Virus record (IMG/VR): IMGVR_UViG_3300027143_000001
Coordinates: 45,119 to 109,118 of that record
Strand: one strand, 5' to 3'
DNA: 64,000 nt
Source of the DNA: a virus
Under the pieces are notes generated by a model that saw nothing but the letters and a program-made list of their open reading frames with translations, ran no database searches and was not told the DNA's origin. Position 1 is the stretch's first letter. Each line of letters begins with the position of its first letter. The translations under genes were made by a program, and so were the position numbers. Of this stretch, positions 1 through 64,000 are shown in pieces.

Positions 1-3000
1 TTGGTCTGGAAGCTGCGAAGCTCCTCACCCAGCGTGTTTGTAAACCAGAACTCTGCGGTAAACGTATCTTGCAACGCTTTGTCTTCACGATCAATCAAAC
101 TCTGGATGTACTTATCACTTGACTTTCTGCTACCTGGTAACGTATCTCTCAAACGCTTGATAGCCACATAACCTACAATCGTCTTAGCAATCTGACTCTT
201 GTCGTTGAACAACTCTTTAAACACGCGGTTGATCTCGCGGAAGAATGGTCCACGCTCCAGGAACAGGTTGGATGACTGTTGATCCAGGTCGTTTGCCATC
301 CTGTACAGCTGATTCCACACCTGATCGTTAATCATAGGTGCCATAGACTCTTCTGTAAAGATGCTCTCTGCCGTCATCATGGATGACATGTTTTTGTAAA
401 TTGTATCAAAACTTGCAAAGTCAGGGTTAAGTGACTTGAGCATGTTGATCATGGAGCCTGCCGTTGAAATATCAAATGACTGAGCGGCTTGTTGTTCATA
501 CATAAACAACAGCACAAACTTCTTTGCTTCTTCTGACAAAACAGCTTTGCTCTTTAGTGCAGAAACATTGAATCCGATTTCGCCAATGCTGAGCTCATTA
601 TTCATCATGCGCTCGTCGTTGAGCATCTCACCACGATCTTTTGGTGTGGTAAACTCGATGACCAACTGGCTCTTGTTGAGCATAGGCTCAAACATGGTAG
701 AGTTTTCGTTCAATAAACCTGCCTCTTCCAGCTCCTGGTACACCTCTTCTGTCAATACAGCACTGGCTGCTTTTCTCACTTCTGAGGACAGTGATGCAAA
801 TTGCTGGTTGGTAGTAGAACGTAACGCGCGCTGTGTAGCAATTACATTTGCAGTTGCCTTGGCTATCTCAGGGATAAAGTTAAACCCAATGGCAAACTCA
901 GGACGCAGACCCACACCGATCATGGCTAGGGTGACACCTGTGTTCACGTCGTTCATCTTCAGCGCAGATGGAATAGGCTCCTTAACACCATCAGCAAACA
1001 TACCTAGTACGTTTCCTATCAGTGCAATTACACGCTGGTTCTCACCATTGATACTACCAAACTTGTTCAGACGATTCCAGTTCTTTCCGTCTGCTGTGGC
1101 ATGGAACTGCCATACAGGCTTAGCCAACTCCAGCTGATACCAGCTAGCCATTGCCAAAAACTTGTTCATGTTGGCAGTGATACCGATACCGTCCTTGAAG
1201 ATACCATTGTCCGCCTTGGAGCGAATGATAGAACTGATGGTATAGTGGTTGGTCTTAAGACCTGAACGTTTCAGGTCAATGCCAAATTCTTTAGCAAGCT
1301 GTTTGAAACGATCCACGCTGGAACGCTCACGCTTGTACAGGTAGTTAAAGATATACTCGTTACCCAACATTGCCTGGCGTGCATTCAGGTTCTGGTTCTG
1401 AAACTTATCCGCCACCAGGTCTTTCATGAACTCATGCTTCTCAAAAGCTTCAATGCTGATTGGGATATCAAACTTGCTAAACACATCAAACATGGCTTTT
1501 ATCTTAGCAGCGCTGTACATAAACTTCTCTGCTGTAGATGCAGCCTCCCAAGACTCTTCCTGTAACGGACGGATGTTCTTGATGGTGTCAAACAACTGTT
1601 GCTTTACGCCACGGATTTCTTCAATGGCTTTTCTGCGTCGCTCCTTGATATCCTTTATGCTGTTAGCACGCTTCTTGCCTTTCATCTTGGTCTCACCCAG
1701 CGCAATCTGATCTTTCAGATCATCCAGGTAATTTCCCAATTCATCACGCTGCTCAGAAAGTGCGTCAATATCTGATTGCATTTCATCCAGGCGTGCGCGA
1801 ATCTGACCAAGGTTGACTGTTTTTACAAAGTCATCCTCAGTAAATCCAAGCATCTCCATGTAGCGGAAGATCTCTGAATCTGAGTCCATGTCAAATGAAC
1901 CCTCTTCCATGATCTCACGCATGCGGTTAGCAATCAAATCACTAAACTCTTCTTTCTTGCTCATGAAGTGCATGAACTCTACAAATTGTCCCTCACGTTC
2001 GTTACGGTAATTCTTGTAGTCTCCATACTTTACAAACTTGCCCATCATATTCTTGTAGTAAGAATACGCCTGTGCATACAAAGTGTCCACGTCAAAGTCA
2101 GAACCTGCTAGCAAGTGCACCATGTAAGGCACTACAATACCATTCAGGTTAGATGAGTCCATGTAGTCTACAGCTTTGAGGATTACCATAGAACGCTTGT
2201 CCTCCGTAGGGATACGGGTAGCAAACATGCGGGTCAACTCCTGCTCAAAGAACTCTTTGAACTCAGGGTTGTCGCGGAATGGTTCTGGCAGAATACACTC
2301 TACCATGTAGATAGTACGACCGGTAGGATTACCGTCTTTGTCTAACTCTGCTTCCTGGGTTACGCCCAGTTTGCGGGTACCTACATTGGTATACAGTTTT
2401 GGGTTCTTAGCATAGTCCGCAGTCTTGATCACCTTGCCGGTGGTCTTATCATAGAGTACGTCGTATCCAAACTGGCTGATGTGGATGTATTTACCTCCTG
2501 CTCCTTTCTCGTCAGTGACGTGCTTGGAATATTGAGAGAAGAAATAGTACTCCAGCATGCTGCGGATCTCCGGCATGTTGGGGCTATACAATGGTTTACC
2601 TGAAGCATCCAGTTCAAAGAGCTCCAGCATTTGCTGAGGCGCACCTTGTACAGACAAGTTCTCACGGATCATATCGTAGATCTTGCTGATCTTAAAGTTA
2701 CCCGCTTCTACAATGTCGTTTACAATGCTCTCCGCCTGTTCTGCAATCTCTTTAGATACGCTGCTGTCATTGTTTAATGCGTCCAGTATCAAACGCGCAT
2801 TTTGCTTATGGCGTTCTGTAACTGCTTTCTTACCCTTGAAGTCATTGATGACCACTGCCAGTTGACTGATCTGTGCTGCTGCATCTGCAGATACATTCTC
2901 TGCTGCTGCGTTCTTAGAAAGTTCTTTCTGGCGGGCCGATGCATCTGAAGGCACCATGCCTCTCATAACATTAGTCAGGTACAACAAGCGTGAACGTGTT

Positions 3001-6000
3001 GCGTCACGCAGCGAATCTTCATAGTCTTTTACAAGTCTCTCAGACAAATCGTCCAGGAACTTACGCTCTTTAGCATCCAACTTGCGATTGTCTGCAATCT
3101 CAATGAGGTCAGCCAGCATGTTAATGTCAGCTGGCAACAGCATCTTGGCTTGTACGGAAAGCTTGGCTTTATCTTTTACTCCTGAGGTTTCCACCTGCAG
3201 GAACTTAAATCGGTTGTCTACCTCCACCGCAATGAAATCAAGGTTCATGTAACCTTCTTTCTGTGGTGCAGTAAATACGCTGATTGGCAACTTGGTTGTG
3301 TTCTTAGACGCCTCGTTATCCATCAACTGGTCAATCTGGAAGTACTCCATGGCATTGAGCATATCGTGCGCCATCTTACGGTGGGGCAATGGCTCATAGA
3401 ATTCATGGATCATCTTTACAGTATCCTGGATCTGTCTAAATGTGCTGGCAGCGTCTTCACCATTAAGTCGCTGTGACTGGTATACTTTACGCAAGTCATA
3501 GACTTTACTCCACATTGTGTGTAGCACATCATATACGTCCTGCTCTGTTTCAGCAGTACCGTCAAAGTACTCATCCTTGATGCGGCTGGTATCCAGACGG
3601 TCAAACAAGTTTTCAGATTGTTTGTGGTATGCATTGCGCGCTCCTACTACTGTCTTCTTAGCATTGTTCACCACCTTCATGGCCTGCAACGTCATGATCT
3701 CAGACTCTGTCAGTTTACGGTAGTGCTTTGCAATCAACAAATCGAGCACCTTGGACGTCAGACGACCCAGTTGTTCGTGCATATCTATCTGGTGCATAAG
3801 CAACGATATTGACTGACCGTCAAATATCTTTTGCAACATGCCTGCATACTTGCCACCAAAATCGTTTTCACCACTTTCTTCTGCAATGGCTTTCTTGTAA
3901 TCATCCATCAGGATCTGCTTTACTTCAGCAGATGGTAATGGGTCATTCACAATCTCCTGTTCTGTAAAGTAAGGTCCATACTCAGGATAATCCTCGTGTA
4001 TAAATCCTTTAATAGTTTCCAGCACAGCTGCGCGGTGATAACCTTCTTTCATGTTGTCACCACTGGCCAGGTATTTCTTGGCACGCTTAACCATATCCTG
4101 CGCGTTCTTTACGTTCATCGCAGGGTTGCCGTCAAACACGTCGTTGAAATGCAGGGCGTTGGTCCAGTTGTTATAGAAGTAATCTGCCAGGATATTCTCC
4201 CAGTTCATGCGGCTTACCGGTGAACCTTTCACCACGCCGTATTGCTCCATCAAACCAACAGGTTTCTGATAACCTATTTTCAGCTTGGATGGTAACATGG
4301 TGCTGGTGATGAATTCTACTTCAGCATCACCCGCAGCATTCTTTTCTTTTTTGCGCTCAATGATGTTGTTGAACTCCAGTACTTTCAAGTACGTTTCAAA
4401 CTGCTTCTTGGCATACTCTTCCAACAATAGTGGAAGACCGCCCAAATCAATCTCTTCAAACTCCAGTCCCTCTTCTGCTGACTCTGCAAACACATCCTGG
4501 ATAGCAGGGTTGGCTGCAAAGAAATCTTCAAGCTTGTGGAACTTGTATGCTTTCAGCGGATTACCATTGGCATCGGTGAACTGCACCTTGCCATTGGAAT
4601 CACGACGACCGTTAAAGTCTTTGACAATGTTGTTGGCAGTATAAGACTCGTATTCTTTTTTCAGAGCATCACGACGGGCAAACTCCTTACGCATGCTCAT
4701 ATACTCCTGGCGGATAACGCCTACCAGGTCTTCTACTACAGCAAGCACAGGTTTAGCCACACCATCCATCTTCACAGTTTTCATACCGTCCTTGTTCGCA
4801 AACTCGCGGTATAGCGCTGATACTAAAAAGTTAGTGTTGGATGACTCCAGCTGATGAAACGTGCGTCGGTAAGTTTGTATGGTTACTTTACCATCTTTGG
4901 CATTGGAGGTTTCCTCCATGCGACTCAGAAATGATGTAAAGTTCAGGATGTGTAAAGCGTATTCATCCAGGTCCTTGAACGTCTTACCGTCCAGCACCGT
5001 GTCTCCCACCTTACCCTGCACACCACCAAACATCTCTACACGCAGGTTATTCAGCATAAGCTTGACCATCTTGGTCATCTCATCGTCCTTACCCTGCATC
5101 ACGCCACCCAACAAGTGGTTGTTGGCAATATAATCTTTCAGGTATGCCTCATAGTATGGGTCTTCCTGCAACATGCCATCCAGTCCTTTCTGGCGCACGT
5201 CTTCTGCAGTAATCACCATTGGTGAGTACTTCACATACTCATAGATTGGTTTACCTTCTGCATTGTACACCACCGAGCTGAATGCTGTTGGGTCATACTT
5301 AACCATGAACTTGGCAGACTTACGCAGGATGCTATTGAAGCTTTTTACTTCAGTAGATGCTGTGTTCTCATCGTCCAGCATGTTCTCAAACATCTTACCG
5401 GGTGCTGTCTCAGAACCTGCAGCAGCTTCCAGTATGTTCTTCAGGTTGGTGAAGAATGTTTTCTCCAGGTATTCTTTCTCGTTGGCAAACGGACGGTCAA
5501 GCTCGTACTTGGCAAGGGTGTCTTCACTCAGTTTGCTGATGGTCTTCTCATTCTCCATCTCCTGGATAGCAATCAATGAAAAGCGCAACATGGATTTAGG
5601 AATCTGCAGACCAATAGCCCACATGTTCTTGTGCAAACTGTCTACCAGGTTGTCTAGTGTTTTCTGACTCTTGTCACCGGTAAACAGCGTCTCAGAAGAA
5701 TCCACTTTGCTCATCAGTTTGATGAGTGCCAGCATAGCCTTGCGGTATTCTGGATTGTCCTTCTCAGACTTCTGTGTCAGGATCATGCGTTCAACAAGCT
5801 TGTTTTTCTTGTTGTTGATGTCCTTGTATTGTATCTTGTCTGATATGCTGAAGCGAGGCGTGGTATCCTTTTGGATATCTTCATCGCTCATCATGTCAAT
5901 ATCAACTGCTTCAGTGTACTGCATGTTGAACATCACATATCCAATGCGTGTTCCGTGCAGCACGTTCAGTATCATCTTGTACATCTGCACATTGGCCATA

Positions 6001-9000
6001 GGCATAGAGCCGTTGTCCAATAATGTCAGTTTCTTAATCTCATTGTATACCGCCTCCAGGTCCATGGCTTCGTTGATAAGACCATCGTCATACCAGCGCT
6101 CATATACCATTTTCAAAGTAGGCAGGATTTGTTGTGGCTCTTTGTTAGCAGCAATCTTTAAAAGCGTAGGGGACATCTTGCGTCCGTCTACAATCGCTGG
6201 AACCAGGATGCCATACACAGGGTGAATATAGTCCCTGCGGATGGTGCTCAAGAACTTCTTGAATTCTGCAGGAAGAGAGTCCATGCGGTTCAACTCATTG
6301 ATGGATGCTTCAAAGTCACCAGACTCAGGATTCTCCTCACGGTTCTCTGCGTTCTCATCATGTGGTTTGACCGCTGCGTTCATTGCATCTTCCAGGTTCT
6401 GCGTATTCAATGGATTGGTAGAGCTTACGTTGAACTCATTCAAACGCTTGCGCACCAGTGCCATCAATGCGGCCATAGATTCTTCACCATAGGTGTTGGT
6501 ACCGTTGTCCAATACCATGGCATCATTGGTGTCTATGCCTGTGGTATTAATATCATACACATCTGTTTGCTTACCTGCTTTGTTATCACGCAGGCGCTGA
6601 CCCAGGACAAAACGCATCTGGTTATACTTAGGCAAGAACTCCTTTTTGATGTCCGCGTGGAACTTAGGATCTGCCTGGCGCAGCAACATGTCTATGTTAT
6701 ACACTTCATTCAGCAGCACAGTAGCTGCGTCCTGAAACTTCTCTTCAAACTTTTTCTTGGTGTTGTCTGCCAGCATTTGGCGTACAACCATGTTAACCGC
6801 TTCTTTCTCCAGGTCATCCAGCAATATAGTAGGTCCACTCATCACACGACCCGTAGGTGTAGTGACCAGCTTTCTCAGACCCTTGATTTCAAAGGCTGCC
6901 TTGCCATCATATGCTTTTCCAGAGATAATACTTTCTTTGTACTTGCCAGTAGCGATGTCACTATATGTTTGTTCAATGACGTCACGGTTGGCTTTGAACA
7001 TACCAATCAGTTTCTTGAGCAATTCAAACAACTTGCCTATCAGTCCTTTAGGGGCTGTGGCACGCTTGGCACGCATATAACGCTGGAACCCATCAGCTAG
7101 AATCTCTTCTGCTACCAGGTCCATCATCTCCGCTTTGTTGTACACAAAGTTGCGCACACGGGCAAACTCAATCAGGTTCTCATCTCTGAACTGCTCTGCG
7201 TATTTAGGATTGCCAATAACCTCATTCAGCAACTCCCTGCGTTGCATGTCTGTCATCAGGTAGCGGAACACACCATGAAATGCTTCATGGAATACAATCC
7301 CTTTGCTCAGCATGGCTGCGTTGAGGTGCAATACGCGATCCTTAAACATACCCAACACTGTACCATCAATACGCATCAGGTCTGCAATGCTTTGCATGTC
7401 AGAAACCTCGATACCAAACTGACCCAATGCTTCCTTGAACCATGCAATCTCGCTCTTGATATCCTGCATGGATGCAGCTTCATACTCGTCTGCAATCTTA
7501 AACGCCTCATCCTCCATACGGGGGATGTCAGGGAATGAACTTGGATTCTCTGCACTCTTAGCATCGCTTGCCATCATCTCATTGACAATGCGCATTGCTT
7601 CTTCCATAGAAGGAACGTACTCTGCCACAACACCCTCCTCTTCGTGCTGGATGTCATAGCTGTCATTGATCTTCAAGATGGTGTAAGGACCCACCACCGC
7701 ACTGTTGGCAGCAGGGTTGACCATGGCATCAATAGCATTAGATAACTCATCATACATCTGATTGAGGATGCTATCCAGTACAGCATTGACCACATCATCA
7801 GGTTGACCTTCCATTTGATCAGCCATCATTTCCATGCGACCCATAAAGTCGTTGTAGATCATGCTGTAGGTAGGATTGTTAACCAGTTCCTGTTGTTGTG
7901 CGTTCAGCTCTTTAAGCGGAATACCATCTGCCAACATCTCAAATGCTTCAACAATTACATCTGCATTTACTACAGCTGCATCATCGGTAAGCGTTGATGA
8001 GGGTTCTACAATATTCACAGGCGGTGCTGTGATAGACGTACCTTCACCAGACGGTGACGTAGGATTTACAATTACTTCTGTGGCAGGTGCTGTTGCAGTA
8101 CTTGCCTTGGAGGTGATCAGGGTTTCTGCACGGTTGGAGTGCTTAACCGTAAAACGTTTAGCATTGCGATAGAACGATGGGGTGCCCGCTTCTTTTTTAC
8201 GGTTCAGTCCCACGTGCGGCCACTTGTTACCTTCATTGTCTTTGTCTACTACCAGGTACTCCAGGTTAAACCCTTCGTTAGGGAATGTATAGGTACTGCG
8301 CAATGCAGCTTCTACCTCAGGGTGTTCACCCATTCTCTCTTGCAGCGGCTTAATCACCAAGTCAATCAGGAATTGTGCAAACTTCTCACGGGTATCATTA
8401 AGATATTGTACAAGCTCTTGTGCAGATTCAGTCAGACTGTTGCTTTCTTCCATTACGCTTAGTGCACTGTAGAATGCCATACGACCTTCTGCGGTACTAA
8501 GGTCATAGGATTTTAGTGATGGATTGTCAGCAATCGCTGCTTTAACCATCTTACCGTTAGGACCTAACTCATCTGCAAGACTAACCAGTCTGGCTTTGAA
8601 TGCTTCTGAAAATGGAAACTGGAACGCGCTGCGATCCTGTAACATGACTCTCAGTGGACTGGTACTTGTTTTATCTTTAGGTACAAGCTCAAACTTAAGC
8701 TTACCATTAAAGTATTCCAGGTTTAGGTAGAACGGTCCGCGTGCACCACTAAAACGGTACATAGCGTTAAACGCCTGGGCAGCTTTAGTGGGCTGTCCTT
8801 TACCAGTACGTTCCTTAGTGCTGACCATCTCTGACACCATGTTGATGAAATCCACAAACCCTTCATTTGTTTGCATGGGTTTCTGGTCTTCTAGTGTCAG
8901 GTAGCTGGAGGGTTGTCCGTCTTTGAAGCGTACTACAATCAGCGTATTCTTCTGGCTGTATTTGTTATCGCTAAATAATTCTTCTTTGATGAATGCATCA

Positions 9001-10727
9001 ACATCTGTGATTCCCAGCTCATACTCAAAGTATTCAGCCTCATTGTATAAAGAGTCTCCAACCTTGATGCGCTCATTGGCAGCCAATACAGAGTTAGGCA
9101 TAAAGAATGATGTCTCACGGTTACCAGTGCGATAAAATACAAAAGGCACTTTACGCTTGGTGGTGCTGATCACGTTCTCATCATCGTCAATGGTAGCCAC
9201 TTCCAGCTCCAGGCTCAGTGATGAATCCACGTTCATGAATTCCTCCAGGCTTGGGTTTTCCCTGGTGCGGCCTTGAGACATGTCAAAGCTCTCAAAGAAC
9301 TCCTCTGTGAAATCCACAGAGTTTACGCCTTTGGAGAACATGTCATCCAGCATGTCAGCATGCTTTGCCTTAAACTGTTGCAACTGGTTATAAGATTGCA
9401 TCAGTGTAGACATGTCAGACTCGGTCAACTCCACCGGTCCCGCAGATCCGTTTAACAACGCCAGGCGCTGGAACTTCTCACGGTGTGCCGCATTATTGAA
9501 ATCTACTTTCTCAGTAGTGTTGTTGTCGTATACAAATACGTAGTTGTCCAGAGTCCACAGGTTGAACAGGATGTTCTTTCCGTCTTCCATGGTGATCTCC
9601 CCTATCAGCTGAAACTTTTGCTCCTCCTGGCTAGGACGTGCCACAGACAATACCACACCACCTGGTGTGTTCTTCAGGAAGTTGATCTGTCCGGTGCTCT
9701 CAAATGTTTCATGCTTGCGATTGGCCAGTCCTGCCATCTCTGGATTTGATGCAGCCAGTTCCTGGATACGCTCCATACGGGCAGCAGCAATGCCTGGTCT
9801 TACCGCGTGGATTTTCACACGGCTCATGGGATTCTCCATGGCAGCCAGTTCATTTTTCAATCGCTCTCTGTCTTCTTCAAACGCTGCCTGGATCTTCATC
9901 GCAGAGTGCAACATGGTTACAGGTACGCGCTCCTCTGAGGAATTACTCTCAAATGGTGCAGGTCTACCTGCTTTGTAGTTGCGGATGTCTTCTTTGCTTA
10001 ACGCCACGGTCTCCCCTGTCTCGTCTATCATATACAGGATGCCGTCCTGGATGAATCCTTCTACCAGCTCGCGGTTGTTCAAGGATATCAGTACGTTGTT
10101 TAGCTCTGTTTCTGCAGGAAGTTCGTTCAGGTTAATATAACCTGTGTTCTGTAACAAGTCATCAAGCGCTGCACCCAGGTACTTGCGCATGCTTGCGTTG
10201 TACGCAGTGTCTTCTGTATAGCTGTCGATGATATCGGTTACGCTTTTGCGGACCATGTCCACATAGCTGTCACGATCCTTTCCAGTGATACCGTTGGCGG
10301 TAAAGAATTGTCTGAGCAGGGTAATGATACCCTTGTCACCAAACAAATCACGGCCACGCTCAAACTCAGTTTGGCTGGCCATCGCATCAATGCGGTCCTC
10401 AATGGTCTTGGCTGTAACAGCAGGCGCGGCTTTCTTGCCATACAAACCGTTCATGAACTTCATGTACGCTTTTGTGTCAGCAAGCAAGTGCACAGCACCC
10501 TTTACATCTGCAGCTTTACCAGGCTCGTAGAACTTAGCGTCTACACCGGCAAGCCCTTCATAAATGTAGGCCAGTTGATGGATGGATAATTTTTTCTGCT
10601 CAGGAGTTAGGTCGCTGTCCATCACAAAGCGGACGGCATTGTCATAACTGCGGAAAGCAGCGGGATCATACTTGATCAGTTTTTGTACAAAAGAAATGTA
10701 CTTGCCAGTTAGAATATCACAGGCCAT
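1..10727 (-). CDS. Giant virion RNA polymerase protein, partial (C-terminus beyond window)
   Basis: The frame stays open from the ATG at 10727 to the left edge: at least 3575 codons with no stop, so the end is missing. Residues 2838-2841 read RIPT. About 36 residues on, residues 2875-2881 read GSDFDVD. This matches the DxDxD metal-binding signature of the largest subunit-like double-psi barrel in the phage polymerases of crAss-like viruses (known family feature); three Asp would bind catalytic Mg. A zincin-like HEAFH motif lies at residues 1147-1151, a combination I recall in such giant proteins. The N-terminal ~1000 residues have no domain I recognise. The role is inferred: packaged in the virion, injected and used to transcribe early genes. 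It is the last gene of the cargo block, 32 bases after the 1756-aa gene. The motif and context make the polymerase call strong; domain limits are unknown. Crassviral relatives often split this region over several genes, so the fused length is notable. Confidence 0.85.
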   Translation of the reverse strand, partial: MACDILTGKYISFVQKLIKYDPAAFRSYDNAVRFVMDSDLTPEQKKLSIHQLAYIYEGLAGVDAKFYEPGKAADVKGAVHLLADTKAYMKFMNGLYGKKAAPAVTAKTIEDRIDAMASQTEFERGRDLFGDKGIITLLRQFFTANGITGKDRDSYVDMVRKSVTDIIDSYTEDTAYNASMRKYLGAALDDLLQNTGYINLNELPAETELNNVLISLNNRELVEGFIQDGILYMIDETGETVALSKEDIRNYKAGRPAPFESNSSEERVPVTMLHSAMKIQAAFEEDRERLKNELAAMENPMSRVKIHAVRPGIAAARMERIQELAASNPEMAGLANRKHETFESTGQINFLKNTPGGVVLSVARPSQEEQKFQLIGEITMEDGKNILFNLWTLDNYVFVYDNNTTEKVDFNNAAHREKFQRLALLNGSAGPVELTESDMSTLMQSYNQLQQFKAKHADMLDDMFSKGVNSVDFTEEFFESFDMSQGRTRENPSLEEFMNVDSSLSLELEVATIDDDENVISTTKRKVPFVFYRTGNRETSFFMPNSVLAANERIKVGDSLYNEAEYFEYELGITDVDAFIKEELFSDNKYSQKNTLIVVRFKDGQPSSYLTLEDQKPMQTNEGFVDFINMVSEMVSTKERTGKGQPTKAAQAFNAMYRFSGARGPFYLNLEYFNGKLKFELVPKDKTSTSPLRVMLQDRSAFQFPFSEAFKARLVSLADELGPNGKMVKAAIADNPSLKSYDLSTAEGRMAFYSALSVMEESNSLTESAQELVQYLNDTREKFAQFLIDLVIKPLQERMGEHPEVEAALRSTYTFPNEGFNLEYLVVDKDNEGNKWPHVGLNRKKEAGTPSFYRNAKRFTVKHSNRAETLITSKASTATAPATEVIVNPTSPSGEGTSITAPPVNIVEPSSTLTDDAAVVNADVIVEAFEMLADGIPLKELNAQQQELVNNPTYSMIYNDFMGRMEMMADQMEGQPDDVVNAVLDSILNQMYDELSNAIDAMVNPAANSAVVGPYTILKINDSYDIQHEEEGVVAEYVPSMEEAMRIVNEMMASDAKSAENPSSFPDIPRMEDEAFKIADEYEAASMQDIKSEIAWFKEALGQFGIEVSDMQSIADLMRIDGTVLGMFKDRVLHLNAAMLSKGIVFHEAFHGVFRYLMTDMQRRELLNEVIGNPKYAEQFRDENLIEFARVRNFVYNKAEMMDLVAEEILADGFQRYMRAKRATAPKGLIGKLFELLKKLIGMFKANRDVIEQTYSDIATGKYKESIISGKAYDGKAAFEIKGLRKLVTTPTGRVMSGPTILLDDLEKEAVNMVVRQMLADNTKKKFEEKFQDAATVLLNEVYNIDMLLRQADPKFHADIKKEFLPKYNQMRFVLGQRLRDNKAGKQTDVYDINTTGIDTNDAMVLDNGTNTYGEESMAALMALVRKRLNEFNVSSTNPLNTQNLEDAMNAAVKPHDENAENREENPESGDFEASINELNRMDSLPAEFKKFLSTIRRDYIHPVYGILVPAIVDGRKMSPTLLKIAANKEPQQILPTLKMVYERWYDDGLINEAMDLEAVYNEIKKLTLLDNGSMPMANVQMYKMILNVLHGTRIGYVMFNMQYTEAVDIDMMSDEDIQKDTTPRFSISDKIQYKDINNKKNKLVERMILTQKSEKDNPEYRKAMLALIKLMSKVDSSETLFTGDKSQKTLDNLVDSLHKNMWAIGLQIPKSMLRFSLIAIQEMENEKTISKLSEDTLAKYELDRPFANEKEYLEKTFFTNLKNILEAAAGSETAPGKMFENMLDDENTASTEVKSFNSILRKSAKFMVKYDPTAFSSVVYNAEGKPIYEYVKYSPMVITAEDVRQKGLDGMLQEDPYYEAYLKDYIANNHLLGGVMQGKDDEMTKMVKLMLNNLRVEMFGGVQGKVGDTVLDGKTFKDLDEYALHILNFTSFLSRMEETSNAKDGKVTIQTYRRTFHQLESSNTNFLVSALYREFANKDGMKTVKMDGVAKPVLAVVEDLVGVIRQEYMSMRKEFARRDALKKEYESYTANNIVKDFNGRRDSNGKVQFTDANGNPLKAYKFHKLEDFFAANPAIQDVFAESAEEGLEFEEIDLGGLPLLLEEYAKKQFETYLKVLEFNNIIERKKEKNAAGDAEVEFITSTMLPSKLKIGYQKPVGLMEQYGVVKGSPVSRMNWENILADYFYNNWTNALHFNDVFDGNPAMNVKNAQDMVKRAKKYLASGDNMKEGYHRAAVLETIKGFIHEDYPEYGPYFTEQEIVNDPLPSAEVKQILMDDYKKAIAEESGENDFGGKYAGMLQKIFDGQSISLLMHQIDMHEQLGRLTSKVLDLLIAKHYRKLTESEIMTLQAMKVVNNAKKTVVGARNAYHKQSENLFDRLDTSRIKDEYFDGTAETEQDVYDVLHTMWSKVYDLRKVYQSQRLNGEDAASTFRQIQDTVKMIHEFYEPLPHRKMAHDMLNAMEYFQIDQLMDNEASKNTTKLPISVFTAPQKEGYMNLDFIAVEVDNRFKFLQVETSGVKDKAKLSVQAKMLLPADINMLADLIEIADNRKLDAKERKFLDDLSERLVKDYEDSLRDATRSRLLYLTNVMRGMVPSDASARQKELSKNAAAENVSADAAAQISQLAVVINDFKGKKAVTERHKQNARLILDALNNDSSVSKEIAEQAESIVNDIVEAGNFKISKIYDMIRENLSVQGAPQQMLELFELDASGKPLYSPNMPEIRSMLEYYFFSQYSKHVTDEKGAGGKYIHISQFGYDVLYDKTTGKVIKTADYAKNPKLYTNVGTRKLGVTQEAELDKDGNPTGRTIYMVECILPEPFRDNPEFKEFFEQELTRMFATRIPTEDKRSMVILKAVDYMDSSNLNGIVVPYMVHLLAGSDFDVDTLYAQAYSYYKNMMGKFVKYGDYKNYRNEREGQFVEFMHFMSKKEEFSDLIANRMREIMEEGSFDMDSDSEIFRYMEMLGFTEDDFVKTVNLGQIRARLDEMQSDIDALSEQRDELGNYLDDLKDQIALGETKMKGKKRANSIKDIKERRRKAIEEIRGVKQQLFDTIKNIRPLQEESWEAASTAEKFMYSAAKIKAMFDVFSKFDIPISIEAFEKHEFMKDLVADKFQNQNLNARQAMLGNEYIFNYLYKRERSSVDRFKQLAKEFGIDLKRSGLKTNHYTISSIIRSKADNGIFKDGIGITANMNKFLAMASWYQLELAKPVWQFHATADGKNWNRLNKFGSINGENQRVIALIGNVLGMFADGVKEPIPSALKMNDVNTGVTLAMIGVGLRPEFAIGFNFIPEIAKATANVIATQRALRSTTNQQFASLSSEVRKAASAVLTEEVYQELEEAGLLNENSTMFEPMLNKSQLVIEFTTPKDRGEMLNDERMMNNELSIGEIGFNVSALKSKAVLSEEAKKFVLLFMYEQQAAQSFDISTAGSMINMLKSLNPDFASFDTIYKNMSSMMTAESIFTEESMAPMINDQVWNQLYRMANDLDQQSSNLFLERGPFFREINRVFKELFNDKSQIAKTIVGYVAIKRLRDTLPGSRKSSDKYIQSLIDREDKALQDTFTAEFWFTNTLGEELRSFQT

Positions 10728-10759
10728 AACAGGTTAGCGTATTATCAGAGGGTACTGGA

Positions 10760-13700
10760 TTAGAAGCATGCATGTATATCGCGGAGGATATTTACAAGGT
10801 CTGTCTTCGTCACCGGTGCCTCAGTTTTTGTAGATGTGTCCTCCTCTACAAATTTACTAATTTCCTGTGTATCTTGGTTAGCTTTAGCTTTAAATTCTGC
10901 AAGTTTTTCGTCAAGCTCTACAAAATCTTCAAAAGTTAAACTTGCTGCATTCGCTGTGGTAGTTGTCTCAAACAGTGGTACATCCTCGCCTGCAGGGCTT
11001 TCCACTACCACCGGAGCGTCTGCCGCTTCCTGTGTAGTTCCCTTTTTCAGAATACGTGTGGCAATTCCTTTCAAGGTACTTTTTCCCTTAGGGGTTTTGC
11101 TAAACTCTTCCAGGCTTGAAAACGGTGTATCACGTTTAGCGTTAGCTCTTGCCAGTGCCTCCAGTGCTTTGGAGTGGAACTCATTCTTCTGTGTAAGCGT
11201 TGCACCCGTCATGTAGTTGTACACCACATCCAGTTCACTGCGCGTGCGGTCCAGCGATTGCTGTAGTTCATCTGCCTGTTCTTCTGTCAGGGGTTGGTCA
11301 TTTACAGGTGTACCGTTATTGTCCACCACGTTCATACCATTGCCCTGCTGTTCTGTATGAAAATTATCACCGCTTTCTTCACGTGCAGCCTGCTGACGTT
11401 GTTGGCGCTTGTTCCTTAATAACTGGGCAGCACTCATGGCTCCTGACTCTCCTACACCTTCTGTTTCATCTACCTCTTCAGGTTCCGTTTGCTCAGGTTT
11501 AACAACTGGTGCATACTGTTCTAAAGCAGCTAGTTCTGCGTTATATTCAGCAATAATATCAAAAGCTTGTTTTGGTGCATTAAGTTTATCAGCAACCGCA
11601 TAACCAATAGGATTAGCTTTTTGTAACCAACTAATATAAGTACCTTTTGATAAATCTTCGGTAAACTTGGGTATGCCTAATACTTCTGCATAATAATCAA
11701 GAAGCATTTGAGTTACAGGGGTTCTAGTATTAGATTGTGTATCTGGAAAATCTTCTCTTTTATATTTAGCTTCTGTATCAGCTTTAGCATCTGTAGCAGA
11801 ATCTTGACCTTCTTGTGAAGATTGTCCTGAATTTTCTGAAGATGCCTTTGCAACAATACGGTGTGGCTCTTGCATGACTTGGATATCCAGATCAGGATAT
11901 TTGTCAGACACTGCCTGGATAGCGTCCAGGATAGCCTGACGGTCTTCTGGTGAAGCGTTCTGTAAACCGGTAGCAATGTGTACACCCCCGTTGAGGATGT
12001 CCTCCTCAATCTGCTGTACCATTACTTCATTGCCTTCTTCTACTTGTTCCGGTGTGGCATTCACTGCCTGGCCACCGTTGAGCTCAGCCAACTTGGCTTC
12101 TGCCTCACTGCGGTTCTTGGTCCAAAACGATTGACCGTTCTCATCATACCAGTAGTCGTTGATCGTGGAATCCAGAATGCTAAAACCAAGATACTTGTCT
12201 TCAGCCAGGATATACTTTGGACCTGCCGCTGCAGCAGGTTGTTCCTCTTCCTCTTCTTCTTCTGTTTGCTGAGGTGTTGCGCCTGCTGGTGCAGGAGCAG
12301 GTGAAGGACCTGTAGGGTTCTGTGGTGTAGCAGCCGGTGCAGGATTTTCTGTATCGTCCACCCTGGTTTCTGTCTGTGGTGTTGCTTCTACTTCTGCTGC
12401 TTTGTAATCGTTTACCACCTCATCAATGTCAGTGGTGTATTTATCATACACTTCCTGTTCACGGCTTGTCAGTGGGATTTCATCAAATAACTTATTGGCA
12501 ATGCGCACCATAACCTGAAACGACGGGCGCATGTCTTTCTTAAAATTCTCATACTGCTCATCACTTAGGTCAGCATAACCTTCCATACTGATGTTTCTGC
12601 GGTAGATCTTAGCCATGACAGCTTTAAGGTTGCTGCTGATCTTTTCCACCTGCTCTTGTGCATACTTGTTCATCTGCACACCAGCGTTAGGATCAAGCAC
12701 AATAGTCTCCAGGTTTCTGTACTCTTCACTCTTAAATGTAGCAGCTGCAATCTCCTCACGAATACGGTCACGCTCAGCTTTCTCAGAGTCGCTGTCCCCA
12801 AAGATCTTAAGGTTCATCACCGCAACCATCCATTGTTTCTGTGCAAGTTCTTCTACACTATCCAAATACTGCATTACCAGGTACTTGAAATTACCGTCCG
12901 TCATGCGGTACAGCATCATCTCAAAGTTCTCTGGGTTAAACAATACGTCTACTGCTTTCATGTACTCCTTAGCGTCCTTATCCAGGCGCATGTAGTCAAT
13001 GATCTTTTGGAAAGGCTCCTGGTACGGAAAGGTCATGTTCATGTCCACGTCCAGTCCAGCCTGTTTGTTTTTGAGTTGCATCAGTCGCGCAAAGTTGGTA
13101 AACACCTCTGGGTCGTGCATGTCAAACTCATCATCTTCCTCTACGGTAGATGTTTCTGTAAGTGTGGTACCGTCTGCTTGTGTACGTTCACCACTCATGG
13201 TGCGATAGGTCTTGCGACCAGGCTTGCGCTTTCCAATGAATGATTCCAAATCGTCTTCTTCAATCTCTTCCTCCATCTCCTGACCCTGGTCATTGGTCAC
13301 CGTGTTCTTGGTTGTACGCATACTCCACCACGATGTCCACGTATCAAGCTCTTGCAGTTCACTTTTCTTATCAGCAATTTGTTGCTCCAGATCTTTCTTT
13401 TGCTCAGGGGTAAGACCCTCCGCCTGCATGTTCTGCATCAGGATGTTGATGTCTGCTGATATGTTACCAATCTCCGCTTTCAGGGCATTAGGGTTTGTCA
13501 GAATGCGCAGTGCATAATCTGCAGAGTCTGCAATTCCTGCAATAGAGCGGATGTCATTGGATAATTGTTGTACACGCTTAACAGTCATCTCCCCTTTGAT
13601 TGCATTGTATGCAATTACAGAGATTGCCTCGTCTTGTACCTGGCGCATTACAGCAGCCACGTAGCGGTCACGTGAACCTTCCTGGTATCTGAATGGGTCA

Positions 13701-16030
13701 GCTAACTGCCCTACCTTTCTTTTTACACCCTCAATGACCTCAGAGTATTTCTTGACATCACGGGCTACAGAGTCACTAAACTCAGCTGCACTAGAGTACT
13801 TGGTGTCTTCAATGTTAACACCCATCATCTTACTGAACTCCTCGTTGGACATTTCCATGCCCATGTTACGGATTGCACTCTCAAATGCTTTAACAGAGTT
13901 GGTACGCTGTGCTGCTAATACAGCATGTAGCAACGCGTTATCCTTACCGTTCTGAAATTCATACTGCTTACCTTGCGCAGCAGCCGCGGTCATTTCCTGG
14001 GCAGCTTCTGTTTGGGCAGCAAAGTTGAACATTTTGTGGCTCATGTTGTCCCCAGAGCTTAGCTGACGAAACGCTGCATTTAGTGTTTTCAAATCGTTGT
14101 CAAGTGCTTTCTCAGCTTGCTTGACGGGATCTGCAGCAGGGTCGTTTTTATACTGCATGCTGGTAGCAGCATTGCTCATCTTCTCCAGCAAACGTGATGT
14201 GGCAGCAGTGGGGATGCGTATCACCGATCCTGTCACAGCCCCCATCAAAAATGTCTTGAATCCCTGTTTGGTAAACTGCTCTTGAAATCCTTCACCAAAC
14301 GCTTCTGTTAAACTCTTTTCTGCATTTTGCGCTTTGGCCATGTAGTATTCCTGCCATGACTTGGAACTCATTTCCTGCAAGTTTTCCTGCAAACCTTCTG
14401 TTACCTCCATGCGCAGCATGTCCTTGGTCAATGCTTTACCTACCTGGTATGCAGCTTCTTTCTTTCCAAAGTCCTTGGATATCTGGCCCAGTACACCGTA
14501 CGTGCCAAAGAATCCTTTCTTATAACCCTGAGTAAGTAATTTCTTAGTTGCAATATCACGTCCTTCCACAAACAGCATACGCTCTGCACCTTCTTCCAAC
14601 AGGTCCTTGATTACTTTGTTGGCTGGTGTAAATCGGTTGAACAGGTTACCAAACTGTAACTTGTTGGTTACCATCAGGATAGCCAGGTTTGTATTGTAGT
14701 TAGATGCACTGGTATCTGTAGCAGCCTGCTTGAATTTTTCAAACTCTTCTTCAGGAGGTAGCAAGCCGTTGTTTCTGTCTTTATAATCTTTGACAAGTTT
14801 GTCCAGGGTATCACCATATGACGTCACCGCTTCAAACGATGCCTCTGTTGCACTCATATTAAACTCCTGAGCCAGTCTTCTGACACCCTGGAGTCCCATA
14901 CCTGTTAACTCAAAAGCATTCTTTCCCGCCTTGGCTCCCGCTACAATCTTTTCCCCATAGCGCACGCCTGTACCTAACAAAGGTACACCACGCACAAACT
15001 GTCCTGCAAACTCACTGAAGTTCTTACTGCGCCACATACCACCAATATTGTTGGAGTACATGGTAAACGTATCAGCAATCGTATCCTGCATGCGTGCAGA
15101 GAAAGAACGTCCTGTTGCAGCAGCCACCTCAGCAGCTTCATCTGCCTTACCGGCTACTTTAGCAGAAGCACGGATAGCATCTACACTTTGATTGGCTTCA
15201 GTGAAACCTCTACCAATATCTGAAATAGCATCTGTAAACCTGAAGCCTGATTTGACTCCAGCCTCCACGCCTTCTTTAGCAAGCTTCTTGACTCCCATCT
15301 TGGCACCCAGCCTGGCAAAGGTGGCACCAAAGGATGCAATGCCTCCACCTGCGGTCAGTGCTGTGATAGCAGCATCTGCAGCCAGCTCGACGCCTAACGC
15401 ACCAAATGTACCCAGGGCAAACCCGGAGTTGGAGATCAGGTCAGCTGCAAACTTCTTGTTGAATATACCTTCCTCATCTTCCTTGGACGCAAACACAAAG
15501 TTGCGGTTCATGTCAAGCTGGTCCTGGTAGTACTGATCAATCAGTGTCTGTTCGTCTGGGCGCAACTTGTCCCAGTCCATGGACAATAATGCATCACCCA
15601 TGCGACCATAGTCTTTCCACCAGTCCGTAAAAGTGTTACCAAATCTATAACCTGCTGAGTCAAATGCTTTGCCCATAGCAGTGCCCCATGTTTCATTATC
15701 AATGGCACGTTGGGTGTTATAGGCATCGCCAGGTGAAAATGCGTCACCTTTGAAATTTTCCTGTTGAATAAACTTATCAACCTGCTCTGCATTCCAGTAT
15801 TCTGTACCAGGAGATTCAGCAGTGGTCAGGCTTTCCAAGAGACTCATCTTGGGAGGAGCAAAGTTTTCCTGCGCATACTGGTTGGCAGATTGCTCCATAC
15901 TTGTTTTAAAAGAAGATGCAGGTCCTGAAGCGCCAGTTAACTGTCCGCTTTGGAATGCATCTGCTATTTGTCCAATGGTAGGTGGATCACCTCCACCTTC
16001 CTGCATATTCAAATCTAGTTCCTCCGCCAT
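10760..16030 (-). CDS. Large internal virion (cargo) protein, 1756 aa
   Basis: I do not recognise an enzymatic domain. The N-terminal ~130 residues are polar. A Gly/Ala-rich hydrophobic stretch follows around residues 200-250, of the kind seen in internal virion proteins that touch membranes. Helical, coiled-coil-like sequence fills the middle. Around residues 1240-1280 there is a low-complexity linker rich in Pro, Ala, Thr and Gln that ends in a run of Glu. A segment at about residues 1400-1510 is encoded by visibly more AT-rich DNA than its flanks and may be an acquired small domain. The tail is again Glu/Ala-rich. It lies between the 887-aa cargo gene (5 bases away) and the giant polymerase gene, so ejection with the polymerase is inferred. 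The ATG at 16030 is the first in frame and gives tight gene packing. Confidence 0.75.
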   Translation of the reverse strand: MAEELDLNMQEGGGDPPTIGQIADAFQSGQLTGASGPASSFKTSMEQSANQYAQENFAPPKMSLLESLTTAESPGTEYWNAEQVDKFIQQENFKGDAFSPGDAYNTQRAIDNETWGTAMGKAFDSAGYRFGNTFTDWWKDYGRMGDALLSMDWDKLRPDEQTLIDQYYQDQLDMNRNFVFASKEDEEGIFNKKFAADLISNSGFALGTFGALGVELAADAAITALTAGGGIASFGATFARLGAKMGVKKLAKEGVEAGVKSGFRFTDAISDIGRGFTEANQSVDAIRASAKVAGKADEAAEVAAATGRSFSARMQDTIADTFTMYSNNIGGMWRSKNFSEFAGQFVRGVPLLGTGVRYGEKIVAGAKAGKNAFELTGMGLQGVRRLAQEFNMSATEASFEAVTSYGDTLDKLVKDYKDRNNGLLPPEEEFEKFKQAATDTSASNYNTNLAILMVTNKLQFGNLFNRFTPANKVIKDLLEEGAERMLFVEGRDIATKKLLTQGYKKGFFGTYGVLGQISKDFGKKEAAYQVGKALTKDMLRMEVTEGLQENLQEMSSKSWQEYYMAKAQNAEKSLTEAFGEGFQEQFTKQGFKTFLMGAVTGSVIRIPTAATSRLLEKMSNAATSMQYKNDPAADPVKQAEKALDNDLKTLNAAFRQLSSGDNMSHKMFNFAAQTEAAQEMTAAAAQGKQYEFQNGKDNALLHAVLAAQRTNSVKAFESAIRNMGMEMSNEEFSKMMGVNIEDTKYSSAAEFSDSVARDVKKYSEVIEGVKRKVGQLADPFRYQEGSRDRYVAAVMRQVQDEAISVIAYNAIKGEMTVKRVQQLSNDIRSIAGIADSADYALRILTNPNALKAEIGNISADINILMQNMQAEGLTPEQKKDLEQQIADKKSELQELDTWTSWWSMRTTKNTVTNDQGQEMEEEIEEDDLESFIGKRKPGRKTYRTMSGERTQADGTTLTETSTVEEDDEFDMHDPEVFTNFARLMQLKNKQAGLDVDMNMTFPYQEPFQKIIDYMRLDKDAKEYMKAVDVLFNPENFEMMLYRMTDGNFKYLVMQYLDSVEELAQKQWMVAVMNLKIFGDSDSEKAERDRIREEIAAATFKSEEYRNLETIVLDPNAGVQMNKYAQEQVEKISSNLKAVMAKIYRRNISMEGYADLSDEQYENFKKDMRPSFQVMVRIANKLFDEIPLTSREQEVYDKYTTDIDEVVNDYKAAEVEATPQTETRVDDTENPAPAATPQNPTGPSPAPAPAGATPQQTEEEEEEEQPAAAAGPKYILAEDKYLGFSILDSTINDYWYDENGQSFWTKNRSEAEAKLAELNGGQAVNATPEQVEEGNEVMVQQIEEDILNGGVHIATGLQNASPEDRQAILDAIQAVSDKYPDLDIQVMQEPHRIVAKASSENSGQSSQEGQDSATDAKADTEAKYKREDFPDTQSNTRTPVTQMLLDYYAEVLGIPKFTEDLSKGTYISWLQKANPIGYAVADKLNAPKQAFDIIAEYNAELAALEQYAPVVKPEQTEPEEVDETEGVGESGAMSAAQLLRNKRQQRQQAAREESGDNFHTEQQGNGMNVVDNNGTPVNDQPLTEEQADELQQSLDRTRSELDVVYNYMTGATLTQKNEFHSKALEALARANAKRDTPFSSLEEFSKTPKGKSTLKGIATRILKKGTTQEAADAPVVVESPAGEDVPLFETTTTANAASLTFEDFVELDEKLAEFKAKANQDTQEISKFVEEDTSTKTEAPVTKTDLVNILRDIHACF

Positions 16031-16035
16031 ATCAA

Positions 16036-18699
16036 TTACTTGCCGCTTTCTGCGACTTTTCTGTTGGTTACATATTTTTCAAACATATCCGTTACATAGG
16101 TTCCAGCACTCAGATACGAGGTAGGGTCATTTGGATTGTCAATCTTCTGAAATTTGTACAGCTTCTCGTTACGCTTTGTGCTAGGGTCAAAATACTGGAA
16201 AGTGATACCCAAGCCAAATGCACCAGAGACGTCACGCACACCAGCAGCGGTGTAATCAAAACCAACAGCGTTCATATAGCCAGGAGCTGTCACAATGGTG
16301 TTGGGATCAGCTGCAAATGCTGAGAAAGATCCTAGGTCAGTAGAGTTCACCGTATTCTTAGCCAGATACTTGTTGAAGCGTTCCAGCGGTAATGCGTTCT
16401 CACGGATGGTAGAATAAGGAAGTGTTACTGTTACAGTTTCTCCCTGCTTAAAACCTAAAGTTTTTGCAGCACTGGAATTAATATCAACCTTGAACTTTAC
16501 CTTTACCTTCTCTCCCTGCGCATCATATGATACCGTGGCTGAATTACCCATCAGTTCTTTGATACTTACAGGAGACATGGATGCTAACTTTTCAGGTGCA
16601 ATCTTAGCACCGGTCTCTGCTACTTCTACAGAAGCAGCCGTATTTCCTGAAGCAGCGCCATCAATCAGCTGATACAATTCTGCGGAAGTAATCCCACTAA
16701 ACTCAAATGTATCACCTGTTACACGCGCACGGTCATTGTATTGTGCGTCTACACGTTGGCTTAAATAAGATTGCTGAGCATCACTTAGTCCGCTCAAATC
16801 ATATACCGGTGTTCCGTCTTCTAATCTGTACAACAACTTAGCGCTTTCATATCCAGACTTAAGGTTGCCATATCCATCAGTAATTTCTTTACTGATGTTT
16901 TTGGCATTACGTAGCAAGCTCTCGCGCTGTGTCATCAGTATGTTCATACTCGATAGCGACTTGCTGAACATATCCAACATCTTTGTGATTTCTTCTGTTT
17001 TCTTAATACCTGCATAGTCAGCAACAATCTCACGACCACGTGTATAAGTTGCTGCAGTAAACCCATCCAGCAATGATTGAGCTGCCTGCGGATTATTATT
17101 AGGATCTACAACTTTGGTATGTGTTTTCTTACCGTACTCTTTTAAGATTTCCTTGTCAGCATCTGTCAGCTGAATCCTGGTATCACCATTGGCAATCTGC
17201 TGTACTTTATACATAATGTTATAGTACTTGCCATGTTCTGCCTCACCCACCACCAGGTTCATCAAACCGTTACCGGCTCCAAACGTAGTGTTGAACAAAT
17301 TATCGCGGTTCTTGGCCATACCATCCATCAATACATCTACCCCTGTAAAGACCTGTTGTCCAGCAGCATTACGTCCTAAGTAAGATTCAGACGGAAGATC
17401 GCCTTTACCTTGTGCAATTTTAACATCCAGAGCATACTCGCGATCCTTGTTCGCCTGCTCCTGGTTCATCTCCATGATCTTAAGCTCGCGATCCTGTTTC
17501 ATCTTGGCGTAGGTTAGCTCTCTATCCTGTGCCATTTTCCATCTGGTAAGAACTACATCGTCAGACTTGATATCTACAGATGCTGTAGCATCGCTGTATC
17601 CTTTGGCCCACATCTTTGCAGTCTGGCTTTTAGCTTGTTGTGCAAAAATACCATGGATGTTTTGTGCTATAAAGTTTGCACCCTCTTCATCAAGTTTACT
17701 TGACAGAGATGATGCACCATCACGCTGGTTAATGTATGCGTCTTTTTCGTTGAGCGCATTGATGTACTTTTCTTTTACATCTGGATCCTCAATGCCATCA
17801 GGATATTTTTCTTCAATAAGCTTGATGCGTGATTCTATTTTCTCTAGCTCTGTGTCAGCTGTAGTAGTTTCTTCTGCGGTATCAGTTTGCAATTGTTTTG
17901 CAAGCTGACCAGATACCATTTGTAACGCCTGCTCACGGGATACACCCTGAGATTGCTGAATGTTACGAATAGCGCTCTCTGCCTGCACCCAGCCTTGTTG
18001 CTGTAACTGACGGTCAAAGCGATTGCCCATCTGTGCCTGCGCCCAGTTGGTAAATGCTGCGTAAGACATCTTACCATTACCATAAGTAACAATGTAAGGA
18101 TTCTTACCATCTGCCGTAGCTACCTTAACGCCAATGTTTTGCTGCTTTGCTGCATCATTTAAGAATGTTGCAATATCATCCATAGGCACAAACTCCTGCG
18201 GGCGAATCTTCTGAATAGACCCGTCACCACGTTTAGAGCTACGTAAATCTTCTTCTGCAAACCCAATAGCCTGACGACTAAAGTCATTATACTGCGCACG
18301 CATTTTAGGATCAGTACTGTTTTTGTACTGCTCCATACGTTGCTTTTGCTTTTGGTGAAACGAGGTAACCTGCATATCATATGCGAGCTCCTGGTCCCTG
18401 GAGATTGGATTAAAGATTTCCTGCGCCTGCATTACGTTGGTAGGATTGGACAAGTCCACCCCTGCCAGACTCTTAATAGAGTTCTGCAGTTTCTTCATAA
18501 CCTCCTGACGGTAGAGTTCGTTGGACTCACTGGTCAGGGGATTGTTAAGCGCAGAGTTATAGATACTCTTGACCATGTTAAAACCACGGTCGTACTCCTG
18601 CTGACGCTGGCCATAGATCTCAGTCAAAAACTGGTAATCTGGCTTGTACACCTCAGCAGGTGTAATGTTGTCTGTTATACCTTGTATGAATGTTGACAT
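16036..18699 (-). CDS. Virion cargo protein, 887 aa
   Basis: A mostly helical protein. Residues 1-90 contain a Tyr-rich segment (YKPDYQFLTEIYGQRQQEYD) that I recall from cargo proteins of Bacteroidota phages. Long charged helices with coiled-coil character follow around residues 120-160 and 270-440. The C-terminal 250 residues look more globular. No catalytic motif, signal peptide or membrane segment was seen. The start overlaps the stop of the 1200-aa gene by one base, and the end lies 5 bases before the next gene, so the three are co-expressed. Position between the muzzle/lysin genes and the polymerase suggests a protein stored in the capsid or tail and ejected with DNA. The function is inferred from location only. 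Confidence 0.75.
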   Translation of the reverse strand: MSTFIQGITDNITPAEVYKPDYQFLTEIYGQRQQEYDRGFNMVKSIYNSALNNPLTSESNELYRQEVMKKLQNSIKSLAGVDLSNPTNVMQAQEIFNPISRDQELAYDMQVTSFHQKQKQRMEQYKNSTDPKMRAQYNDFSRQAIGFAEEDLRSSKRGDGSIQKIRPQEFVPMDDIATFLNDAAKQQNIGVKVATADGKNPYIVTYGNGKMSYAAFTNWAQAQMGNRFDRQLQQQGWVQAESAIRNIQQSQGVSREQALQMVSGQLAKQLQTDTAEETTTADTELEKIESRIKLIEEKYPDGIEDPDVKEKYINALNEKDAYINQRDGASSLSSKLDEEGANFIAQNIHGIFAQQAKSQTAKMWAKGYSDATASVDIKSDDVVLTRWKMAQDRELTYAKMKQDRELKIMEMNQEQANKDREYALDVKIAQGKGDLPSESYLGRNAAGQQVFTGVDVLMDGMAKNRDNLFNTTFGAGNGLMNLVVGEAEHGKYYNIMYKVQQIANGDTRIQLTDADKEILKEYGKKTHTKVVDPNNNPQAAQSLLDGFTAATYTRGREIVADYAGIKKTEEITKMLDMFSKSLSSMNILMTQRESLLRNAKNISKEITDGYGNLKSGYESAKLLYRLEDGTPVYDLSGLSDAQQSYLSQRVDAQYNDRARVTGDTFEFSGITSAELYQLIDGAASGNTAASVEVAETGAKIAPEKLASMSPVSIKELMGNSATVSYDAQGEKVKVKFKVDINSSAAKTLGFKQGETVTVTLPYSTIRENALPLERFNKYLAKNTVNSTDLGSFSAFAADPNTIVTAPGYMNAVGFDYTAAGVRDVSGAFGLGITFQYFDPSTKRNEKLYKFQKIDNPNDPTSYLSAGTYVTDMFEKYVTNRKVAESGK

Positions 18700-21600
18700 T
18701 ATCTTCCTGTCTTACGCTTGATTAATATTCTGAACATCTCGTCTGGTGTAACCACCGCTCCGCCCGTAGCAAAACCTCGTACGCCACTCATGCCTGCAAT
18801 GTCATAACCTGAATAGTTTGAATACCCTGCATAGGGATCTGCATACAACGCTGCTGCAGGATTACTTCTCAGAAGTGCATTGGTGCGATTCATCTCTGCA
18901 AGTGCTGCTTGTTTTGCAGCATCTTCTCCCAGCTCCGCTTTATAAGCTTCAAATGTCTCTCTGTAGGCTTTGATACCAGCGTCACTGTTCATTGCAGCAC
19001 TAACTGCATATGGATCAGCAGTACCTTTGCGTCCTGAACCTGAAGCATACCCTGTTGCATAGCCCGGTACGTATAAGTCCGCCATAGTCATGTCGCGACC
19101 TTGGCCTGAAAACTCAGCGTTATAAGAAATAGGATCAATATACACCTGTGGAGTCTTAACTTGCTCTTGCAATTTTTTGCGCTGGTAATTAGTCATACCT
19201 GCCATAAGTGCTCTCAGTTTATTTCTATCTTGCAGATTTTGCGAGTTTTCATTTTGCTGTCCTTCTGTTGCAAGATCCTTGTTATACTGATAAGCATACT
19301 TGGAGTTCATGTCACGCTCCGTGTTCTCAATCTGCGCGTTAAACTGTCCAGCCTGTGTAGACGTTTGACCATTGACAGTGTTGGTCTGTGCGTCGCTCAG
19401 TGCATTGTTTTGCAGGGTCTCACCAGTATTACCCATCATGGCTCCCAACGCTACGTTACCATCAGCGGAGTTTTGCGCCATGTTATTAAAATTGGCAGAA
19501 ACACCTTGGTTGTTGGCAATGGTAGACGCATTGGTAACAGTAGTCCACTCCGGGGTAACAAAATCAACCTGTTGTTTAGCAGGTCTGAAACGCTCGTTAT
19601 CGCGGGTAGATTCAAAGGCAAAGTTTACAATGTCTTGTGCCCACCACGGTCCTTGTTTTCTTCTTCCTGGAGGAACTTCTGTAGTTGTATACTCTTGACA
19701 TTCTGCCTGCGCTTTCTCTAATGAGTCATAAGGAGTAACTTTTTTTCCAGTTGGAGCAACAGGTGAAGAACCTTCATCATAGTTTACAGTTTGCACAGAA
19801 CGCGTACCATCTTCTGACTCTACGCAGTAATAAGCCTGCTTCTTACCTGGATCTTTTTCTTTTTCTACCTCAGGTGGCTGCCAATCTTCTTTAATTCCAA
19901 AATACTGGCGAGAAGTGTTGTTGCCATAAAAGTCATCAATATAAGAAGTACCAGTCTTGTCAGAATCCTGATCCGTTTTACTACCAGTTGCATCAACATC
20001 AAATCCTGCGTCTTTGAACTGCTGAATATACTCAGGTTGTCTGCCCACTTTGTTTGCGGCACGATACGCAGCCTGAAATGCAACGCGTCCCACATCGTCC
20101 ATGGCCTGAATACCTAAACGATTTGCAACAGCGTTATACACTTTGTTCTTTGTGTTTACAGGATTACCTTTCTCATCATAGATTTGACCAACAGTTCCTG
20201 TAAAAGAGTCCCAAGCTTTGGAGTTTCTAAAATCACCTTCATCACCATACACAGAACGCATCAGCAAGTTGTCTTTATTTCCTTGTAGCAAGTATTTAAG
20301 AACGTCCTCTTGCTTAAGCCCCTTAAGTTGATCCAATGTCTCCTTAGGTATTTTACCTGTGCTGTTTGGATCATTTAATATTGCCTGAAACTCTTTGAAC
20401 AATGCATCTCTCAAACCCTGGTTGTTAGCACCTTGGATGATAGACTCATATGATTTGATATCCTCTGCATACTTATTCTGATATGTTTTAGGATCATATC
20501 CCTCAACCTCAGGCGCTTCATAGTCAACTAGCTTGTTGCCTGCGTTATAAACATAAATACCATCAGGATTGTAAACCTTTTTCTGATTGGTCTTTGTGTC
20601 TTTTACTTCTATAATCTTGCCTGTCTCAGCGTCTCGTACAATGTTTAATGTACCTTTCTTGTAGCGCTTTACTTTTCTGTTGGTTTTTGGATCAACAACC
20701 TCGTCCACAAATGTCTCCTGATTAGCCGTTCCTGCATCTTGATAGCGCGGAATCATGTAGCCTGAAGTAAACGTAGGCATTTCATATGCACCGCCTTCTT
20801 TAAAATCAGTAAGATTGCTAGGTGCTGGTGCAGATCTTCTTGCGGGTGCTGCTTGTTGAGGGCGAGATCTTTGTGTAGTGTTTTGTTGCTGAGGTTGCTG
20901 TTGTGTTTGTCTTGCAGGTGCAGGTTGGCTATCTGGATCATATAGTACAGCAGCGTTACCACTTGATGCTCTATTTGTATCAGCGGCTCCAGCTTGTTGA
21001 GACTGTTTGGGGTTTTGAAAACCTTGACTCAAATCAACTTTTGTAAACTGTCTGTCACGGTCTGCATAAATCAGATCACTTTGAAAAAGGTTTTCAGTCT
21101 GTGATCCATAAATCTCATTGTATCCTGTGATTTTTCCGTTTTGGTCATAGATAGGGGTTACCTTTCTAGCTTTCAGTGAAGGTGATGAATGAGGATGGTT
21201 TTGAAATTTTCTTGCTGCATATGGCCACTCAACGCGGTACATGCTATCACCTTTAAAAAACAAATCACCAGTGTTTAGTTTTTTACCGTTTACGTCAATG
21301 CCGTAATTGTACTTGTACCAGTCGTCACCAATAAAGGGTTCATTGCTTTCTCCAATGTAGTAATGAAGGTTCTGATCACCATACATGCGATCATAAGGAA
21401 CACTGGTGTTGTAAGATTTATTGAAGCTGTGCTCATCAATGTAAAACTTTTGTCCGCTTTCTGTATTAAGAAACACATATTGATTGGGACTAAAAGTGTT
21501 AATCTGACTTTCATTGGCCATGTAACGGTGAGGCTTGCCATTGATGTAGACAATTGTAGCAGGAGTAAGTCCAATCTGATCTCCTGTTGGTCTAACCTTT

Positions 21601-22301
21601 TTTACATCACCTGCACTCTGGTATTTATGTAATCCACCCCATCTGCCTTGTGGCATTTCTTGAGGCATCATTTCTTGTGACTCTTGCTGCTGTGGCTGTT
21701 GTACCATCTCTGGTGTAACACCCAGCACTGAAGCAGCCATCTCTGCAATAGCAGGAATACCATCAGGAAAACCTTTCATGGATTCCTGAATAAGCGCCAG
21801 TGTGCTCAGCTTCTGCAAGTTGTTCTTCAACATCTCAGACGCGCTGCGCTTGGTAATGTTATCTGCCTCAGGATTTTTCAGGTCAGCAACGTATGCATTG
21901 ATCTGATATTTCTTAGCAATTTCAGCAGGCGTGTATCCTCCCTTTCTGGGAGAAAGACCAAACACCTTTTGCAACACTTCCTCATCCTTAATGCGAAGCT
22001 TGCGAGTGTTGGAATATATGAATGAACCTGCAGGTACATCAACGGGTGTACCACCCTTGCTGTGAGGTTTGCCGGTAAAGGTAAACAGTTCCAGGAAACC
22101 ATCTTTGTTGGTATCCCCTACAACAACTTCACCGCGCTCCACTTCAATGGATGCTTCTTCGCGGGGTACTGGACCCATTGTTGTTTTGACGTCGTCTTCT
22201 GCATTACCTCCCATACCCGCGTTGCGGTAACGGCTGTCATAGAAGCTATAGTCTACTTGGTCACCCAGCTTAGGGGCGGTTTTGATACGGATTCTTTGCA
22301 T
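18699..22301 (-). CDS. Virion cargo protein with HSKGGTP domain, 1200 aa
   Basis: Residues ~50-105 carry a conserved phage domain: EASIEVERGEVVVG, then KPHSKGGTPVDVPAGSFIYS. I recall this repeatedly in large structural proteins of crAss-like and other Bacteroidota phages; its role is unknown. A Gln/Pro-rich linker follows, then copies of a short aromatic-Gly-Gly motif (WGGLHKYQSAG, KEGGAYEMP, ATGGAV at the C-terminus) shared with the next three upstream genes. Residues ~460-500 are a disordered Gln/Pro/Ala tract. The C-terminal third is rich in Asn, Gln and Ala. There is no catalytic motif. It is the first gene after a 103-base gap that holds a TGTAAATTCT promoter-like element, so it may head a transcript carrying cargo and polymerase genes. 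Parts of the gene (19.7-21.6 kb) are AT-richer than the polymerase gene. Confidence 0.78.
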   Translation of the reverse strand: MQRIRIKTAPKLGDQVDYSFYDSRYRNAGMGGNAEDDVKTTMGPVPREEASIEVERGEVVVGDTNKDGFLELFTFTGKPHSKGGTPVDVPAGSFIYSNTRKLRIKDEEVLQKVFGLSPRKGGYTPAEIAKKYQINAYVADLKNPEADNITKRSASEMLKNNLQKLSTLALIQESMKGFPDGIPAIAEMAASVLGVTPEMVQQPQQQESQEMMPQEMPQGRWGGLHKYQSAGDVKKVRPTGDQIGLTPATIVYINGKPHRYMANESQINTFSPNQYVFLNTESGQKFYIDEHSFNKSYNTSVPYDRMYGDQNLHYYIGESNEPFIGDDWYKYNYGIDVNGKKLNTGDLFFKGDSMYRVEWPYAARKFQNHPHSSPSLKARKVTPIYDQNGKITGYNEIYGSQTENLFQSDLIYADRDRQFTKVDLSQGFQNPKQSQQAGAADTNRASSGNAAVLYDPDSQPAPARQTQQQPQQQNTTQRSRPQQAAPARRSAPAPSNLTDFKEGGAYEMPTFTSGYMIPRYQDAGTANQETFVDEVVDPKTNRKVKRYKKGTLNIVRDAETGKIIEVKDTKTNQKKVYNPDGIYVYNAGNKLVDYEAPEVEGYDPKTYQNKYAEDIKSYESIIQGANNQGLRDALFKEFQAILNDPNSTGKIPKETLDQLKGLKQEDVLKYLLQGNKDNLLMRSVYGDEGDFRNSKAWDSFTGTVGQIYDEKGNPVNTKNKVYNAVANRLGIQAMDDVGRVAFQAAYRAANKVGRQPEYIQQFKDAGFDVDATGSKTDQDSDKTGTSYIDDFYGNNTSRQYFGIKEDWQPPEVEKEKDPGKKQAYYCVESEDGTRSVQTVNYDEGSSPVAPTGKKVTPYDSLEKAQAECQEYTTTEVPPGRRKQGPWWAQDIVNFAFESTRDNERFRPAKQQVDFVTPEWTTVTNASTIANNQGVSANFNNMAQNSADGNVALGAMMGNTGETLQNNALSDAQTNTVNGQTSTQAGQFNAQIENTERDMNSKYAYQYNKDLATEGQQNENSQNLQDRNKLRALMAGMTNYQRKKLQEQVKTPQVYIDPISYNAEFSGQGRDMTMADLYVPGYATGYASGSGRKGTADPYAVSAAMNSDAGIKAYRETFEAYKAELGEDAAKQAALAEMNRTNALLRSNPAAALYADPYAGYSNYSGYDIAGMSGVRGFATGGAVVTPDEMFRILIKRKTGR

Positions 22302-22348
22302 AAACTTTAGAAGTTTAAAAGGGTAGGAAGGCTAAACATCTCACATTT

Positions 22349-22358
22349 AGAATTTACA
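22349..22358 (-). promoter_or_regulatory. TGTAAATTCT late-promoter-like element 1
   Basis: On the minus strand this intergenic spot reads TTTGTAAATTCTAAATGTGA, 48 bases before the ATG at 22301. The core TGTAAATTCT occurs in three other intergenic sites in the same orientation (38929, 46028, 52994), each before a late module. A TAAATTTG box that fits the Bacteroidota -7 element overlaps it, but I see no matching -33 TTTG. Promoter function is inferred. Confidence 0.5.
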
Positions 22359-22404
22359 AATTTAATCGCAAAAGTCCTACTCTTGTAGATGTTTTTTGTA
22401 GAGG

Positions 22405-24483
22405 TTATAAAAATTCAATCTCACCACCGGCAGCCAGGATTGCTGCAATCTCTTCTGCAGAGACTTCATAGGTTCCACCCTGGCGGTATCTTTTTGTACC
22501 TCCGTAGCGTGCTCCTACTTGTGAGAAGTCTTGCATGGGTGTACCCATTACTAGTTGTGAATTAGGACCTACAGCCATGTTGGTACGCTCGTTACCAAAT
22601 GCATTCTTGGGGTTGTAGGCATTGTACATGGAGTCTGTGTTGTTGGTTTCACGCAACAGTTGGTCGTAGCTTTTGTTTCTGCGCTGGTCGCGTTTTTCCG
22701 CCCAGTCTGCAAAGTAACCCAAACCGACAATAGCATTGTTACCTGCCACAAATCCAGCTTCGTCACCCTGATATTTTGTTTGTGATGTTTGCTGCATTTT
22801 AACGCCAGGATTTTCAACAGTACCCAAACCGCTTCCTACTGCAACATCACCCAACACACCTTCAAGTTGTTGTTGTCCAAGCATTGCATTGTACATACCA
22901 GATCCTGGACCTGTGCCTTTAACAGGCGTGCCTGTACCTATACTGTTTGCAGGTGTATTCTGCGCAGGTTGGTTAGCAGTTTCTTCTGTTTGACCAGTTT
23001 CACTTCTCCACATCTCCATAAGCTTGGCTTGGTTTGCGCTGTTCTGCATTACGTCTTGACGCATTGCATTCTGTGCAAACCACTGGTTAAATGGAACAGC
23101 ACCCCCTGGTTGAAAGCGCATCATACCACCTTGTCTTTTCTGCTGCAAATTTCCTCTGTCCATGTAGTCTTGAAAGCCTGCAGGCATTTGAGGCATTACA
23201 GGTGCAGCACTTGCAGCAGGATTTGGAGTATACATGCTCTCCATATCCATCATGTTACCCATACCTGATCCTTTAGACCCCCTATGAGGAAGCGGCTGAG
23301 ATGCGGGAGGTGTAGTAGTGGATGTCTGAGAAGTTGTAGTAGAAGATCCGCTACCCATGTATCCAGATTGAGCACCAGCAAAATCATCATACATATTGCC
23401 AGCTTCTAATGTAGCACCCATCCCTGATCCACCAGACTTTGTCATCCTGGTTTTTGGATCCGGATTCATATCCTGTTGTGCAGGAGGCGTTGCAGGTGTA
23501 GGATTGGCTTTGTCATAACGTGCTTTCAATACATCCTGAGTGTTACCATACTCGCCAGTACCTGTATTCATAAGCTTGCTGTCGTGCTTGTCTTTAGCAA
23601 ACATTTTCTCATAGCCAAGTGTTGCCCCTGACAATCCTGATGCAAGTCCAATCATACCTTTTAAGAATGAACCTTTTGGTAAGTATTGAGCAACACCGCG
23701 AGGATCTGTCAGAGTTGTAGCTGTAGCCAAACCACGATTCCATTTACTATTGTCAAGGTTCTCCAGCCTGTGACGACTTACTCTGTCTACCTGGTAGTCA
23801 CCCTCTTGGTACATATCGCTATGTGGACCACTATAGTAATCTCCTCCGTCATCATACATGGACAACTCACCACCCTCTTCCCAGGTACCAAAGCGCTTAT
23901 GCCAGTACAGTGGTGAGAATGGATCTTTTGCTTTTGCAGAATCTCTGCCACCCATGCGGTCCCAGAAACGCTCGCGACGGTCTTCACTACCATGTTGAGT
24001 GTAGTCTTTCATACCGTCATATCCACCATGCACCACTTTGTATTGATCTCCTTTTTTAGCAAGCACCATCCACTTCTTACCATCACTTGTGGATTCTTTC
24101 TTTACACCTACTTTGGTGAAACCCATGTTCTTGTAGCGTTCAGGAATTCCTCCGCCATCCTCATAAGATTCCACTTCTTCTGGCAAATCTTCTCCAAGAT
24201 ATCCTCCAAAGCGTTTGCTAAAGTCCATTGACATGCCTCCTTGTTCCATAAAAGGAACTGTGTACACGCCTCCAAAATTATACATACCGCCACACTCATA
24301 GCAGATATTACCACCCATCTCAGCTTTTTTCCAGCCGCCACCACGTTCCTTATACCACTTGGCAGCATAACCGTTCGCATATGCAGAAGGATAAACATCA
24401 TACTTAGCTTTAGCAGCAGCTTTTGCTCTGCTCCAAAGTTCAGGGTTGGTTGGGGTGTTGCCACCGTTTTTCATGTATTCCAT
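22405..24483 (-). CDS. Virion cargo protein with YPSAYAN and DPFSPLYWH domains, 692 aa
   Basis: Residues 14-52 form a short domain (NPELWSRAKAAAKAKYDVYP, then SAYANGYAAKWYKERGG) that I recall from large phages and giant viruses. Residues ~130-200 hold a second domain with WMVLAKKGDQYKVVHGG and DPFSPLYWHKRFGTW, also known from Bacteroidota phages; neither has an assigned activity. Between and after them are many Gly-Gly motifs (YNFGGVY, FSKRFGG, MMRFQPGG, TKRYRQGG), and a Pro/Thr/Gly-rich disordered middle covers about residues 330-480. The protein ends in AAGGEIEFL. It lies 8 bases downstream of the 1264-aa gene and is followed by the gap with promoter element 1. Virion cargo is inferred from location and composition. 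Confidence 0.75.
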   Translation of the reverse strand: MEYMKNGGNTPTNPELWSRAKAAAKAKYDVYPSAYANGYAAKWYKERGGGWKKAEMGGNICYECGGMYNFGGVYTVPFMEQGGMSMDFSKRFGGYLGEDLPEEVESYEDGGGIPERYKNMGFTKVGVKKESTSDGKKWMVLAKKGDQYKVVHGGYDGMKDYTQHGSEDRRERFWDRMGGRDSAKAKDPFSPLYWHKRFGTWEEGGELSMYDDGGDYYSGPHSDMYQEGDYQVDRVSRHRLENLDNSKWNRGLATATTLTDPRGVAQYLPKGSFLKGMIGLASGLSGATLGYEKMFAKDKHDSKLMNTGTGEYGNTQDVLKARYDKANPTPATPPAQQDMNPDPKTRMTKSGGSGMGATLEAGNMYDDFAGAQSGYMGSGSSTTTSQTSTTTPPASQPLPHRGSKGSGMGNMMDMESMYTPNPAASAAPVMPQMPAGFQDYMDRGNLQQKRQGGMMRFQPGGAVPFNQWFAQNAMRQDVMQNSANQAKLMEMWRSETGQTEETANQPAQNTPANSIGTGTPVKGTGPGSGMYNAMLGQQQLEGVLGDVAVGSGLGTVENPGVKMQQTSQTKYQGDEAGFVAGNNAIVGLGYFADWAEKRDQRRNKSYDQLLRETNNTDSMYNAYNPKNAFGNERTNMAVGPNSQLVMGTPMQDFSQVGARYGGTKRYRQGGTYEVSAEEIAAILAAGGEIEFL

Positions 24484-24491
24484 AGGTAAGC

Positions 24492-27400
24492 TTATATTTG
24501 TCCACCATCTTCCTTACGTCTGTGCTGATAAGGAATGCGCTGGCTGGATGTCTTTGTTCTTTTAAATTTTTCTTTCTCTGAAGCACTAAGTTCTGACGAC
24601 GTTTTAGGTGTGTCATCAGATACACGTTTAGAGGGTCTGCATGCAGGATATCCTTTACGCTTTTCACCTTCCTGTCTTCCGCAAGGTTTACCGGTTTTTA
24701 CATCAACCCACTTCTCTGCAAACCAGCGGTCAAGTCCGCCATGCTCTCCTCCCCCTACAAATTTACTCAATGCTCCGCCAAAAGCAAAACCTTCTGGTGT
24801 AGATTCTTGTTCATCCATCATCATACCTGCACCTACAGCTGGTATTGCAGCAGGTAACATGCGAATCAACTTGCGTTTATCTTCTATAGAAGTGTTGCCT
24901 TTGAAGAACCTGTTGAGGTATTGGTCTTTGATCATATAGTCTACCATATCATCTGAAGGATTCTGCAATGCCTGAATGGCTTGCTCCATACTTATACCTG
25001 ATTCCTGAGCATATCTCTTTGCAAGGTTCATGCGCGCCACCATTAACTCAGAGTGAAGTTCTTTTGGTGAGGCCGCCCATGTTTTAACTTTGTCTTTATT
25101 TGCTTTCCTATATAATGGAAGTTCAACATCCTCAATCTTTTTAATCTTGTCATCATACTCATCTACAATTTGTATTGCAAAATCATAATGATCATTTGTA
25201 GAAACTTTTCCGGCAGCCACGTCGTCATTGAGCTGCTGAAGCTTTGCATTCTTTTCATCACCTAAGTCAATAAGTCTTTGACGTATTTGCTGATAACCAA
25301 CATCATCTCGCCACAGCTTTGGTTCAACCATTGCATCTGCAAACATTTTACCTGTAGGTGTAGATGTGTTTGCAAAAAAGTAAGGAGTGATGGTTGAGTC
25401 ATAATTTGTAATAGCGCTTGACCAGGGAAAAACTGGATCCCCAAATCTTTGAAAAGTGTGACCTGTTTCGTGTGCACTTGTTGCAGCAACACCTTTTGGA
25501 TCAACATGATAAAATCCCTGATTTCTTAAGGTAATGTTATAATCGTTATTGTTTACACCAAGTATCTTACCCCTATTCTCTGTAATGTAATCTTTAGCAG
25601 TATCAACAATTTTAGAGTCTGCGGCAAGATCTGAAGAACGACTGCTTACAAGCCTTGAAGGATTAGTGTTCAAAATATTGTTAGAGTCCATAACTGAGCT
25701 ATTGGTATCAAACGTCAGTCGGAATCTATTAACCGTTGCTGGATCAAGTGCGGTAGCGCGGTCAACAACTTGACCTCTGATTTCTCCGTCAGGGCCATAA
25801 ATCCACTGCTTGACAAAGTCCTCACCTTCTTTAAGTGCCGCGTCTTGTTTGGCCCATACCTTTTGCTTTTGTGATTTTGTCATAGGAAAGATCTCAAAGA
25901 ATGGACGCTCTCCTTCTACCACTTCAGCCAACCCTTGACCAAGTCCATATAAATGCTCATTAACGGCAGGAGTCTTTTTTTCTCTGACAAACTTAGCAAG
26001 CTTACCATCTCCTTTGGGTTGCCACACACTGGCATCATATGCAAAGCTTCTAAATTTACTAGGTAAATTACCAAAGATACTTGCAGAAGCAGGAGCTGCT
26101 GCTTGTGACATTTGTGCTACATCTTGCGAAGCATTCACCATCCTGCCTATGTTTCCTGCACGTGTAGCATCGTCTATAATTCCTGCACCTACTAGGTTTA
26201 GTGGATCCGATCCTGCTAAGATTAATTCTTCTAGCGCCTGTGTACTGCCGGGTTGAACATAAGATTCCAGGCTACCATAAGTCATAGGCTTTGTACTTCT
26301 GCCAGACACAGCATTTGCCATATCCCCACTGAACGCTCCTCTGACAAGATTGCTGGTATACCCTAATGGTGCAAACACTCCCAGTCGTGACGCATTCTTT
26401 GCTTCTTCAGGACTCAAGTCTTCATCATTGTAGTCAATACCAAATAGATTAGCCATACCCTGGCGGAACTGTGTACCCATGTCTGGGTTCAAATTGTATC
26501 TAGCCTGGGATTCTCCAATAATGCTAAGCTGCTCAGGTGTAAATGTCTTTAACCACTCTTGGCGGTTTCTATCACCTTGAGGGTTTTGTGCCAAGATTTG
26601 TTCTGCTACTTTAGTACGTGCATAATCATATGCCCTTTTTTTAGAGCGCTTGTCGCTGTATGCATCAAAGCCCACCGCACGGGCAAATCCTGTGTCTTCT
26701 TTACCCATCCACTCTTTGGCAAACTTGTCCATATCACCTGCGTATTGGCCACGATCTGACATGACCTCTACAGGTTTTCTATAAGTGAATACAGGGGCGT
26801 TGTTTTTAGTGTCCCACGATGTGTAACCACTATCAAACAAAAAATCAAAACGTCTGTCATTGGCACGATCGTAATTAAACTTACGCTGCCCTTCTGCAGG
26901 CTTTACATATTTTTCAATGAATGCTTCTTTTTCTTCTACTGTCAGCTCTCTTCCTCTGCGCTGCTCCTCACGATTAAGCATATCAGACCACTGTTGTGCG
27001 CCTTGTGTGTATGCCTTCCAACCAGCTTCATATTCTGCACGCTGGTCAGCATTATTCATAGCATCATAGTTTGTAACTGGAGCATCAACGCTTTTGCGCC
27101 TGGGCCCACCTTTGACAAACTTCTGCAATTTTGAATTACTGTAGGTTACACCACCGTCTCGCTGAACTTCATGAAAAGTAAACCACCAACCAAAAGGCGA
27201 GTTCTTATCCTTCTTACCCATGTCACGGTGCAATAGTTCAGCGTACGTGTGCCCCGTAGTGCCATGATCGCGTATAGGATATTCATCCAGGTCATCAGGA
27301 TTCATGTGCCTATAATGATCCATTGTTCGCTTCATCTCAGGATCATCTTTATACTTATCATGCATGGCTTTAAAAGTCTGCTCGCCAAAGTATCCATCGG

Positions 27401-28286
27401 CTTCTACACCTAAAAAGTTCTGGATGTTTTTAATCTTTTCAGGAGTAAGATGATAATATGATGTCATGGCAATACCAGGCTCATACAATCTGTGAGTTTT
27501 ATACTCTACAGTCCCTGGAGTCTTGTACGTGTCTTCGCCATACCTAAGTCTTTCCAATAAAACCTCAAGATTCTGTCCTACATTGCTTAAGCCAGGGTCT
27601 TTGACATGCGCCATTTCTGCAATAAGATTGGATATAAACTCCTCACGAGGCTCTTTACCAACTCCAATTTCATTAAAAAAAGAGTTGTAATGAGCTCTGT
27701 TTTCTTGGTCTGCAAATGCGCCATCAAAGTTAATTTTATCAACACCTTTACCTCTGTTTACCAACTTAGCAAGCTCAGGATAAACATTAAGAAGGTCTAC
27801 ATACATTTTTGCATTGGGATGAGACATATCAATGTTTACAGGATCTGTATCTTTTCTGGTGTTGTACCTGTCACTATTCCACATAAACTCTTGTTCACCC
27901 GCTGCTCTAGCTTTGGCAAATGCTTCATCTCTAGTGGGATATTGAGAGTAGTCATCTAGTCCCCAGTTCTTAGGATTTAACGCTGCCCCTACAGTTTTAA
28001 GCATGCCTGGTTTTTTAATAGCCCTGGTTTTAATTTCTAAGCCAGGCATTGAGGTGCCGGATTCCCATATGTTATCCTGCACATCAAACAGTGCTAAGTC
28101 TTGAGGAGGAACAACATGCTCTCCTTGTTCATTAACATAATATCTTTGGTCTTTGAACCTTGGGTCCAGGAATACACTCTCCCCTGTGGGAAGTTTATAC
28201 TCTCTCCACCCATTCTCTCTAGGACCTCCTGTTACATACTTGCGCAAGTTTCTTTTGCCAAAGTGTGAATTGTAATCATTATTCAT
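24492..28286 (-). CDS. Virion cargo protein: peptidoglycan-binding-like repeat, HExxH metallopeptidase and C-terminal CRPSKRVS domain, 1264 aa
   Basis: Several modules can be read. Residues ~20-30 hold the motif LRKYVTGG. Residues ~120-145 hold a short AFAKARAAG...FMWNSDRYNT domain recalled from related cargo proteins. Residues ~285-315 (IKNIQNFLGVEADGYFGEQT) fit a type-1 peptidoglycan-binding helix bundle. Another copy of the short motif (LQKFVKGG) follows. Residues 939-943 are HETGH, the zinc site of a zincin metallopeptidase; a downstream Glu in the HSELMVARM helix could be the third ligand. The last ~75 residues (KWVDVKTGKPCG, YPACRPSKRVS, TPKTSSELS) form a small Cys-containing domain recalled from giant viruses and large phages. 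The mix fits a tail-ejected protein that acts at the cell wall or on host proteins. It lies 18 bases after the lysin gene. Activities are unproven. Confidence 0.78.
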   Translation of the reverse strand: MNNDYNSHFGKRNLRKYVTGGPRENGWREYKLPTGESVFLDPRFKDQRYYVNEQGEHVVPPQDLALFDVQDNIWESGTSMPGLEIKTRAIKKPGMLKTVGAALNPKNWGLDDYSQYPTRDEAFAKARAAGEQEFMWNSDRYNTRKDTDPVNIDMSHPNAKMYVDLLNVYPELAKLVNRGKGVDKINFDGAFADQENRAHYNSFFNEIGVGKEPREEFISNLIAEMAHVKDPGLSNVGQNLEVLLERLRYGEDTYKTPGTVEYKTHRLYEPGIAMTSYYHLTPEKIKNIQNFLGVEADGYFGEQTFKAMHDKYKDDPEMKRTMDHYRHMNPDDLDEYPIRDHGTTGHTYAELLHRDMGKKDKNSPFGWWFTFHEVQRDGGVTYSNSKLQKFVKGGPRRKSVDAPVTNYDAMNNADQRAEYEAGWKAYTQGAQQWSDMLNREEQRRGRELTVEEKEAFIEKYVKPAEGQRKFNYDRANDRRFDFLFDSGYTSWDTKNNAPVFTYRKPVEVMSDRGQYAGDMDKFAKEWMGKEDTGFARAVGFDAYSDKRSKKRAYDYARTKVAEQILAQNPQGDRNRQEWLKTFTPEQLSIIGESQARYNLNPDMGTQFRQGMANLFGIDYNDEDLSPEEAKNASRLGVFAPLGYTSNLVRGAFSGDMANAVSGRSTKPMTYGSLESYVQPGSTQALEELILAGSDPLNLVGAGIIDDATRAGNIGRMVNASQDVAQMSQAAAPASASIFGNLPSKFRSFAYDASVWQPKGDGKLAKFVREKKTPAVNEHLYGLGQGLAEVVEGERPFFEIFPMTKSQKQKVWAKQDAALKEGEDFVKQWIYGPDGEIRGQVVDRATALDPATVNRFRLTFDTNSSVMDSNNILNTNPSRLVSSRSSDLAADSKIVDTAKDYITENRGKILGVNNNDYNITLRNQGFYHVDPKGVAATSAHETGHTFQRFGDPVFPWSSAITNYDSTITPYFFANTSTPTGKMFADAMVEPKLWRDDVGYQQIRQRLIDLGDEKNAKLQQLNDDVAAGKVSTNDHYDFAIQIVDEYDDKIKKIEDVELPLYRKANKDKVKTWAASPKELHSELMVARMNLAKRYAQESGISMEQAIQALQNPSDDMVDYMIKDQYLNRFFKGNTSIEDKRKLIRMLPAAIPAVGAGMMMDEQESTPEGFAFGGALSKFVGGGEHGGLDRWFAEKWVDVKTGKPCGRQEGEKRKGYPACRPSKRVSDDTPKTSSELSASEKEKFKRTKTSSQRIPYQHRRKEDGGQI

Positions 28287-28304
28287 GAACGGCAGCGTTA
28301 ACAG

Positions 28305-30458
28305 TTATAAACCTTTGATAAATTTTTGAAGGATAGCGTTCTCATAAGACTGACCGCCGTTACGTTTAATTTCCATAGTACCTGTAGTGGGGTAGTGCTG
28401 AAACATGTTAGCAAAAGTACGCACGTTTCTTACGTACTCGTTGTTTGTGTTATTTGGATTCTGCACAATAGCTTCCTCAGGACTGATACCCTCATCAATT
28501 GCCTTAATAACAGTTTTCTTATCACCTCTTCTCAGACGACCAGGCATGCTGTACAGATAAGGTAAGAAGTCTAAGTAATTGCTTTCATCAAGCGCAGCAG
28601 TCTCACCCTTGGCAGCCAGCTTTCTCAACTGCGGTAGGTTCTGTGCGTTTGCAATCATAGCTGCTACAAATGCTTTCTCAGGATCAGTGTCAACACTCTC
28701 AGGTGTAATTCCGTAAAGCTTCATATCTGCATCACTCAAGTTCTTAAGCTTCACTTGCGTTAGCCCTCTACTGTACTCTGTCTTAGGATTAATGTTATTG
28801 CCTTTGGCAAGACCATTTGACATCCATCTTGCTATAAGATTTTGAGTACTCGCTGCTGTACTACGGCCAAAATCAGATTCAGAAAATCCTCCAGCCTTGG
28901 TTCCAAATCCAGTCTCCTGTCCATAGATTCCAAACGTGTTGGACACAATACCGTTATACTCACGATTTGAAATGTTGTAGCGCTTCATGAACTCTTTCTT
29001 AAAATTCTCATCGTTCACTTTGTTCAGAATCTGATTAAAACCTGCCTTCTCAGACAGCGCTTTATAATCTACATCATATGCCGTTTGAACTTTAAGATCT
29101 TTGTCTACAAACGGCATATCAAAACTGCGCGTTGTCAAGAGTCTTGACGCTTCCTGAAATCCAGGATCCGTATTCTGCATCATAGTTGGCGTACTTACAC
29201 CAACGGTCTCGCCATTCATAGTAATCCAGTTCTTACCTTTTTCTGCAAACATGCCTGGTGAATATGTTTGCCAGCGACTCTCAGCACCTTTAGAACGGGT
29301 AAAGAACTGTGGGTCTTGCTTCTTTATCTTTTGGTCCAGCCAGTTGCGCAACTTTGTATTTTTGTTGTCATTACCAAAATCGCGTGTGATTAACTGAATG
29401 TGTTCATTAGATGCAGGTGCCATAATAGGATCACCATTGTCATCTGTAAGATACCGCCAAATCGTATCATCAGGGTTATCTGAATCGGGATCATCAATCC
29501 ATTCCCCTGATGCGTCTAAATGTTTGTCTGAAGAAGGATTAACTGTATACTCTTGTTCAAACATTGTACCCGTTCCACCATTCATAAAAAGAGTAAAACT
29601 GATTGTACCGTCTGAGTTTTTGAAAATAGAACCAGGTTTTACCAATCCTGCATGATGGGGATGACCTTGATCAAACGCAAACTGTACAATGTCACCACCT
29701 TTAATATCATTAGTATCATAGTTCAGTTTCCAGTTGGGCACTTCACCAGCTTTTACAGCATCTTGAAATGCGGAATTTGAATAGTAGTGAAGGTCTTCAC
29801 CGACATTAGCATCATTAATTGTATAACATACGCCTGATATACAATACATTGGTGATCCATAACCGTTTGGGTCATTGTAAGCAGCTTGCTTAACACTCTC
29901 AGGCATGTAGTCTGTATTTGCAACCTCAAAATTTTGTGCACCTAGCCTATTAATTGCGTTTAATATACCCTGCTCATAATCGTACCTTGGACCCTTGTTG
30001 ATGTTATCCTGTGTAAGGTTTCTGCGATTTACCAAGTCTTGGTCTACCCACTGTGTTCCAGGAGCTGGTTGCGCGTCAATACCGTAGCGGTCTGCGTCGG
30101 CAGGTATTTGAACAATAGGTCTTGCCGCCTCAGCCTTAACGGGTCCTTCAGCTTCTAACCCACCTTGTGCTTTAGGTAAAAATTTATACAGACCACCATA
30201 ACGCATCTCATACTCATCTACGTATTGTGCACCAGGAAAATGGACATTGGTCTCATCATAAGGCTGTAGCTCTGCCTGAATACCGTTATCACTCACAGCC
30301 TTGATGCGATGAGGTGTAGGGTTATACAAAGTGTCGCTAGGAATCCTATAATTAGTTCCAGGAGCAGGTGCTCCATTTAAGAATCCTTGGTTGCTAACAA
30401 CAGGAGTAGTCTTTTGTCTCTGCTCCTGTATGAATCTTAGTAGTACTTCTTTTTTCAT
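28305..30458 (-). CDS. Virion-associated lysin: NlpC/P60- or CHAP-like peptidase plus lysozyme-like domain, 717 aa
   Basis: A papain-like peptidase domain spans about residues 195-330. A Cys lies in MYCISGVCYTIN (~residue 206), then GGDIVQFAF, then the His of HPHHAGLV (~268). This Cys, GD, His order fits CHAP/NlpC-P60 amidases that cut peptide stems of murein. A second domain at ~495-620 looks like a soluble lytic transglycosylase: a Glu in IYGQETGFG (~516), then SRGLTQVKLKNLSDADMKLYG. Together they would open the peptidoglycan during DNA ejection. The N-terminal 130 residues are linker-like and contain YGGLYKFLPKAQGG. The C-terminus ends in NAILQKFIKGL, the same tag-like motif as in the next gene. 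The start overlaps the muzzle stop by 4 bases, so the two are translationally coupled. Exact folds need a profile search. Confidence 0.78.
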   Translation of the reverse strand: MKKEVLLRFIQEQRQKTTPVVSNQGFLNGAPAPGTNYRIPSDTLYNPTPHRIKAVSDNGIQAELQPYDETNVHFPGAQYVDEYEMRYGGLYKFLPKAQGGLEAEGPVKAEAARPIVQIPADADRYGIDAQPAPGTQWVDQDLVNRRNLTQDNINKGPRYDYEQGILNAINRLGAQNFEVANTDYMPESVKQAAYNDPNGYGSPMYCISGVCYTINDANVGEDLHYYSNSAFQDAVKAGEVPNWKLNYDTNDIKGGDIVQFAFDQGHPHHAGLVKPGSIFKNSDGTISFTLFMNGGTGTMFEQEYTVNPSSDKHLDASGEWIDDPDSDNPDDTIWRYLTDDNGDPIMAPASNEHIQLITRDFGNDNKNTKLRNWLDQKIKKQDPQFFTRSKGAESRWQTYSPGMFAEKGKNWITMNGETVGVSTPTMMQNTDPGFQEASRLLTTRSFDMPFVDKDLKVQTAYDVDYKALSEKAGFNQILNKVNDENFKKEFMKRYNISNREYNGIVSNTFGIYGQETGFGTKAGGFSESDFGRSTAASTQNLIARWMSNGLAKGNNINPKTEYSRGLTQVKLKNLSDADMKLYGITPESVDTDPEKAFVAAMIANAQNLPQLRKLAAKGETAALDESNYLDFLPYLYSMPGRLRRGDKKTVIKAIDEGISPEEAIVQNPNNTNNEYVRNVRTFANMFQHYPTTGTMEIKRNGGQSYENAILQKFIKGL

Positions 30459-33400
30459 CGTGGACTATTCAAATGCTTGGTTAAACCTACTTTCAAGATC
30501 ATCTTCTTATCTGTAGAAGCAGTCTTACGCAAGATGACTCTGTTACCATAGTGACGGAACTTCTTACGCTGAAGAGCAGGCTTGTCATAATTAATATACT
30601 GAGGATTTACTGTACGTTGGTAACCATTACAATTGGTAATCCACATTGGTGTCTGGTCAAAGCTAAATTCACCGCGGTCGTTAGTGTTGTCCCAGAACTG
30701 ATTGAAGCGATACTTGTTCTCTTCCTTAGCCACCATGATCTGCATGTTGTACTGTGTAATCACGGGTTGCGCCACCAATGCAAACGGATCATTCTTAGGC
30801 TTGGTGTTCAGCTTTAGAATACCTGAATGCTGTTCTGAATTATAGATGATTGCGGTATCAAAGTTCTCATCCAACACGTGGTTGTAATCAACACCATTGT
30901 TATAATATTTGTACGCCTCCATCCAGTACTCCACACTTCTAAGGGTTGTTACACCGGTGGTGTTGACTACAGGAAACTCAATCTCCCATCCTTTTTGCTC
31001 ACCATAGTACTCAGTAAACAGGTCCCACTTAGTGTTGTGTTTCCAGATACCAGAACCCTTCACTGTAAAGAAATGCTCATATGCGGGCATGTTCAGGTCT
31101 GGTGCCCAGCTGTGAAAACTGATCCACTGCTTGCTCTTTGGGTCATAAGACACCGTCCAATTACAAGGCTCAAAACAGTTAGGGTCATCAAACTTACAGG
31201 GGCATGTTTTGTTAATTGGATCGCGCGGGCGAGGTGTAAGAGTTACAGTACATGTACTTGTACTACCCTTTCCATCATCCAGTAGCAATGTGTATATAAC
31301 CTGGTCTCCCACAGGAACTACCACTGCGCTTCCATCTACGGGTACTGAAAATGATTCTACAAGGTTCAATGATACGTAGTTTACCTCAAGCGTTGCGTTC
31401 ACAGCGCTTATAGTTGTCCAATATAACAGTACTTGTTCTCCTTCTGTAAACACGTTAGTGTTTGCTTCAAAATTACACCCTATGCCTGGAATGCATACTG
31501 ATGCCGAAACAGCATCTACAACAGATTGCACAGAGGCAGGGCTTGACGCATTTACTGCATATTGATAAGATCCTATTCCGTTGGTAGGTCCGTTAAAACA
31601 TGATATTTTTCCCAAAGTTTCTTCTACGTTTGCTGGAACTGACGCAGTTGGTCCTGCATAAATTCCATATACAAACTGGTTGTCAGGACCCGATGCTGAA
31701 CCACCCAGTGTAGCAGACTGAAGAAAGCACAAATCGTCAGAAAGACCTGACTGCTGAGCAGTAGATTGGCTATCCGTTATGACTAATAATATTTGCCTAA
31801 AGGCAGAACTGGCAGAGCGGTCTCCAAGCTGAGAAGAAGTTTTGTTATTCAAAACATCCCTTCCCTCCAAAGCGCCATTTCTAATGTGTGTTCCATTACA
31901 ATACCAGTTATCAATAAGCCATGTTTCAACTTCGGCACCTGTAATGGTATTACTCATAGAAAATCCATTAGGTGTCATGGAGACCTGATCGTTTTGACCC
32001 GACCAGGATACAATACCTACCTGGATGTTACCTTCCTGCATAGACTGAAGAATCGCAGGGGATTCCAAAAACTGCCTTATAAAAGATATCTCAGCTAATG
32101 CAACTGAACCAACGGGGATGTTAGAAACACATCCTGTACTACCTGAACTGTCCACAGCAATCACAATGTCAATCAAGCAGGATGCACTAGGTTGTGGTAG
32201 TCCTACAATGGCGTCAACCACAGGATCCACAGGAGTAATAGGCGGAGGTGGCGTCTGGCCACAGATATAGTAAGGCACACCGGTAGGACTGTCAAAGTAC
32301 AAGTCACGGCGCTTAGGGATATAGTCCTTCTTAGAGAAATACAACAGTTCATACTGCTGATCATACATTGTCTGGCAACCAATACCTGCTACAGGATTAT
32401 CGTATAGTGGAAAGTCAGGATACGCTTCCAGTAACTTAGACGGCAGATGCTCATTGAACCAGAACTTCAGACCGTCACGGCTAATCTCTGTTACTCCTCC
32501 ACCACCGTACTGCATAATTTTACCTGTCTTCTGAGACATAAAGAACAAACCAAATGGTGTGTTCACCGCAGAACGGGATGATATACATGATGCATAATCT
32601 AGGGCGTCGTCTGCATTGACAACGCTTTGCATATTCTGCTGGAACAATCCGCCATCTCCAATGGTGATTTTTACGTCACCTTTGGTCTGCAATGTATCAA
32701 CACCAACAAATTGTACAGGTTCAGCATCCTCAAACAGGATAACTGCTCCCTGTGCATTCAGACTTTTGATAGTTGATATCTTGCCACTAAAGTCTTTATA
32801 ATTCAACGGGAGGTAGTTCCTCCAGTTGTCTCGCTTCATTCCTGAACGCTGTGGTAAACTATAGACAGCCCTGTTTGGGAAATACTCAAAACATGAGGAA
32901 TACAAAGCGGGGTCATAGTCCCGTGGTAGGACAGATCCCCAGCTTGCAGTGTTGTTGAAGAGTTTGCTGGCAGATAATGAAGTGTCGTATTTGGCATAGA
33001 TTGGTGTTTTGATCATGTCTGTGCGGAACATGGTACTCAGGTCATTAAATGAGTTTCCATATACGTCATAGAACTTTTCACGGTCATCTTCTCCATAGTC
33101 ACGGTAAGCCATGTTTAGCTCACTTTCACAGAAGAAATCACGTACCCCATTGTAAAACAGGTATGCCCAAACATTTCTCAACAAGAAAGTGCCTGTATTA
33201 TTACCTCTGTCAAAGCGGTGAAAATCAGATGGCGTGTTGAAGTTAATACCAGTTGGCTTATTGATGTCAATTCCAAGAAATGATACTGTCTCTGTTTCTA
33301 CGGTAACACCAAAATCAGTAACGTCGTACTTACTCAGGTTAGCCCAATAGCGAGGACAAGGTCCGTTGACATAAATACGATAGTCCATCTCTGCACCATC

Positions 33401-36187
33401 TGGCTCATTGAACATCCAGTTATTGAAAAAGTAGAATGGATTCTTTTCTGTAAAACGATTGATGTACACATCTCCACCAAAAATTGTGTCTGTGGTAGTT
33501 GTTATGCTAATATCAGGCGTTGACGGATACACACAGGAATTTACAGGAATCTGTACAATACTTTCCAGCAATCCATACTGGTTCTGAAAGTCTAATTTAA
33601 TAGCACCATAGTATGCGGTGGTATTACTGTTGAACGCACCAAAAGGAGTTTTGTGGTTTACTCCACCTCCTACATCGCGCACGCGCTTACGTGAATTGTC
33701 TGTAGAGCTTTGAGGATCCGGAACATTGCTGGTAAGTTTGATACCTACAAACTTGTTGCGGTTATTGTTGTTAATGCGGTATGTTGCGTCAAAATCCTGC
33801 AGGGCTCCGCCTACATATTTGGCACCATTATCTGATACCAGCCTGCTAAATGACGGAGCACTTGACCCTGTCGCGGAATTGGTGACATTGCTAAAGCTGT
33901 GATAGAAACCGTGGGAATTGTATTGCAACATGTAGTCGCGGTAACGACCCATGGCAAATATAGCTCTCAACACCTGGTCAATGGCCATACTTCCAAAATA
34001 AGTCATCTGAGCAACCATTAAAGCTACGCCGGCTGCAGTTGCCGCAATAGAACCCTGAGCACCAGTACTGGCAGCCTGTAGACCTGCTGTGGCAATTAAA
34101 TCAGGTATAGCGGAAGCCTGACCAGACTCTTTTGCACCATACGCTACCACAAATCCACCAAGTGCGGCACCCACTTCATTACCACCAGTTACAGTAGTAC
34201 TGCCTAAACCAATAACTGCTGCAAGACCCAGACCTACAACAATGGCTGCACCAAATGCACCGTCTGTAAGCAATTTGTGTTTGGGATGCTTATGAGGGAC
34301 CTGGAAACTACCAGTCACCGTGCCGCGTTCTTCTGTATAAATCTTGATATGGTTGCCACCCAGGTAAGGGCGAATGAACGCGGTCTCTGGAGAGTGGAAT
34401 GAAAAGTAGTTCTTCTTGTATGTGCTTAGCTTGCTGGCGCTTTCCGCCTCTTCTGAACCACCTGTATCAAGCGCGGTAAAGTCAGGTGTCAAAAATGGAT
34501 CAGGGCGCAAGTCATTGTAAGGATAGTTTTGATACAATCCTTTTCTGGTAGTGCTGCTTCCGGCCTGTGGAGTATACTCCCACATGTTGTTGAACATCCC
34601 CTTAGCAACAATGGAACGGTTGCCCTCACGTGAACCTCTTAGGATCTCATAGCCCACAATGTCAGCAAGAGGATTGCCGTTTTCATCAACAGGATGGGAT
34701 ATGTTTGCAAACTCAACACCAAGCACGTATATCTTATCACCGCCTTGGCTGTGTATATGCATTGTCTCATTGGACGGCATTTTATGGTGACGTATGGGTT
34801 TGCCACAAAGGTCTCCCCATATTTCAGGTTTATCATCAGGATATGTGTTTACACTCTCCCAGTAACCCATTTTACCCTTGAACACAACAGCTCCACCATC
34901 GCGAGTTTCCCCGACAGAAGGTGTCTTAGTTGATGTGTCATACACCTGCCAGCGTTTATTCTGACCAGCATAGACCACATCGCCTGAAGATATTATATCA
35001 ACATCATTAGCATTTGAAGCCCTGCCTGGTATATGAAACGATGCACTGCGTGCCCCAGTCTGATATACCCAGCGAATGAAGAAGGAATACACCTCATCAC
35101 GCATGTAACCCAGCGATGTACCTGCTCCCCAGTAGTAATCAGCTGCATATTCTGCAGCTACCCATTTAGTAGTAATCTGGTTAGCCAGGGGTTGATAGTT
35201 AAAGTATGGTTGAGTAGTTACGCCTGTACGAATGAGGTAATCTCCAACCTTGTGGATCTTGTCACTCTTTTCATAGACAACGTTTCTCAATGGTAATACG
35301 TTGATGGGAACGGTTTCAAGTGCAGAGCTGTAGTTGTCTAATGTTACCTTGTTCTGACGTATAGGAAAGTTGCCAATTTTTTTAGCAACCGGATTCTGCT
35401 TTGTCACAGATACAATTACCAACTCATATTCTTCAAAGCTCTGATCCAGGTTGGAAAGTTCAATATCCAAAGATCCACCCAATCCTTCATGATCCCATAG
35501 ACCTACAGGTGTGCTAGGCATTGAGTAGTCTGTAAGGCGTATGCCATTCTCAGAATAGGCAACACATGCCATGTAGCTCCCGTTATTGAGCTGACCTCCT
35601 CCAGGTGCACGTCTTACATTTACACATGGCTGGTCAACTATAGGGTGCAAACGAATAGCGTCGCAGTCAAGCTGCGTAGTATATTCAGGAATAAAGCAAT
35701 CAGGATCTTCAGAAAGGTTGTTGCCTGTAGTCTTGTATGGAATTCTATCCACGTTGAGCATGCGGTCAGGGTTAAGACCGTCCTGGAAGTACACGCTATG
35801 GGTGCAGTCATAGTTCTCTTTGCAGACACCTGTGATCAGATTAGTTTGCTTAAAACCCAAGCAATTGTCATTGACCAGCATCTGGTAAGTTTCAAGTTGC
35901 TCATCAAATACACCAATCTCTGATTGATAGTTGTTGGTAGAAAATATCAGCCATTCGCGTCCTGACTTGTGTACAGCACCAATGATTGTATAAGGCGCGT
36001 TAGATGCATTGTAGTTTGCAGGCTCATTAGAAACGGTACCCTGCTCACCAAGATGCGAATTGTTGATTGCGTTGATAGCATGTGTCCACGCCTGGTCATT
36101 CATGTAGATGTCAGCGACATCTTTATTCATGCCTTTTACAAACGAGTTCGCCTTGATTCCTGATGTATTGGGTGTAGTCTGTGCCAT
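30455..36187 (-). CDS. Muzzle-like tail protein with inserted vWA and Ig-like domains, 1910 aa
   Basis: The N-terminus (SFVKGMNKDVADIYMNDQAW, then NSHLGEQG and NEPANY) and the C-terminus (KEENKYRFNQFWDNTNDRGE, ITNCNGYQRTVNPQYINYDK) match what I recall of the crAss-like muzzle protein that closes the distal tail. A Gly/Ala-rich hydrophobic region lies near residues 640-740. Unusually, a von Willebrand A domain sits at ~1330-1530: D1346-S-S-G-S forms the DxSxS metal site, a Thr follows in NGTHIRNG, and D1472 is in VITDSQS. Next comes an Ig-like segment (~1540-1625), then a Cys-rich stretch (CPCKFDDPNCFEPC) that resumes muzzle-like sequence. A Pro-rich linker precedes the vWA domain, as expected for an insertion. 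It lies between a small zincin and the lysin gene. The muzzle call rests on terminal similarity and order; the vWA call on the motif. Confidence 0.82.
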   Translation of the reverse strand: MAQTTPNTSGIKANSFVKGMNKDVADIYMNDQAWTHAINAINNSHLGEQGTVSNEPANYNASNAPYTIIGAVHKSGREWLIFSTNNYQSEIGVFDEQLETYQMLVNDNCLGFKQTNLITGVCKENYDCTHSVYFQDGLNPDRMLNVDRIPYKTTGNNLSEDPDCFIPEYTTQLDCDAIRLHPIVDQPCVNVRRAPGGGQLNNGSYMACVAYSENGIRLTDYSMPSTPVGLWDHEGLGGSLDIELSNLDQSFEEYELVIVSVTKQNPVAKKIGNFPIRQNKVTLDNYSSALETVPINVLPLRNVVYEKSDKIHKVGDYLIRTGVTTQPYFNYQPLANQITTKWVAAEYAADYYWGAGTSLGYMRDEVYSFFIRWVYQTGARSASFHIPGRASNANDVDIISSGDVVYAGQNKRWQVYDTSTKTPSVGETRDGGAVVFKGKMGYWESVNTYPDDKPEIWGDLCGKPIRHHKMPSNETMHIHSQGGDKIYVLGVEFANISHPVDENGNPLADIVGYEILRGSREGNRSIVAKGMFNNMWEYTPQAGSSTTRKGLYQNYPYNDLRPDPFLTPDFTALDTGGSEEAESASKLSTYKKNYFSFHSPETAFIRPYLGGNHIKIYTEERGTVTGSFQVPHKHPKHKLLTDGAFGAAIVVGLGLAAVIGLGSTTVTGGNEVGAALGGFVVAYGAKESGQASAIPDLIATAGLQAASTGAQGSIAATAAGVALMVAQMTYFGSMAIDQVLRAIFAMGRYRDYMLQYNSHGFYHSFSNVTNSATGSSAPSFSRLVSDNGAKYVGGALQDFDATYRINNNNRNKFVGIKLTSNVPDPQSSTDNSRKRVRDVGGGVNHKTPFGAFNSNTTAYYGAIKLDFQNQYGLLESIVQIPVNSCVYPSTPDISITTTTDTIFGGDVYINRFTEKNPFYFFNNWMFNEPDGAEMDYRIYVNGPCPRYWANLSKYDVTDFGVTVETETVSFLGIDINKPTGINFNTPSDFHRFDRGNNTGTFLLRNVWAYLFYNGVRDFFCESELNMAYRDYGEDDREKFYDVYGNSFNDLSTMFRTDMIKTPIYAKYDTSLSASKLFNNTASWGSVLPRDYDPALYSSCFEYFPNRAVYSLPQRSGMKRDNWRNYLPLNYKDFSGKISTIKSLNAQGAVILFEDAEPVQFVGVDTLQTKGDVKITIGDGGLFQQNMQSVVNADDALDYASCISSRSAVNTPFGLFFMSQKTGKIMQYGGGGVTEISRDGLKFWFNEHLPSKLLEAYPDFPLYDNPVAGIGCQTMYDQQYELLYFSKKDYIPKRRDLYFDSPTGVPYYICGQTPPPPITPVDPVVDAIVGLPQPSASCLIDIVIAVDSSGSTGCVSNIPVGSVALAEISFIRQFLESPAILQSMQEGNIQVGIVSWSGQNDQVSMTPNGFSMSNTITGAEVETWLIDNWYCNGTHIRNGALEGRDVLNNKTSSQLGDRSASSAFRQILLVITDSQSTAQQSGLSDDLCFLQSATLGGSASGPDNQFVYGIYAGPTASVPANVEETLGKISCFNGPTNGIGSYQYAVNASSPASVQSVVDAVSASVCIPGIGCNFEANTNVFTEGEQVLLYWTTISAVNATLEVNYVSLNLVESFSVPVDGSAVVVPVGDQVIYTLLLDDGKGSTSTCTVTLTPRPRDPINKTCPCKFDDPNCFEPCNWTVSYDPKSKQWISFHSWAPDLNMPAYEHFFTVKGSGIWKHNTKWDLFTEYYGEQKGWEIEFPVVNTTGVTTLRSVEYWMEAYKYYNNGVDYNHVLDENFDTAIIYNSEQHSGILKLNTKPKNDPFALVAQPVITQYNMQIMVAKEENKYRFNQFWDNTNDRGEFSFDQTPMWITNCNGYQRTVNPQYINYDKPALQRKKFRHYGNRVILRKTASTDKKMILKVGLTKHLNSPR

Positions 36188-36190
36188 TGG

Positions 36191-36541
36191 TTATCTGATC
36201 GCAAAGTTTTTCTTATTGAGTGCTTTATACACGTTCTCCGTCAGGTGACCATTCAGCCATGCCTGGGATTCTTCGTCTATAATATCTATGTCTGTAGTGA
36301 TGGCCATTGTCAGGTGAAAGATTTCATGAGCCAGCAGATTGTGCGTAAGCGAATCTTCTTTCAGTGCAATAATGTACTCTGAGTTGCCCCAGTTAAACAC
36401 CACGCCATATGTATCCAACACATCCACATTAGCCTTTTTTTTCTTCATCACATGTTGCTGCAACTCTTCCATAGTAGAGGTTACAATCAGGATCACCTTG
36501 CACTCATACAAAGGAACCTTGATAGTTGTCTTAGACATCAT
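36191..36541 (-). CDS. Small zincin-like metallopeptidase, 116 aa
   Basis: Residues 72-76 are HEIFH within LLAHEIFHLTMAIT, the HExxH zinc site of a minimal metallopeptidase. DEESQAWLNGHL follows 13 residues later and could give the third ligand (a Glu). The N-terminal 65 residues are beta-rich, and no signal peptide is seen. Its start overlaps the 373-aa ring gene by 11 bases and its stop lies 3 bases before the muzzle, so it is expressed with tail assembly genes. It could process a tail protein or act on a host target; nothing in the sequence decides. A second in-frame ATG (residue 2) is equally possible as start. Confidence 0.7.
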   Translation of the reverse strand: MMSKTTIKVPLYECKVILIVTSTMEELQQHVMKKKKANVDVLDTYGVVFNWGNSEYIIALKEDSLTHNLLAHEIFHLTMAITTDIDIIDEESQAWLNGHLTENVYKALNKKNFAIR

Positions 36542-37652
36542 GGCTTTTAAACATGTTATAGTATTTGTGATACTGTGCTTTACGGTTCATCTCCCATGTG
36601 CGCTGCATTTCGCGGAAGTTTGGCGTATTCACAAAAGATATTGCGTTGTTACGTGCACCACGAAGTCTCTGTTCAATCAGCTGGATAAATCCGCTGACGT
36701 TCTCACCGCTCATAAACAGGTTCTCATAGATGCGCTGTTTAATAGCGTACTCATAGAACTCGTTGACCAGCGGATGGTCCATAACAAGCAGGTTACCCTG
36801 GTCGTCTTCCATCAGGCTTTGGTAGTTAATGAATACTACGCCTTCATCAAAGTTGGTCACCAGGAATCCGTTCTTGATATGACCTGCAAATACAGCACGG
36901 CTTTGTAAGTTGAGACAGTCCGCACTAACACTTTTGCTTTTGTCAATACGCATTTGTATCAGCTTCTTTGACTCATACTTGCGACCCATGTTGTTATAGA
37001 TCACCTTGGGTATGTGGTAGAAAGGATCATTGACCACTTCTGCAGGACAACCTCCGGGCTGTATCTGCGTAACGGTGTTTGTAGGCGTATCAGGTACACC
37101 TACAATTACAAACTTAATAGTGTTCTGCAGGGGTGCTGAAGAAATGATCTGTACCGTATTTGGTGTATTGGGATCTACCTCAAAACTCAGCATGGTGCCA
37201 TCCGGAGCAAATGCTTCAATGACCAGATTCTGTGTGTTAAGGTTATGGGTAATAGTGGTCGTACCTGTAGGTACATCAATGGTTGTTACAAAATGACCCA
37301 GGCTGTTTTGCAGGTAGTATTGCTGAGCCAGGTAAATACCTTCCAGTACGCCTTCTGTCTTTCCTTCCACATAAGTCTTATCGTCCTCTGGAGGATATGC
37401 ATAGTGATCTTCACAGATCATGGCAAAGTTTAGTACATAGAAATCAGGTGGTAATTTAGCCTTACCATTGTGCACTTCTAATGCTTTACTGCGTGATGGA
37501 TTTACTTTTAGTCCCAGCTCATAGCTTACACGCTGCGCCACTTTGATCAGTTGCTGGGGATCTATCATCCCTTCCAGGTCATAGCTTTTCAAATCCAGCT
37601 TTATACTGTCAAGAAGTTCGTCAAAGGTTCTGTATTGTGTTTCAGTCAGCAT
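36531..37652 (-). CDS. Probable tail/ring (head-tail connector) protein, 373 aa
   Basis: The protein starts with a helical segment (LTETQYRTFDELLDSIKLDL) followed by KVAQRVSYELGLKVNPSRSKALEVHNGKAKLPPDFY split over residues ~40-85, which resembles ring or adaptor proteins stacked under the portal in crAss-like phages. The beta-rich middle carries IDVPTGTTTITHNL. The C-terminal helices contain a conserved-looking LIEQRLRGARNNAISFVNTP. It follows the 224-aa gene by 10 bases and overlaps the zincin gene. Assignment as ring rather than tail hub is uncertain; structural role in the neck or tail is likely from position and fold class. Confidence 0.65.
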   Translation of the reverse strand: MLTETQYRTFDELLDSIKLDLKSYDLEGMIDPQQLIKVAQRVSYELGLKVNPSRSKALEVHNGKAKLPPDFYVLNFAMICEDHYAYPPEDDKTYVEGKTEGVLEGIYLAQQYYLQNSLGHFVTTIDVPTGTTTITHNLNTQNLVIEAFAPDGTMLSFEVDPNTPNTVQIISSAPLQNTIKFVIVGVPDTPTNTVTQIQPGGCPAEVVNDPFYHIPKVIYNNMGRKYESKKLIQMRIDKSKSVSADCLNLQSRAVFAGHIKNGFLVTNFDEGVVFINYQSLMEDDQGNLLVMDHPLVNEFYEYAIKQRIYENLFMSGENVSGFIQLIEQRLRGARNNAISFVNTPNFREMQRTWEMNRKAQYHKYYNMFKSHDV

Positions 37653-37662
37653 GGATCAGGAA

Positions 37663-38337
37663 TTAAGGGCGTTCTATGTGTTTGTTGTCACTGGCAGCGT
37701 CCTGTGGGATCTGCAACAGCATCATCATGTCTTTGGCCACAAGCTGTTCAATTTCTGCAAACAGGAACTCAGGCACATGCATTTCTTTATCTTGTATGTA
37801 CTGGCAGTTGTCAGCAGGGTCACAGTTGTAGTGAGACACGTCTCCCTCAAACACACCTTCCACGCGAACAGCGTCCCAGTCCATGTTAGGGAAGTACAGG
37901 TACCCGTTAAGGAACCAGTAGTATTTTTTCTTGTTGTACTTGAAGTTCTTCTGGCGGCTCATTTGTTCAAAGCTTACCGGGTAAGTAGGCTGCAAATCTT
38001 CTGAGAGGTCAATTGAAGTAATACTTCTGATAAGCGGACCCCAGTAGCCTTCCATAGTAGCAGGAAGTTTCTCTTTGCTGCGCTTAAAGTAGCAGCCGGT
38101 ATCAACACCGCGACAGCCTGCTTGAGCTCTGTCTACGTCAATAAGCTCTACAAAGTCCAGCGTCTGAAAGATGCTGTTAAACTTCATGAGCTTGTTCAGG
38201 TTATCCTGGCGACGCATCAGCAATTTAGCATGCTTCATCACCATGGAGTAGATAAAGCGGTCCGTCATAAAGGCGTCCTGTCTGGTAGCCTTATACTGGT
38301 TACGCACGCGGGATATTACTTCTCCAATGGTTATCAT
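37663..38337 (-). CDS. Probable tail/ring protein, 224 aa
   Basis: The opening MITIGEVISRVRNQYKATRQ and the sentence-like YYWFLNGYLYFPNMDWDAVR recall a conserved neck/ring protein of crAss-like phages. The mixed beta protein has an unusual number of Cys (CRGVDTGC, CDPADNC). The C-terminal helix EIEQLVAKDMMMLLQIPQD is amphipathic, as in gateway or adaptor proteins. The start overlaps the upstream gene's stop by 4 bases. No enzyme motif was seen. The call rests on gene order and remembered similarity. Confidence 0.62.
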   Translation of the reverse strand: MITIGEVISRVRNQYKATRQDAFMTDRFIYSMVMKHAKLLMRRQDNLNKLMKFNSIFQTLDFVELIDVDRAQAGCRGVDTGCYFKRSKEKLPATMEGYWGPLIRSITSIDLSEDLQPTYPVSFEQMSRQKNFKYNKKKYYWFLNGYLYFPNMDWDAVRVEGVFEGDVSHYNCDPADNCQYIQDKEMHVPEFLFAEIEQLVAKDMMMLLQIPQDAASDNKHIERP

Positions 38338-38915
38338 AGGTCAAATTCGTTGTAGTTCTCAAGGGTTATGGCGTCCTGTTTGGTCTGCTCCATCGCCTTG
38401 ATATTATCGCGGTAGACATAGCTGATCTTCTTGTGAGGGTCAACCATAACATACCGTTTCCAGTACTCAGGATAGGTGCGTCCGACTTCACGCTTGAACG
38501 CGCGTGTGGGATTGAATGCCCAAAGTTCATGGTGCTTGAAGCGGTACTTGCTGCCGAATGTCGTATAGAAGATCTTGGCCAGGTAGTTATCACTCTCCCA
38601 GTTGCGGTGTTGGACAACCTTGCGGAAGTCTGCGCTTAGCTTGAAGTCCACATTTTTAGACTTCTTGGGCGGACATGTTCCTATGAAGATGTGGCCCAGC
38701 TGGTTGGGTAGCTCAACCCCGTCACGTACATCAATGGCCGTTTGCCATACAATACCGTTGAAGGTTTTGATTACCTCTTTGATCTCCTTGTCATTCAGCA
38801 CATTACAGCCTGGGACCTTTTCCCGTAGCTGCTCAATAAATGCCGCGTTCAACATTCCAGACGCACACTTCCTGTAACGGGGTGCGTGCAAATCTGGTTT
38901 CTTTGCTGCTTTCAT
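38334..38915 (-). CDS. Conserved crAss-like phage protein, 193 aa, unknown function
   Basis: Basic at the N-terminus, then a helix with FIEQLREKVPGCNVLNDKEI and a beta-rich core including VELPNQLGHIFIGTCPP. C-terminal sequence is Tyr/Trp/His-rich (FKHHELWAFNPTRAFKREVG, then RTYPEYWKRYVM). No catalytic set of residues is evident. It is the first gene of the ring-zincin-muzzle-lysin run, directly behind promoter-like element 2 (14 bases from core to ATG), and is 4-base-overlapped by the ring gene, so it probably belongs to the tail module. Confidence 0.65.
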   Translation of the reverse strand: MKAAKKPDLHAPRYRKCASGMLNAAFIEQLREKVPGCNVLNDKEIKEVIKTFNGIVWQTAIDVRDGVELPNQLGHIFIGTCPPKKSKNVDFKLSADFRKVVQHRNWESDNYLAKIFYTTFGSKYRFKHHELWAFNPTRAFKREVGRTYPEYWKRYVMVDPHKKISYVYRDNIKAMEQTKQDAITLENYNEFDL

Positions 38916-38928
38916 ATTCCCTACACTA

Positions 38929-38938
38929 AGAATTTACA
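38929..38938 (-). promoter_or_regulatory. TGTAAATTCT late-promoter-like element 2
   Basis: Minus strand reads TTTGTAAATTCTTAGTGTAG just before the ATG at 38915. It is nearly identical over 20 bases to the copy at 46028. It sits in the 49-base gap between the metallophosphoesterase and the tail module. The short distance to the start would give a very short leader. Confidence 0.55.
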
Positions 38939-38964
38939 AAAAAATGAGTAGATATTAAAGAGAA

Positions 38965-40278
38965 TCAGAGAGTATATACAAACTCACTGATCAATCCTTT
39001 GTGCTCGTCATGCAGGTGCAGGATTGCACTGCGCTTGTTGCCCACGTACTTGTTGTGGTAATGGTAGTAGTCTGAGCTGGTCAGCGCGGGAATGATGCGG
39101 GTCACAAACCCGTGCTCTTCATTCTCTGTGACAAACTCCTTGGTCTTGCGCCCGTGGTAGTGACCGGTGTACAGCATGCGGTGCTGGCACATGCCCCATT
39201 GCTCAGGAAACTCTACGGCAAACACCAGGGGATTGTTTTTGGCAGATACATCACCGTGTTCAAAACACAGCATGTTCTCTCCATACTTGAGCACTTTACG
39301 CTCTGCATATTCAATGTTGAAACTAACGGTAGACCATTCCCTGAATACCTGCTTAACAGCATGCAACAGGTGAAAGGAGCTCAGACGGTCATGATTACCT
39401 GGTACAAATACCACTTCCACGTTTTGTGCAAAGTGTGACAGGGTTGTCACGGCTTGACAGATTGCGTCAAATGCCTTCAGGTATGTATCGGTAGCGCTTT
39501 CAGAATTTTCCACCGGCGTACCCTTGGTGGTGGTTCCCCCAAAGGTATCCATATTCAGTGTATCTGGACCAATAACCAGTACAACTTTTTCCAGGAAGTA
39601 GTTCTTGTGTGCTTTGTCTATGAGATACTTGACGGCATCGTTCATGATCACACCCATATCTTCATTGCCTGTCTTACCAAAGTGCAGGTCCTGTAAAGAA
39701 AAAACCCCGCAAACCTTTTCCTGTGCTGTAACGTTAAGGAAGTAGGATTCGGGGGCGGGCATGGCAGGCAGGTCGTAGTTTTCCAGCAGTTCCAGAAACG
39801 AACTTTGCAATTGCTCTGCTTCTGGTTTCTTGCTGACAAGTGCTGAGATTTCCCAGCGGTCACTCTTTTCCTTGTTCCAATACTGCGATAGTTTCCACTT
39901 GCTGGTATCAATCTGCAGGATGCGGATAATCTCCTCAGCTGTCTTGGGTTCTGTAGTTGCAATACCTGTGATCTTACTGGTACCGCTTTCCAAGTCTTCA
40001 TGTATACTTACGCGTTTGCCTGTTTCTTCAGGCGTCTCCACCGTCTCCAGTGCAGATAAGATTTCTTCATCAGTTTTGCGGTAGCCTTTCTTACTCAGTT
40101 CTTTTTCTACCAGTTCAATGACCACGTTGTCAATGGTGTCACCCACGCGGGCAACTACTTCCATGACTTTGTCTTTGATCTTGAGGTAATGAGAAGTGGG
40201 GATACCTAGTCTGGCCGCCTCAGCTTCCGCTGATTTTTTGCGCTTCAGACTGTGATAGACAGCTGAAATAATGGTCAT
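38965..40278 (-). CDS. Calcineurin-like metallophosphoesterase, 437 aa
   Basis: All five blocks of a two-metal phosphoesterase are present: D197-L-H199, GPDTLNMD (237-244), GNHD (294-297), FEHGD, and GHYHG near the C-terminus. Members cut phosphodiesters in nucleic acids or nucleotides; the substrate here is unknown. The N-terminal ~190 residues are extra: a basic helical start, then a segment with TSKWKLSQYWNKEKSDRWEI that looks like a small DNA-binding helical domain. The gene stands alone among tail genes: a terminator and a host-type promoter lie upstream, and promoter-like element 2 lies downstream. This suggests timing different from the neighbouring structural genes. The start is preceded by ACCCT, a context shared with other genes here. 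Confidence 0.85.
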   Translation of the reverse strand: MTIISAVYHSLKRKKSAEAEAARLGIPTSHYLKIKDKVMEVVARVGDTIDNVVIELVEKELSKKGYRKTDEEILSALETVETPEETGKRVSIHEDLESGTSKITGIATTEPKTAEEIIRILQIDTSKWKLSQYWNKEKSDRWEISALVSKKPEAEQLQSSFLELLENYDLPAMPAPESYFLNVTAQEKVCGVFSLQDLHFGKTGNEDMGVIMNDAVKYLIDKAHKNYFLEKVVLVIGPDTLNMDTFGGTTTKGTPVENSESATDTYLKAFDAICQAVTTLSHFAQNVEVVFVPGNHDRLSSFHLLHAVKQVFREWSTVSFNIEYAERKVLKYGENMLCFEHGDVSAKNNPLVFAVEFPEQWGMCQHRMLYTGHYHGRKTKEFVTENEEHGFVTRIIPALTSSDYYHYHNKYVGNKRSAILHLHDEHKGLISEFVYTL

Positions 40279-40308
40279 AGGGTCTTAGAGGATATTGGGC
40301 TTATGTTA

Positions 40309-40341
40309 CAAATGTATATACAAAACTCGTTGGTTTACAAA
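40309..40341 (-). promoter_or_regulatory. Host-type (Bacteroidota) promoter for the metallophosphoesterase gene
   Basis: Minus strand: TTTG at 40341-40338, 21 bases, then TACATTTG at 40316-40309. This fits the Bacteroidota consensus TTTG and TAnnTTTG. It lies 31 bases before the start codon and just after a strong terminator. Confidence 0.7.
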
Positions 40342-40350
40342 TGTTTGTGC

Positions 40351-40378
40351 AAAAAAGAACCCCCGGTTACCCAGGGGC
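40351..40378 (-). terminator. Intrinsic terminator after the propeller gene
   Basis: Minus strand forms a GC-rich hairpin, CCCCTGG and CCGGGG around a GTAA loop, followed by TTCTTTTTT. It lies 43 bases past the stop of the 546-aa gene and closes the fibre transcript. Confidence 0.85.
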
Positions 40379-40420
40379 ACTCCCATTCGTCAGGAAAACC
40401 AACAAACCTGATTCATGTTA

Positions 40421-42061
40421 TTACTTAGGTTTATTAAACTGGCAGTTGAATACAGAAGGTCCCAAGTCGGCAAGGTTAGAGGGTATATTGTAATAGGTGC
40501 GGTCTCTTTGAGAGAAGTTAAAGTTGGTAATGCTTGGCGCATATCCTTTGACGCTCACAATCTCAGCAAATTGGCTGTCCCCAGGGTTAAAACCTGGATT
40601 AAAAACACCAATGAACTTTGCGTTGTGAGGGTAGAGTGCATTTGCACCACCACCAATACCTGTTTGTCCAGGGTTTAATGTAGCAACAGTGCTAATGCTT
40701 TGACCTTGCAAAACACCAAGACTTGTTCTTACTATTTTGCGCACGCCATCAACTGCAGATGAAGGGACATCCCATCCGGTCAGCACTGTTCCTCCATAAT
40801 CATTACTTATTGAAGTACTTTTGTTAAAAGTCATGACCATACCGTTAGGCAACGTTATCAATTTGGACATGTTGCTAAACGATCCTGAGGTCGTATTTAC
40901 AGAATATGACATGGCAATGATGTTCATGGTTTGCGTTACCGGATCAAGTACCAGAATGCCATTTGAAACATTGAGATTGGCCTGAGTATCCACCGCAATC
41001 CTTGGGACGCAGTAGATCTTCAGGGTATTGATGTCATGACTGGCATCACGAGGCTTTTCCAAAAATGCAGACTGTATCTGAATATTTTTTGTCATACCTG
41101 TATAGGTTGTTCTTAAATTAGGCGCAGACACCAGTTCTCCACTAGTCCCCCACGCACTTTGTTTGACATAAAAAATGCGTCCGCGTCCTTTTCCAGGCAT
41201 CAGATATATACACCCACTGGGGTGAACAATGGCATCTGAAATTGCAGTAAAATTCCGCGCTGACGCACTATTTGACCCTGCTGAATCCGTAGCGTATGCA
41301 GGGGTAAAACCCGTTGTGTCTGGGTAATCTGTATAGGTTGTACCAGCTTCATCTCTCCAGCTCAGGACTGATTGTCCAAAAGGCGCAGTAGTTGCAAAGT
41401 AATTTGAGTAATAACTGTCTTCCACCGTGTCAGCGGAAGCATTTGAAGTAGTGGTAATTCTGAAAGACTGAGCATATACCGAAAACACGTAGATCTTATT
41501 GTCAGTTCCCAGTACCGCACTACTTATTGCGCGGTTAGTAATGAATGTGGCACCGCTTGGGCGCAACATGTCTGTGACTTTCCAAAGTTCACTGTTTGGA
41601 TTGAATATCACCCACTTGTTGTCATTGCTTCCACATTGCGCAGGAGGAAAGTATATCAATCCATTTGATGCTAATATTCCTGTGTTGAACCTGAAAAGTG
41701 CATTGTCAGTTGTATTACTGCTTACGGCACTAGGCGCACCCCATGATGGTTTTGCAAACCCACTTCCGTTAGCTGTTACACCGTTATCTGCCACCAGATA
41801 TGAAATGGTGGGCGGGGTGTAATTGGTGGTAGCTGTGTTGCTCGTACCAGGAACAATCTTCATGATCACAAAAGCCTCGTAAGTTCCTGACACATTGAAA
41901 GCAGTGGCTCCCAGTATGGCGTACATATTTCCGTTAGGGGCAAGCGTGGGTTTTGTAAACAACCCTATGTACGACGCACTACCGTATGCTCCTGCAAGTG
42001 GTGCAATATCACGTACGCTGTAGCCCCATGTTGCGGCCTGGTGTGTTCCTAAAGATATCAT
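40421..42061 (-). CDS. Beta-propeller-like receptor-binding / tail spike protein, 546 aa
   Basis: The sequence shows repeated short blades with a Gly-x-[IM]-Y/L core: PNGNMYAILG, SNGLIYFPP, TDNKIYVFS, PSGCIYLMPG, SNGILVLDP, PNGMVMTFN. Spacing of 50-90 residues suggests a Kelch-like propeller of about six or seven blades. It is rich in Ser, Thr, Asn and Gly and poor in charge, as phage adhesins are. There is no signal peptide or catalytic motif. The gene is last in the fibre run and ends before a strong terminator, 6 bases after the collagen-like fibre gene. Host-surface binding is inferred from fold type and location; it could also be a head fibre tip. Confidence 0.65.
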   Translation of the reverse strand: MISLGTHQAATWGYSVRDIAPLAGAYGSASYIGLFTKPTLAPNGNMYAILGATAFNVSGTYEAFVIMKIVPGTSNTATTNYTPPTISYLVADNGVTANGSGFAKPSWGAPSAVSSNTTDNALFRFNTGILASNGLIYFPPAQCGSNDNKWVIFNPNSELWKVTDMLRPSGATFITNRAISSAVLGTDNKIYVFSVYAQSFRITTTSNASADTVEDSYYSNYFATTAPFGQSVLSWRDEAGTTYTDYPDTTGFTPAYATDSAGSNSASARNFTAISDAIVHPSGCIYLMPGKGRGRIFYVKQSAWGTSGELVSAPNLRTTYTGMTKNIQIQSAFLEKPRDASHDINTLKIYCVPRIAVDTQANLNVSNGILVLDPVTQTMNIIAMSYSVNTTSGSFSNMSKLITLPNGMVMTFNKSTSISNDYGGTVLTGWDVPSSAVDGVRKIVRTSLGVLQGQSISTVATLNPGQTGIGGGANALYPHNAKFIGVFNPGFNPGDSQFAEIVSVKGYAPSITNFNFSQRDRTYYNIPSNLADLGPSVFNCQFNKPK

Positions 42062-42067
42062 CTGTTA

Positions 42068-43414
42068 TTATACTACTACGTTTGTAAGGTCACCGAACAT
42101 GTACCACAACGCGTCACTTCTTTTTACCAAAGTGGCAGCACTGTATCGTGTTCTTAAATATTGCATGCTGTTGGCACTTTCAAGGGTTACGCCTATTCCG
42201 CCTATGATGCGCACCTGTCCTGTTCCCTTTTGCATAATCGTCACCTGGTAGCCAACCGGAAAGTTGGTTAATCCTGCTGGAACAGTGATGGTTACAGGGT
42301 TGGAAGATTCGGCCAATACAACAACACCTGCATCTGTACTGGGAAAAGTTGCAGGGCCTCCTCCGGCCTGAACAGATCCTACAGCACCATCTGCTTTCAA
42401 TGTATATGCAACAACAGCACTCGTCAAATCTCTGAATCCTGCGACTCCTGTTGAACTGTTGGCTCCGTTGGAACCTGCAGGTCCCTGAGATCCTGTTGCA
42501 CCTGTCGCTCCTGTTGCTCCTGTTGGTCCAGCAGGGCCAGCGGGTCCCGCGGGGCCGGTAGCTCCAGCAGGTCCGGCAGGTCCGGTTGCACCCGTAGGTC
42601 CAGCAGGACCGGCAGGGCCAGCAGGACCAGTAGCACCAGGTAAACCATTGGCACCATTTGCTCCGGCAGGTCCAACCAGGCTAATACCCGTTGTTGGCCA
42701 TACCCCTCCTACTTTTGGGCCTATGAGAATGTTGGTGTCGGTTCTGATATAGTAGTCGCCATTGTTACCAATTGAATTGTTAGGCGCAAAGTTTCCTGAA
42801 AGGATTAAGTTTCCAGCAGGTCCTTGTGGGCCAACGCTTCCTCCAGTACCAGGAGGGCCTGCGATCTGGCCTAGATTCACCCAGCCGCTTCCATCCGCTG
42901 ATGTACTAGTAGGGTCATAAACATATATAGTCCCATTGACACCACTATCCACATCCGTTAACATGACAACTGTCAAGGGATCAGGTGTAGGAAAGTCTAC
43001 AAGCATGGTTGCATATGTAGATGTATATCCCTCAACCGTTACAGATTGTCCGGGAGCACCGGGAGGGCCTTGGGCACCTATGGCGCTGATCTCAATAACC
43101 TGTCCAGGCGTATCCACCACCACAGGGTCAATTCCGCCATTTAAAGTGACACTGCCGTCTAGTGCAGGTTGCAGGGTAAAGTTATTTGCACCACCAATGT
43201 TTCCATTGTTAGACAAACCTTGCAGTACGTCAGTCATGTTGTCGCCAGTATCAGCAACACCAGGAATGGCTGGTCCGTCATAACGAACACAAGATGTATT
43301 CATTACCTCTGGGCATGGCTCACCATCTACGCAGATGGGAGGTGCAGGTACGGTAACCGGAGGAGTAGTTGGCTCCTGAGGGCATCCGCAAGTTGAAGGG
43401 TTATCAGGGTACAT
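42068..43414 (-). CDS. Collagen-like fibre protein, 448 aa
   Basis: The N-terminus is Pro/Cys-rich, followed by [12 protein letters not shown]...[12 protein letters not shown], an anchor-like motif also present in the neighbouring 528-aa fibre. Two short collagen-like patches ([25 protein letters not shown]) precede a continuous run of 24 Gly-x-y triplets at about residues 248-319. The C-terminal ~110 residues form a beta-rich head. Gly-x-y runs make triple helices, so the protein is expected to be a trimeric rod with a distal binding head. The gene lies between the Fn3 fibre and the propeller protein. A head fibre or tail fibre are both possible. Confidence 0.82.
42458..42673 (-). repeat. 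Collagen-like Gly-x-y coding repeat (24 triplets)
   Basis: Nine-base periodic coding repeat, mainly GPA, GAT and GPT triplets. It encodes the triple-helical shaft of the fibre. Such DNA is prone to length change by recombination. Confidence 0.9.
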
Positions 43415-43438
43415 ATCTTAAATAATGTTTTTCATAGT

Positions 43439-45025
43439 TTAGGGTTGGGCACACATGTTATAAGAAACACCTGCACAAAGCGGTACGGTTTGACCAGTGA
43501 TTGACTGCACACATCCCAAAATGCGGGTGACAGTTCCACATTGTCCGGTTCCTGAACATAGTGCGGTTGTTACGGCAACATAGTCAAGAGTTGCTTGAGA
43601 ATTACCTCCTGTAATTGACAGAACCTCTGTGTAGTAGCTTTGTACACCACATTCATTGGTAAGTTCAAAATACAAGGTTACATCTATCGTTGCGCCTGCA
43701 TTGCTAATAGGAGATCCTGTAGAAGAGTTCTGAAGAGTTACAGTTATACGCTTATTGGTTTCATTGTATGTAGTTGTCGATCCTGCAGTTGGTGTACAAT
43801 CAACAGTTGTTGTTGGAAGAATGGTCTCCTCAATATCTATGCACATCGGAATTATAGAAGACCTAAGCACTGCAATTTGCGTCACAGGCGCACTTCCACA
43901 GCCATAAACTGCTGTTACACGCACTGCGTAGTTTTTGTTCTCATTAGCAAACCCGTTTAAAATTGTAAGAGGTAAAGTTGCTGGATGAGATAAAATAGTC
44001 TGAGGTAATAAAGATGGACCTGATGGAGTGCTACCTATAAGATTAAAAATCTCAACAACGTACTCAATTGGAGGTTCACCAGTTCCATACAAGGGATCAC
44101 TCCAGGAAATCTGAAAATTATTTGATGTCACATTGTTGATGCTTAATCCCCGTACAGGTAAAGGAGAACACACAAGTACTTCCTGGCAACAGTCAATGAT
44201 CTTTGCTCTCATATCGCAGATGGTGATCCACATGTTGGAAAGCGTTTCTGCTAGTGTACTAGGATTACTTACCCAGCCTGGCAAATCTGCCATAATTGTT
44301 CCAGGTGTCATCAGTGAATCAACTGATTCAATAGTTGCACATCCTGCATAATCTGTCACAGCATTAATCTGGGCAATAGATCCCAGTACAGCACTTAAGT
44401 CACAAAAGGTAGACTCAAAGTTGGCAAACGCCATTTGGATAGGCAATACCAAACCAGGAGAAGGACCACTGGCACATTGCGTAGTGATGTTAATCACAGG
44501 AGATCCTGTAGTAGGCGTCTGATTTTCCAGAATTGTTACACGCTGGTCAAGGCTGTCAAGTTGTGTTTGGTGATCGTCTGTGATTGTGTACAGATCACAA
44601 ACAGCATTTGCAATAAGATCAATGTACTCTTCCTGGGTAACCTGTGTAATAGTATTGCCATCCCCGTCAATATATTGCAAACAGGCTGGTAAATCGTAGA
44701 GCATGTCAGGACCTGGTGTTACAGGATCGTCTGTCAACGCTTCACATAATTTATTTACAATAAGCTGGATAAGTGCTTCCTGTGTTTCAGGAGTAGTGTC
44801 ACCCACACCCAGCAAACAGTTTACATCTATGCCCGCTACATCAAACAGATTATCATTTAGCTCGCATACTTTAAGTGCAAGCTGATAGACCACATCTGTG
44901 ATTGTGTCCCCGCTGCACAATGACAGGCAGGAAATATCCGGTCCCTGCCACACCACACAGTTGCTGGACAACGGTGTACAGTTGGCATTTGGATCAGGAT
45001 TGCTATTTGACCTTACAGGGTTCAT
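43439..45025 (-). CDS. Fibre protein with Fn3 domain, 528 aa
   Basis: Residues ~18-55 hold SSNCVVWQGPDISCLSLCSG and DTITDVVYQLALKVCEL, an anchor motif shared in pattern (CV, aromatic-x-GP, GD, T-D-V, L) with the collagen-like fibre. Helical segments follow, with TLTDDHQTQLDSLDQRVTILENQ-type heptads (residues ~145-175) typical of trimeric coiled coils. A fibronectin-III domain lies at about 300-395 (PVRGLSINNVTSNNFQISWS to AVRVTAVYG). The C-terminal ~130 residues are a Cys-containing beta domain. The gene overlaps the 76-aa gene by 4 bases. It is probably a head or tail fibre; the bound partner cannot be read from sequence. Confidence 0.72.
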   Translation of the reverse strand: MNPVRSNSNPDPNANCTPLSSNCVVWQGPDISCLSLCSGDTITDVVYQLALKVCELNDNLFDVAGIDVNCLLGVGDTTPETQEALIQLIVNKLCEALTDDPVTPGPDMLYDLPACLQYIDGDGNTITQVTQEEYIDLIANAVCDLYTITDDHQTQLDSLDQRVTILENQTPTTGSPVINITTQCASGPSPGLVLPIQMAFANFESTFCDLSAVLGSIAQINAVTDYAGCATIESVDSLMTPGTIMADLPGWVSNPSTLAETLSNMWITICDMRAKIIDCCQEVLVCSPLPVRGLSINNVTSNNFQISWSDPLYGTGEPPIEYVVEIFNLIGSTPSGPSLLPQTILSHPATLPLTILNGFANENKNYAVRVTAVYGCGSAPVTQIAVLRSSIIPMCIDIEETILPTTTVDCTPTAGSTTTYNETNKRITVTLQNSSTGSPISNAGATIDVTLYFELTNECGVQSYYTEVLSITGGNSQATLDYVAVTTALCSGTGQCGTVTRILGCVQSITGQTVPLCAGVSYNMCAQP

Positions 45026-45252
45026 AGGGTATTGATTCTTTCAATTACAGCATCATGTGTACAGCCTGCGCTGTCAACGTTACATCCACACGCTTTTCGC
45101 TCCTCTCCTCTCATATAGAGATTTCTCAGATCATCTGCCAGGTCAGCATCCACTTTTGCGCGACAGGTCTTAAGACCAAAGCGCTTGCGCTGCATGTCCT
45201 GAAAAAGAGCATCTGCAAAGAGCTGGTTGATATGGGTTAGCGTGTCAGTCAC
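45022..45252 (-). CDS. Small Cys-containing phage protein, GTG start, 76 aa
   Basis: Helical N-terminus (INQLFADALFQDMQRKRFGL), then KTCRAKVDADLADDLRNLY and a C-terminal CGCNVDSAGC cluster. I recall similar small proteins beside fibre genes in Bacteroidota phages, function unknown. The start is GTG, shown by the GTGA overlap with the stop of the 54-aa gene. The stop overlaps the fibre start by 4 bases, so it sits in a translationally coupled chain. Confidence 0.65.
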   Translation of the reverse strand: MTDTLTHINQLFADALFQDMQRKRFGLKTCRAKVDADLADDLRNLYMRGEERKACGCNVDSAGCTHDAVIERINTL

Positions 45253-45413
45253 GATTTAGTGAAGTTGTTGTTATTATTGATATTGGTGTTCGTGTATTTT
45301 AGCTGAGCTTCATACACTTTGATACAATTTGAGCATACAGAACGTCCGTCTGATGCAGTGCGAACCTGGCATGAGCAGCCAAGGTTGGTGTTACAGTTGT
45401 TACACTTTGCCAT
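45249..45413 (-). CDS. Short Cys-rich zinc-ribbon-like protein, 54 aa
   Basis: Starts MAKCNNCNTNLGCSCQVRTA and continues to VCSNC. Spacing CxxC, CxC, CxxC suggests a zinc ribbon. The C-terminal third is Asn-rich. It lies 15 bases after the 188-aa gene and overlaps the GTG start of the next gene by 4 bases. Similar tiny proteins occur in this place in Bacteroidota phages, to my recollection. Role unknown; it may bridge or fold fibre parts. Confidence 0.65.
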   Translation of the reverse strand: MAKCNNCNTNLGCSCQVRTASDGRSVCSNCIKVYEAQLKYTNTNINNNNNFTKS

Positions 45414-45428
45414 ATACTTGTTGGTTGG

Positions 45429-45995
45429 TTAGCAGTTACAGGTAGAGCAACATCCGCTCTGGTACTTTTTCAACAGCTTCTGTGCGTAGGCAAGCATGTT
45501 CACCGCATCTTTTGGCGAGTGACAATATTCAGCCTTTGCTTTGGCTGCTTCTAAAAACATTTTGATGTAGCGCAGGTCATGCATTTTATCATGCTGCTCA
45601 GGAGTGGGCTCACACGCTGCAAGCTGCACTTTGCACACTTCCTTATAGTAGGTGTTCAATGTAGCAGTGATTCTCAGGTGGTAGTATTCCACGTACACCT
45701 TGTCATTTGGAGAAACACTATACTTGATGGTGTAAAGACCGTCTGGCAAATCTGCCACGGCAGGATTGTTCACCGGCATCAGTCCCAGGTCATAAGCAGA
45801 AAAGTTCTTGCAGAATCCAGGGGTTAAATCCTCTGTGATGTATACAGGCACTGTATAGCCAGGAACATAGATATCCAGGCGCTGGCAATCCACGTTCAAT
45901 CCTTGTGCGTATACAGAGGCGTCGCAGATGCGCAGGATGTTCTCACACGCTGTGTCTGGAACATCTAGGGATAAATGGTGTTTAAGTGCGGCCAT
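45429..45995 (-). CDS. Conserved structural-type protein with Cys-rich end, 188 aa
   Basis: The beta-rich N-terminal half includes LDIYVPGYTVPVYI and LPDGLYTIKYSVSPNDKVYV, then EYYHLR. A helical hairpin (MFLEAAKAKAEYCH, MLAYAQKLLKKY) leads to a C-terminal GCCSTCNC. I recall this fold pattern as a common Bacteroidota phage protein placed next to fibre genes, perhaps a fibre base or adaptor. It is the first gene after a terminator and promoter-like element 3, so it heads the fibre transcript. No activity can be stated. Confidence 0.68.
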   Translation of the reverse strand: MAALKHHLSLDVPDTACENILRICDASVYAQGLNVDCQRLDIYVPGYTVPVYITEDLTPGFCKNFSAYDLGLMPVNNPAVADLPDGLYTIKYSVSPNDKVYVEYYHLRITATLNTYYKEVCKVQLAACEPTPEQHDKMHDLRYIKMFLEAAKAKAEYCHSPKDAVNMLAYAQKLLKKYQSGCCSTCNC

Positions 45996-46027
45996 AGGGT
46001 ATAGTGGGCAGATTAATCTCTACAATA

Positions 46028-46037
46028 AGAATTTACA
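46028..46037 (-). promoter_or_regulatory. TGTAAATTCT late-promoter-like element 3
   Basis: Minus strand reads TTTGTAAATTCTTATTGTAG, 33 bases before the ATG at 45995 and directly after a terminator. A TTTTGTAGAGGTA copy lies immediately upstream (46043-46055). Placement between a terminator and a new gene run is the best positional support for promoter function among the four copies. Confidence 0.62.
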
Positions 46038-46056
46038 AAAAATACCTCTACAAAAC

Positions 46057-46089
46057 AAAAAAGGAGGCGAGTTTCCTCGACCTCCTTTT
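46057..46089 (-). terminator. Intrinsic terminator after the 488-aa virion protein gene
   Basis: Minus strand: GGAGG-TC-GAG, loop GAAA, CTC-GC-CTCC, then TTTTTT. The stem is strong and flanked by A and T runs. It follows the 488-aa gene by 22 bases. Confidence 0.9.
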
Positions 46090-46111
46090 CATAGGGTAGG
46101 GTTAATTAAGA

Positions 46112-47578
46112 TTAAAGAGTGCTGATCAAGCTTGCTTCGCTTCCACCAGCAATAAGCCAGTTGTTCATGAATTGCTCAAAATTTGAGTTTGTTCCGTTGG
46201 TAACAATCTTCACCAAGTACTGGTCAGCATCCATAGTGCCTGATGGGTTGCTCTTGCGAGGAACACTGTGCAGGATGTAGTATGCTCCGTAGCGAGCAGC
46301 GCGAGATACGCCATTGCTATGTAATGTAGTAACATCTAATACTTCACGCATACGTGGATCATTGTTCCATGGCTCTTGCATGTAACGGTTAGACAAGATC
46401 AACTCGCGGATGATGGTCTCACCGAATCCGTTTCCTTGTGCAGTTGCTTGAGTTTCAAAAACACCACCTGTAGCTTCGTTAGTTACAAGCACGCTTTCAA
46501 AAGTCTTAGTTTCGTCAGACTGAACTCCAGTTGAACCGAAACACTTGGTAGCGCAAGGCTGATCCTTATCGTCTACAACAGAAGCGTAGATCTGGATTGG
46601 CTGCAACTCGTAGTGGTCAGTTGGCTGGAATGAACAGTTACCGAAAGTGGTATCTGCATAAGCACCAGTCAATTCCAAGAACGCGTCGTTGGTAGCTGGT
46701 GTAGCATCTGGAACGTATGAGCTGAACGCAGTAGTTACGTTGTTGTAGAACTTAACAGGAGTTGCAGCAGAAACAGTTACTGTCACAGCTGAACCGTCAG
46801 CATTCACCAAACCAACAGTTGTTCCACTTACGTAGTTATAACTCACAAAAGTGTTTGCAGGAATACCTGCACCAACTACTCTTTGGTTGGCAACAATACC
46901 TGTAGCAGAAGCAACAGTCAAGCTAGTTGCAGCAGCAGCAGTACCAGTTGTTTCAGCAGCTAAGCTGTATACTTTTGGCGATACAAACTGCTTTAAGATT
47001 GGACTTGCAGCCAATTGCTCTTTCCATTGAAGCAATACGATCAACGGATCTACAGCTGCACCAGGAGTAGCGCAACATCCAGTGTATGCGTCAACAGTCA
47101 TGTATGCGTTGTGCGTTAAGAAACGAAGTGCAGGAGAACCTTTAACGTCTACACGTAAACGGTAAGTGGTGTCACATACAAGTGCCGTGCAGTCAGCAGC
47201 GGGTTTTACCACAACGATGTTCTGAACAGGAGCCTCAGCTGGGATGTAGTAGAAAGCACTAACATATCTAGGGTTGATACCCTTAGATTTGATAGTCTCT
47301 TTGTACCCTCCGTGGAAAGGTCCGATCTTATCGTTTGCATGGAAGCTTCCTTGAGCCAAATAGATCATAGGAAGTTGCGCATACGTTGGGAAGGAACCTG
47401 GGTTCAAATCCAAAACTTTGTGAGTCTTAGCGTTGATTACACCAATCTGTCCAGCCAAAAGGGCTGTAGTAGCAATGGTACCTACTCCATTAGGAGCGCC
47501 TGTGTCATTTCCGTCTACAAACGGAGTTGCGTTCGTAGCTAACATGAGCTTCTGAAACGCGTGGGGAAAATAAGCCAT
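46112..47578 (-). CDS. Probable abundant virion protein with inserted beta domain, 488 aa
   Basis: The N-terminal region (YFPHAFQKLMLATN, then KIGPFHGGYKETIKSKGINP) recalls a structural protein common in Bacteroidota phages, at times annotated as tail or capsid accessory. Codon use is cleaner and GC-richer than in neighbours, as in the capsid gene, and a strong terminator follows; both suggest high expression. At residues ~208-280 a Thr/Ala/Val-rich beta domain (ATGIVANQRVVGAGIPANTF) looks inserted, like surface-exposed Ig-like or lectin-like modules. No sheath or tube signature is clear. I call it a major virion component of unknown exact place: an auxiliary capsid protein is the best guess in a short-tailed phage. 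Confidence 0.6.
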   Translation of the reverse strand: MAYFPHAFQKLMLATNATPFVDGNDTGAPNGVGTIATTALLAGQIGVINAKTHKVLDLNPGSFPTYAQLPMIYLAQGSFHANDKIGPFHGGYKETIKSKGINPRYVSAFYYIPAEAPVQNIVVVKPAADCTALVCDTTYRLRVDVKGSPALRFLTHNAYMTVDAYTGCCATPGAAVDPLIVLLQWKEQLAASPILKQFVSPKVYSLAAETTGTAAAATSLTVASATGIVANQRVVGAGIPANTFVSYNYVSGTTVGLVNADGSAVTVTVSAATPVKFYNNVTTAFSSYVPDATPATNDAFLELTGAYADTTFGNCSFQPTDHYELQPIQIYASVVDDKDQPCATKCFGSTGVQSDETKTFESVLVTNEATGGVFETQATAQGNGFGETIIRELILSNRYMQEPWNNDPRMREVLDVTTLHSNGVSRAARYGAYYILHSVPRKSNPSGTMDADQYLVKIVTNGTNSNFEQFMNNWLIAGGSEASLISTL

Positions 47579-47614
47579 AGGGTTATAAGAATTATGAGGT
47601 TAGATAAAAAAAAA

Positions 47615-48046
47615 TCATTGTAAAAACAGGAGCTTGTACTTGATGGAGTTGATTGTGCTTTTCACATTGTCCAGGTCGTTTCCTATCTCACTGTAAGGCA
47701 TCACTGACTGCAGGTCATTGACCATTGTCTTGAGCTCTCTTAAATAAGATAATCCATCCTCTACACTGTTCAAAATTTTAGGAGAACTTTCTTCACCATA
47801 CTCCAGCAACTTTTCATGTGCACCCTGAAATCCTTCTGCCAGTGTATCAGCATGTCCGGGCAATGCGTCATAGAGTTCATTTAAAGCTTTGTGGCTAGCA
47901 AATGAACCTGGTCCTGTTACCTTCAGGTGTAGTTTGTGAATACTTGTAGCAGCATTCATCAGTTCTGATACAACCATTGCAGTACGAGCTTCCAGCGTGT
48001 TTGTTGACGCACCTTCTACAGGTATGATAAGTTTACGCTTCTCCAT
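47615..48046 (-). CDS. Ferritin/Dps-like helical phage protein, 143 aa
   Basis: All-helical. The stretch SIHKLHLKVTGPGSFASHKA, then LNELYDALPGHADTLAEGFQ, resembles the ferritin-like DUF5856-type proteins found in many phages, where His and Glu sit on a four-helix core. Here the full set of iron ligands is not obvious, so activity is doubtful. It overlaps the ring gene by one base and precedes the 488-aa gene. Role unknown; DNA- or metal-binding is possible by analogy. Confidence 0.5.
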   Translation of the reverse strand: MEKRKLIIPVEGASTNTLEARTAMVVSELMNAATSIHKLHLKVTGPGSFASHKALNELYDALPGHADTLAEGFQGAHEKLLEYGEESSPKILNSVEDGLSYLRELKTMVNDLQSVMPYSEIGNDLDNVKSTINSIKYKLLFLQ

Positions 48047-48747
48047 TAGTTATTTCCTGTTGCGTTGGTTTTGTTACGTTGATACTGTGTGATAGACTCA
48101 ATGTCTCCAGCCAGTATGCTTGCAGCGTCATCAACAAGCATCTCTGCTACATCATCCTTAAACTCGCAGGTTACGTCTGCTGTAACAGCTTGTCCTGTGT
48201 TCAGGTTTATGCATCCTGCAAACTGTACGTCTATGGGTTTGCGGTAGTAGGTAAGCTTTGTGTCAGCAACTGTAAACTTGTTGTTGTGATAAATTCTGAA
48301 TTTGTTACCCTGTAATGTGCAGAAGGTTTCTCCCCACTCTGCACTGGGGTTTCTCAGAGAATCCACCAGCAGTTGACTAACATCTGCAACCGGTGCCAGG
48401 TATACACCGATGGCACGGTCCGGGCAGCAGTCTGTGTGGCTCTTGGCACTGATACGTTTGAAATACAAGTAGTCGGGTGGGAGTACCTGCGTTTCAAAGT
48501 ATATCAACTGGTTTGCACCAGTAAGCGGGGCTTCTACCAATAAACGTTGCAAGTCATCGATCAGGACATCAGAAGACTCATCGCCCTCCTTGGTCTGGTT
48601 AACACCATGAACCTGGCGTCTGACAAACTCCAGTTGTGCTTTGTTGAACGCTTCCGCGATCTGCCAGCACTCGATGTTGTCATAGTCCATAGAGGCCAAC
48701 TTATTGAGGCGCTCCTTTATCTTGATCTGTAACAGTGCGTTGTTCAT
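48046..48747 (-). CDS. Probable ring/adaptor protein, 233 aa
   Basis: The start (IKERLNKLASMDYDNIECWQ, then IAEAFNKAQLEFVRRQVHG) is a pattern I recall from the portal-proximal ring proteins of crAss-like phages. A beta domain follows with QVLPPDYLYFKRIS and KLTYYRKPIDVQF. The C-terminal helix EMLVDDAASILAGDIESITQ is typical of head-tail adaptors. It is chained by one-base overlaps to the genes on both sides. Confidence is moderate because it rests on pattern memory and order. Confidence 0.65.
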   Translation of the reverse strand: MNNALLQIKIKERLNKLASMDYDNIECWQIAEAFNKAQLEFVRRQVHGVNQTKEGDESSDVLIDDLQRLLVEAPLTGANQLIYFETQVLPPDYLYFKRISAKSHTDCCPDRAIGVYLAPVADVSQLLVDSLRNPSAEWGETFCTLQGNKFRIYHNNKFTVADTKLTYYRKPIDVQFAGCINLNTGQAVTADVTCEFKDDVAEMLVDDAASILAGDIESITQYQRNKTNATGNN

Positions 48748-49760
48748 CAGTTATTCCACATTTTCTCTACGTTCTTTGTTAAGTCCATCAGGATCTCCTC
48801 GTTCAAAGGATTCTTCAGGTACTCAACCACATCTGAAGGATTCTTACCAATCATTGTCGCACTCTTCATGTGATAGATAAAACCATCACCACGGGTTGCA
48901 ATCAACTTGTACAGGTTTGCATCCTTTACAATGGCGCGCAACTTAAGCGTTTCCATATCCAGGCCGTTTACGTCCAGGAAGCGCTGTGCTGTCTTCTTCT
49001 TATCCTTCTCAACCGTTTCACCGTTGATATACTTATCCATGTTATCATAGAGTACGTCAAGCGGAGTGGTTTTACGATACTGTGTAGAATTGGGATCAAC
49101 AATCTTACACACGTAGAACAGCTTATTGGCGTTCTTGTCAAATAATTTCTGCAATTCAGCCAAAGCTTTGTTGCGTAATTTCTTCACTTCAGTTCTGATG
49201 GAAGCGGTCTCCTCAAACTTGTCTAAGTAGAATTTAGCTCCAGGACGTCTGCGTGCTTCTTCAAGGCTTGGTGCAATCAAGGAAAATCCTCCAGCTTCAA
49301 TAGCCTTAAGCTTGATCAGATCGTGTGGGTCTTTGATTGGATCTAAGAACACAGGATCATTGCCCATGCGAATCACAATTGTCTCCCAGAACTTTGCATT
49401 GTCTGGTCTAAGCAACTTGACTTTGTTCCAGAACTCCGGATCCTTTGGATCAATCACGTTAGATACCAGTTCTTTTTCAAGCTGCGCTACAGTGACGCGA
49501 ATCTGATTGATCTTTGCTTCACGCTCATCGTCATCCAGTTCTTTTAGTTCTGGTGCAAATTCATTGAGGCCCGTCATGTAACGACTGATACCATTAATGG
49601 TCAGACAGATTAGCGGCTCCTCGTGAAAACAGTTTTCAAACAAGGCCATGTTGTAACGCTGTAGACCCATGTTATCAGCAGAGGTGTCTACAAAAGGTCG
49701 GATGCTTACTTGTGCACCCGTCTTCAATGAGTTGTGTTTCTCAATCAAAGTAACTTCCAT
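48747..49760 (-). CDS. Conserved crAss-like protein downstream of MCP, 337 aa
   Basis: Starts MEVTLIEKHNSLKTGAQVSI. The ATG at 49760 is preferred to an upstream GTG at 49838, because the extra residues are low-quality and an AT-rich leader (TAAAAATTTTT) precedes this ATG. Conserved-looking blocks include YMTGLNEFAPELKEL, VAQLEKELVSNVIDPKDPEF, RPDNAKFWETIVIR and, at the end, NPSDVVEYLKNPLNEEILMD. A helix-rich core with many charged residues. I recall close relatives in the same place in crAss-like genomes, with no known function. A capsid or portal-vertex structural role is plausible. Confidence 0.65.
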   Translation of the reverse strand: MEVTLIEKHNSLKTGAQVSIRPFVDTSADNMGLQRYNMALFENCFHEEPLICLTINGISRYMTGLNEFAPELKELDDDEREAKINQIRVTVAQLEKELVSNVIDPKDPEFWNKVKLLRPDNAKFWETIVIRMGNDPVFLDPIKDPHDLIKLKAIEAGGFSLIAPSLEEARRRPGAKFYLDKFEETASIRTEVKKLRNKALAELQKLFDKNANKLFYVCKIVDPNSTQYRKTTPLDVLYDNMDKYINGETVEKDKKKTAQRFLDVNGLDMETLKLRAIVKDANLYKLIATRGDGFIYHMKSATMIGKNPSDVVEYLKNPLNEEILMDLTKNVEKMWNN

Positions 49761-49931
49761 AAAAATTTTTAGTTGGTTTGGTGTTCTTCTGCAACATTGG
49801 TGGGGCATTGCTGCCTTTAAGCTCCTGAACCACGTCACGGTTGTTGCTTCTCAGGAGTACCTGAACCTTTCGGTCCAGGCTTGGCTGTACATTACTAATG
49901 CACAGAGGGAGGTGGTCATAAGTTAGCCTGC

Positions 49932-49967
49932 AAAGACCAGGAGGATTTTAATGCCCTCCTGGTTTGC
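49932..49967 (-). terminator. Stem-loop after the major capsid gene (weak terminator or processing site)
   Basis: Minus strand: ACCAGGAGG and CCTCCTGGT around a short AT-rich loop, with outer GCAA/TTGC pairing. Only a short T-rich tail (TCTTTG) follows, so read-through is likely. It lies 19 bases past the MCP stop and would let MCP be made in excess of downstream genes. Confidence 0.6.
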
Positions 49968-49986
49968 AGTATTACCTTCAGGGTTC

Positions 49987-51645
49987 TTAGAATGAACCTC
50001 CAGTGATGGGGTTGCGCATCACGATTTTGAGAACTTTGGTTGGGTCCTTAACCCAGATAGAAGGCATCATCTGAGTCATGAATACACGGTAACCGTTGAA
50101 GTTACCTACAGAGGCAAACCCTTGAGAGCGACCCATGTAGTCCATAGTACCGTTTTGATAGAACCACTTCAACTCGCTGTCCCACTTCAACTTCAACAAG
50201 AAGATGTTGTCGTTGGTGTTGTCAGTGATGTCGAACACGATAAAGTTGTAAGAAGACAATGGGAAACCGTCAATGATTGGGTTCTCCACATCGTTAGTGT
50301 GTACGTTGTCAAAAGCAGGGTTCAACACAAACTTCACGTTTGCCAAGAATGGGATAGTGTAGCTGGTGAACGCAAACCCGAAGTTCAGGTCCATAGCGTT
50401 GTTACCAGAGATAGCACCAATACCGTTCTTAGACATGTCTGTGAACAAAGAGTTGTTCTGTGTAGCACTTGCACCTGCGATGTTGAAGGCCTCTTGCTTG
50501 ATCGCCTCGTTAACCATACGCATACCGGCCATACCAGTTTGAACGATGATCTGACGAGAAGGATCTGGACCTTTGAAATCAACCTTACCATTGTAGAAGT
50601 TGAAGATCTCAGAGCGGAACAATTCCAAAGAGAAACCATTCTTGTTGTAGATTCTCTTGAACGAGTTGTCCAATTGATCCCACAAACCTACTGACAAACG
50701 AATGTCATCTGGTCCGTCTTGCTTGATTCTTCCACCCTTACCCCACATCAGGTAAGTTTCAATGTCATTGGCAATCTTGCTCAAGTGAGCTGATTCCATC
50801 TTAGTAACGAATGTTCTGGTCAAAGAACCATTGTCATACGCCTTCTTGATGTAATCTTTACCAAGTTTAGAAACCATTGCATCGATGTTAGTCAATGATG
50901 GGTCGTTTGCGATGTTAGCATCAAATGAGCGCCAGATCTCAGTTACAGGAACTGTACCGTCAGCGTTCATACCGCCTTTCATCATCATCTCTGCACGAGA
51001 AGATACAGAGTAGTGTACGTTAGCTTCAGCTCCACCTACAAAGTTGTAGTACTCACGGAAGCCAGCGTTCAATTCTCCGATGTCAGAGAACTTCTCACCG
51101 TACTCACCACGAGCAGAACCTTTGCGGAAGAACTTAGTTCCAGGCTTCAAATACTTGCCTGTCTCCAAGCCAGTGTCGTTGCTGTTGTTTACCAACTGTA
51201 CAGTGTAGATGAAACCATCACCTGCAGGAAGGATGTCATCAGCAGTAACGAACAATTCCAAACCTTTGAACTTGTCATAGGTGATGATGTCGTTGTGACC
51301 GAAAGCACGCTTGTTCAATTTGATCTTGAACGTAGTACCGTCGATACCTACTGTTCCTGTCTCGATGTTCTCAACTACATAAGGAAGATCCTGTACAATA
51401 GGAGTCTGCCATTTGTACTCGCCACGAGCGTTGTCTACTAAGATGGTATTCTTACCACCGAATGATGCCATTTGATAAAGGGGCATCTCTACCTTTTGGG
51501 ACATGGCCCACAAATCAACCGGACCTAAATCCATAGGTTCGGTGTTTTTGAGCATGTTCACCAAATGGTAGCTGTCCACGTGTGAAGACACCTTGTAGTT
51601 GGTGTCACGTAGGAACAAACCATTGTTTAAAACTGGTGTTGCCAT
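49987..51645 (-). CDS. Major capsid protein, 552 aa
   Basis: Position fits: portal, scaffold-like gene, then this gene. The body has the mixed alpha/beta, low-Cys composition of HK97-fold capsid proteins, with an N-terminal region (GLFLRDTNYKVSSHVDSYHL, KVEMPLYQMAS) and a C-terminal stretch (FPLSSYNFIVFDITDNTNDN, KWFYQNGTMDYMGRSQG). Codon choice is more uniform than in neighbours, which suggests strong expression. A stem-loop follows the stop and may set its level. No delta-domain or protease site can be assigned by eye, and no separate prohead protease gene was seen. The length is close to crAss-like capsid proteins (about 500 aa). Confidence 0.82.
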   Translation of the reverse strand: MATPVLNNGLFLRDTNYKVSSHVDSYHLVNMLKNTEPMDLGPVDLWAMSQKVEMPLYQMASFGGKNTILVDNARGEYKWQTPIVQDLPYVVENIETGTVGIDGTTFKIKLNKRAFGHNDIITYDKFKGLELFVTADDILPAGDGFIYTVQLVNNSNDTGLETGKYLKPGTKFFRKGSARGEYGEKFSDIGELNAGFREYYNFVGGAEANVHYSVSSRAEMMMKGGMNADGTVPVTEIWRSFDANIANDPSLTNIDAMVSKLGKDYIKKAYDNGSLTRTFVTKMESAHLSKIANDIETYLMWGKGGRIKQDGPDDIRLSVGLWDQLDNSFKRIYNKNGFSLELFRSEIFNFYNGKVDFKGPDPSRQIIVQTGMAGMRMVNEAIKQEAFNIAGASATQNNSLFTDMSKNGIGAISGNNAMDLNFGFAFTSYTIPFLANVKFVLNPAFDNVHTNDVENPIIDGFPLSSYNFIVFDITDNTNDNIFLLKLKWDSELKWFYQNGTMDYMGRSQGFASVGNFNGYRVFMTQMMPSIWVKDPTKVLKIVMRNPITGGSF

Positions 51646-51686
51646 AGTTAGGGTTAGGGATTAAGTGTTAATATAGGTGTACGTTG

Positions 51687-52940
51687 TTATCGCTTAAATA
51701 TGTTTGCAGGCTGGTTTCTGGAGATTCTGCGCTGCGCTGGTTTGCTAGGTGCATCATCTTCTTCATCTCTTACAGAAGAGCTCAGCTTGCGCGCTTCCTC
51801 TGTCTTTAATTTGCGGGCAGTGTCCTGTACTACTTCGTTCTTTGCCTGGCGACGGATATTCTCCTTGTAGTCGTCTGGATCACTCAACAACCAAAGCGTT
51901 TCTGCAATCAGGTCGTAGCGTGGCTCCTTGCCAAACTGGTAGTCTTCCAATAGTCTTCCCAACAGGTTGGTAGGACGTCCGGTGATAGAGTTGTACTTTA
52001 CAGTGGTCAACTCGTCCCACAGGAACTTCTGGCGCTTTCCATCAATCTTCACACCGTTCAGTTCACCTGGTTTAAGTGTGTGATAGATATTGCTCATGAA
52101 CTGCTCTTTCTGCTCTTGTTGTTGCTGGCGGAACTGCTCTTGCTGAACAAGTTTAGCCTGCACCATTTCTTCCTGCTTCTGGTCCAACTTGGGTTTAAAC
52201 TGCTGTGCTTTTTTAGCCAGCGTTCCCATGTCTACCCATTCCTGAATCTGATCTTCCAACAAGTCCTGGTCTCCGTTACCAAAATTGGTAGCTTGCAGGT
52301 ACTGACGAACAATAAGTTCCTGGTGGTCAGAATTGGTTACATCAAGGCTGCGTACTTCTTCTACTGCGGCAAGGGCTCTGAAAAGACCTTTCATGTCATT
52401 GCCACCGCGGGCTACATACTCAGCTGCATACTTGAGTTCATTAGGTAATGCATCAAAAAATTCTTTTGGAGTCTGATCACGAATCGCTTTCTCGCGTTCT
52501 TCAATGTTAGCCTGGATAAGTTCCTTCCAGTCCTTCATAGAGTAATCATCCAACGGCTTTTCCTCATCAAAAGGGAATATCACTCCCTCATCAATAAGTT
52601 TGGTGAACGTTTCCACCATACCGCTTTTATCAATCTTCTTGCGTCCTGGCTTAGAGGCAGTGTCATCATCGACACCTTCAAGCTCTTCATCAAGAGCAGC
52701 AAGAGTTTTTTGTACGTCAACGACTCTGGGTTTGTCACCCTCTCCGTCGTCTGTGCCACCTTTATCGTCATCTTCTAGAAAACTTAGGTCGGCTGGTTTT
52801 GCATTGCTGAACAAGGAAGGTTTTGCACCTTCATCATCGTCGGATGTAACAATGCTATCAGCACCTGGCATTGGCAAAAAGTCATCAATGCTGTCGATAG
52901 TAACACTATCGGTGCTGGTGTTTTCTCCGGGTTTACTCAT
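51687..52940 (-). CDS. Acidic scaffold-like protein between portal and MCP, 417 aa
   Basis: The N-terminal ~110 residues are highly acidic and disordered (SDDDEGAKPS, EDDDKGGTDDGEGD). A folded helical region follows, with EFFDALPNELKYAAEYVARG. A long Gln/Glu/Lys coiled coil covers ~residues 240-290, and the basic tail ends in RRISRNQPANIFKR. Acidic front, coiled coil and basic end, plus the slot just before MCP, match internal scaffolds of tailed phages. It is the first gene after the gap with promoter-like element 4. No enzyme motif. Confidence 0.68.
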   Translation of the reverse strand: MSKPGENTSTDSVTIDSIDDFLPMPGADSIVTSDDDEGAKPSLFSNAKPADLSFLEDDDKGGTDDGEGDKPRVVDVQKTLAALDEELEGVDDDTASKPGRKKIDKSGMVETFTKLIDEGVIFPFDEEKPLDDYSMKDWKELIQANIEEREKAIRDQTPKEFFDALPNELKYAAEYVARGGNDMKGLFRALAAVEEVRSLDVTNSDHQELIVRQYLQATNFGNGDQDLLEDQIQEWVDMGTLAKKAQQFKPKLDQKQEEMVQAKLVQQEQFRQQQQEQKEQFMSNIYHTLKPGELNGVKIDGKRQKFLWDELTTVKYNSITGRPTNLLGRLLEDYQFGKEPRYDLIAETLWLLSDPDDYKENIRRQAKNEVVQDTARKLKTEEARKLSSSVRDEEDDAPSKPAQRRISRNQPANIFKR

Positions 52941-52993
52941 AATTGGTTTATGTTGGTTAGCTCTTCATATATAATCTACAAGAATAAACCTGT

Positions 52994-53003
52994 AGAATTT
53001 ACA
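52994..53003 (-). promoter_or_regulatory. TGTAAATTCT late-promoter-like element 4
   Basis: Minus strand reads AGATGTAAATTCTACAGG, 54 bases before the ATG at 52940, in the 109-base gap between portal and scaffold genes. A second TATTCTTGTAG lies 14 bases downstream. It would drive scaffold and capsid genes. Confidence 0.5.
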
Positions 53004-53049
53004 TCTTAGAGAGGTAAGCTTTACATTTTCCGCACTATATCGCTAAGGC

Positions 53050-55779
53050 TTACTCCTTGTCGTACTTATTCTTGTTGGTTTGCGCTACTTGCAGCTGTTT
53101 GTTGGCAATACTCTCGCGAATACGCAGCTCATCACGCTGAAGATTAAGCTTCTGCTGTTCAGTCATTTGCTTATTTAGTTCGCGCTCGCGCTGCATGGCT
53201 CCATCACGTTCCTGCATGTTCTTTTTATCCAGGTATTCCAGTGTCTTGATGTAGTCGGTCTGACCATCTTTGTCAGCGTCCATCATCGCGGTGTAACCCG
53301 CAGAGCGGATCTCAGCGACCTGTACATCTTTCTCGCGGTCAAGAGCGCGTTGTTCTGCCTGGAACTTAAGCTGAGCCTCCATGCGTTGTGTTTCCGCTTC
53401 CTGCTTCATCTTTTCAGTTTCCTGCATGGACTGCATCTCCTGTTGCTTGGATTGTGCAACTTTCTCCTCGATACCTTTCATGGTATGGGTGATCTCAGCA
53501 AGCGAATCTGCTTTGAGGATATTACCCAGGTCATAGATAGAAGCACCTGCGGTGTTGTTGTTCATGGCCAGTCCGCGGATCTGCTCCATGATCTGGCGCT
53601 GGTTCACCTTGGTAGAGGCAAACACGTTGAGCTCACGGCTTAATAATTCTGTACCGTTGATCTGGAAGTTAACCTTCTCATCCAACGATGTGATATACTG
53701 CAGGCGCAGTGATGGACGGTTGGAGTGGTAGTATTGTGCCAGGTCAGTACGCATCTGGTGCACGCGTGGCATCAGGTACTCTGAGTGCTGAATAAAGTAC
53801 ATCTCAGTTTGAGAGTATGAGGCATTCATTGCCTGCTGGACACCGGTAGCGGTTTCCTGGGCAATGACCTGTCCCATACGCTGGGGATTTACACCAATGG
53901 TCTCATAGGCTTGTTGCTTAAAGTGATTGGCCAGTTGGATACGGCTCATCAAACGCTGGGTCTGCTCCAGGTTCAGTACCTGGTAGTGCTGGAAGTTCAG
54001 CGCGTTTTCTGTATTGGTGATGGATGTGTCAAACGGTAGCATCTGAAAGTTCTTCATGGCCACATATGCTTTAGCAAATTGGTCATGTCCCCAGTCTTCT
54101 CCCATAGAGTGCTTAGGTAATGCGTTCTGGTCTAGCATGATAACTGTGCCTAACTCATCTACCAGGATGTCTGCAATCTGGTTGTTTACCAGATTGTATC
54201 CTATCTGGTATGGCTTCATTTTATCAACCATTGAAGCACTCTTGGTATTACGGTCTGAGAATACAGCTCCTTCTACAGGAAGCTTGCAACCGTATATGCT
54301 GAAGTCTCCCTTAAACTGGAAGCGTACAGGTTTTACATTTAAGTATAGTGGTTGAAATCCATTAGCATCTACGTTACCATAGAAACTTGGACGGTTAGGT
54401 CCAATCTTGATTCCACCCCATACCTCGTTGATCCATATCCAATCCACGTGCTCGCCATAGATTAATGTCTCACGACACTTCTTCTTCATAACGGAGTTGT
54501 CATACAATGGCTTTTCTGTTACCTTGTAGTTCTCATCTACAATCATGTCGACAATGATACCATCGTCACCAATCTTACTTAGGTGACCCACCATGCGCTG
54601 GCTTTTCCAGTATGATGTAGTCACACGAAGCAGGTTCATATTAGATAAGTCACTAAGGTCTTCAGATTCGTTTAAGATTCTGAACAGGACATCATCTCCT
54701 GTGCTGATAAATGTATCGCGTGCAGTCATGAACTGGCGCATACCCAAAGAAGGACCTTGTGTGTTCCACTCATAAGAGCGAGTAGGGTCATAGAAACTTC
54801 CGTCGTTCTGCACGCCTGGTAACATGTACCCAGCAGCTTTAGTAGGATAGATTGCTTCAAGAGCTTCCAGTTGTTCACCGCTCATCATCCAACCGTACTT
54901 GTCCACGATATCTGAAAGAGTCATCAGGTCAAGGCGTCCCACCCAGTTGGACTGAGAAATGTAACGCGCCTCAGGACTTTTGTGATAGAATGTCAATACA
55001 GGGTTCCACACTTCAATGTCAAAGTCATCCTCGTTCATTTTGAAGTGCCAGAACTCGCGGTCGGTCACCAGCATGTCGCGGAATGCCATAGTCTCCAGCT
55101 CCTGCATGTAGAATCTCTCTACATCCACGTTGTGCTGGTGGGTTGCCCACTCCTCTACCATACTGCGGTAGTCTTTCTTAAAGAACTCCTCAATTTCAGG
55201 AAGGGTCTTCAGGTTCTCAGGGCTCATCATTTGCTGAGCTTTCTGTGCCTGCTCCTCGTTTTCCATATCCAGTCCCATTTGTTCAATGGTCTGTTGCATC
55301 TGGCGTTCTGCATCGGCCAACAATGTCTGCTCAATCATGAGGCGCTTTGCCTCCATGAGTTCATTGAATGAAGTATCGTCTACTGCACGGTAAGTGATGC
55401 GGTCGTTGCGCTTGGCAAACTCCCCTACCATCACGTTGATGACGTTGGGAATGATGGGAAAAAACTTCAGCTCAAATGCAGAAGCATCTTCTTTGGTAAG
55501 CACATCGATCAAATCTGCTACCTCATTGTCTTCCTCTACCACATAGTCTGTCTTGTCAATGATACCGTTAGCCAGTTTGTAGTTTTTCAACAAACGGCGC
55601 GCATTACGGCGGATCTGCTTAAGCCCCTGCATTTCCAACCAGTCCATGTTCCACGCTCCCCAAGCATCATCTTTTTCATCGCGCAACAAAAATTGCACGG
55701 GCTGTGTAATGGTACCCATGCGGTTGTATTCCGCTCTGGCGCCATTCTTTAATTGTAATGCGTTATAAATTTTAGGCAT
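53050..55779 (-). CDS. Portal protein, 909 aa
   Basis: Opening helix bundle (LKQIRRNARRLLKNYKLANG), then FELKFFPIIPNVINVMVGEF and KRNDRITYRAVD, a pattern I recall from crAss-like portals. A large beta/alpha middle holds NPVLTFYHKSPEARYIS. The last ~150 residues are a very long Gln/Glu/Met coiled coil (barrel or crown), ending in Lys-rich sequence. It lies 20 bases after the large terminase gene and before the scaffold gene. The dodecameric portal is the DNA gate and the base of the ring stack. The length is at the upper side for portals, as usual in this group. Confidence 0.87.
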   Translation of the reverse strand: MPKIYNALQLKNGARAEYNRMGTITQPVQFLLRDEKDDAWGAWNMDWLEMQGLKQIRRNARRLLKNYKLANGIIDKTDYVVEEDNEVADLIDVLTKEDASAFELKFFPIIPNVINVMVGEFAKRNDRITYRAVDDTSFNELMEAKRLMIEQTLLADAERQMQQTIEQMGLDMENEEQAQKAQQMMSPENLKTLPEIEEFFKKDYRSMVEEWATHQHNVDVERFYMQELETMAFRDMLVTDREFWHFKMNEDDFDIEVWNPVLTFYHKSPEARYISQSNWVGRLDLMTLSDIVDKYGWMMSGEQLEALEAIYPTKAAGYMLPGVQNDGSFYDPTRSYEWNTQGPSLGMRQFMTARDTFISTGDDVLFRILNESEDLSDLSNMNLLRVTTSYWKSQRMVGHLSKIGDDGIIVDMIVDENYKVTEKPLYDNSVMKKKCRETLIYGEHVDWIWINEVWGGIKIGPNRPSFYGNVDANGFQPLYLNVKPVRFQFKGDFSIYGCKLPVEGAVFSDRNTKSASMVDKMKPYQIGYNLVNNQIADILVDELGTVIMLDQNALPKHSMGEDWGHDQFAKAYVAMKNFQMLPFDTSITNTENALNFQHYQVLNLEQTQRLMSRIQLANHFKQQAYETIGVNPQRMGQVIAQETATGVQQAMNASYSQTEMYFIQHSEYLMPRVHQMRTDLAQYYHSNRPSLRLQYITSLDEKVNFQINGTELLSRELNVFASTKVNQRQIMEQIRGLAMNNNTAGASIYDLGNILKADSLAEITHTMKGIEEKVAQSKQQEMQSMQETEKMKQEAETQRMEAQLKFQAEQRALDREKDVQVAEIRSAGYTAMMDADKDGQTDYIKTLEYLDKKNMQERDGAMQRERELNKQMTEQQKLNLQRDELRIRESIANKQLQVAQTNKNKYDKE

Positions 55780-55799
55780 GGTGTTTTCAATAGGTCAGG

Positions 55800-57998
55800 T
55801 TAACGTAAATTCCTGAACGGATTTCTGGGTTTTTTACTAAGTGGAGAACCGCCACTGGTTTGACCCATATGGCGGAAGGGGCTCTTATATAATGTACTGA
55901 ATTTGGAAGAGTTATCCAAATTGGTTTGTTCACGTTCCACGCGTTTACTGTAGCCCCTGTTGGACTCTTGCACCTTGGCAAAAGCAACCAGTGCACAGAA
56001 CGTTACAAGTCTATCGACGTTGAGCCCTTTGCGATATGCCTGCATTTCTTTAAGCAGCATCGGATCAGGTATGCGCTCTACTCCGTGTATAGTTTTTTTG
56101 ATCTCACCGTTCTCATCACTTTCATGATCAAGCTCCTCTTCCATGAACTGTACCGCATAGCTGAGCAGGTTGCCACGGAAGATGTTTCCTACGTTGCGCC
56201 ATCCATACTCCTGGTATACGTTGGTGTTACTCATCAGCTCTTTAAGAAACAGAATCTGGTTCTTTGGTACCAGGTACTTTTGCTTGCGCTTGGAGATCAT
56301 GTACTGGATAAACAAACTGATGTTGTTTTCCACAATGGTCCATGCGTTGTACCACTCAATGATCAGCTCCAGGCGTTCATGGGTTTTATTCAGGTCGTCA
56401 AAACGACCGCACCATGACGCCACGATCCTGTCACGCTCAATATGCTGTTCAATGCTGCCGTCTTTTTTGTGACGGGTAATCTCCTGTGAGGTTTTGTATA
56501 CGTATATCGAGCACAGGGATTCAGACGTAGTTGTCTTACCTTCTGCCACGGGGTCAATGCTTGCGTAGTACGTACCAAACTGCGGGTCTTTGACCGGGCG
56601 TTCGTATACGCATATCACCCCTTCCTTGTTCTGTGTTTTGGGTGTGATGGGAAACTCCATGATGGGAAGCTTGCGACTTTCCTTGGCCTGAATCTTACCA
56701 TGCTCATCACGGTTGAGTTCTACGTATTCTGTAAAGTATGTTTTGTCTTCAATGCGTCTGAGCTGCTGGGTCACCAGGTGAAGCGGGAACACAGAGTCCT
56801 CGCGCGACGCAAATGCCTCTGATATGTACATGGGTTTCTGAGATACCCTCAGCTGGTACTCATCCGGGCGCAGTTGCTTTTTCCACAGCTCACGCTCTGC
56901 TAGGATCATTGCCATGGCTTCCTCTACCTTAGAGTTACCCCACTGGTCAATGCAGGGAATCATACTCCACTGTTCAGGAATAAACAAGCCGCACTCGCCA
57001 ATCTGTCCGTTCTCATCCATCAGGTTAGTCTCAATGGCAAGCACGTCCTTGGAATCCGGGTTCATGATCAGCTCCTTCAACGGTTCACACTGCTCCAGAT
57101 CACCCACAGATCCTGCTACCACAAACTGACCGGTGTATATCATACCGGATTTCATCGCAGGTAACAAGTACTCCAGCGTTTTACCCATGTGTGGGGCGAT
57201 ACCCGCCTCCTCATGGAAGAACAACGTACAGGGACCACCGACTCCGTTGGTAGGATCTTTTTCCAGTACCAGTCCAATCAGTACGGATTTCAAACCCACG
57301 TCACGCTTGCGACCACCCTGGTTGATCTCAATCTTCTGTTCCCAGTTAAGTACCTTGTCAGGATTACTGGGACGGTACCATGCAGTGTGGGTGTTTAAGA
57401 AGTTACGGTACTCCTCCAGGAAACGCCAGGTACCTTTCTCTGCGATGTAATCTTTTAGAGAACCCGCCATCTTGTTGATGGCACCCTCTTCAAACCAGTA
57501 CAGGTTAATCATCTTGGCAGCATGGAAATAGGAGGACGCAATCTGACGTTTCTTTAAAATCGCTGCGTGTTTGTATTGCTGCTTGGCCAGCTCTTCATAA
57601 AGAGCCATGTGATACTGTGCATCACGCACGTCCGGGAAGGTAAACTTACTGACCTCTTTGTTGTAGATAGGTAAGAAGTTTAACCACATGTAGTAGTCAC
57701 GGGTAAGGTACCAGGTGTGCTTGCCGTTTTTGAAAATGACACCGTTACGGCACTTCTCTTTCTCCGTGTCCCAGTACACCACAAAGTCTTTACTCTTGGG
57801 TGGTGCAGGGCAGTAGAACTTATCCTGGTTGAACTTGCGGGCCTGCTTGTTAAACAATAGGGAACACTCGTCAAAATGATACTCACCAGGCTTCTTGAAA
57901 ATGGACCACAGAAATTCGCGGAACGTTTCACGTGTCACAAATTCCGTGTGGCCCCACTCTCCAGTGGCGTAATCATAGGTTGGGATCTTTATATACAT
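55800..57998 (-). CDS. terL: Large terminase subunit, 732 aa
   Basis: The ATPase half has a degenerate Walker A region at 149-156 (KKRQIASS) and a Walker B/catalytic carboxylate at 258-266 (TLFFHEEAG). The nuclease half has ASIDPVAEGKTT near residue 475, giving the first Asp of an RNase H-like site, and further acidic residues around the WTIVENNISLF region. This motor packages DNA through the portal and cuts concatemers. The C-terminal tail is basic. The start overlaps the 66-aa gene's stop by one base. Length and order fit crAss-like TerL. Confidence 0.9.
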   Translation of the reverse strand: MYIKIPTYDYATGEWGHTEFVTRETFREFLWSIFKKPGEYHFDECSLLFNKQARKFNQDKFYCPAPPKSKDFVVYWDTEKEKCRNGVIFKNGKHTWYLTRDYYMWLNFLPIYNKEVSKFTFPDVRDAQYHMALYEELAKQQYKHAAILKKRQIASSYFHAAKMINLYWFEEGAINKMAGSLKDYIAEKGTWRFLEEYRNFLNTHTAWYRPSNPDKVLNWEQKIEINQGGRKRDVGLKSVLIGLVLEKDPTNGVGGPCTLFFHEEAGIAPHMGKTLEYLLPAMKSGMIYTGQFVVAGSVGDLEQCEPLKELIMNPDSKDVLAIETNLMDENGQIGECGLFIPEQWSMIPCIDQWGNSKVEEAMAMILAERELWKKQLRPDEYQLRVSQKPMYISEAFASREDSVFPLHLVTQQLRRIEDKTYFTEYVELNRDEHGKIQAKESRKLPIMEFPITPKTQNKEGVICVYERPVKDPQFGTYYASIDPVAEGKTTTSESLCSIYVYKTSQEITRHKKDGSIEQHIERDRIVASWCGRFDDLNKTHERLELIIEWYNAWTIVENNISLFIQYMISKRKQKYLVPKNQILFLKELMSNTNVYQEYGWRNVGNIFRGNLLSYAVQFMEEELDHESDENGEIKKTIHGVERIPDPMLLKEMQAYRKGLNVDRLVTFCALVAFAKVQESNRGYSKRVEREQTNLDNSSKFSTLYKSPFRHMGQTSGGSPLSKKPRNPFRNLR

Positions 57999-58198
57999 CA
58001 GTTCTTCAGGTCGTCTACATGCAATCGCACGTGTAGCATGTCAGGGCACCATACCACATCTTCAATGCGGTAGCGTTGTGCGTTGATTTCTATGCTCTCT
58101 CCAATTCTTGGGACAAAACTGGACATATAGCGTTTTAGTGTACCGTCATTTTTGTGCAGTACAATGATCTTAATAGCCGTTGTCGTACTCATATGCAT
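57998..58198 (-). CDS. Small hypothetical protein, 66 aa
   Basis: A compact beta-rich protein (IKIIVLHKNDGTLKRYMSSF, then YRIEDVVWCPDMLHVRLHV). No motif is recognised. It lies in an overlapping chain: 29 bases with the gene before, one base with terL after. A Met at residue 3 is an equally good start. Confidence 0.55.
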   Translation of the reverse strand: MHMSTTTAIKIIVLHKNDGTLKRYMSSFVPRIGESIEINAQRYRIEDVVWCPDMLHVRLHVDDLKN

Positions 58199-58538
58199 CA
58201 GGGGAATTATGGTGTGCTTTTAATTTTTGCAGCAAAGACGTAATGCATGACGCTTCAAACACCTTGTGTGTTGTAGCCATGCCGCTCCAGTATGGGTTAC
58301 TGTCTTCCCTGTGATAAGCCTTCCATGTTTTGGTATAGCTGTTATAGTGGTACAACCAGTCGTACATCCACTCATCTTCTGATACGGTAGGCGTAACAGT
58401 TTCTTTAGTGTGGCGGGTGCGTAATTTGTACCCTTTAAACCATAACCAATCAGCAACGCGTTGGCAATATTGTTTGTGGTGCAGCCAAAGAGAAATCTCT
58501 ACAAGGCACCAGGCCAGGGATTCAGTGATTCTTTTCAT
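58170..58538 (-). CDS. Hypothetical phage protein, 122 aa
   Basis: The start at 58538 (MKRITESLAWCLVEISLWLH) is chosen over an ATG 36 bases upstream, since similar proteins I recall begin here and the overlap with the membrane gene is shorter. Aromatic-rich (WLWFKGYKLRTR, WMYDWLYHYNSYTKTWKAYH), with a hydrophobic N-terminal helix that may be amphipathic. Function unknown. Confidence 0.5.
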   Translation of the reverse strand: MKRITESLAWCLVEISLWLHHKQYCQRVADWLWFKGYKLRTRHTKETVTPTVSEDEWMYDWLYHYNSYTKTWKAYHREDSNPYWSGMATTHKVFEASCITSLLQKLKAHHNSPDAYEYDNGY

Positions 58539-58737
58539 GTTGATAGGATTTTGTATGTAAGTAATACAAGCCAAAGAACAAACCCGACACGCAGTAAAAC
58601 ACGATGTCCGTAGTCCAGTAGGAACCTGTCCACTCCATCACCAGGGCGAAGAGTGCATCGAAACCAAAAGGGTTGAAGAACATAGCCAGCATCAGCAGGA
58701 TGTTCCTGGTGGTTGTATGTCTGTATAGCTTCATCAT
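58522..58737 (-). CDS. Small membrane protein, 71 aa
   Basis: Two likely membrane helices: ILLMLAMFFNPFGFDALFAL (residues ~13-32) and TDIVFYCVSGLFFGLYYLHT (~43-62), with a basic N-terminus and a polar tail. This is the frame of two overlapping candidates that has membrane character; the other (58535-58747) is low-complexity shadow. Holin-like or unknown phage membrane function is possible. Confidence 0.6.
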   Translation of the reverse strand: MMKLYRHTTTRNILLMLAMFFNPFGFDALFALVMEWTGSYWTTDIVFYCVSGLFFGLYYLHTKSYQHEKNH

Positions 58738-58767
58738 CAGGGTCCATAGAATACGTATTCGTTCAAC

Positions 58768-59283
58768 TTACATCTGGTCGTAGCCCAGTTGCTGGCCTCC
58801 GCGTACCATGCTTTTCTGCTCTTCCATCAAATCTTTGTATGCACCTTTAAAGCTCATGCGGATTGCTTCAAACTTTGCAGCTGCATTTACCAGGGAGTTT
58901 ATGTTGCCATCACGCCCGTGTTCAATGGGCGTGGTTTCCATGTACTTTGCCAGACGGTCCAACATATGTTTCATACCAATGTATGCACGATAGGTTGGCG
59001 TCTCGTAAAGCTTCTTGCACATCTCCAGGGCATACAGGATCGGTTCATCTTCTGTAGAGAAATCAGGGTTGATCTGTGAGAGTATTAGTTCTTCTTTTTC
59101 ATTCTCCGGTGTATCAAAGAATGGGTTCATGTCCGGGTTGGGACAGCTCATGTAGAACAGGTATAGGTACACTTTCATGTAACTGTCAGGATACTCATCC
59201 ATAATATCCTTCAGGAACTTTAGCGCATAGCAGTGTTCTGATGGTATGATGGCGCCTTCGTTTATGTCAAATAGCTTTACCAT
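58768..59283 (-). CDS. Conserved phage protein, 171 aa, unknown function
   Basis: Starts MVKLFDINEGAIIPSEHCYA. Helical throughout, with LYLFYMSCPNPDMNPFFDTP and a C-terminal FKGAYKDLMEEQKSMVRGGQ. I recall the pattern in crAss-like genomes just upstream of terL genes. The start overlaps the nuclease stop by one base. It may be a packaging or capsid accessory factor; this is only positional. Confidence 0.6.
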   Translation of the reverse strand: MVKLFDINEGAIIPSEHCYALKFLKDIMDEYPDSYMKVYLYLFYMSCPNPDMNPFFDTPENEKEELILSQINPDFSTEDEPILYALEMCKKLYETPTYRAYIGMKHMLDRLAKYMETTPIEHGRDGNINSLVNAAAKFEAIRMSFKGAYKDLMEEQKSMVRGGQQLGYDQM

Positions 59284-60131
59284 TATTTCTTTTTCTTCTT
59301 CTGCAACATTGCAGCGTTATCCTTGTACCAGCTCATGATTGCCATGACCTCATCTTTAAGATAAGGCAAGTGATAGGGAATTACTTCTTTTACAATAGGT
59401 TCCCCGTTGCTGTCAAGCTTGCTGATAGGATATCCAAACTCATCTTTTTCATCTTCCTCCTCAAACACAATGTGATGAATTGTCAGTTTGCCAGGTTTTA
59501 AGTTTGGATTATGCTTTAAGATCATGAACATGTAGATGCTCAGCTGGAGGTTGTAATGATTTAGGTTGCAATCATCCAGGTGTGATACAGGAAAGTTCAT
59601 CTTCTGTGAGATACCTTCCCAGTTCTTAAAAGATTCCTGCTTGATCTCCTTATTGGTTTTGTAGTCGGTGATATACACTGCACCATTAGCCACCTCCACC
59701 AGGTCTGATTGTCCACAGACACCTGCTGAGCGTAAGTATACCATGTGTTCAGGATAGATCCCTTCAATTAGTTTCTGCGAAGGGGCCACTTTTTTTCCGT
59801 GTTCATCAAACATGGGACGAATCACCGGCAGTTCCTGGTTGTGACGAGTCAGGGTTGTGCAGCCGGTGATATCATTCTCACGTTGGTCATGATACCAGTT
59901 ACCCAGGTTACAGGCACGCTCAGATTCTTTCTTCCATGCAGCCTGTATCTGGTCTACTGTCATACCATACCATTTGCCCTTTTTGTTTGCGGCACTTTTT
60001 TTCGCTACCGTGTCGCTGTCAAAGGGTTGTTTCAAATGACCAATAAGTGTGGTCACGCTTGTCCAGACGGTTGTGTCGCTGGTGTCAATACTCTTGTACG
60101 AGTGGGTTGTGGGTTCAAATACCAGTGCCAT
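59283..60131 (-). CDS. Cas4/RecB-like PD-(D/E)XK nuclease, 282 aa
   Basis: The active site is readable with the start at 60131: H81 in GNWYHD, D143 in CGQSDLVEV, D156-Y-K158 in ITDYKTNKE and Q196 in NHYNLQLSIY, the H-D-DxK-QxxxY order of Cas4/RecB nucleases. Crass-like phages carry such a gene near terL. It would trim or resolve DNA ends during replication, recombination or packaging. No Fe-S Cys set is seen, unlike Cas4. The ATG at 60131 forms TGATG with the upstream stop; a longer frame to 60197 adds Gly/Arg-rich residues with no support. Confidence 0.85.
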   Translation of the reverse strand: MALVFEPTTHSYKSIDTSDTTVWTSVTTLIGHLKQPFDSDTVAKKSAANKKGKWYGMTVDQIQAAWKKESERACNLGNWYHDQRENDITGCTTLTRHNQELPVIRPMFDEHGKKVAPSQKLIEGIYPEHMVYLRSAGVCGQSDLVEVANGAVYITDYKTNKEIKQESFKNWEGISQKMNFPVSHLDDCNLNHYNLQLSIYMFMILKHNPNLKPGKLTIHHIVFEEEDEKDEFGYPISKLDSNGEPIVKEVIPYHLPYLKDEVMAIMSWYKDNAAMLQKKKKK

Positions 60132-60448
60132 CAGTCCTCCGCTTCTAATTGTTCTTTCAGTTTGTCTTCTTCTTCCGGTGTCATCACCGCCTCCCACTTA
60201 CCCTTGTCACAGGCAGCTGACATTGCTCGTAGCTTTAGGGCCAGCGAGCAGCCACATGCACCGCAACAGGGTTGCGTACCAGGAATGGCACAGCTCTTAC
60301 CCTCTCTGTCAATAAACTCACATGCCTCACAGATCTCCCGGCGTGCTGCCGCAATCTGCTCCACATGCTCTTTTTTGAACACCCGGTTCACGATTCCTTC
60401 AAGAATCTTCCCCTTGTTTTTCCAGATCTGAATGATCGTATTTTTCAT
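60131..60448 (-). CDS. Cys-rich zinc-binding phage protein, 105 aa
   Basis: Two or more zinc-knuckle pairs: ICEACEFI, KSCAIPGTQPCCGACGCSL, then SAACDKGKW. Eight Cys in 40 residues suggest two metal sites. The N-terminus is a basic amphipathic helix. I recall this as a widespread small protein of Bacteroidota phages, function unknown. It overlaps the HU-like gene by 50 bases and the nuclease by one base. Confidence 0.7.
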   Translation of the reverse strand: MKNTIIQIWKNKGKILEGIVNRVFKKEHVEQIAAARREICEACEFIDREGKSCAIPGTQPCCGACGCSLALKLRAMSAACDKGKWEAVMTPEEEDKLKEQLEAED

Positions 60449-60818
60449 AGGTTGTTGATTTTCTCTTTGCCATGATTTCAGCTTTGCGGTCCCGCTCCTG
60501 CTGAAGTTTATCCTTTAGGTCGTAGAATTTGGCCAGGTCTTTTTGACCCTGCAACTTCATCTCGTATGCCAGCATGGAAGGCATTTGCTCCAGCTGTGGG
60601 ATGCGACGGGATAGTATCTCCATCTTGCGGTCAAGGCTTTTTGGTTTGACCACAAACTGACCCAGGTTGGGAACCTGGATCGAATAGTAATCTCCTGAGC
60701 TCATGCGTTTTCTCAGGGATGTGTAAAAAAACGACACAATATCTTCCACCAACTCTAGCGGAAGCTCCATCTGTTGTGCTGTCTTTGCAATCAGCTCTTT
60801 ACGCTTTACCGGATTCAA
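60399..60818 (-). CDS. HU/IHF-like DNA-binding protein, 139 aa
   Basis: Residues 4-60 follow the HU/IHF pattern: KRKELIAKTAQQMELPLELV, EDIVSFFYTSLRKRMSSGDY, SIQVPNLGQFVVKP. The fold dimerises and bends DNA. An IHF-like gene near the packaging block is a recognised trait of crAss-like phages. The C-terminal half is a charged coiled coil (KDLAKFYDLKDKLQQERDRK) not found in HU. Basal arm residues are only partly conserved, so the DNA mode may differ. Confidence 0.75.
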   Translation of the reverse strand: MNPVKRKELIAKTAQQMELPLELVEDIVSFFYTSLRKRMSSGDYYSIQVPNLGQFVVKPKSLDRKMEILSRRIPQLEQMPSMLAYEMKLQGQKDLAKFYDLKDKLQQERDRKAEIMAKRKSTTYEKYDHSDLEKQGEDS

Positions 60819-61194
60819 CAGATAAAAAGTTATAGTCCAACAACACGTTTCCTTTAGCAGATACAGGTATGCGCCCGGTTATCTGTATCATCTTCTTGCC
60901 GCGCCCGGTTTTCTCCACCAGCGCCCGCTTTTCCAACTTGACAATCCTGTTACGCACGTTTTGTGCGCGCACCGCAATCTCTTCCGGCTTCATATCAGGA
61001 TACAGCTCACGGGCTGCATCGGTACAAAATGTACCCAGATTCATAGGTCCCCATACCCCAAGCAGGGTAAGCAGCTCCATGTCTGATGGGATCAGGTGCT
61101 CCTTACCAAAGAATACGACCTCGGTCATTATCTGGTATCTCACCAGGTCTTTGGGGGTTACCCTTACTTTTTTAAGTATACGGTTTACTTCCAT
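60799..61194 (-). CDS. Winged-helix-like phage protein, 131 aa
   Basis: The central part (MELLTLLGVWGPMNLGTFCT, then VRNRIVKLEKRALVEKTGRG) reads as a winged helix-turn-helix with a basic recognition helix, followed by a beta strand pair KKMIQITGRIPV. It could bind DNA as a regulator or replication factor. It overlaps the HU-like gene by 20 bases. Start context is CCCTATG, seen at other genes in the window. Specific function unknown. Confidence 0.6.
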   Translation of the reverse strand: MEVNRILKKVRVTPKDLVRYQIMTEVVFFGKEHLIPSDMELLTLLGVWGPMNLGTFCTDAARELYPDMKPEEIAVRAQNVRNRIVKLEKRALVEKTGRGKKMIQITGRIPVSAKGNVLLDYNFLSVESGKA

Positions 61195-61209
61195 AGGGAA
61201 TTAAGTATT

Positions 61210-61337
61210 GTATCCTGAGCCCAGGTCTTGCACCTGGATATCACCCGTTGTCACAAAAGTTGCCAACATTTGTGACGAGCTATCCCACCCGATAGCAGAT
61301 GTGGTTATCTTTTAAGGCTTCGCCCAGCCCAGGATAC
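61210..61337 (-). ncRNA. Candidate structured RNA beside the tRNA
   Basis: Minus strand forms a closed multi-branch fold: outer stem GTATCCTG with CAGGATAC, then hairpins GGCT/AGCC, AGAT/ATCT, GCTATC/GATAGC, GTCACAAA/TTTGTGAC (with inner GTT/AAC) and CCAGGT/ACCTGG. The AGAT-hairpin loop (CCAC) can pair with the GCTATC-hairpin loop (GTGG), a possible kissing contact. There is no open frame. I do not recognise the family. It lies 17 bases after the tRNA and 15 bases before a wHTH gene, so a 5' leader or an independent RNA are both possible. Confidence 0.5.
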
Positions 61338-61354
61338 CTTGGTTTTTCACTTAG

Positions 61355-61429
61355 TTGCGGGGGCAGGATTCGAACCTGCGTACTTTGGCTTATGAGACCA
61401 AGCTGGGACCAACTCCAGTCCACCCCACC
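61355..61429 (-). tRNA. tRNA-Met(CAT) or tRNA-Ile(CAT), atypical
   Basis: T arm GCAGG-TTCGAAT-CCTGC is perfect. The anticodon arm is TTGGT-CTCATAA-GCCAA with anticodon CAT. The D arm is CTGG-AGTTGGTC-CCAG, and the variable loop has 5 bases. The acceptor (GGTGGGG with CCCCGCA) pairs at six of seven positions, with G1-A72 unpaired and one G-T pair. Four bases, not two, lie between acceptor and D stem. CCA is not encoded. The stem lacks the three G-C pairs of initiator tRNA, so an elongator Met or a lysidine-modified Ile is more likely. Confidence 0.8.
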
Positions 61430-61439
61430 TTACCAGAGA

Positions 61440-61727
61440 TTACCACACAATGGCAACCTCAAATGCGTTCAGCATCAAATAGTGTTTATCCTCGATGCTC
61501 ACTACCTCACAGCTCTGCAACGCCTGGCCTGGAATGTATACTTCGTCACCGGCTGACATGCCTTCCACGTCTTCACCAACGGCAGCGATTTTCAAACGGC
61601 TCCACTTGCTGATGAACTCCTGGTCCATGGCAGCTTCCTGATCCGGTGTCAGTTCGATCACTGACTTTGGACGCTCTGGCTTCTCAATGAGAATACGGCG
61701 TCCCTTAAGGGCTTTAAACTCTAACAT
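61440..61727 (-). CDS. GroES-like small protein, 95 aa
   Basis: The pattern FKALKGRRILIEKPERPKSV, then LKIAAVGEDVEGMSAGDEVY and IPGQAL resembles the beta-barrel of co-chaperonin-10, with AVG and GD at the right spacing and a mobile-loop-like insert (ELTPDQEAAMDQ). Phage GroES relatives adapt the host chaperonin for capsid folding. Length is right for the family. Similarity by eye is moderate. The start overlaps the coiled-coil gene by one base; the tRNA follows 11 bases after the stop. Confidence 0.5.
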   Translation of the reverse strand: MLEFKALKGRRILIEKPERPKSVIELTPDQEAAMDQEFISKWSRLKIAAVGEDVEGMSAGDEVYIPGQALQSCEVVSIEDKHYLMLNAFEVAIVW

Positions 61728-61984
61728 TACTTATTGCTTTTTAATGGTCTCATTTTGGGAGCTTCTGCAGGTGCATCCTCCTCCTCTTGCTCAGGAGCGT
61801 TTTGCTGGTTTTGTACCTGGGCCATAAACATGGTAGCCTGCAGGCGTTCTGCGTCAGATTTAGCAGCACGGGCTTGCTGTTCAGCAAGGTCTGCTCTTAG
61901 TGTAGCCAGTTCAATCTGGTCTTTGTACCACGCTACTACTTCATCGCGGGTAACTTCCTTTTCAGGAGTTTCAGTTTTTGACAT
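61727..61984 (-). CDS. Small coiled-coil protein, 85 aa
   Basis: Start at 61984 (MSKTETPEKE) chosen because a promoter-like pair lies just upstream and longer frames run through it. A heptad-rich helix (YKDQIELATLRADLAEQQAR) is followed by an acidic, Pro/Glu-rich tail. No motif is recognised. Start context ACCCTATG. It is the first gene of the leftward run. Confidence 0.6.
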   Translation of the reverse strand: MSKTETPEKEVTRDEVVAWYKDQIELATLRADLAEQQARAAKSDAERLQATMFMAQVQNQQNAPEQEEEDAPAEAPKMRPLKSNK

Positions 61985-62027
61985 AGGGTTAGTTGGTTTA
62001 TTCAGCAAACTGCTGAGGTTTACAGTA

Positions 62028-62059
62028 CAAATATACTTCAAAAGTTTAACCTCTACAAA
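62028..62059 (-). promoter_or_regulatory. Host-type promoter for the leftward run
   Basis: Minus strand: TTTG at 62059-62056, exactly 20 bases, then TATATTTG at 62035-62028. Both boxes match the Bacteroidota consensus. The -33 TTTG is part of a TTTGTAGAGGTTA repeat. The start codon lies 43 bases downstream. Confidence 0.7.
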
Positions 62060-62093
62060 TTTATGCATATATTTGTACCCTAACCTCTACAAA
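62047..62093. repeat. Two direct copies of TAACCTCTACAAA, 34 bp apart
   Basis: Copies at 62047-62059 and 62081-62093 (plus-strand orientation). Near copies occur at 46043 and 63237 in the same orientation, and at 22394 inverted. They lie in intergenic DNA or at a gene end. They could be operator sites or part of promoters. Confidence 0.65.
62068..62075 (+). promoter_or_regulatory. Putative -7 box for the plus-strand 249-aa gene
   Basis: TATATTTG matches TAnnTTTG, 23 bases before the ATG. No good -33 TTTG is seen at the expected place (GTTT instead), so strength may depend on a factor bound to the flanking repeats. Confidence 0.4.
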
Positions 62094-62098
62094 ATAAT

Positions 62099-62848
62099 AT
62101 GTACGTAACCAGAGAAGACGAATGGTCCGCAATGCAAAAGGTATCTGTATTGCTGGAAAAGTACGATGACCTCACACCTGAGAACACGGTGATCCTGAAC
62201 GTAAGCCCTGACTACAGTTCTTCTGTGGCCATGTACCTGGCCCATCAGCTCAGCGTTGAAGGAGAGATGATAAACATGATCCCGGTAGATGTACCCTACC
62301 CCGATGAAGACAAAACCCCATACCAGGATAAGTTTATCAAGCTTATTCCTGAGCTCAAGGGTTATTATAAGATTATCCTGGTAGAAGCGGGTGTGATTAC
62401 CGGCAAGAACTATGCGTTCATGGTAGACCAGTTAAACATGGCAGGATACAATCCCATCACAGTGGCATTGTATGAAAATAAACACAGCACGTTTAAGTGT
62501 GATGTTGTAGGACAGTATTATGACTCCCAGGAGCGGGAGCTGGAATTTTACTATGAGGTGTACAACAAGCACTGGGACAATACCAATGGTTATACATTGA
62601 TTCGTGAACACGACCAGAAGACAATGCATGGTAAGCAAATCAAGTGGATAGAATGGGCTGACAACAACTTTGCAAAGAAAATGCACGACGAGCCTGCAGT
62701 GGGTCGTTCTTTAATTTTGGACCCGCAACACATGTATGCATACACCTGGCTAACAACAACAGTGGCCGAGATTCTTGAACAGACCCCGACCACTGTAAAA
62801 TTTAAGACTAAGAACTCTGTCTACCTGCTAACAGGCATGCGTGCATAA
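62099..62848 (+). CDS. Phosphoribosyltransferase-like protein, 249 aa
   Basis: The segment YYKIILVEAGVITGKNYAFM has the beta-strand plus loop shape of a PRPP-binding site (compare VDDVxxTG), followed by YNPITVALYENKHS, a strand often next in this fold. The front (LLEKYDDLTPENTVILNVSP) fits the preceding alpha/beta part. The second Asp of the usual DD pair is missing (VEAG), so activity is uncertain. The C-terminal ~100 residues are not recognised. Transcribed opposite to the structural genes from a shared regulatory gap. Confidence 0.6.
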   Translation: MYVTREDEWSAMQKVSVLLEKYDDLTPENTVILNVSPDYSSSVAMYLAHQLSVEGEMINMIPVDVPYPDEDKTPYQDKFIKLIPELKGYYKIILVEAGVITGKNYAFMVDQLNMAGYNPITVALYENKHSTFKCDVVGQYYDSQERELEFYYEVYNKHWDNTNGYTLIREHDQKTMHGKQIKWIEWADNNFAKKMHDEPAVGRSLILDPQHMYAYTWLTTTVAEILEQTPTTVKFKTKNSVYLLTGMRA

Positions 62849-62850
62849 TC

Positions 62851-63156
62851 TTACTTAACCCTCCATATACGAGCAAACCGTTGCTCTGGTTTAATGACCG
62901 CTGATTTCATCAGCAAATTACCGTGATGCGTTTTGATGATTTTTTTGACGGTGTGCAGTTTAACCTTGGGGATTACAAATGACTGCCTGGGCTTGATCTG
63001 AGTCAGGAGGTCTCCAACTTGTTTTACAAACTCAGGGTCGCGGACTCCTCTTTCTGGAAGAGGTACGTTTGATTCTAACTTGAGCGTCTGCATTTCATCA
63101 GCAACGCTCTTAAGTTTCACAGCAGATTTCGCTGCGATCTTCTTGGATGATGCCAT
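62851..63156 (-). CDS. Small basic hypothetical protein, 101 aa
   Basis: Lys-rich N-terminus (SSKKIAAKSAVKLKS), then PLPERGVRDPEFVKQVGDLL and QSFVIPKVKLHTVKKIIKTH, ending RFARIWRVK. I recall short Bacteroidota phage proteins with the same FVIP...RxWRxK pattern, function unknown. It is convergent with the 249-aa gene (2 bases between stops) and divergent from the gene at 63260. Confidence 0.6.
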   Translation of the reverse strand: MASSKKIAAKSAVKLKSVADEMQTLKLESNVPLPERGVRDPEFVKQVGDLLTQIKPRQSFVIPKVKLHTVKKIIKTHHGNLLMKSAVIKPEQRFARIWRVK

Positions 63157-63217
63157 AGTAAAAGTGATTTTTAATTGTAGAGCAAGGTAGAAAAATCTAA
63201 TGATTCAACAAAAAGAT

Positions 63218-63249
63218 TTTGTACAAAACCAAATTCACCTCTACATTTG
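63218..63249 (+). promoter_or_regulatory. Host-type promoter for the two small plus-strand genes
   Basis: TTTG at 63218-63221, 20 bases, TACATTTG at 63242-63249. It is a full match to the Bacteroidota consensus. The ATG at 63260 is only 11 bases beyond the box, so the message would be almost leaderless. Confidence 0.75.
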
Positions 63250-63259
63250 TATTGTACCT

Positions 63260-63538
63260 ATGAGTGAAAACCACAAAGCAAAACTGACCCTGTTCTTCAC
63301 AGGGGTCATTCAAGTCTACTTCGTAGCAATCAACACCTATTTCTTAAGCAAAGAGTTTTACCTGGGCGTCACCTTTGCCGCCTTTATGATCTCAATGATA
63401 TGGTCACACAACATCAAGAAGATTGCCTTCGGAACAACGAGCGACAGGGTGCTGTACTCCCTGGGGGCCACGGTAGGTTCTCTCGCAGGTCTTGCGACAA
63501 GCAAAGCAATGACCAGTCTAATCTCCAATCTGCTATGA
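63260..63538 (+). CDS. Small membrane protein, 92 aa
   Basis: Starts MSENHKAKLTLFFTGVIQVY. A longer frame to 63200 crosses the promoter and is rejected. Predicted membrane helices: LTLFFTGVIQVYFVAINTYF (~9-28), FYLGVTFAAFMISMIW (~33-48) and a Gly/Ala-rich third (~66-85). The polar loop NIKKIAFGTTSDRVLYSLGA lies between. I recall this family in many Bacteroidota phages without a known role. ATGA overlap couples it to the next gene. Confidence 0.7.
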   Translation: MSENHKAKLTLFFTGVIQVYFVAINTYFLSKEFYLGVTFAAFMISMIWSHNIKKIAFGTTSDRVLYSLGATVGSLAGLATSKAMTSLISNLL

Positions 63539-63735
63539 CAATCAACAACAAATTCAAGTTGGGAGAGACTGTCTTTTTAAAGACAGATCCCGACCAGTAT
63601 GCACGCATCATCGTGGCTATTCAGATCACGGTAGACGGAGGCATGCTCTACAAGCTCGCCATCAACATGAGTGAGCAGTGGCACTATGAAGTAGAACTTC
63701 AACGCGAAAAGACTCCAGACTTTATGCAAAACTAA
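63535..63735 (+). CDS. Small conserved phage protein, 66 aa
   Basis: MTINNKFKLGETVFLKTDPD, then YARIIVAIQITVDGG and HYEVEL: a small beta-barrel-like protein of a type I recall from Bacteroidota phages, function unknown. The ATG at 63535 overlaps the previous stop as ATGA. The longer upstream frame is a shadow of the membrane gene. Confidence 0.65.
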   Translation: MTINNKFKLGETVFLKTDPDQYARIIVAIQITVDGGMLYKLAINMSEQWHYEVELQREKTPDFMQN

Positions 63736-63783
63736 TTCCCTCGACCGCTACCTTGGGACCTGTTACGTGACAGCAGGACAATG

Positions 63784-63814
63784 AAACCCCCGGCCTCATC
63801 GCTTGGGGTTTTTT
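63784..63814 (+). terminator. Intrinsic terminator after the plus-strand pair
   Basis: AACCCC, a 14-15 base loop, GGGG, then TTTTTT. It lies 49 bases after the stop of the 66-aa gene. Confidence 0.75.
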
Positions 63815-64000
63815 GTTTGCCGGAATCACTCTTCTAACGCTGCCTCATCTGCATGAATTTTTCCAAAAACTGCATGCACTACTGTCCAGTTTTTTACGCA
63901 AGAAACTTGACACATGTACGTAGGGACAGATTGTCCCCCTAGGGTTACCTCACTTTCACCTACCCCCGGTTATACCTACAGGTATTATACCCCCCGGTCT
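63815..64000. other. Gene-free end of window with small hairpins
   Basis: No open frame of note. Visible structure: GGACA-GATT-GTCC hairpin near 63927, ATACCTACAGGTAT near 63973, two CCCCCGG copies (near 63963 and 63991), and two CTGCATG copies. It may be the leader of a gene beyond the edge, or a replication or regulatory region. Confidence 0.35.

Follow-up and report, generated by a model that had tools for sequence, protein, structure and literature searches.

The window analysed here is a 64,000-nucleotide stretch (positions 45,119 to 109,118) of a virus contig 109,118 bases long, IMG/VR record IMGVR_UViG_3300027143_000001. Its minus strand carries an intact open reading frame whose product has as its best PHROG match phrog_37948, a virion structural protein (E = 3e-61), and a full-length homologue (80%) at a related locus, L001. 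The window additionally encodes a Crass_capsid protein and a CrAss_Ring_1 protein, and these matches together identify a crAss-like phage and its muzzle (tail-tip) gene. The assignment is sound, being based on homology to the crAss001 muzzle gp44 and on linkage with the crass ring and capsid genes. A profile alignment to GenBank gp44 spans gp44 residues 1005–1304, and Foldseek returned the crAss001 muzzle as the top PDB matches of an AF2 model built for the C-terminal half of L010, a relative (7QOL_P, E = 1.4e-13; 7QOK_A, E = 7e-13; TM 0.53), whereas the sequence profile found no match to gp44 in the PDB library. Downstream of the muzzle gene, window 24492–28286 encodes a 1264-residue protein that matches DUF5872 at its C terminus (E = 1e-14), has a weak peptidoglycan-binding match and may be a tail cargo protein. 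A collagen-repeat protein (42068–43414; Pfam Collagen, E = 6e-12) and the adjacent protein with an fn3 match (43439–45025; E = 4e-5) are probably tail fibre parts. A tRNA-like gene with an anomalous anticodon, called tRNA-???, is located at 61354–61429.

Within the muzzle gene, a cassette spanning about 31187–32278 carries a von Willebrand A (vWA) domain and an Ig-like domain between the two stems of a hairpin, hairpin A (Table 1); PPPPITPVDPVV lies ahead of the vWA domain. The initial annotation had recognized the Pro-rich linker and the three elements of the metal site (MIDAS) behind it, and all of their positions are correct; the finding exceeds what chance would give. The interval it drew, 31440–32230 (residues 1320–1583), covers the linker and the vWA domain but cuts the Ig-like segment, which reaches to about residue 1655 (31223).

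Table 1 The muzzle gene and the elements of its two hairpin sites (window coordinates; fractions give conservation among the aligned relatives of the vWA subfamily)
Feature	Position	Strand	Remarks
Muzzle (tail-tip) protein CDS, 1910 aa	30455..36187	minus	intact ORF
5' stem of hairpin A, VPYYICGQT, aa 1304–1312	32252..32278	minus	kept in filled and empty relatives; beta strand in the empty-site L010 model
Pro-rich linker, aa 1313–1336	32180..32251	minus	
von Willebrand A domain, aa 1337–1565 (approximate), flanked by conserved Cys1337/Cys1565	31493..32179	minus	
MIDAS loop 1, DxSxS = DSSGS, aa 1346–1350	32138..32152	minus	D1346, S1348 and S1350 in 44/44
MIDAS loop 2, T1433, within GTHIRNG	31889..31891	minus	44/44
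MIDAS loop 3, D1472 (TD motif), within VITDSQS	31772..31774	minus	43/44; Asn in one
Ig-like domain, aa 1570–1655 (approximate)	31223..31480	minus	also beside type-2 vWA or PA14-like heads at site A in relatives
3' stem of hairpin A, INKTCPCKFD, aa 1658–1667	31187..31216	minus	
Site B hairpin, aa 1705–1717	31037..31075	minus	empty in the window; type-1 vWA subfamily there in other muzzles

The fold of the insert emerges from profiles and models. With the window sequence alone, Pfam VWA scored 14.4–19.2 bits, under its curated cut-off of 23.8; neither phmmer of the single sequence against the PDB nor a tblastn search of phages and plasmids with the domain found a match, and profiles were therefore needed. 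Pfam VWA matches 10 of 27 muzzle inserts (best E = 7e-17), and a profile of 17 inserts searched against the PDB retrieved the vWA domains of collagen VI, integrin alpha I and proximal thread matrix protein 1 (PTMP1; best E = 1.4e-7). An AF2 model of the vWA–Ig segment, computed from the window domain and 16 relatives, has a mean pLDDT of 80.8, with about 90–97 across most of the vWA core. Its DSSP order, E-H-H-E-E-H-H-E-H-E-H-E-H, is the strand and helix order of a vWA domain (alternating alpha/beta, Rossmann-like). Among the best Foldseek matches of this model are the vWA domains of PitA (7W6B), SpaC (6M48) and TRAP (4HQL/4HQO/4F1J) (E = 7e-8 to 1e-6, probability 1.00); complement C2a/B and further structures also match with probability 1.00, and the TRAP structure is Mg-loaded. 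The TM scores of PitA, SpaC and TRAP normalized to the model (0.35–0.41) reflect the shared vWA, with no common domain order or ancestry beyond it shown. The Ig-like segment is modelled as a seven-stranded sandwich (model residues 249–331, pLDDT mostly ~87–94), and none of the Pfam Ig families matched it. The vWA fold with an intact MIDAS and the Ig-like domain behind it, both proposed in the initial annotation, are thus borne out, the former by model topology, Foldseek, the 17-insert profile and conservation.

Across 44 aligned relatives of the vWA subfamily the MIDAS is invariant save for one D1472 (Table 1), whereas the median identity per column in the same alignment is 51%. This contrast is strong evidence that the MIDAS is under constraint. 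D1472 lies at the border of a low-confidence stretch in the AF2 model; the geometry of the MIDAS and an outward orientation of the domain are predictions, and the site would be a putative binder of Mg2+ or Mn2+. The MIDAS is lost while the vWA fold or position is kept in L013, L035 and L063, and also in the split genes L012 and L014 (below), so metal is not always needed. The two cysteines that bracket the domain are likewise conserved (Cys1337 in 44/44, Cys1565 in 43/44) and may form an end-to-end disulfide.

Two insertion points, sites A and B, were found in the C-terminal part of the muzzle by means of three conserved anchors, the muzzle set being the best 80 loci from a scan with a five-muzzle alignment. 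In the window protein, site A with its stems spans residues 1293–1667, and site B consists of a turn of three residues (1710–1712). Both sites are empty in L010. In the AF2 model of its C-terminal part, site A folds as a hairpin (PYYNCGTKT-turn-TSSGKCP) and site B as a tight turn joining two strands, both being hairpin tips within a part of the model with pLDDT ~80 or better. The stems of site A are common to filled and empty relatives (VPYYICGQ...TCPCKFDDP in the window, VPYYNCGT...KCPCEYDDP in L010), and define the flanking motifs VPYYxCG...KCPCxFD. Relative to its close relatives, the vWA–Ig unit of the window is a clean cassette inserted at the hairpin tip. By profile alignment, site A falls near gp44 residues 1201/1202 and site B near 1236/1237. 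The crAss001 muzzle has tight turns at both places and no vWA (7QOL, 7QOK; PMC10172136). As the IG2/crass region of gp44 comprises residues 318–1021 (PMC10172136), both sites map outside it, past residue 1021; the module is indeed inside the muzzle, not in the distal 'crass' domain but at a hairpin of the C-terminal part, which we take to be the propeller. A third, variable insertion point lies near the muzzle N terminus (residues ~152–163, window ~35700–35735), where crAss001 has IG1; L059, L061, L067, L071, L073, L084, L108–L111 and L122 have about 140–220 extra residues there.

Site A accepts unrelated heads. In relatives with 59–77% identity in the surrounding sequence, the hairpin is empty or bears a vWA of a second subfamily (type 2) or a PA14-like domain. 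In the core clade of the window, the site holds a type-1 vWA with Ig (window and L001), a type-2 vWA with Ig (L006, and L007 with an extra domain) or a PA14-like head on the same kind of Ig (L009 and L043), and is empty in L008, L010 and L015. On the two flanks of the insert L006 and L009 share 86% and 89% identity, yet their heads, a type-2 vWA and a PA14-like domain, are unrelated; support for the name PA14 is weak, with two members and a best E of 0.0065. The insertion is thus sporadic, the vWA being missing in close relatives, and the presence in all relatives that would have refuted the initial annotation does not occur. On the core tree of the best 80 loci, presence or absence of the canonical vWA requires 7 changes and filled versus empty requires 10. 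About two thirds of these muzzles have neither site filled, which makes the module dispensable for infection in general. A scan for the type-2 vWA found 6 loci, all of them muzzles with the domain at site A.

The sockets show other variations. A 555-residue insert at site B of L034 (L034:11603–13267) lacks a vWA, shares the Cys-rich frame common to vWA-bearing inserts and is possibly, by eye, a lectin/LamG-like domain. In three relatives the muzzle gene is in two ORFs with the break within site A (L011:11515–11573, L012:11416–11425, L014:11071–11077): the stop of the first ORF (TAATAATAA in L012) is followed by an A-rich spacer and a ATGGCTTG/ATGGCGTG start. The second ORF of L012 and L014 contains a vWA-like region without DxSxS together with anchors B and C, and that of L011 is cut off by the contig end. 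The arrangement resembles a natural fission of the gene at the socket.

The type-1 vWA has a wider distribution than site A of this clade. A scan built on a narrow alignment, A5, found it at 37 viral loci, each of them a muzzle, and always at site B except in L001 (found again as L097), the window being the second site-A case. The one type-1 match in a bacterial genome collection comes from a Pseudomonadales bin, in which a contig of 115 kb encodes a muzzle with the vWA between anchors B and C, so that 38/38 database matches of the subfamily (the 37 viral loci and this contig) are muzzle proteins. A recent origin from a bacterial vWA finds no backing in that sole genome-collection match, itself a muzzle. 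The insert is not a single curiosity: many other muzzles of environmental crAss-like phages have the same vWA subfamily at site B, and the site A socket also takes other domains.

Comparison of the domains with their hosts indicates movement. The window vWA is 33–41% identical to the site-B vWAs of distant muzzles and only ~26% identical, with a far lower score, to the type-2 vWA–Ig insert in the same socket of its near relative L006; site B holds the type-1 vWA in another frame than site A. In the vWA tree, the window and L001 are nested among site-B vWAs, with L099, L102/L103, L046, L060, L100 and L104 (96/89). In the core tree, the window groups with L006–L015 and L108–L122 (100/100). AU tests reject the vWA clade expected from shared core ancestry (p = 1e-8), the core clade expected from the vWA tree (p = 3e-55) and, in a second conflict in which the vWA of L108–L122 groups with L047/L106/L107/L118, the corresponding core clade (p = 4e-137), although the groups were named once the trees were seen and these p values are optimistic. 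The discordant trees led us to reject vertical inheritance at site A and, with the AU rejections, argue that the vWA module moved between lineages and sites. Hidden paralogy, in which both sites were filled once and the domains later lost many times, is a less likely alternative that needs far more events.

The head has also diverged further than its scaffold. For the window and L001 as a pair, dN amounts to 0.53 over the vWA, 0.31 over the Ig-like domain and 0.06–0.12 over the core, with dS saturated in all regions. The vWA dN/dS for this pair is about 0.26, and with saturated dS fast evolution is inseparable from past replacement of the vWA, and positive selection is beyond judgement. The cassette displays hallmarks of a receptor-binding type, namely modular exchange and divergence above that of the scaffold (in dN, with dS saturated).

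Taken together, metal-dependent adhesion at the tail end would be the best reading of these data, and the segment is, in our judgement, probably an exchangeable metal-dependent adhesin head on an Ig-like stem that a surface beta-hairpin of the muzzle carries at its tip. If the muzzle is hexameric as in crAss001, six vWA copies would ring the tail end, facing outward. Mg2+ or Mn2+ in the MIDAS would engage an acidic ligand of a host surface protein or polymer, giving a second contact once the tail fibres have engaged, and recombination that swaps heads would retune the cell surface that is gripped. Such a head may thereby affect both adhesion and host range. A broader proposal is more tentative: that the muzzles of environmental crAss-like phages have, in their C-terminal hairpins, two standing sockets for receptor-binding heads, that unrelated domains (two vWA subfamilies, PA14-like, others) are swapped by recombination across lineages and sockets, that the type-1 vWA is confined to muzzles and that the head sets the second-step contact and host range.

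The ligand might instead belong to the virion. vWA domains are common protein–protein docking modules and some bind collagen, so the MIDAS could bind an acidic residue of a tail fibre, of a collagen-like fibre such as the collagen-repeat protein of the window might form, or of a neighbouring muzzle subunit, and stiffen or arm the tail tip. Such internal docking is unlikely. The module has been swapped for unrelated domains and moved between sites with no visible co-change, which external ligands fit better. Collagen-repeat genes within 7 kb are not associated with the muzzle vWA (1/13 loci with it, 7/60 without), and binding to the phage's own collagen-like fibre was discarded on this ground.

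The vWA could also act as a mechanical trigger, in line with the gate suggested in the initial annotation, with a ligand or a pull on the domain passing through the hairpin into the propeller and opening the muzzle gate. In vWA domains, ligand binding at the MIDAS can be coupled to a change of shape, and VWF A1 has an end-to-end disulfide, to which the bracketing Cys1337/Cys1565 pair can be likened. Both sites fall within the stretch that corresponds to the crAss001 muzzle beyond residue 1021. In crAss001 a loop from propeller blade 4 forms the gate (PMC10172136), so coupling to it is possible. We consider it improbable: the Pro-rich linker and the Ig-like domain would damp the coupling, close relatives fire without the module and unrelated heads fit the same socket.

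We give equally little credence to passive attachment to mucus, exopolysaccharide or environmental particles, which would raise the number of encounters with no receptor specificity. Ig-like, PA14-like and vWA domains are all known from non-specific surface adhesins, and the relatives are metagenome-derived viral contigs, but a late, specific contact would be better served from the tail end than from the capsid. Finally, a neutral passenger, tolerated and without function, would agree with the absence of the module from most relatives among the best 80 loci and with the loss of the MIDAS in a few, but is highly improbable given a metal site kept through 44 diverged copies (D1472 in 43), repeated gain and retention, and the vWA dN/dS reported above (dS saturated).

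The adhesin-head reading has its closest experimental parallel, by analogy, in PilB of the Streptococcus sanguinis type IV pilus (T4P), in which a vWA with a canonical MIDAS is loop-grafted onto the filament tip subunit, as in the muzzle (PMC8179133). In this tip pilin the vWA module requires metal to adhere, and its MIDAS is important for adhesion though not for structure; PilB is a bacterial pilin in which metal and ligand binding were measured, whereas for the muzzle vWA we infer both (PMC8179133). Predicted vWA folds occur in Rhodobacter phage RcTitan (A0A0K1LKT9) and in a virion protein of Pseudomonas phage PaMx28 (A0A0S0N896), so a vWA in a phage protein is not new; these are other proteins, not muzzles, at about 10–13% identity. 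N4-like phages have a core vWFA gene of another kind (PMC4193335). In crAss001, gp52 (NC_049977 65502–66269; L085:45503–46270) is annotated as von Willebrand A-like and is a separate gene, distant from the muzzle. Horizontal swapping of adhesive-type domains in tail proteins, as seen here, is known from the tail-associated BACON repeats of crAss-like phages, which differ in domain and protein and are tandem repeats, whereas muzzle heads are swapped at a fixed hairpin (PMC6949934).

Modular receptor-binding domains of phages are already known; what is described here is such domains at two defined hairpin sockets of a crAss-like muzzle. For the crAss001 muzzle, length variation was reported in the crass and IG2 regions (318–1021), not at these hairpins, and the muzzle was presented as a gate that may contact the cell through its tip (PMC10172136). 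A literature search outside which subscription papers and preprints fell, and which is no proof of novelty, returned nothing joining Crassvirales with von Willebrand, and the muzzle papers it found do not describe the hairpin inserts.

To our knowledge, how crAss-like phages recognize cells is mostly unknown, and a constant insertion site for interchangeable adhesive heads offers a concrete place where host contact may be decided. The stem motifs VPYYxCG and KCPCxFD, together with the site B turn, provide a sequence handle for cataloguing such heads across viromes. A MIDAS-containing domain of adhesin type appears to have been recruited to a phage nozzle, in parallel to the vWA domains on bacterial pilin tips, which suggests that gripping modules can be exchanged at sockets of the tail nozzle.
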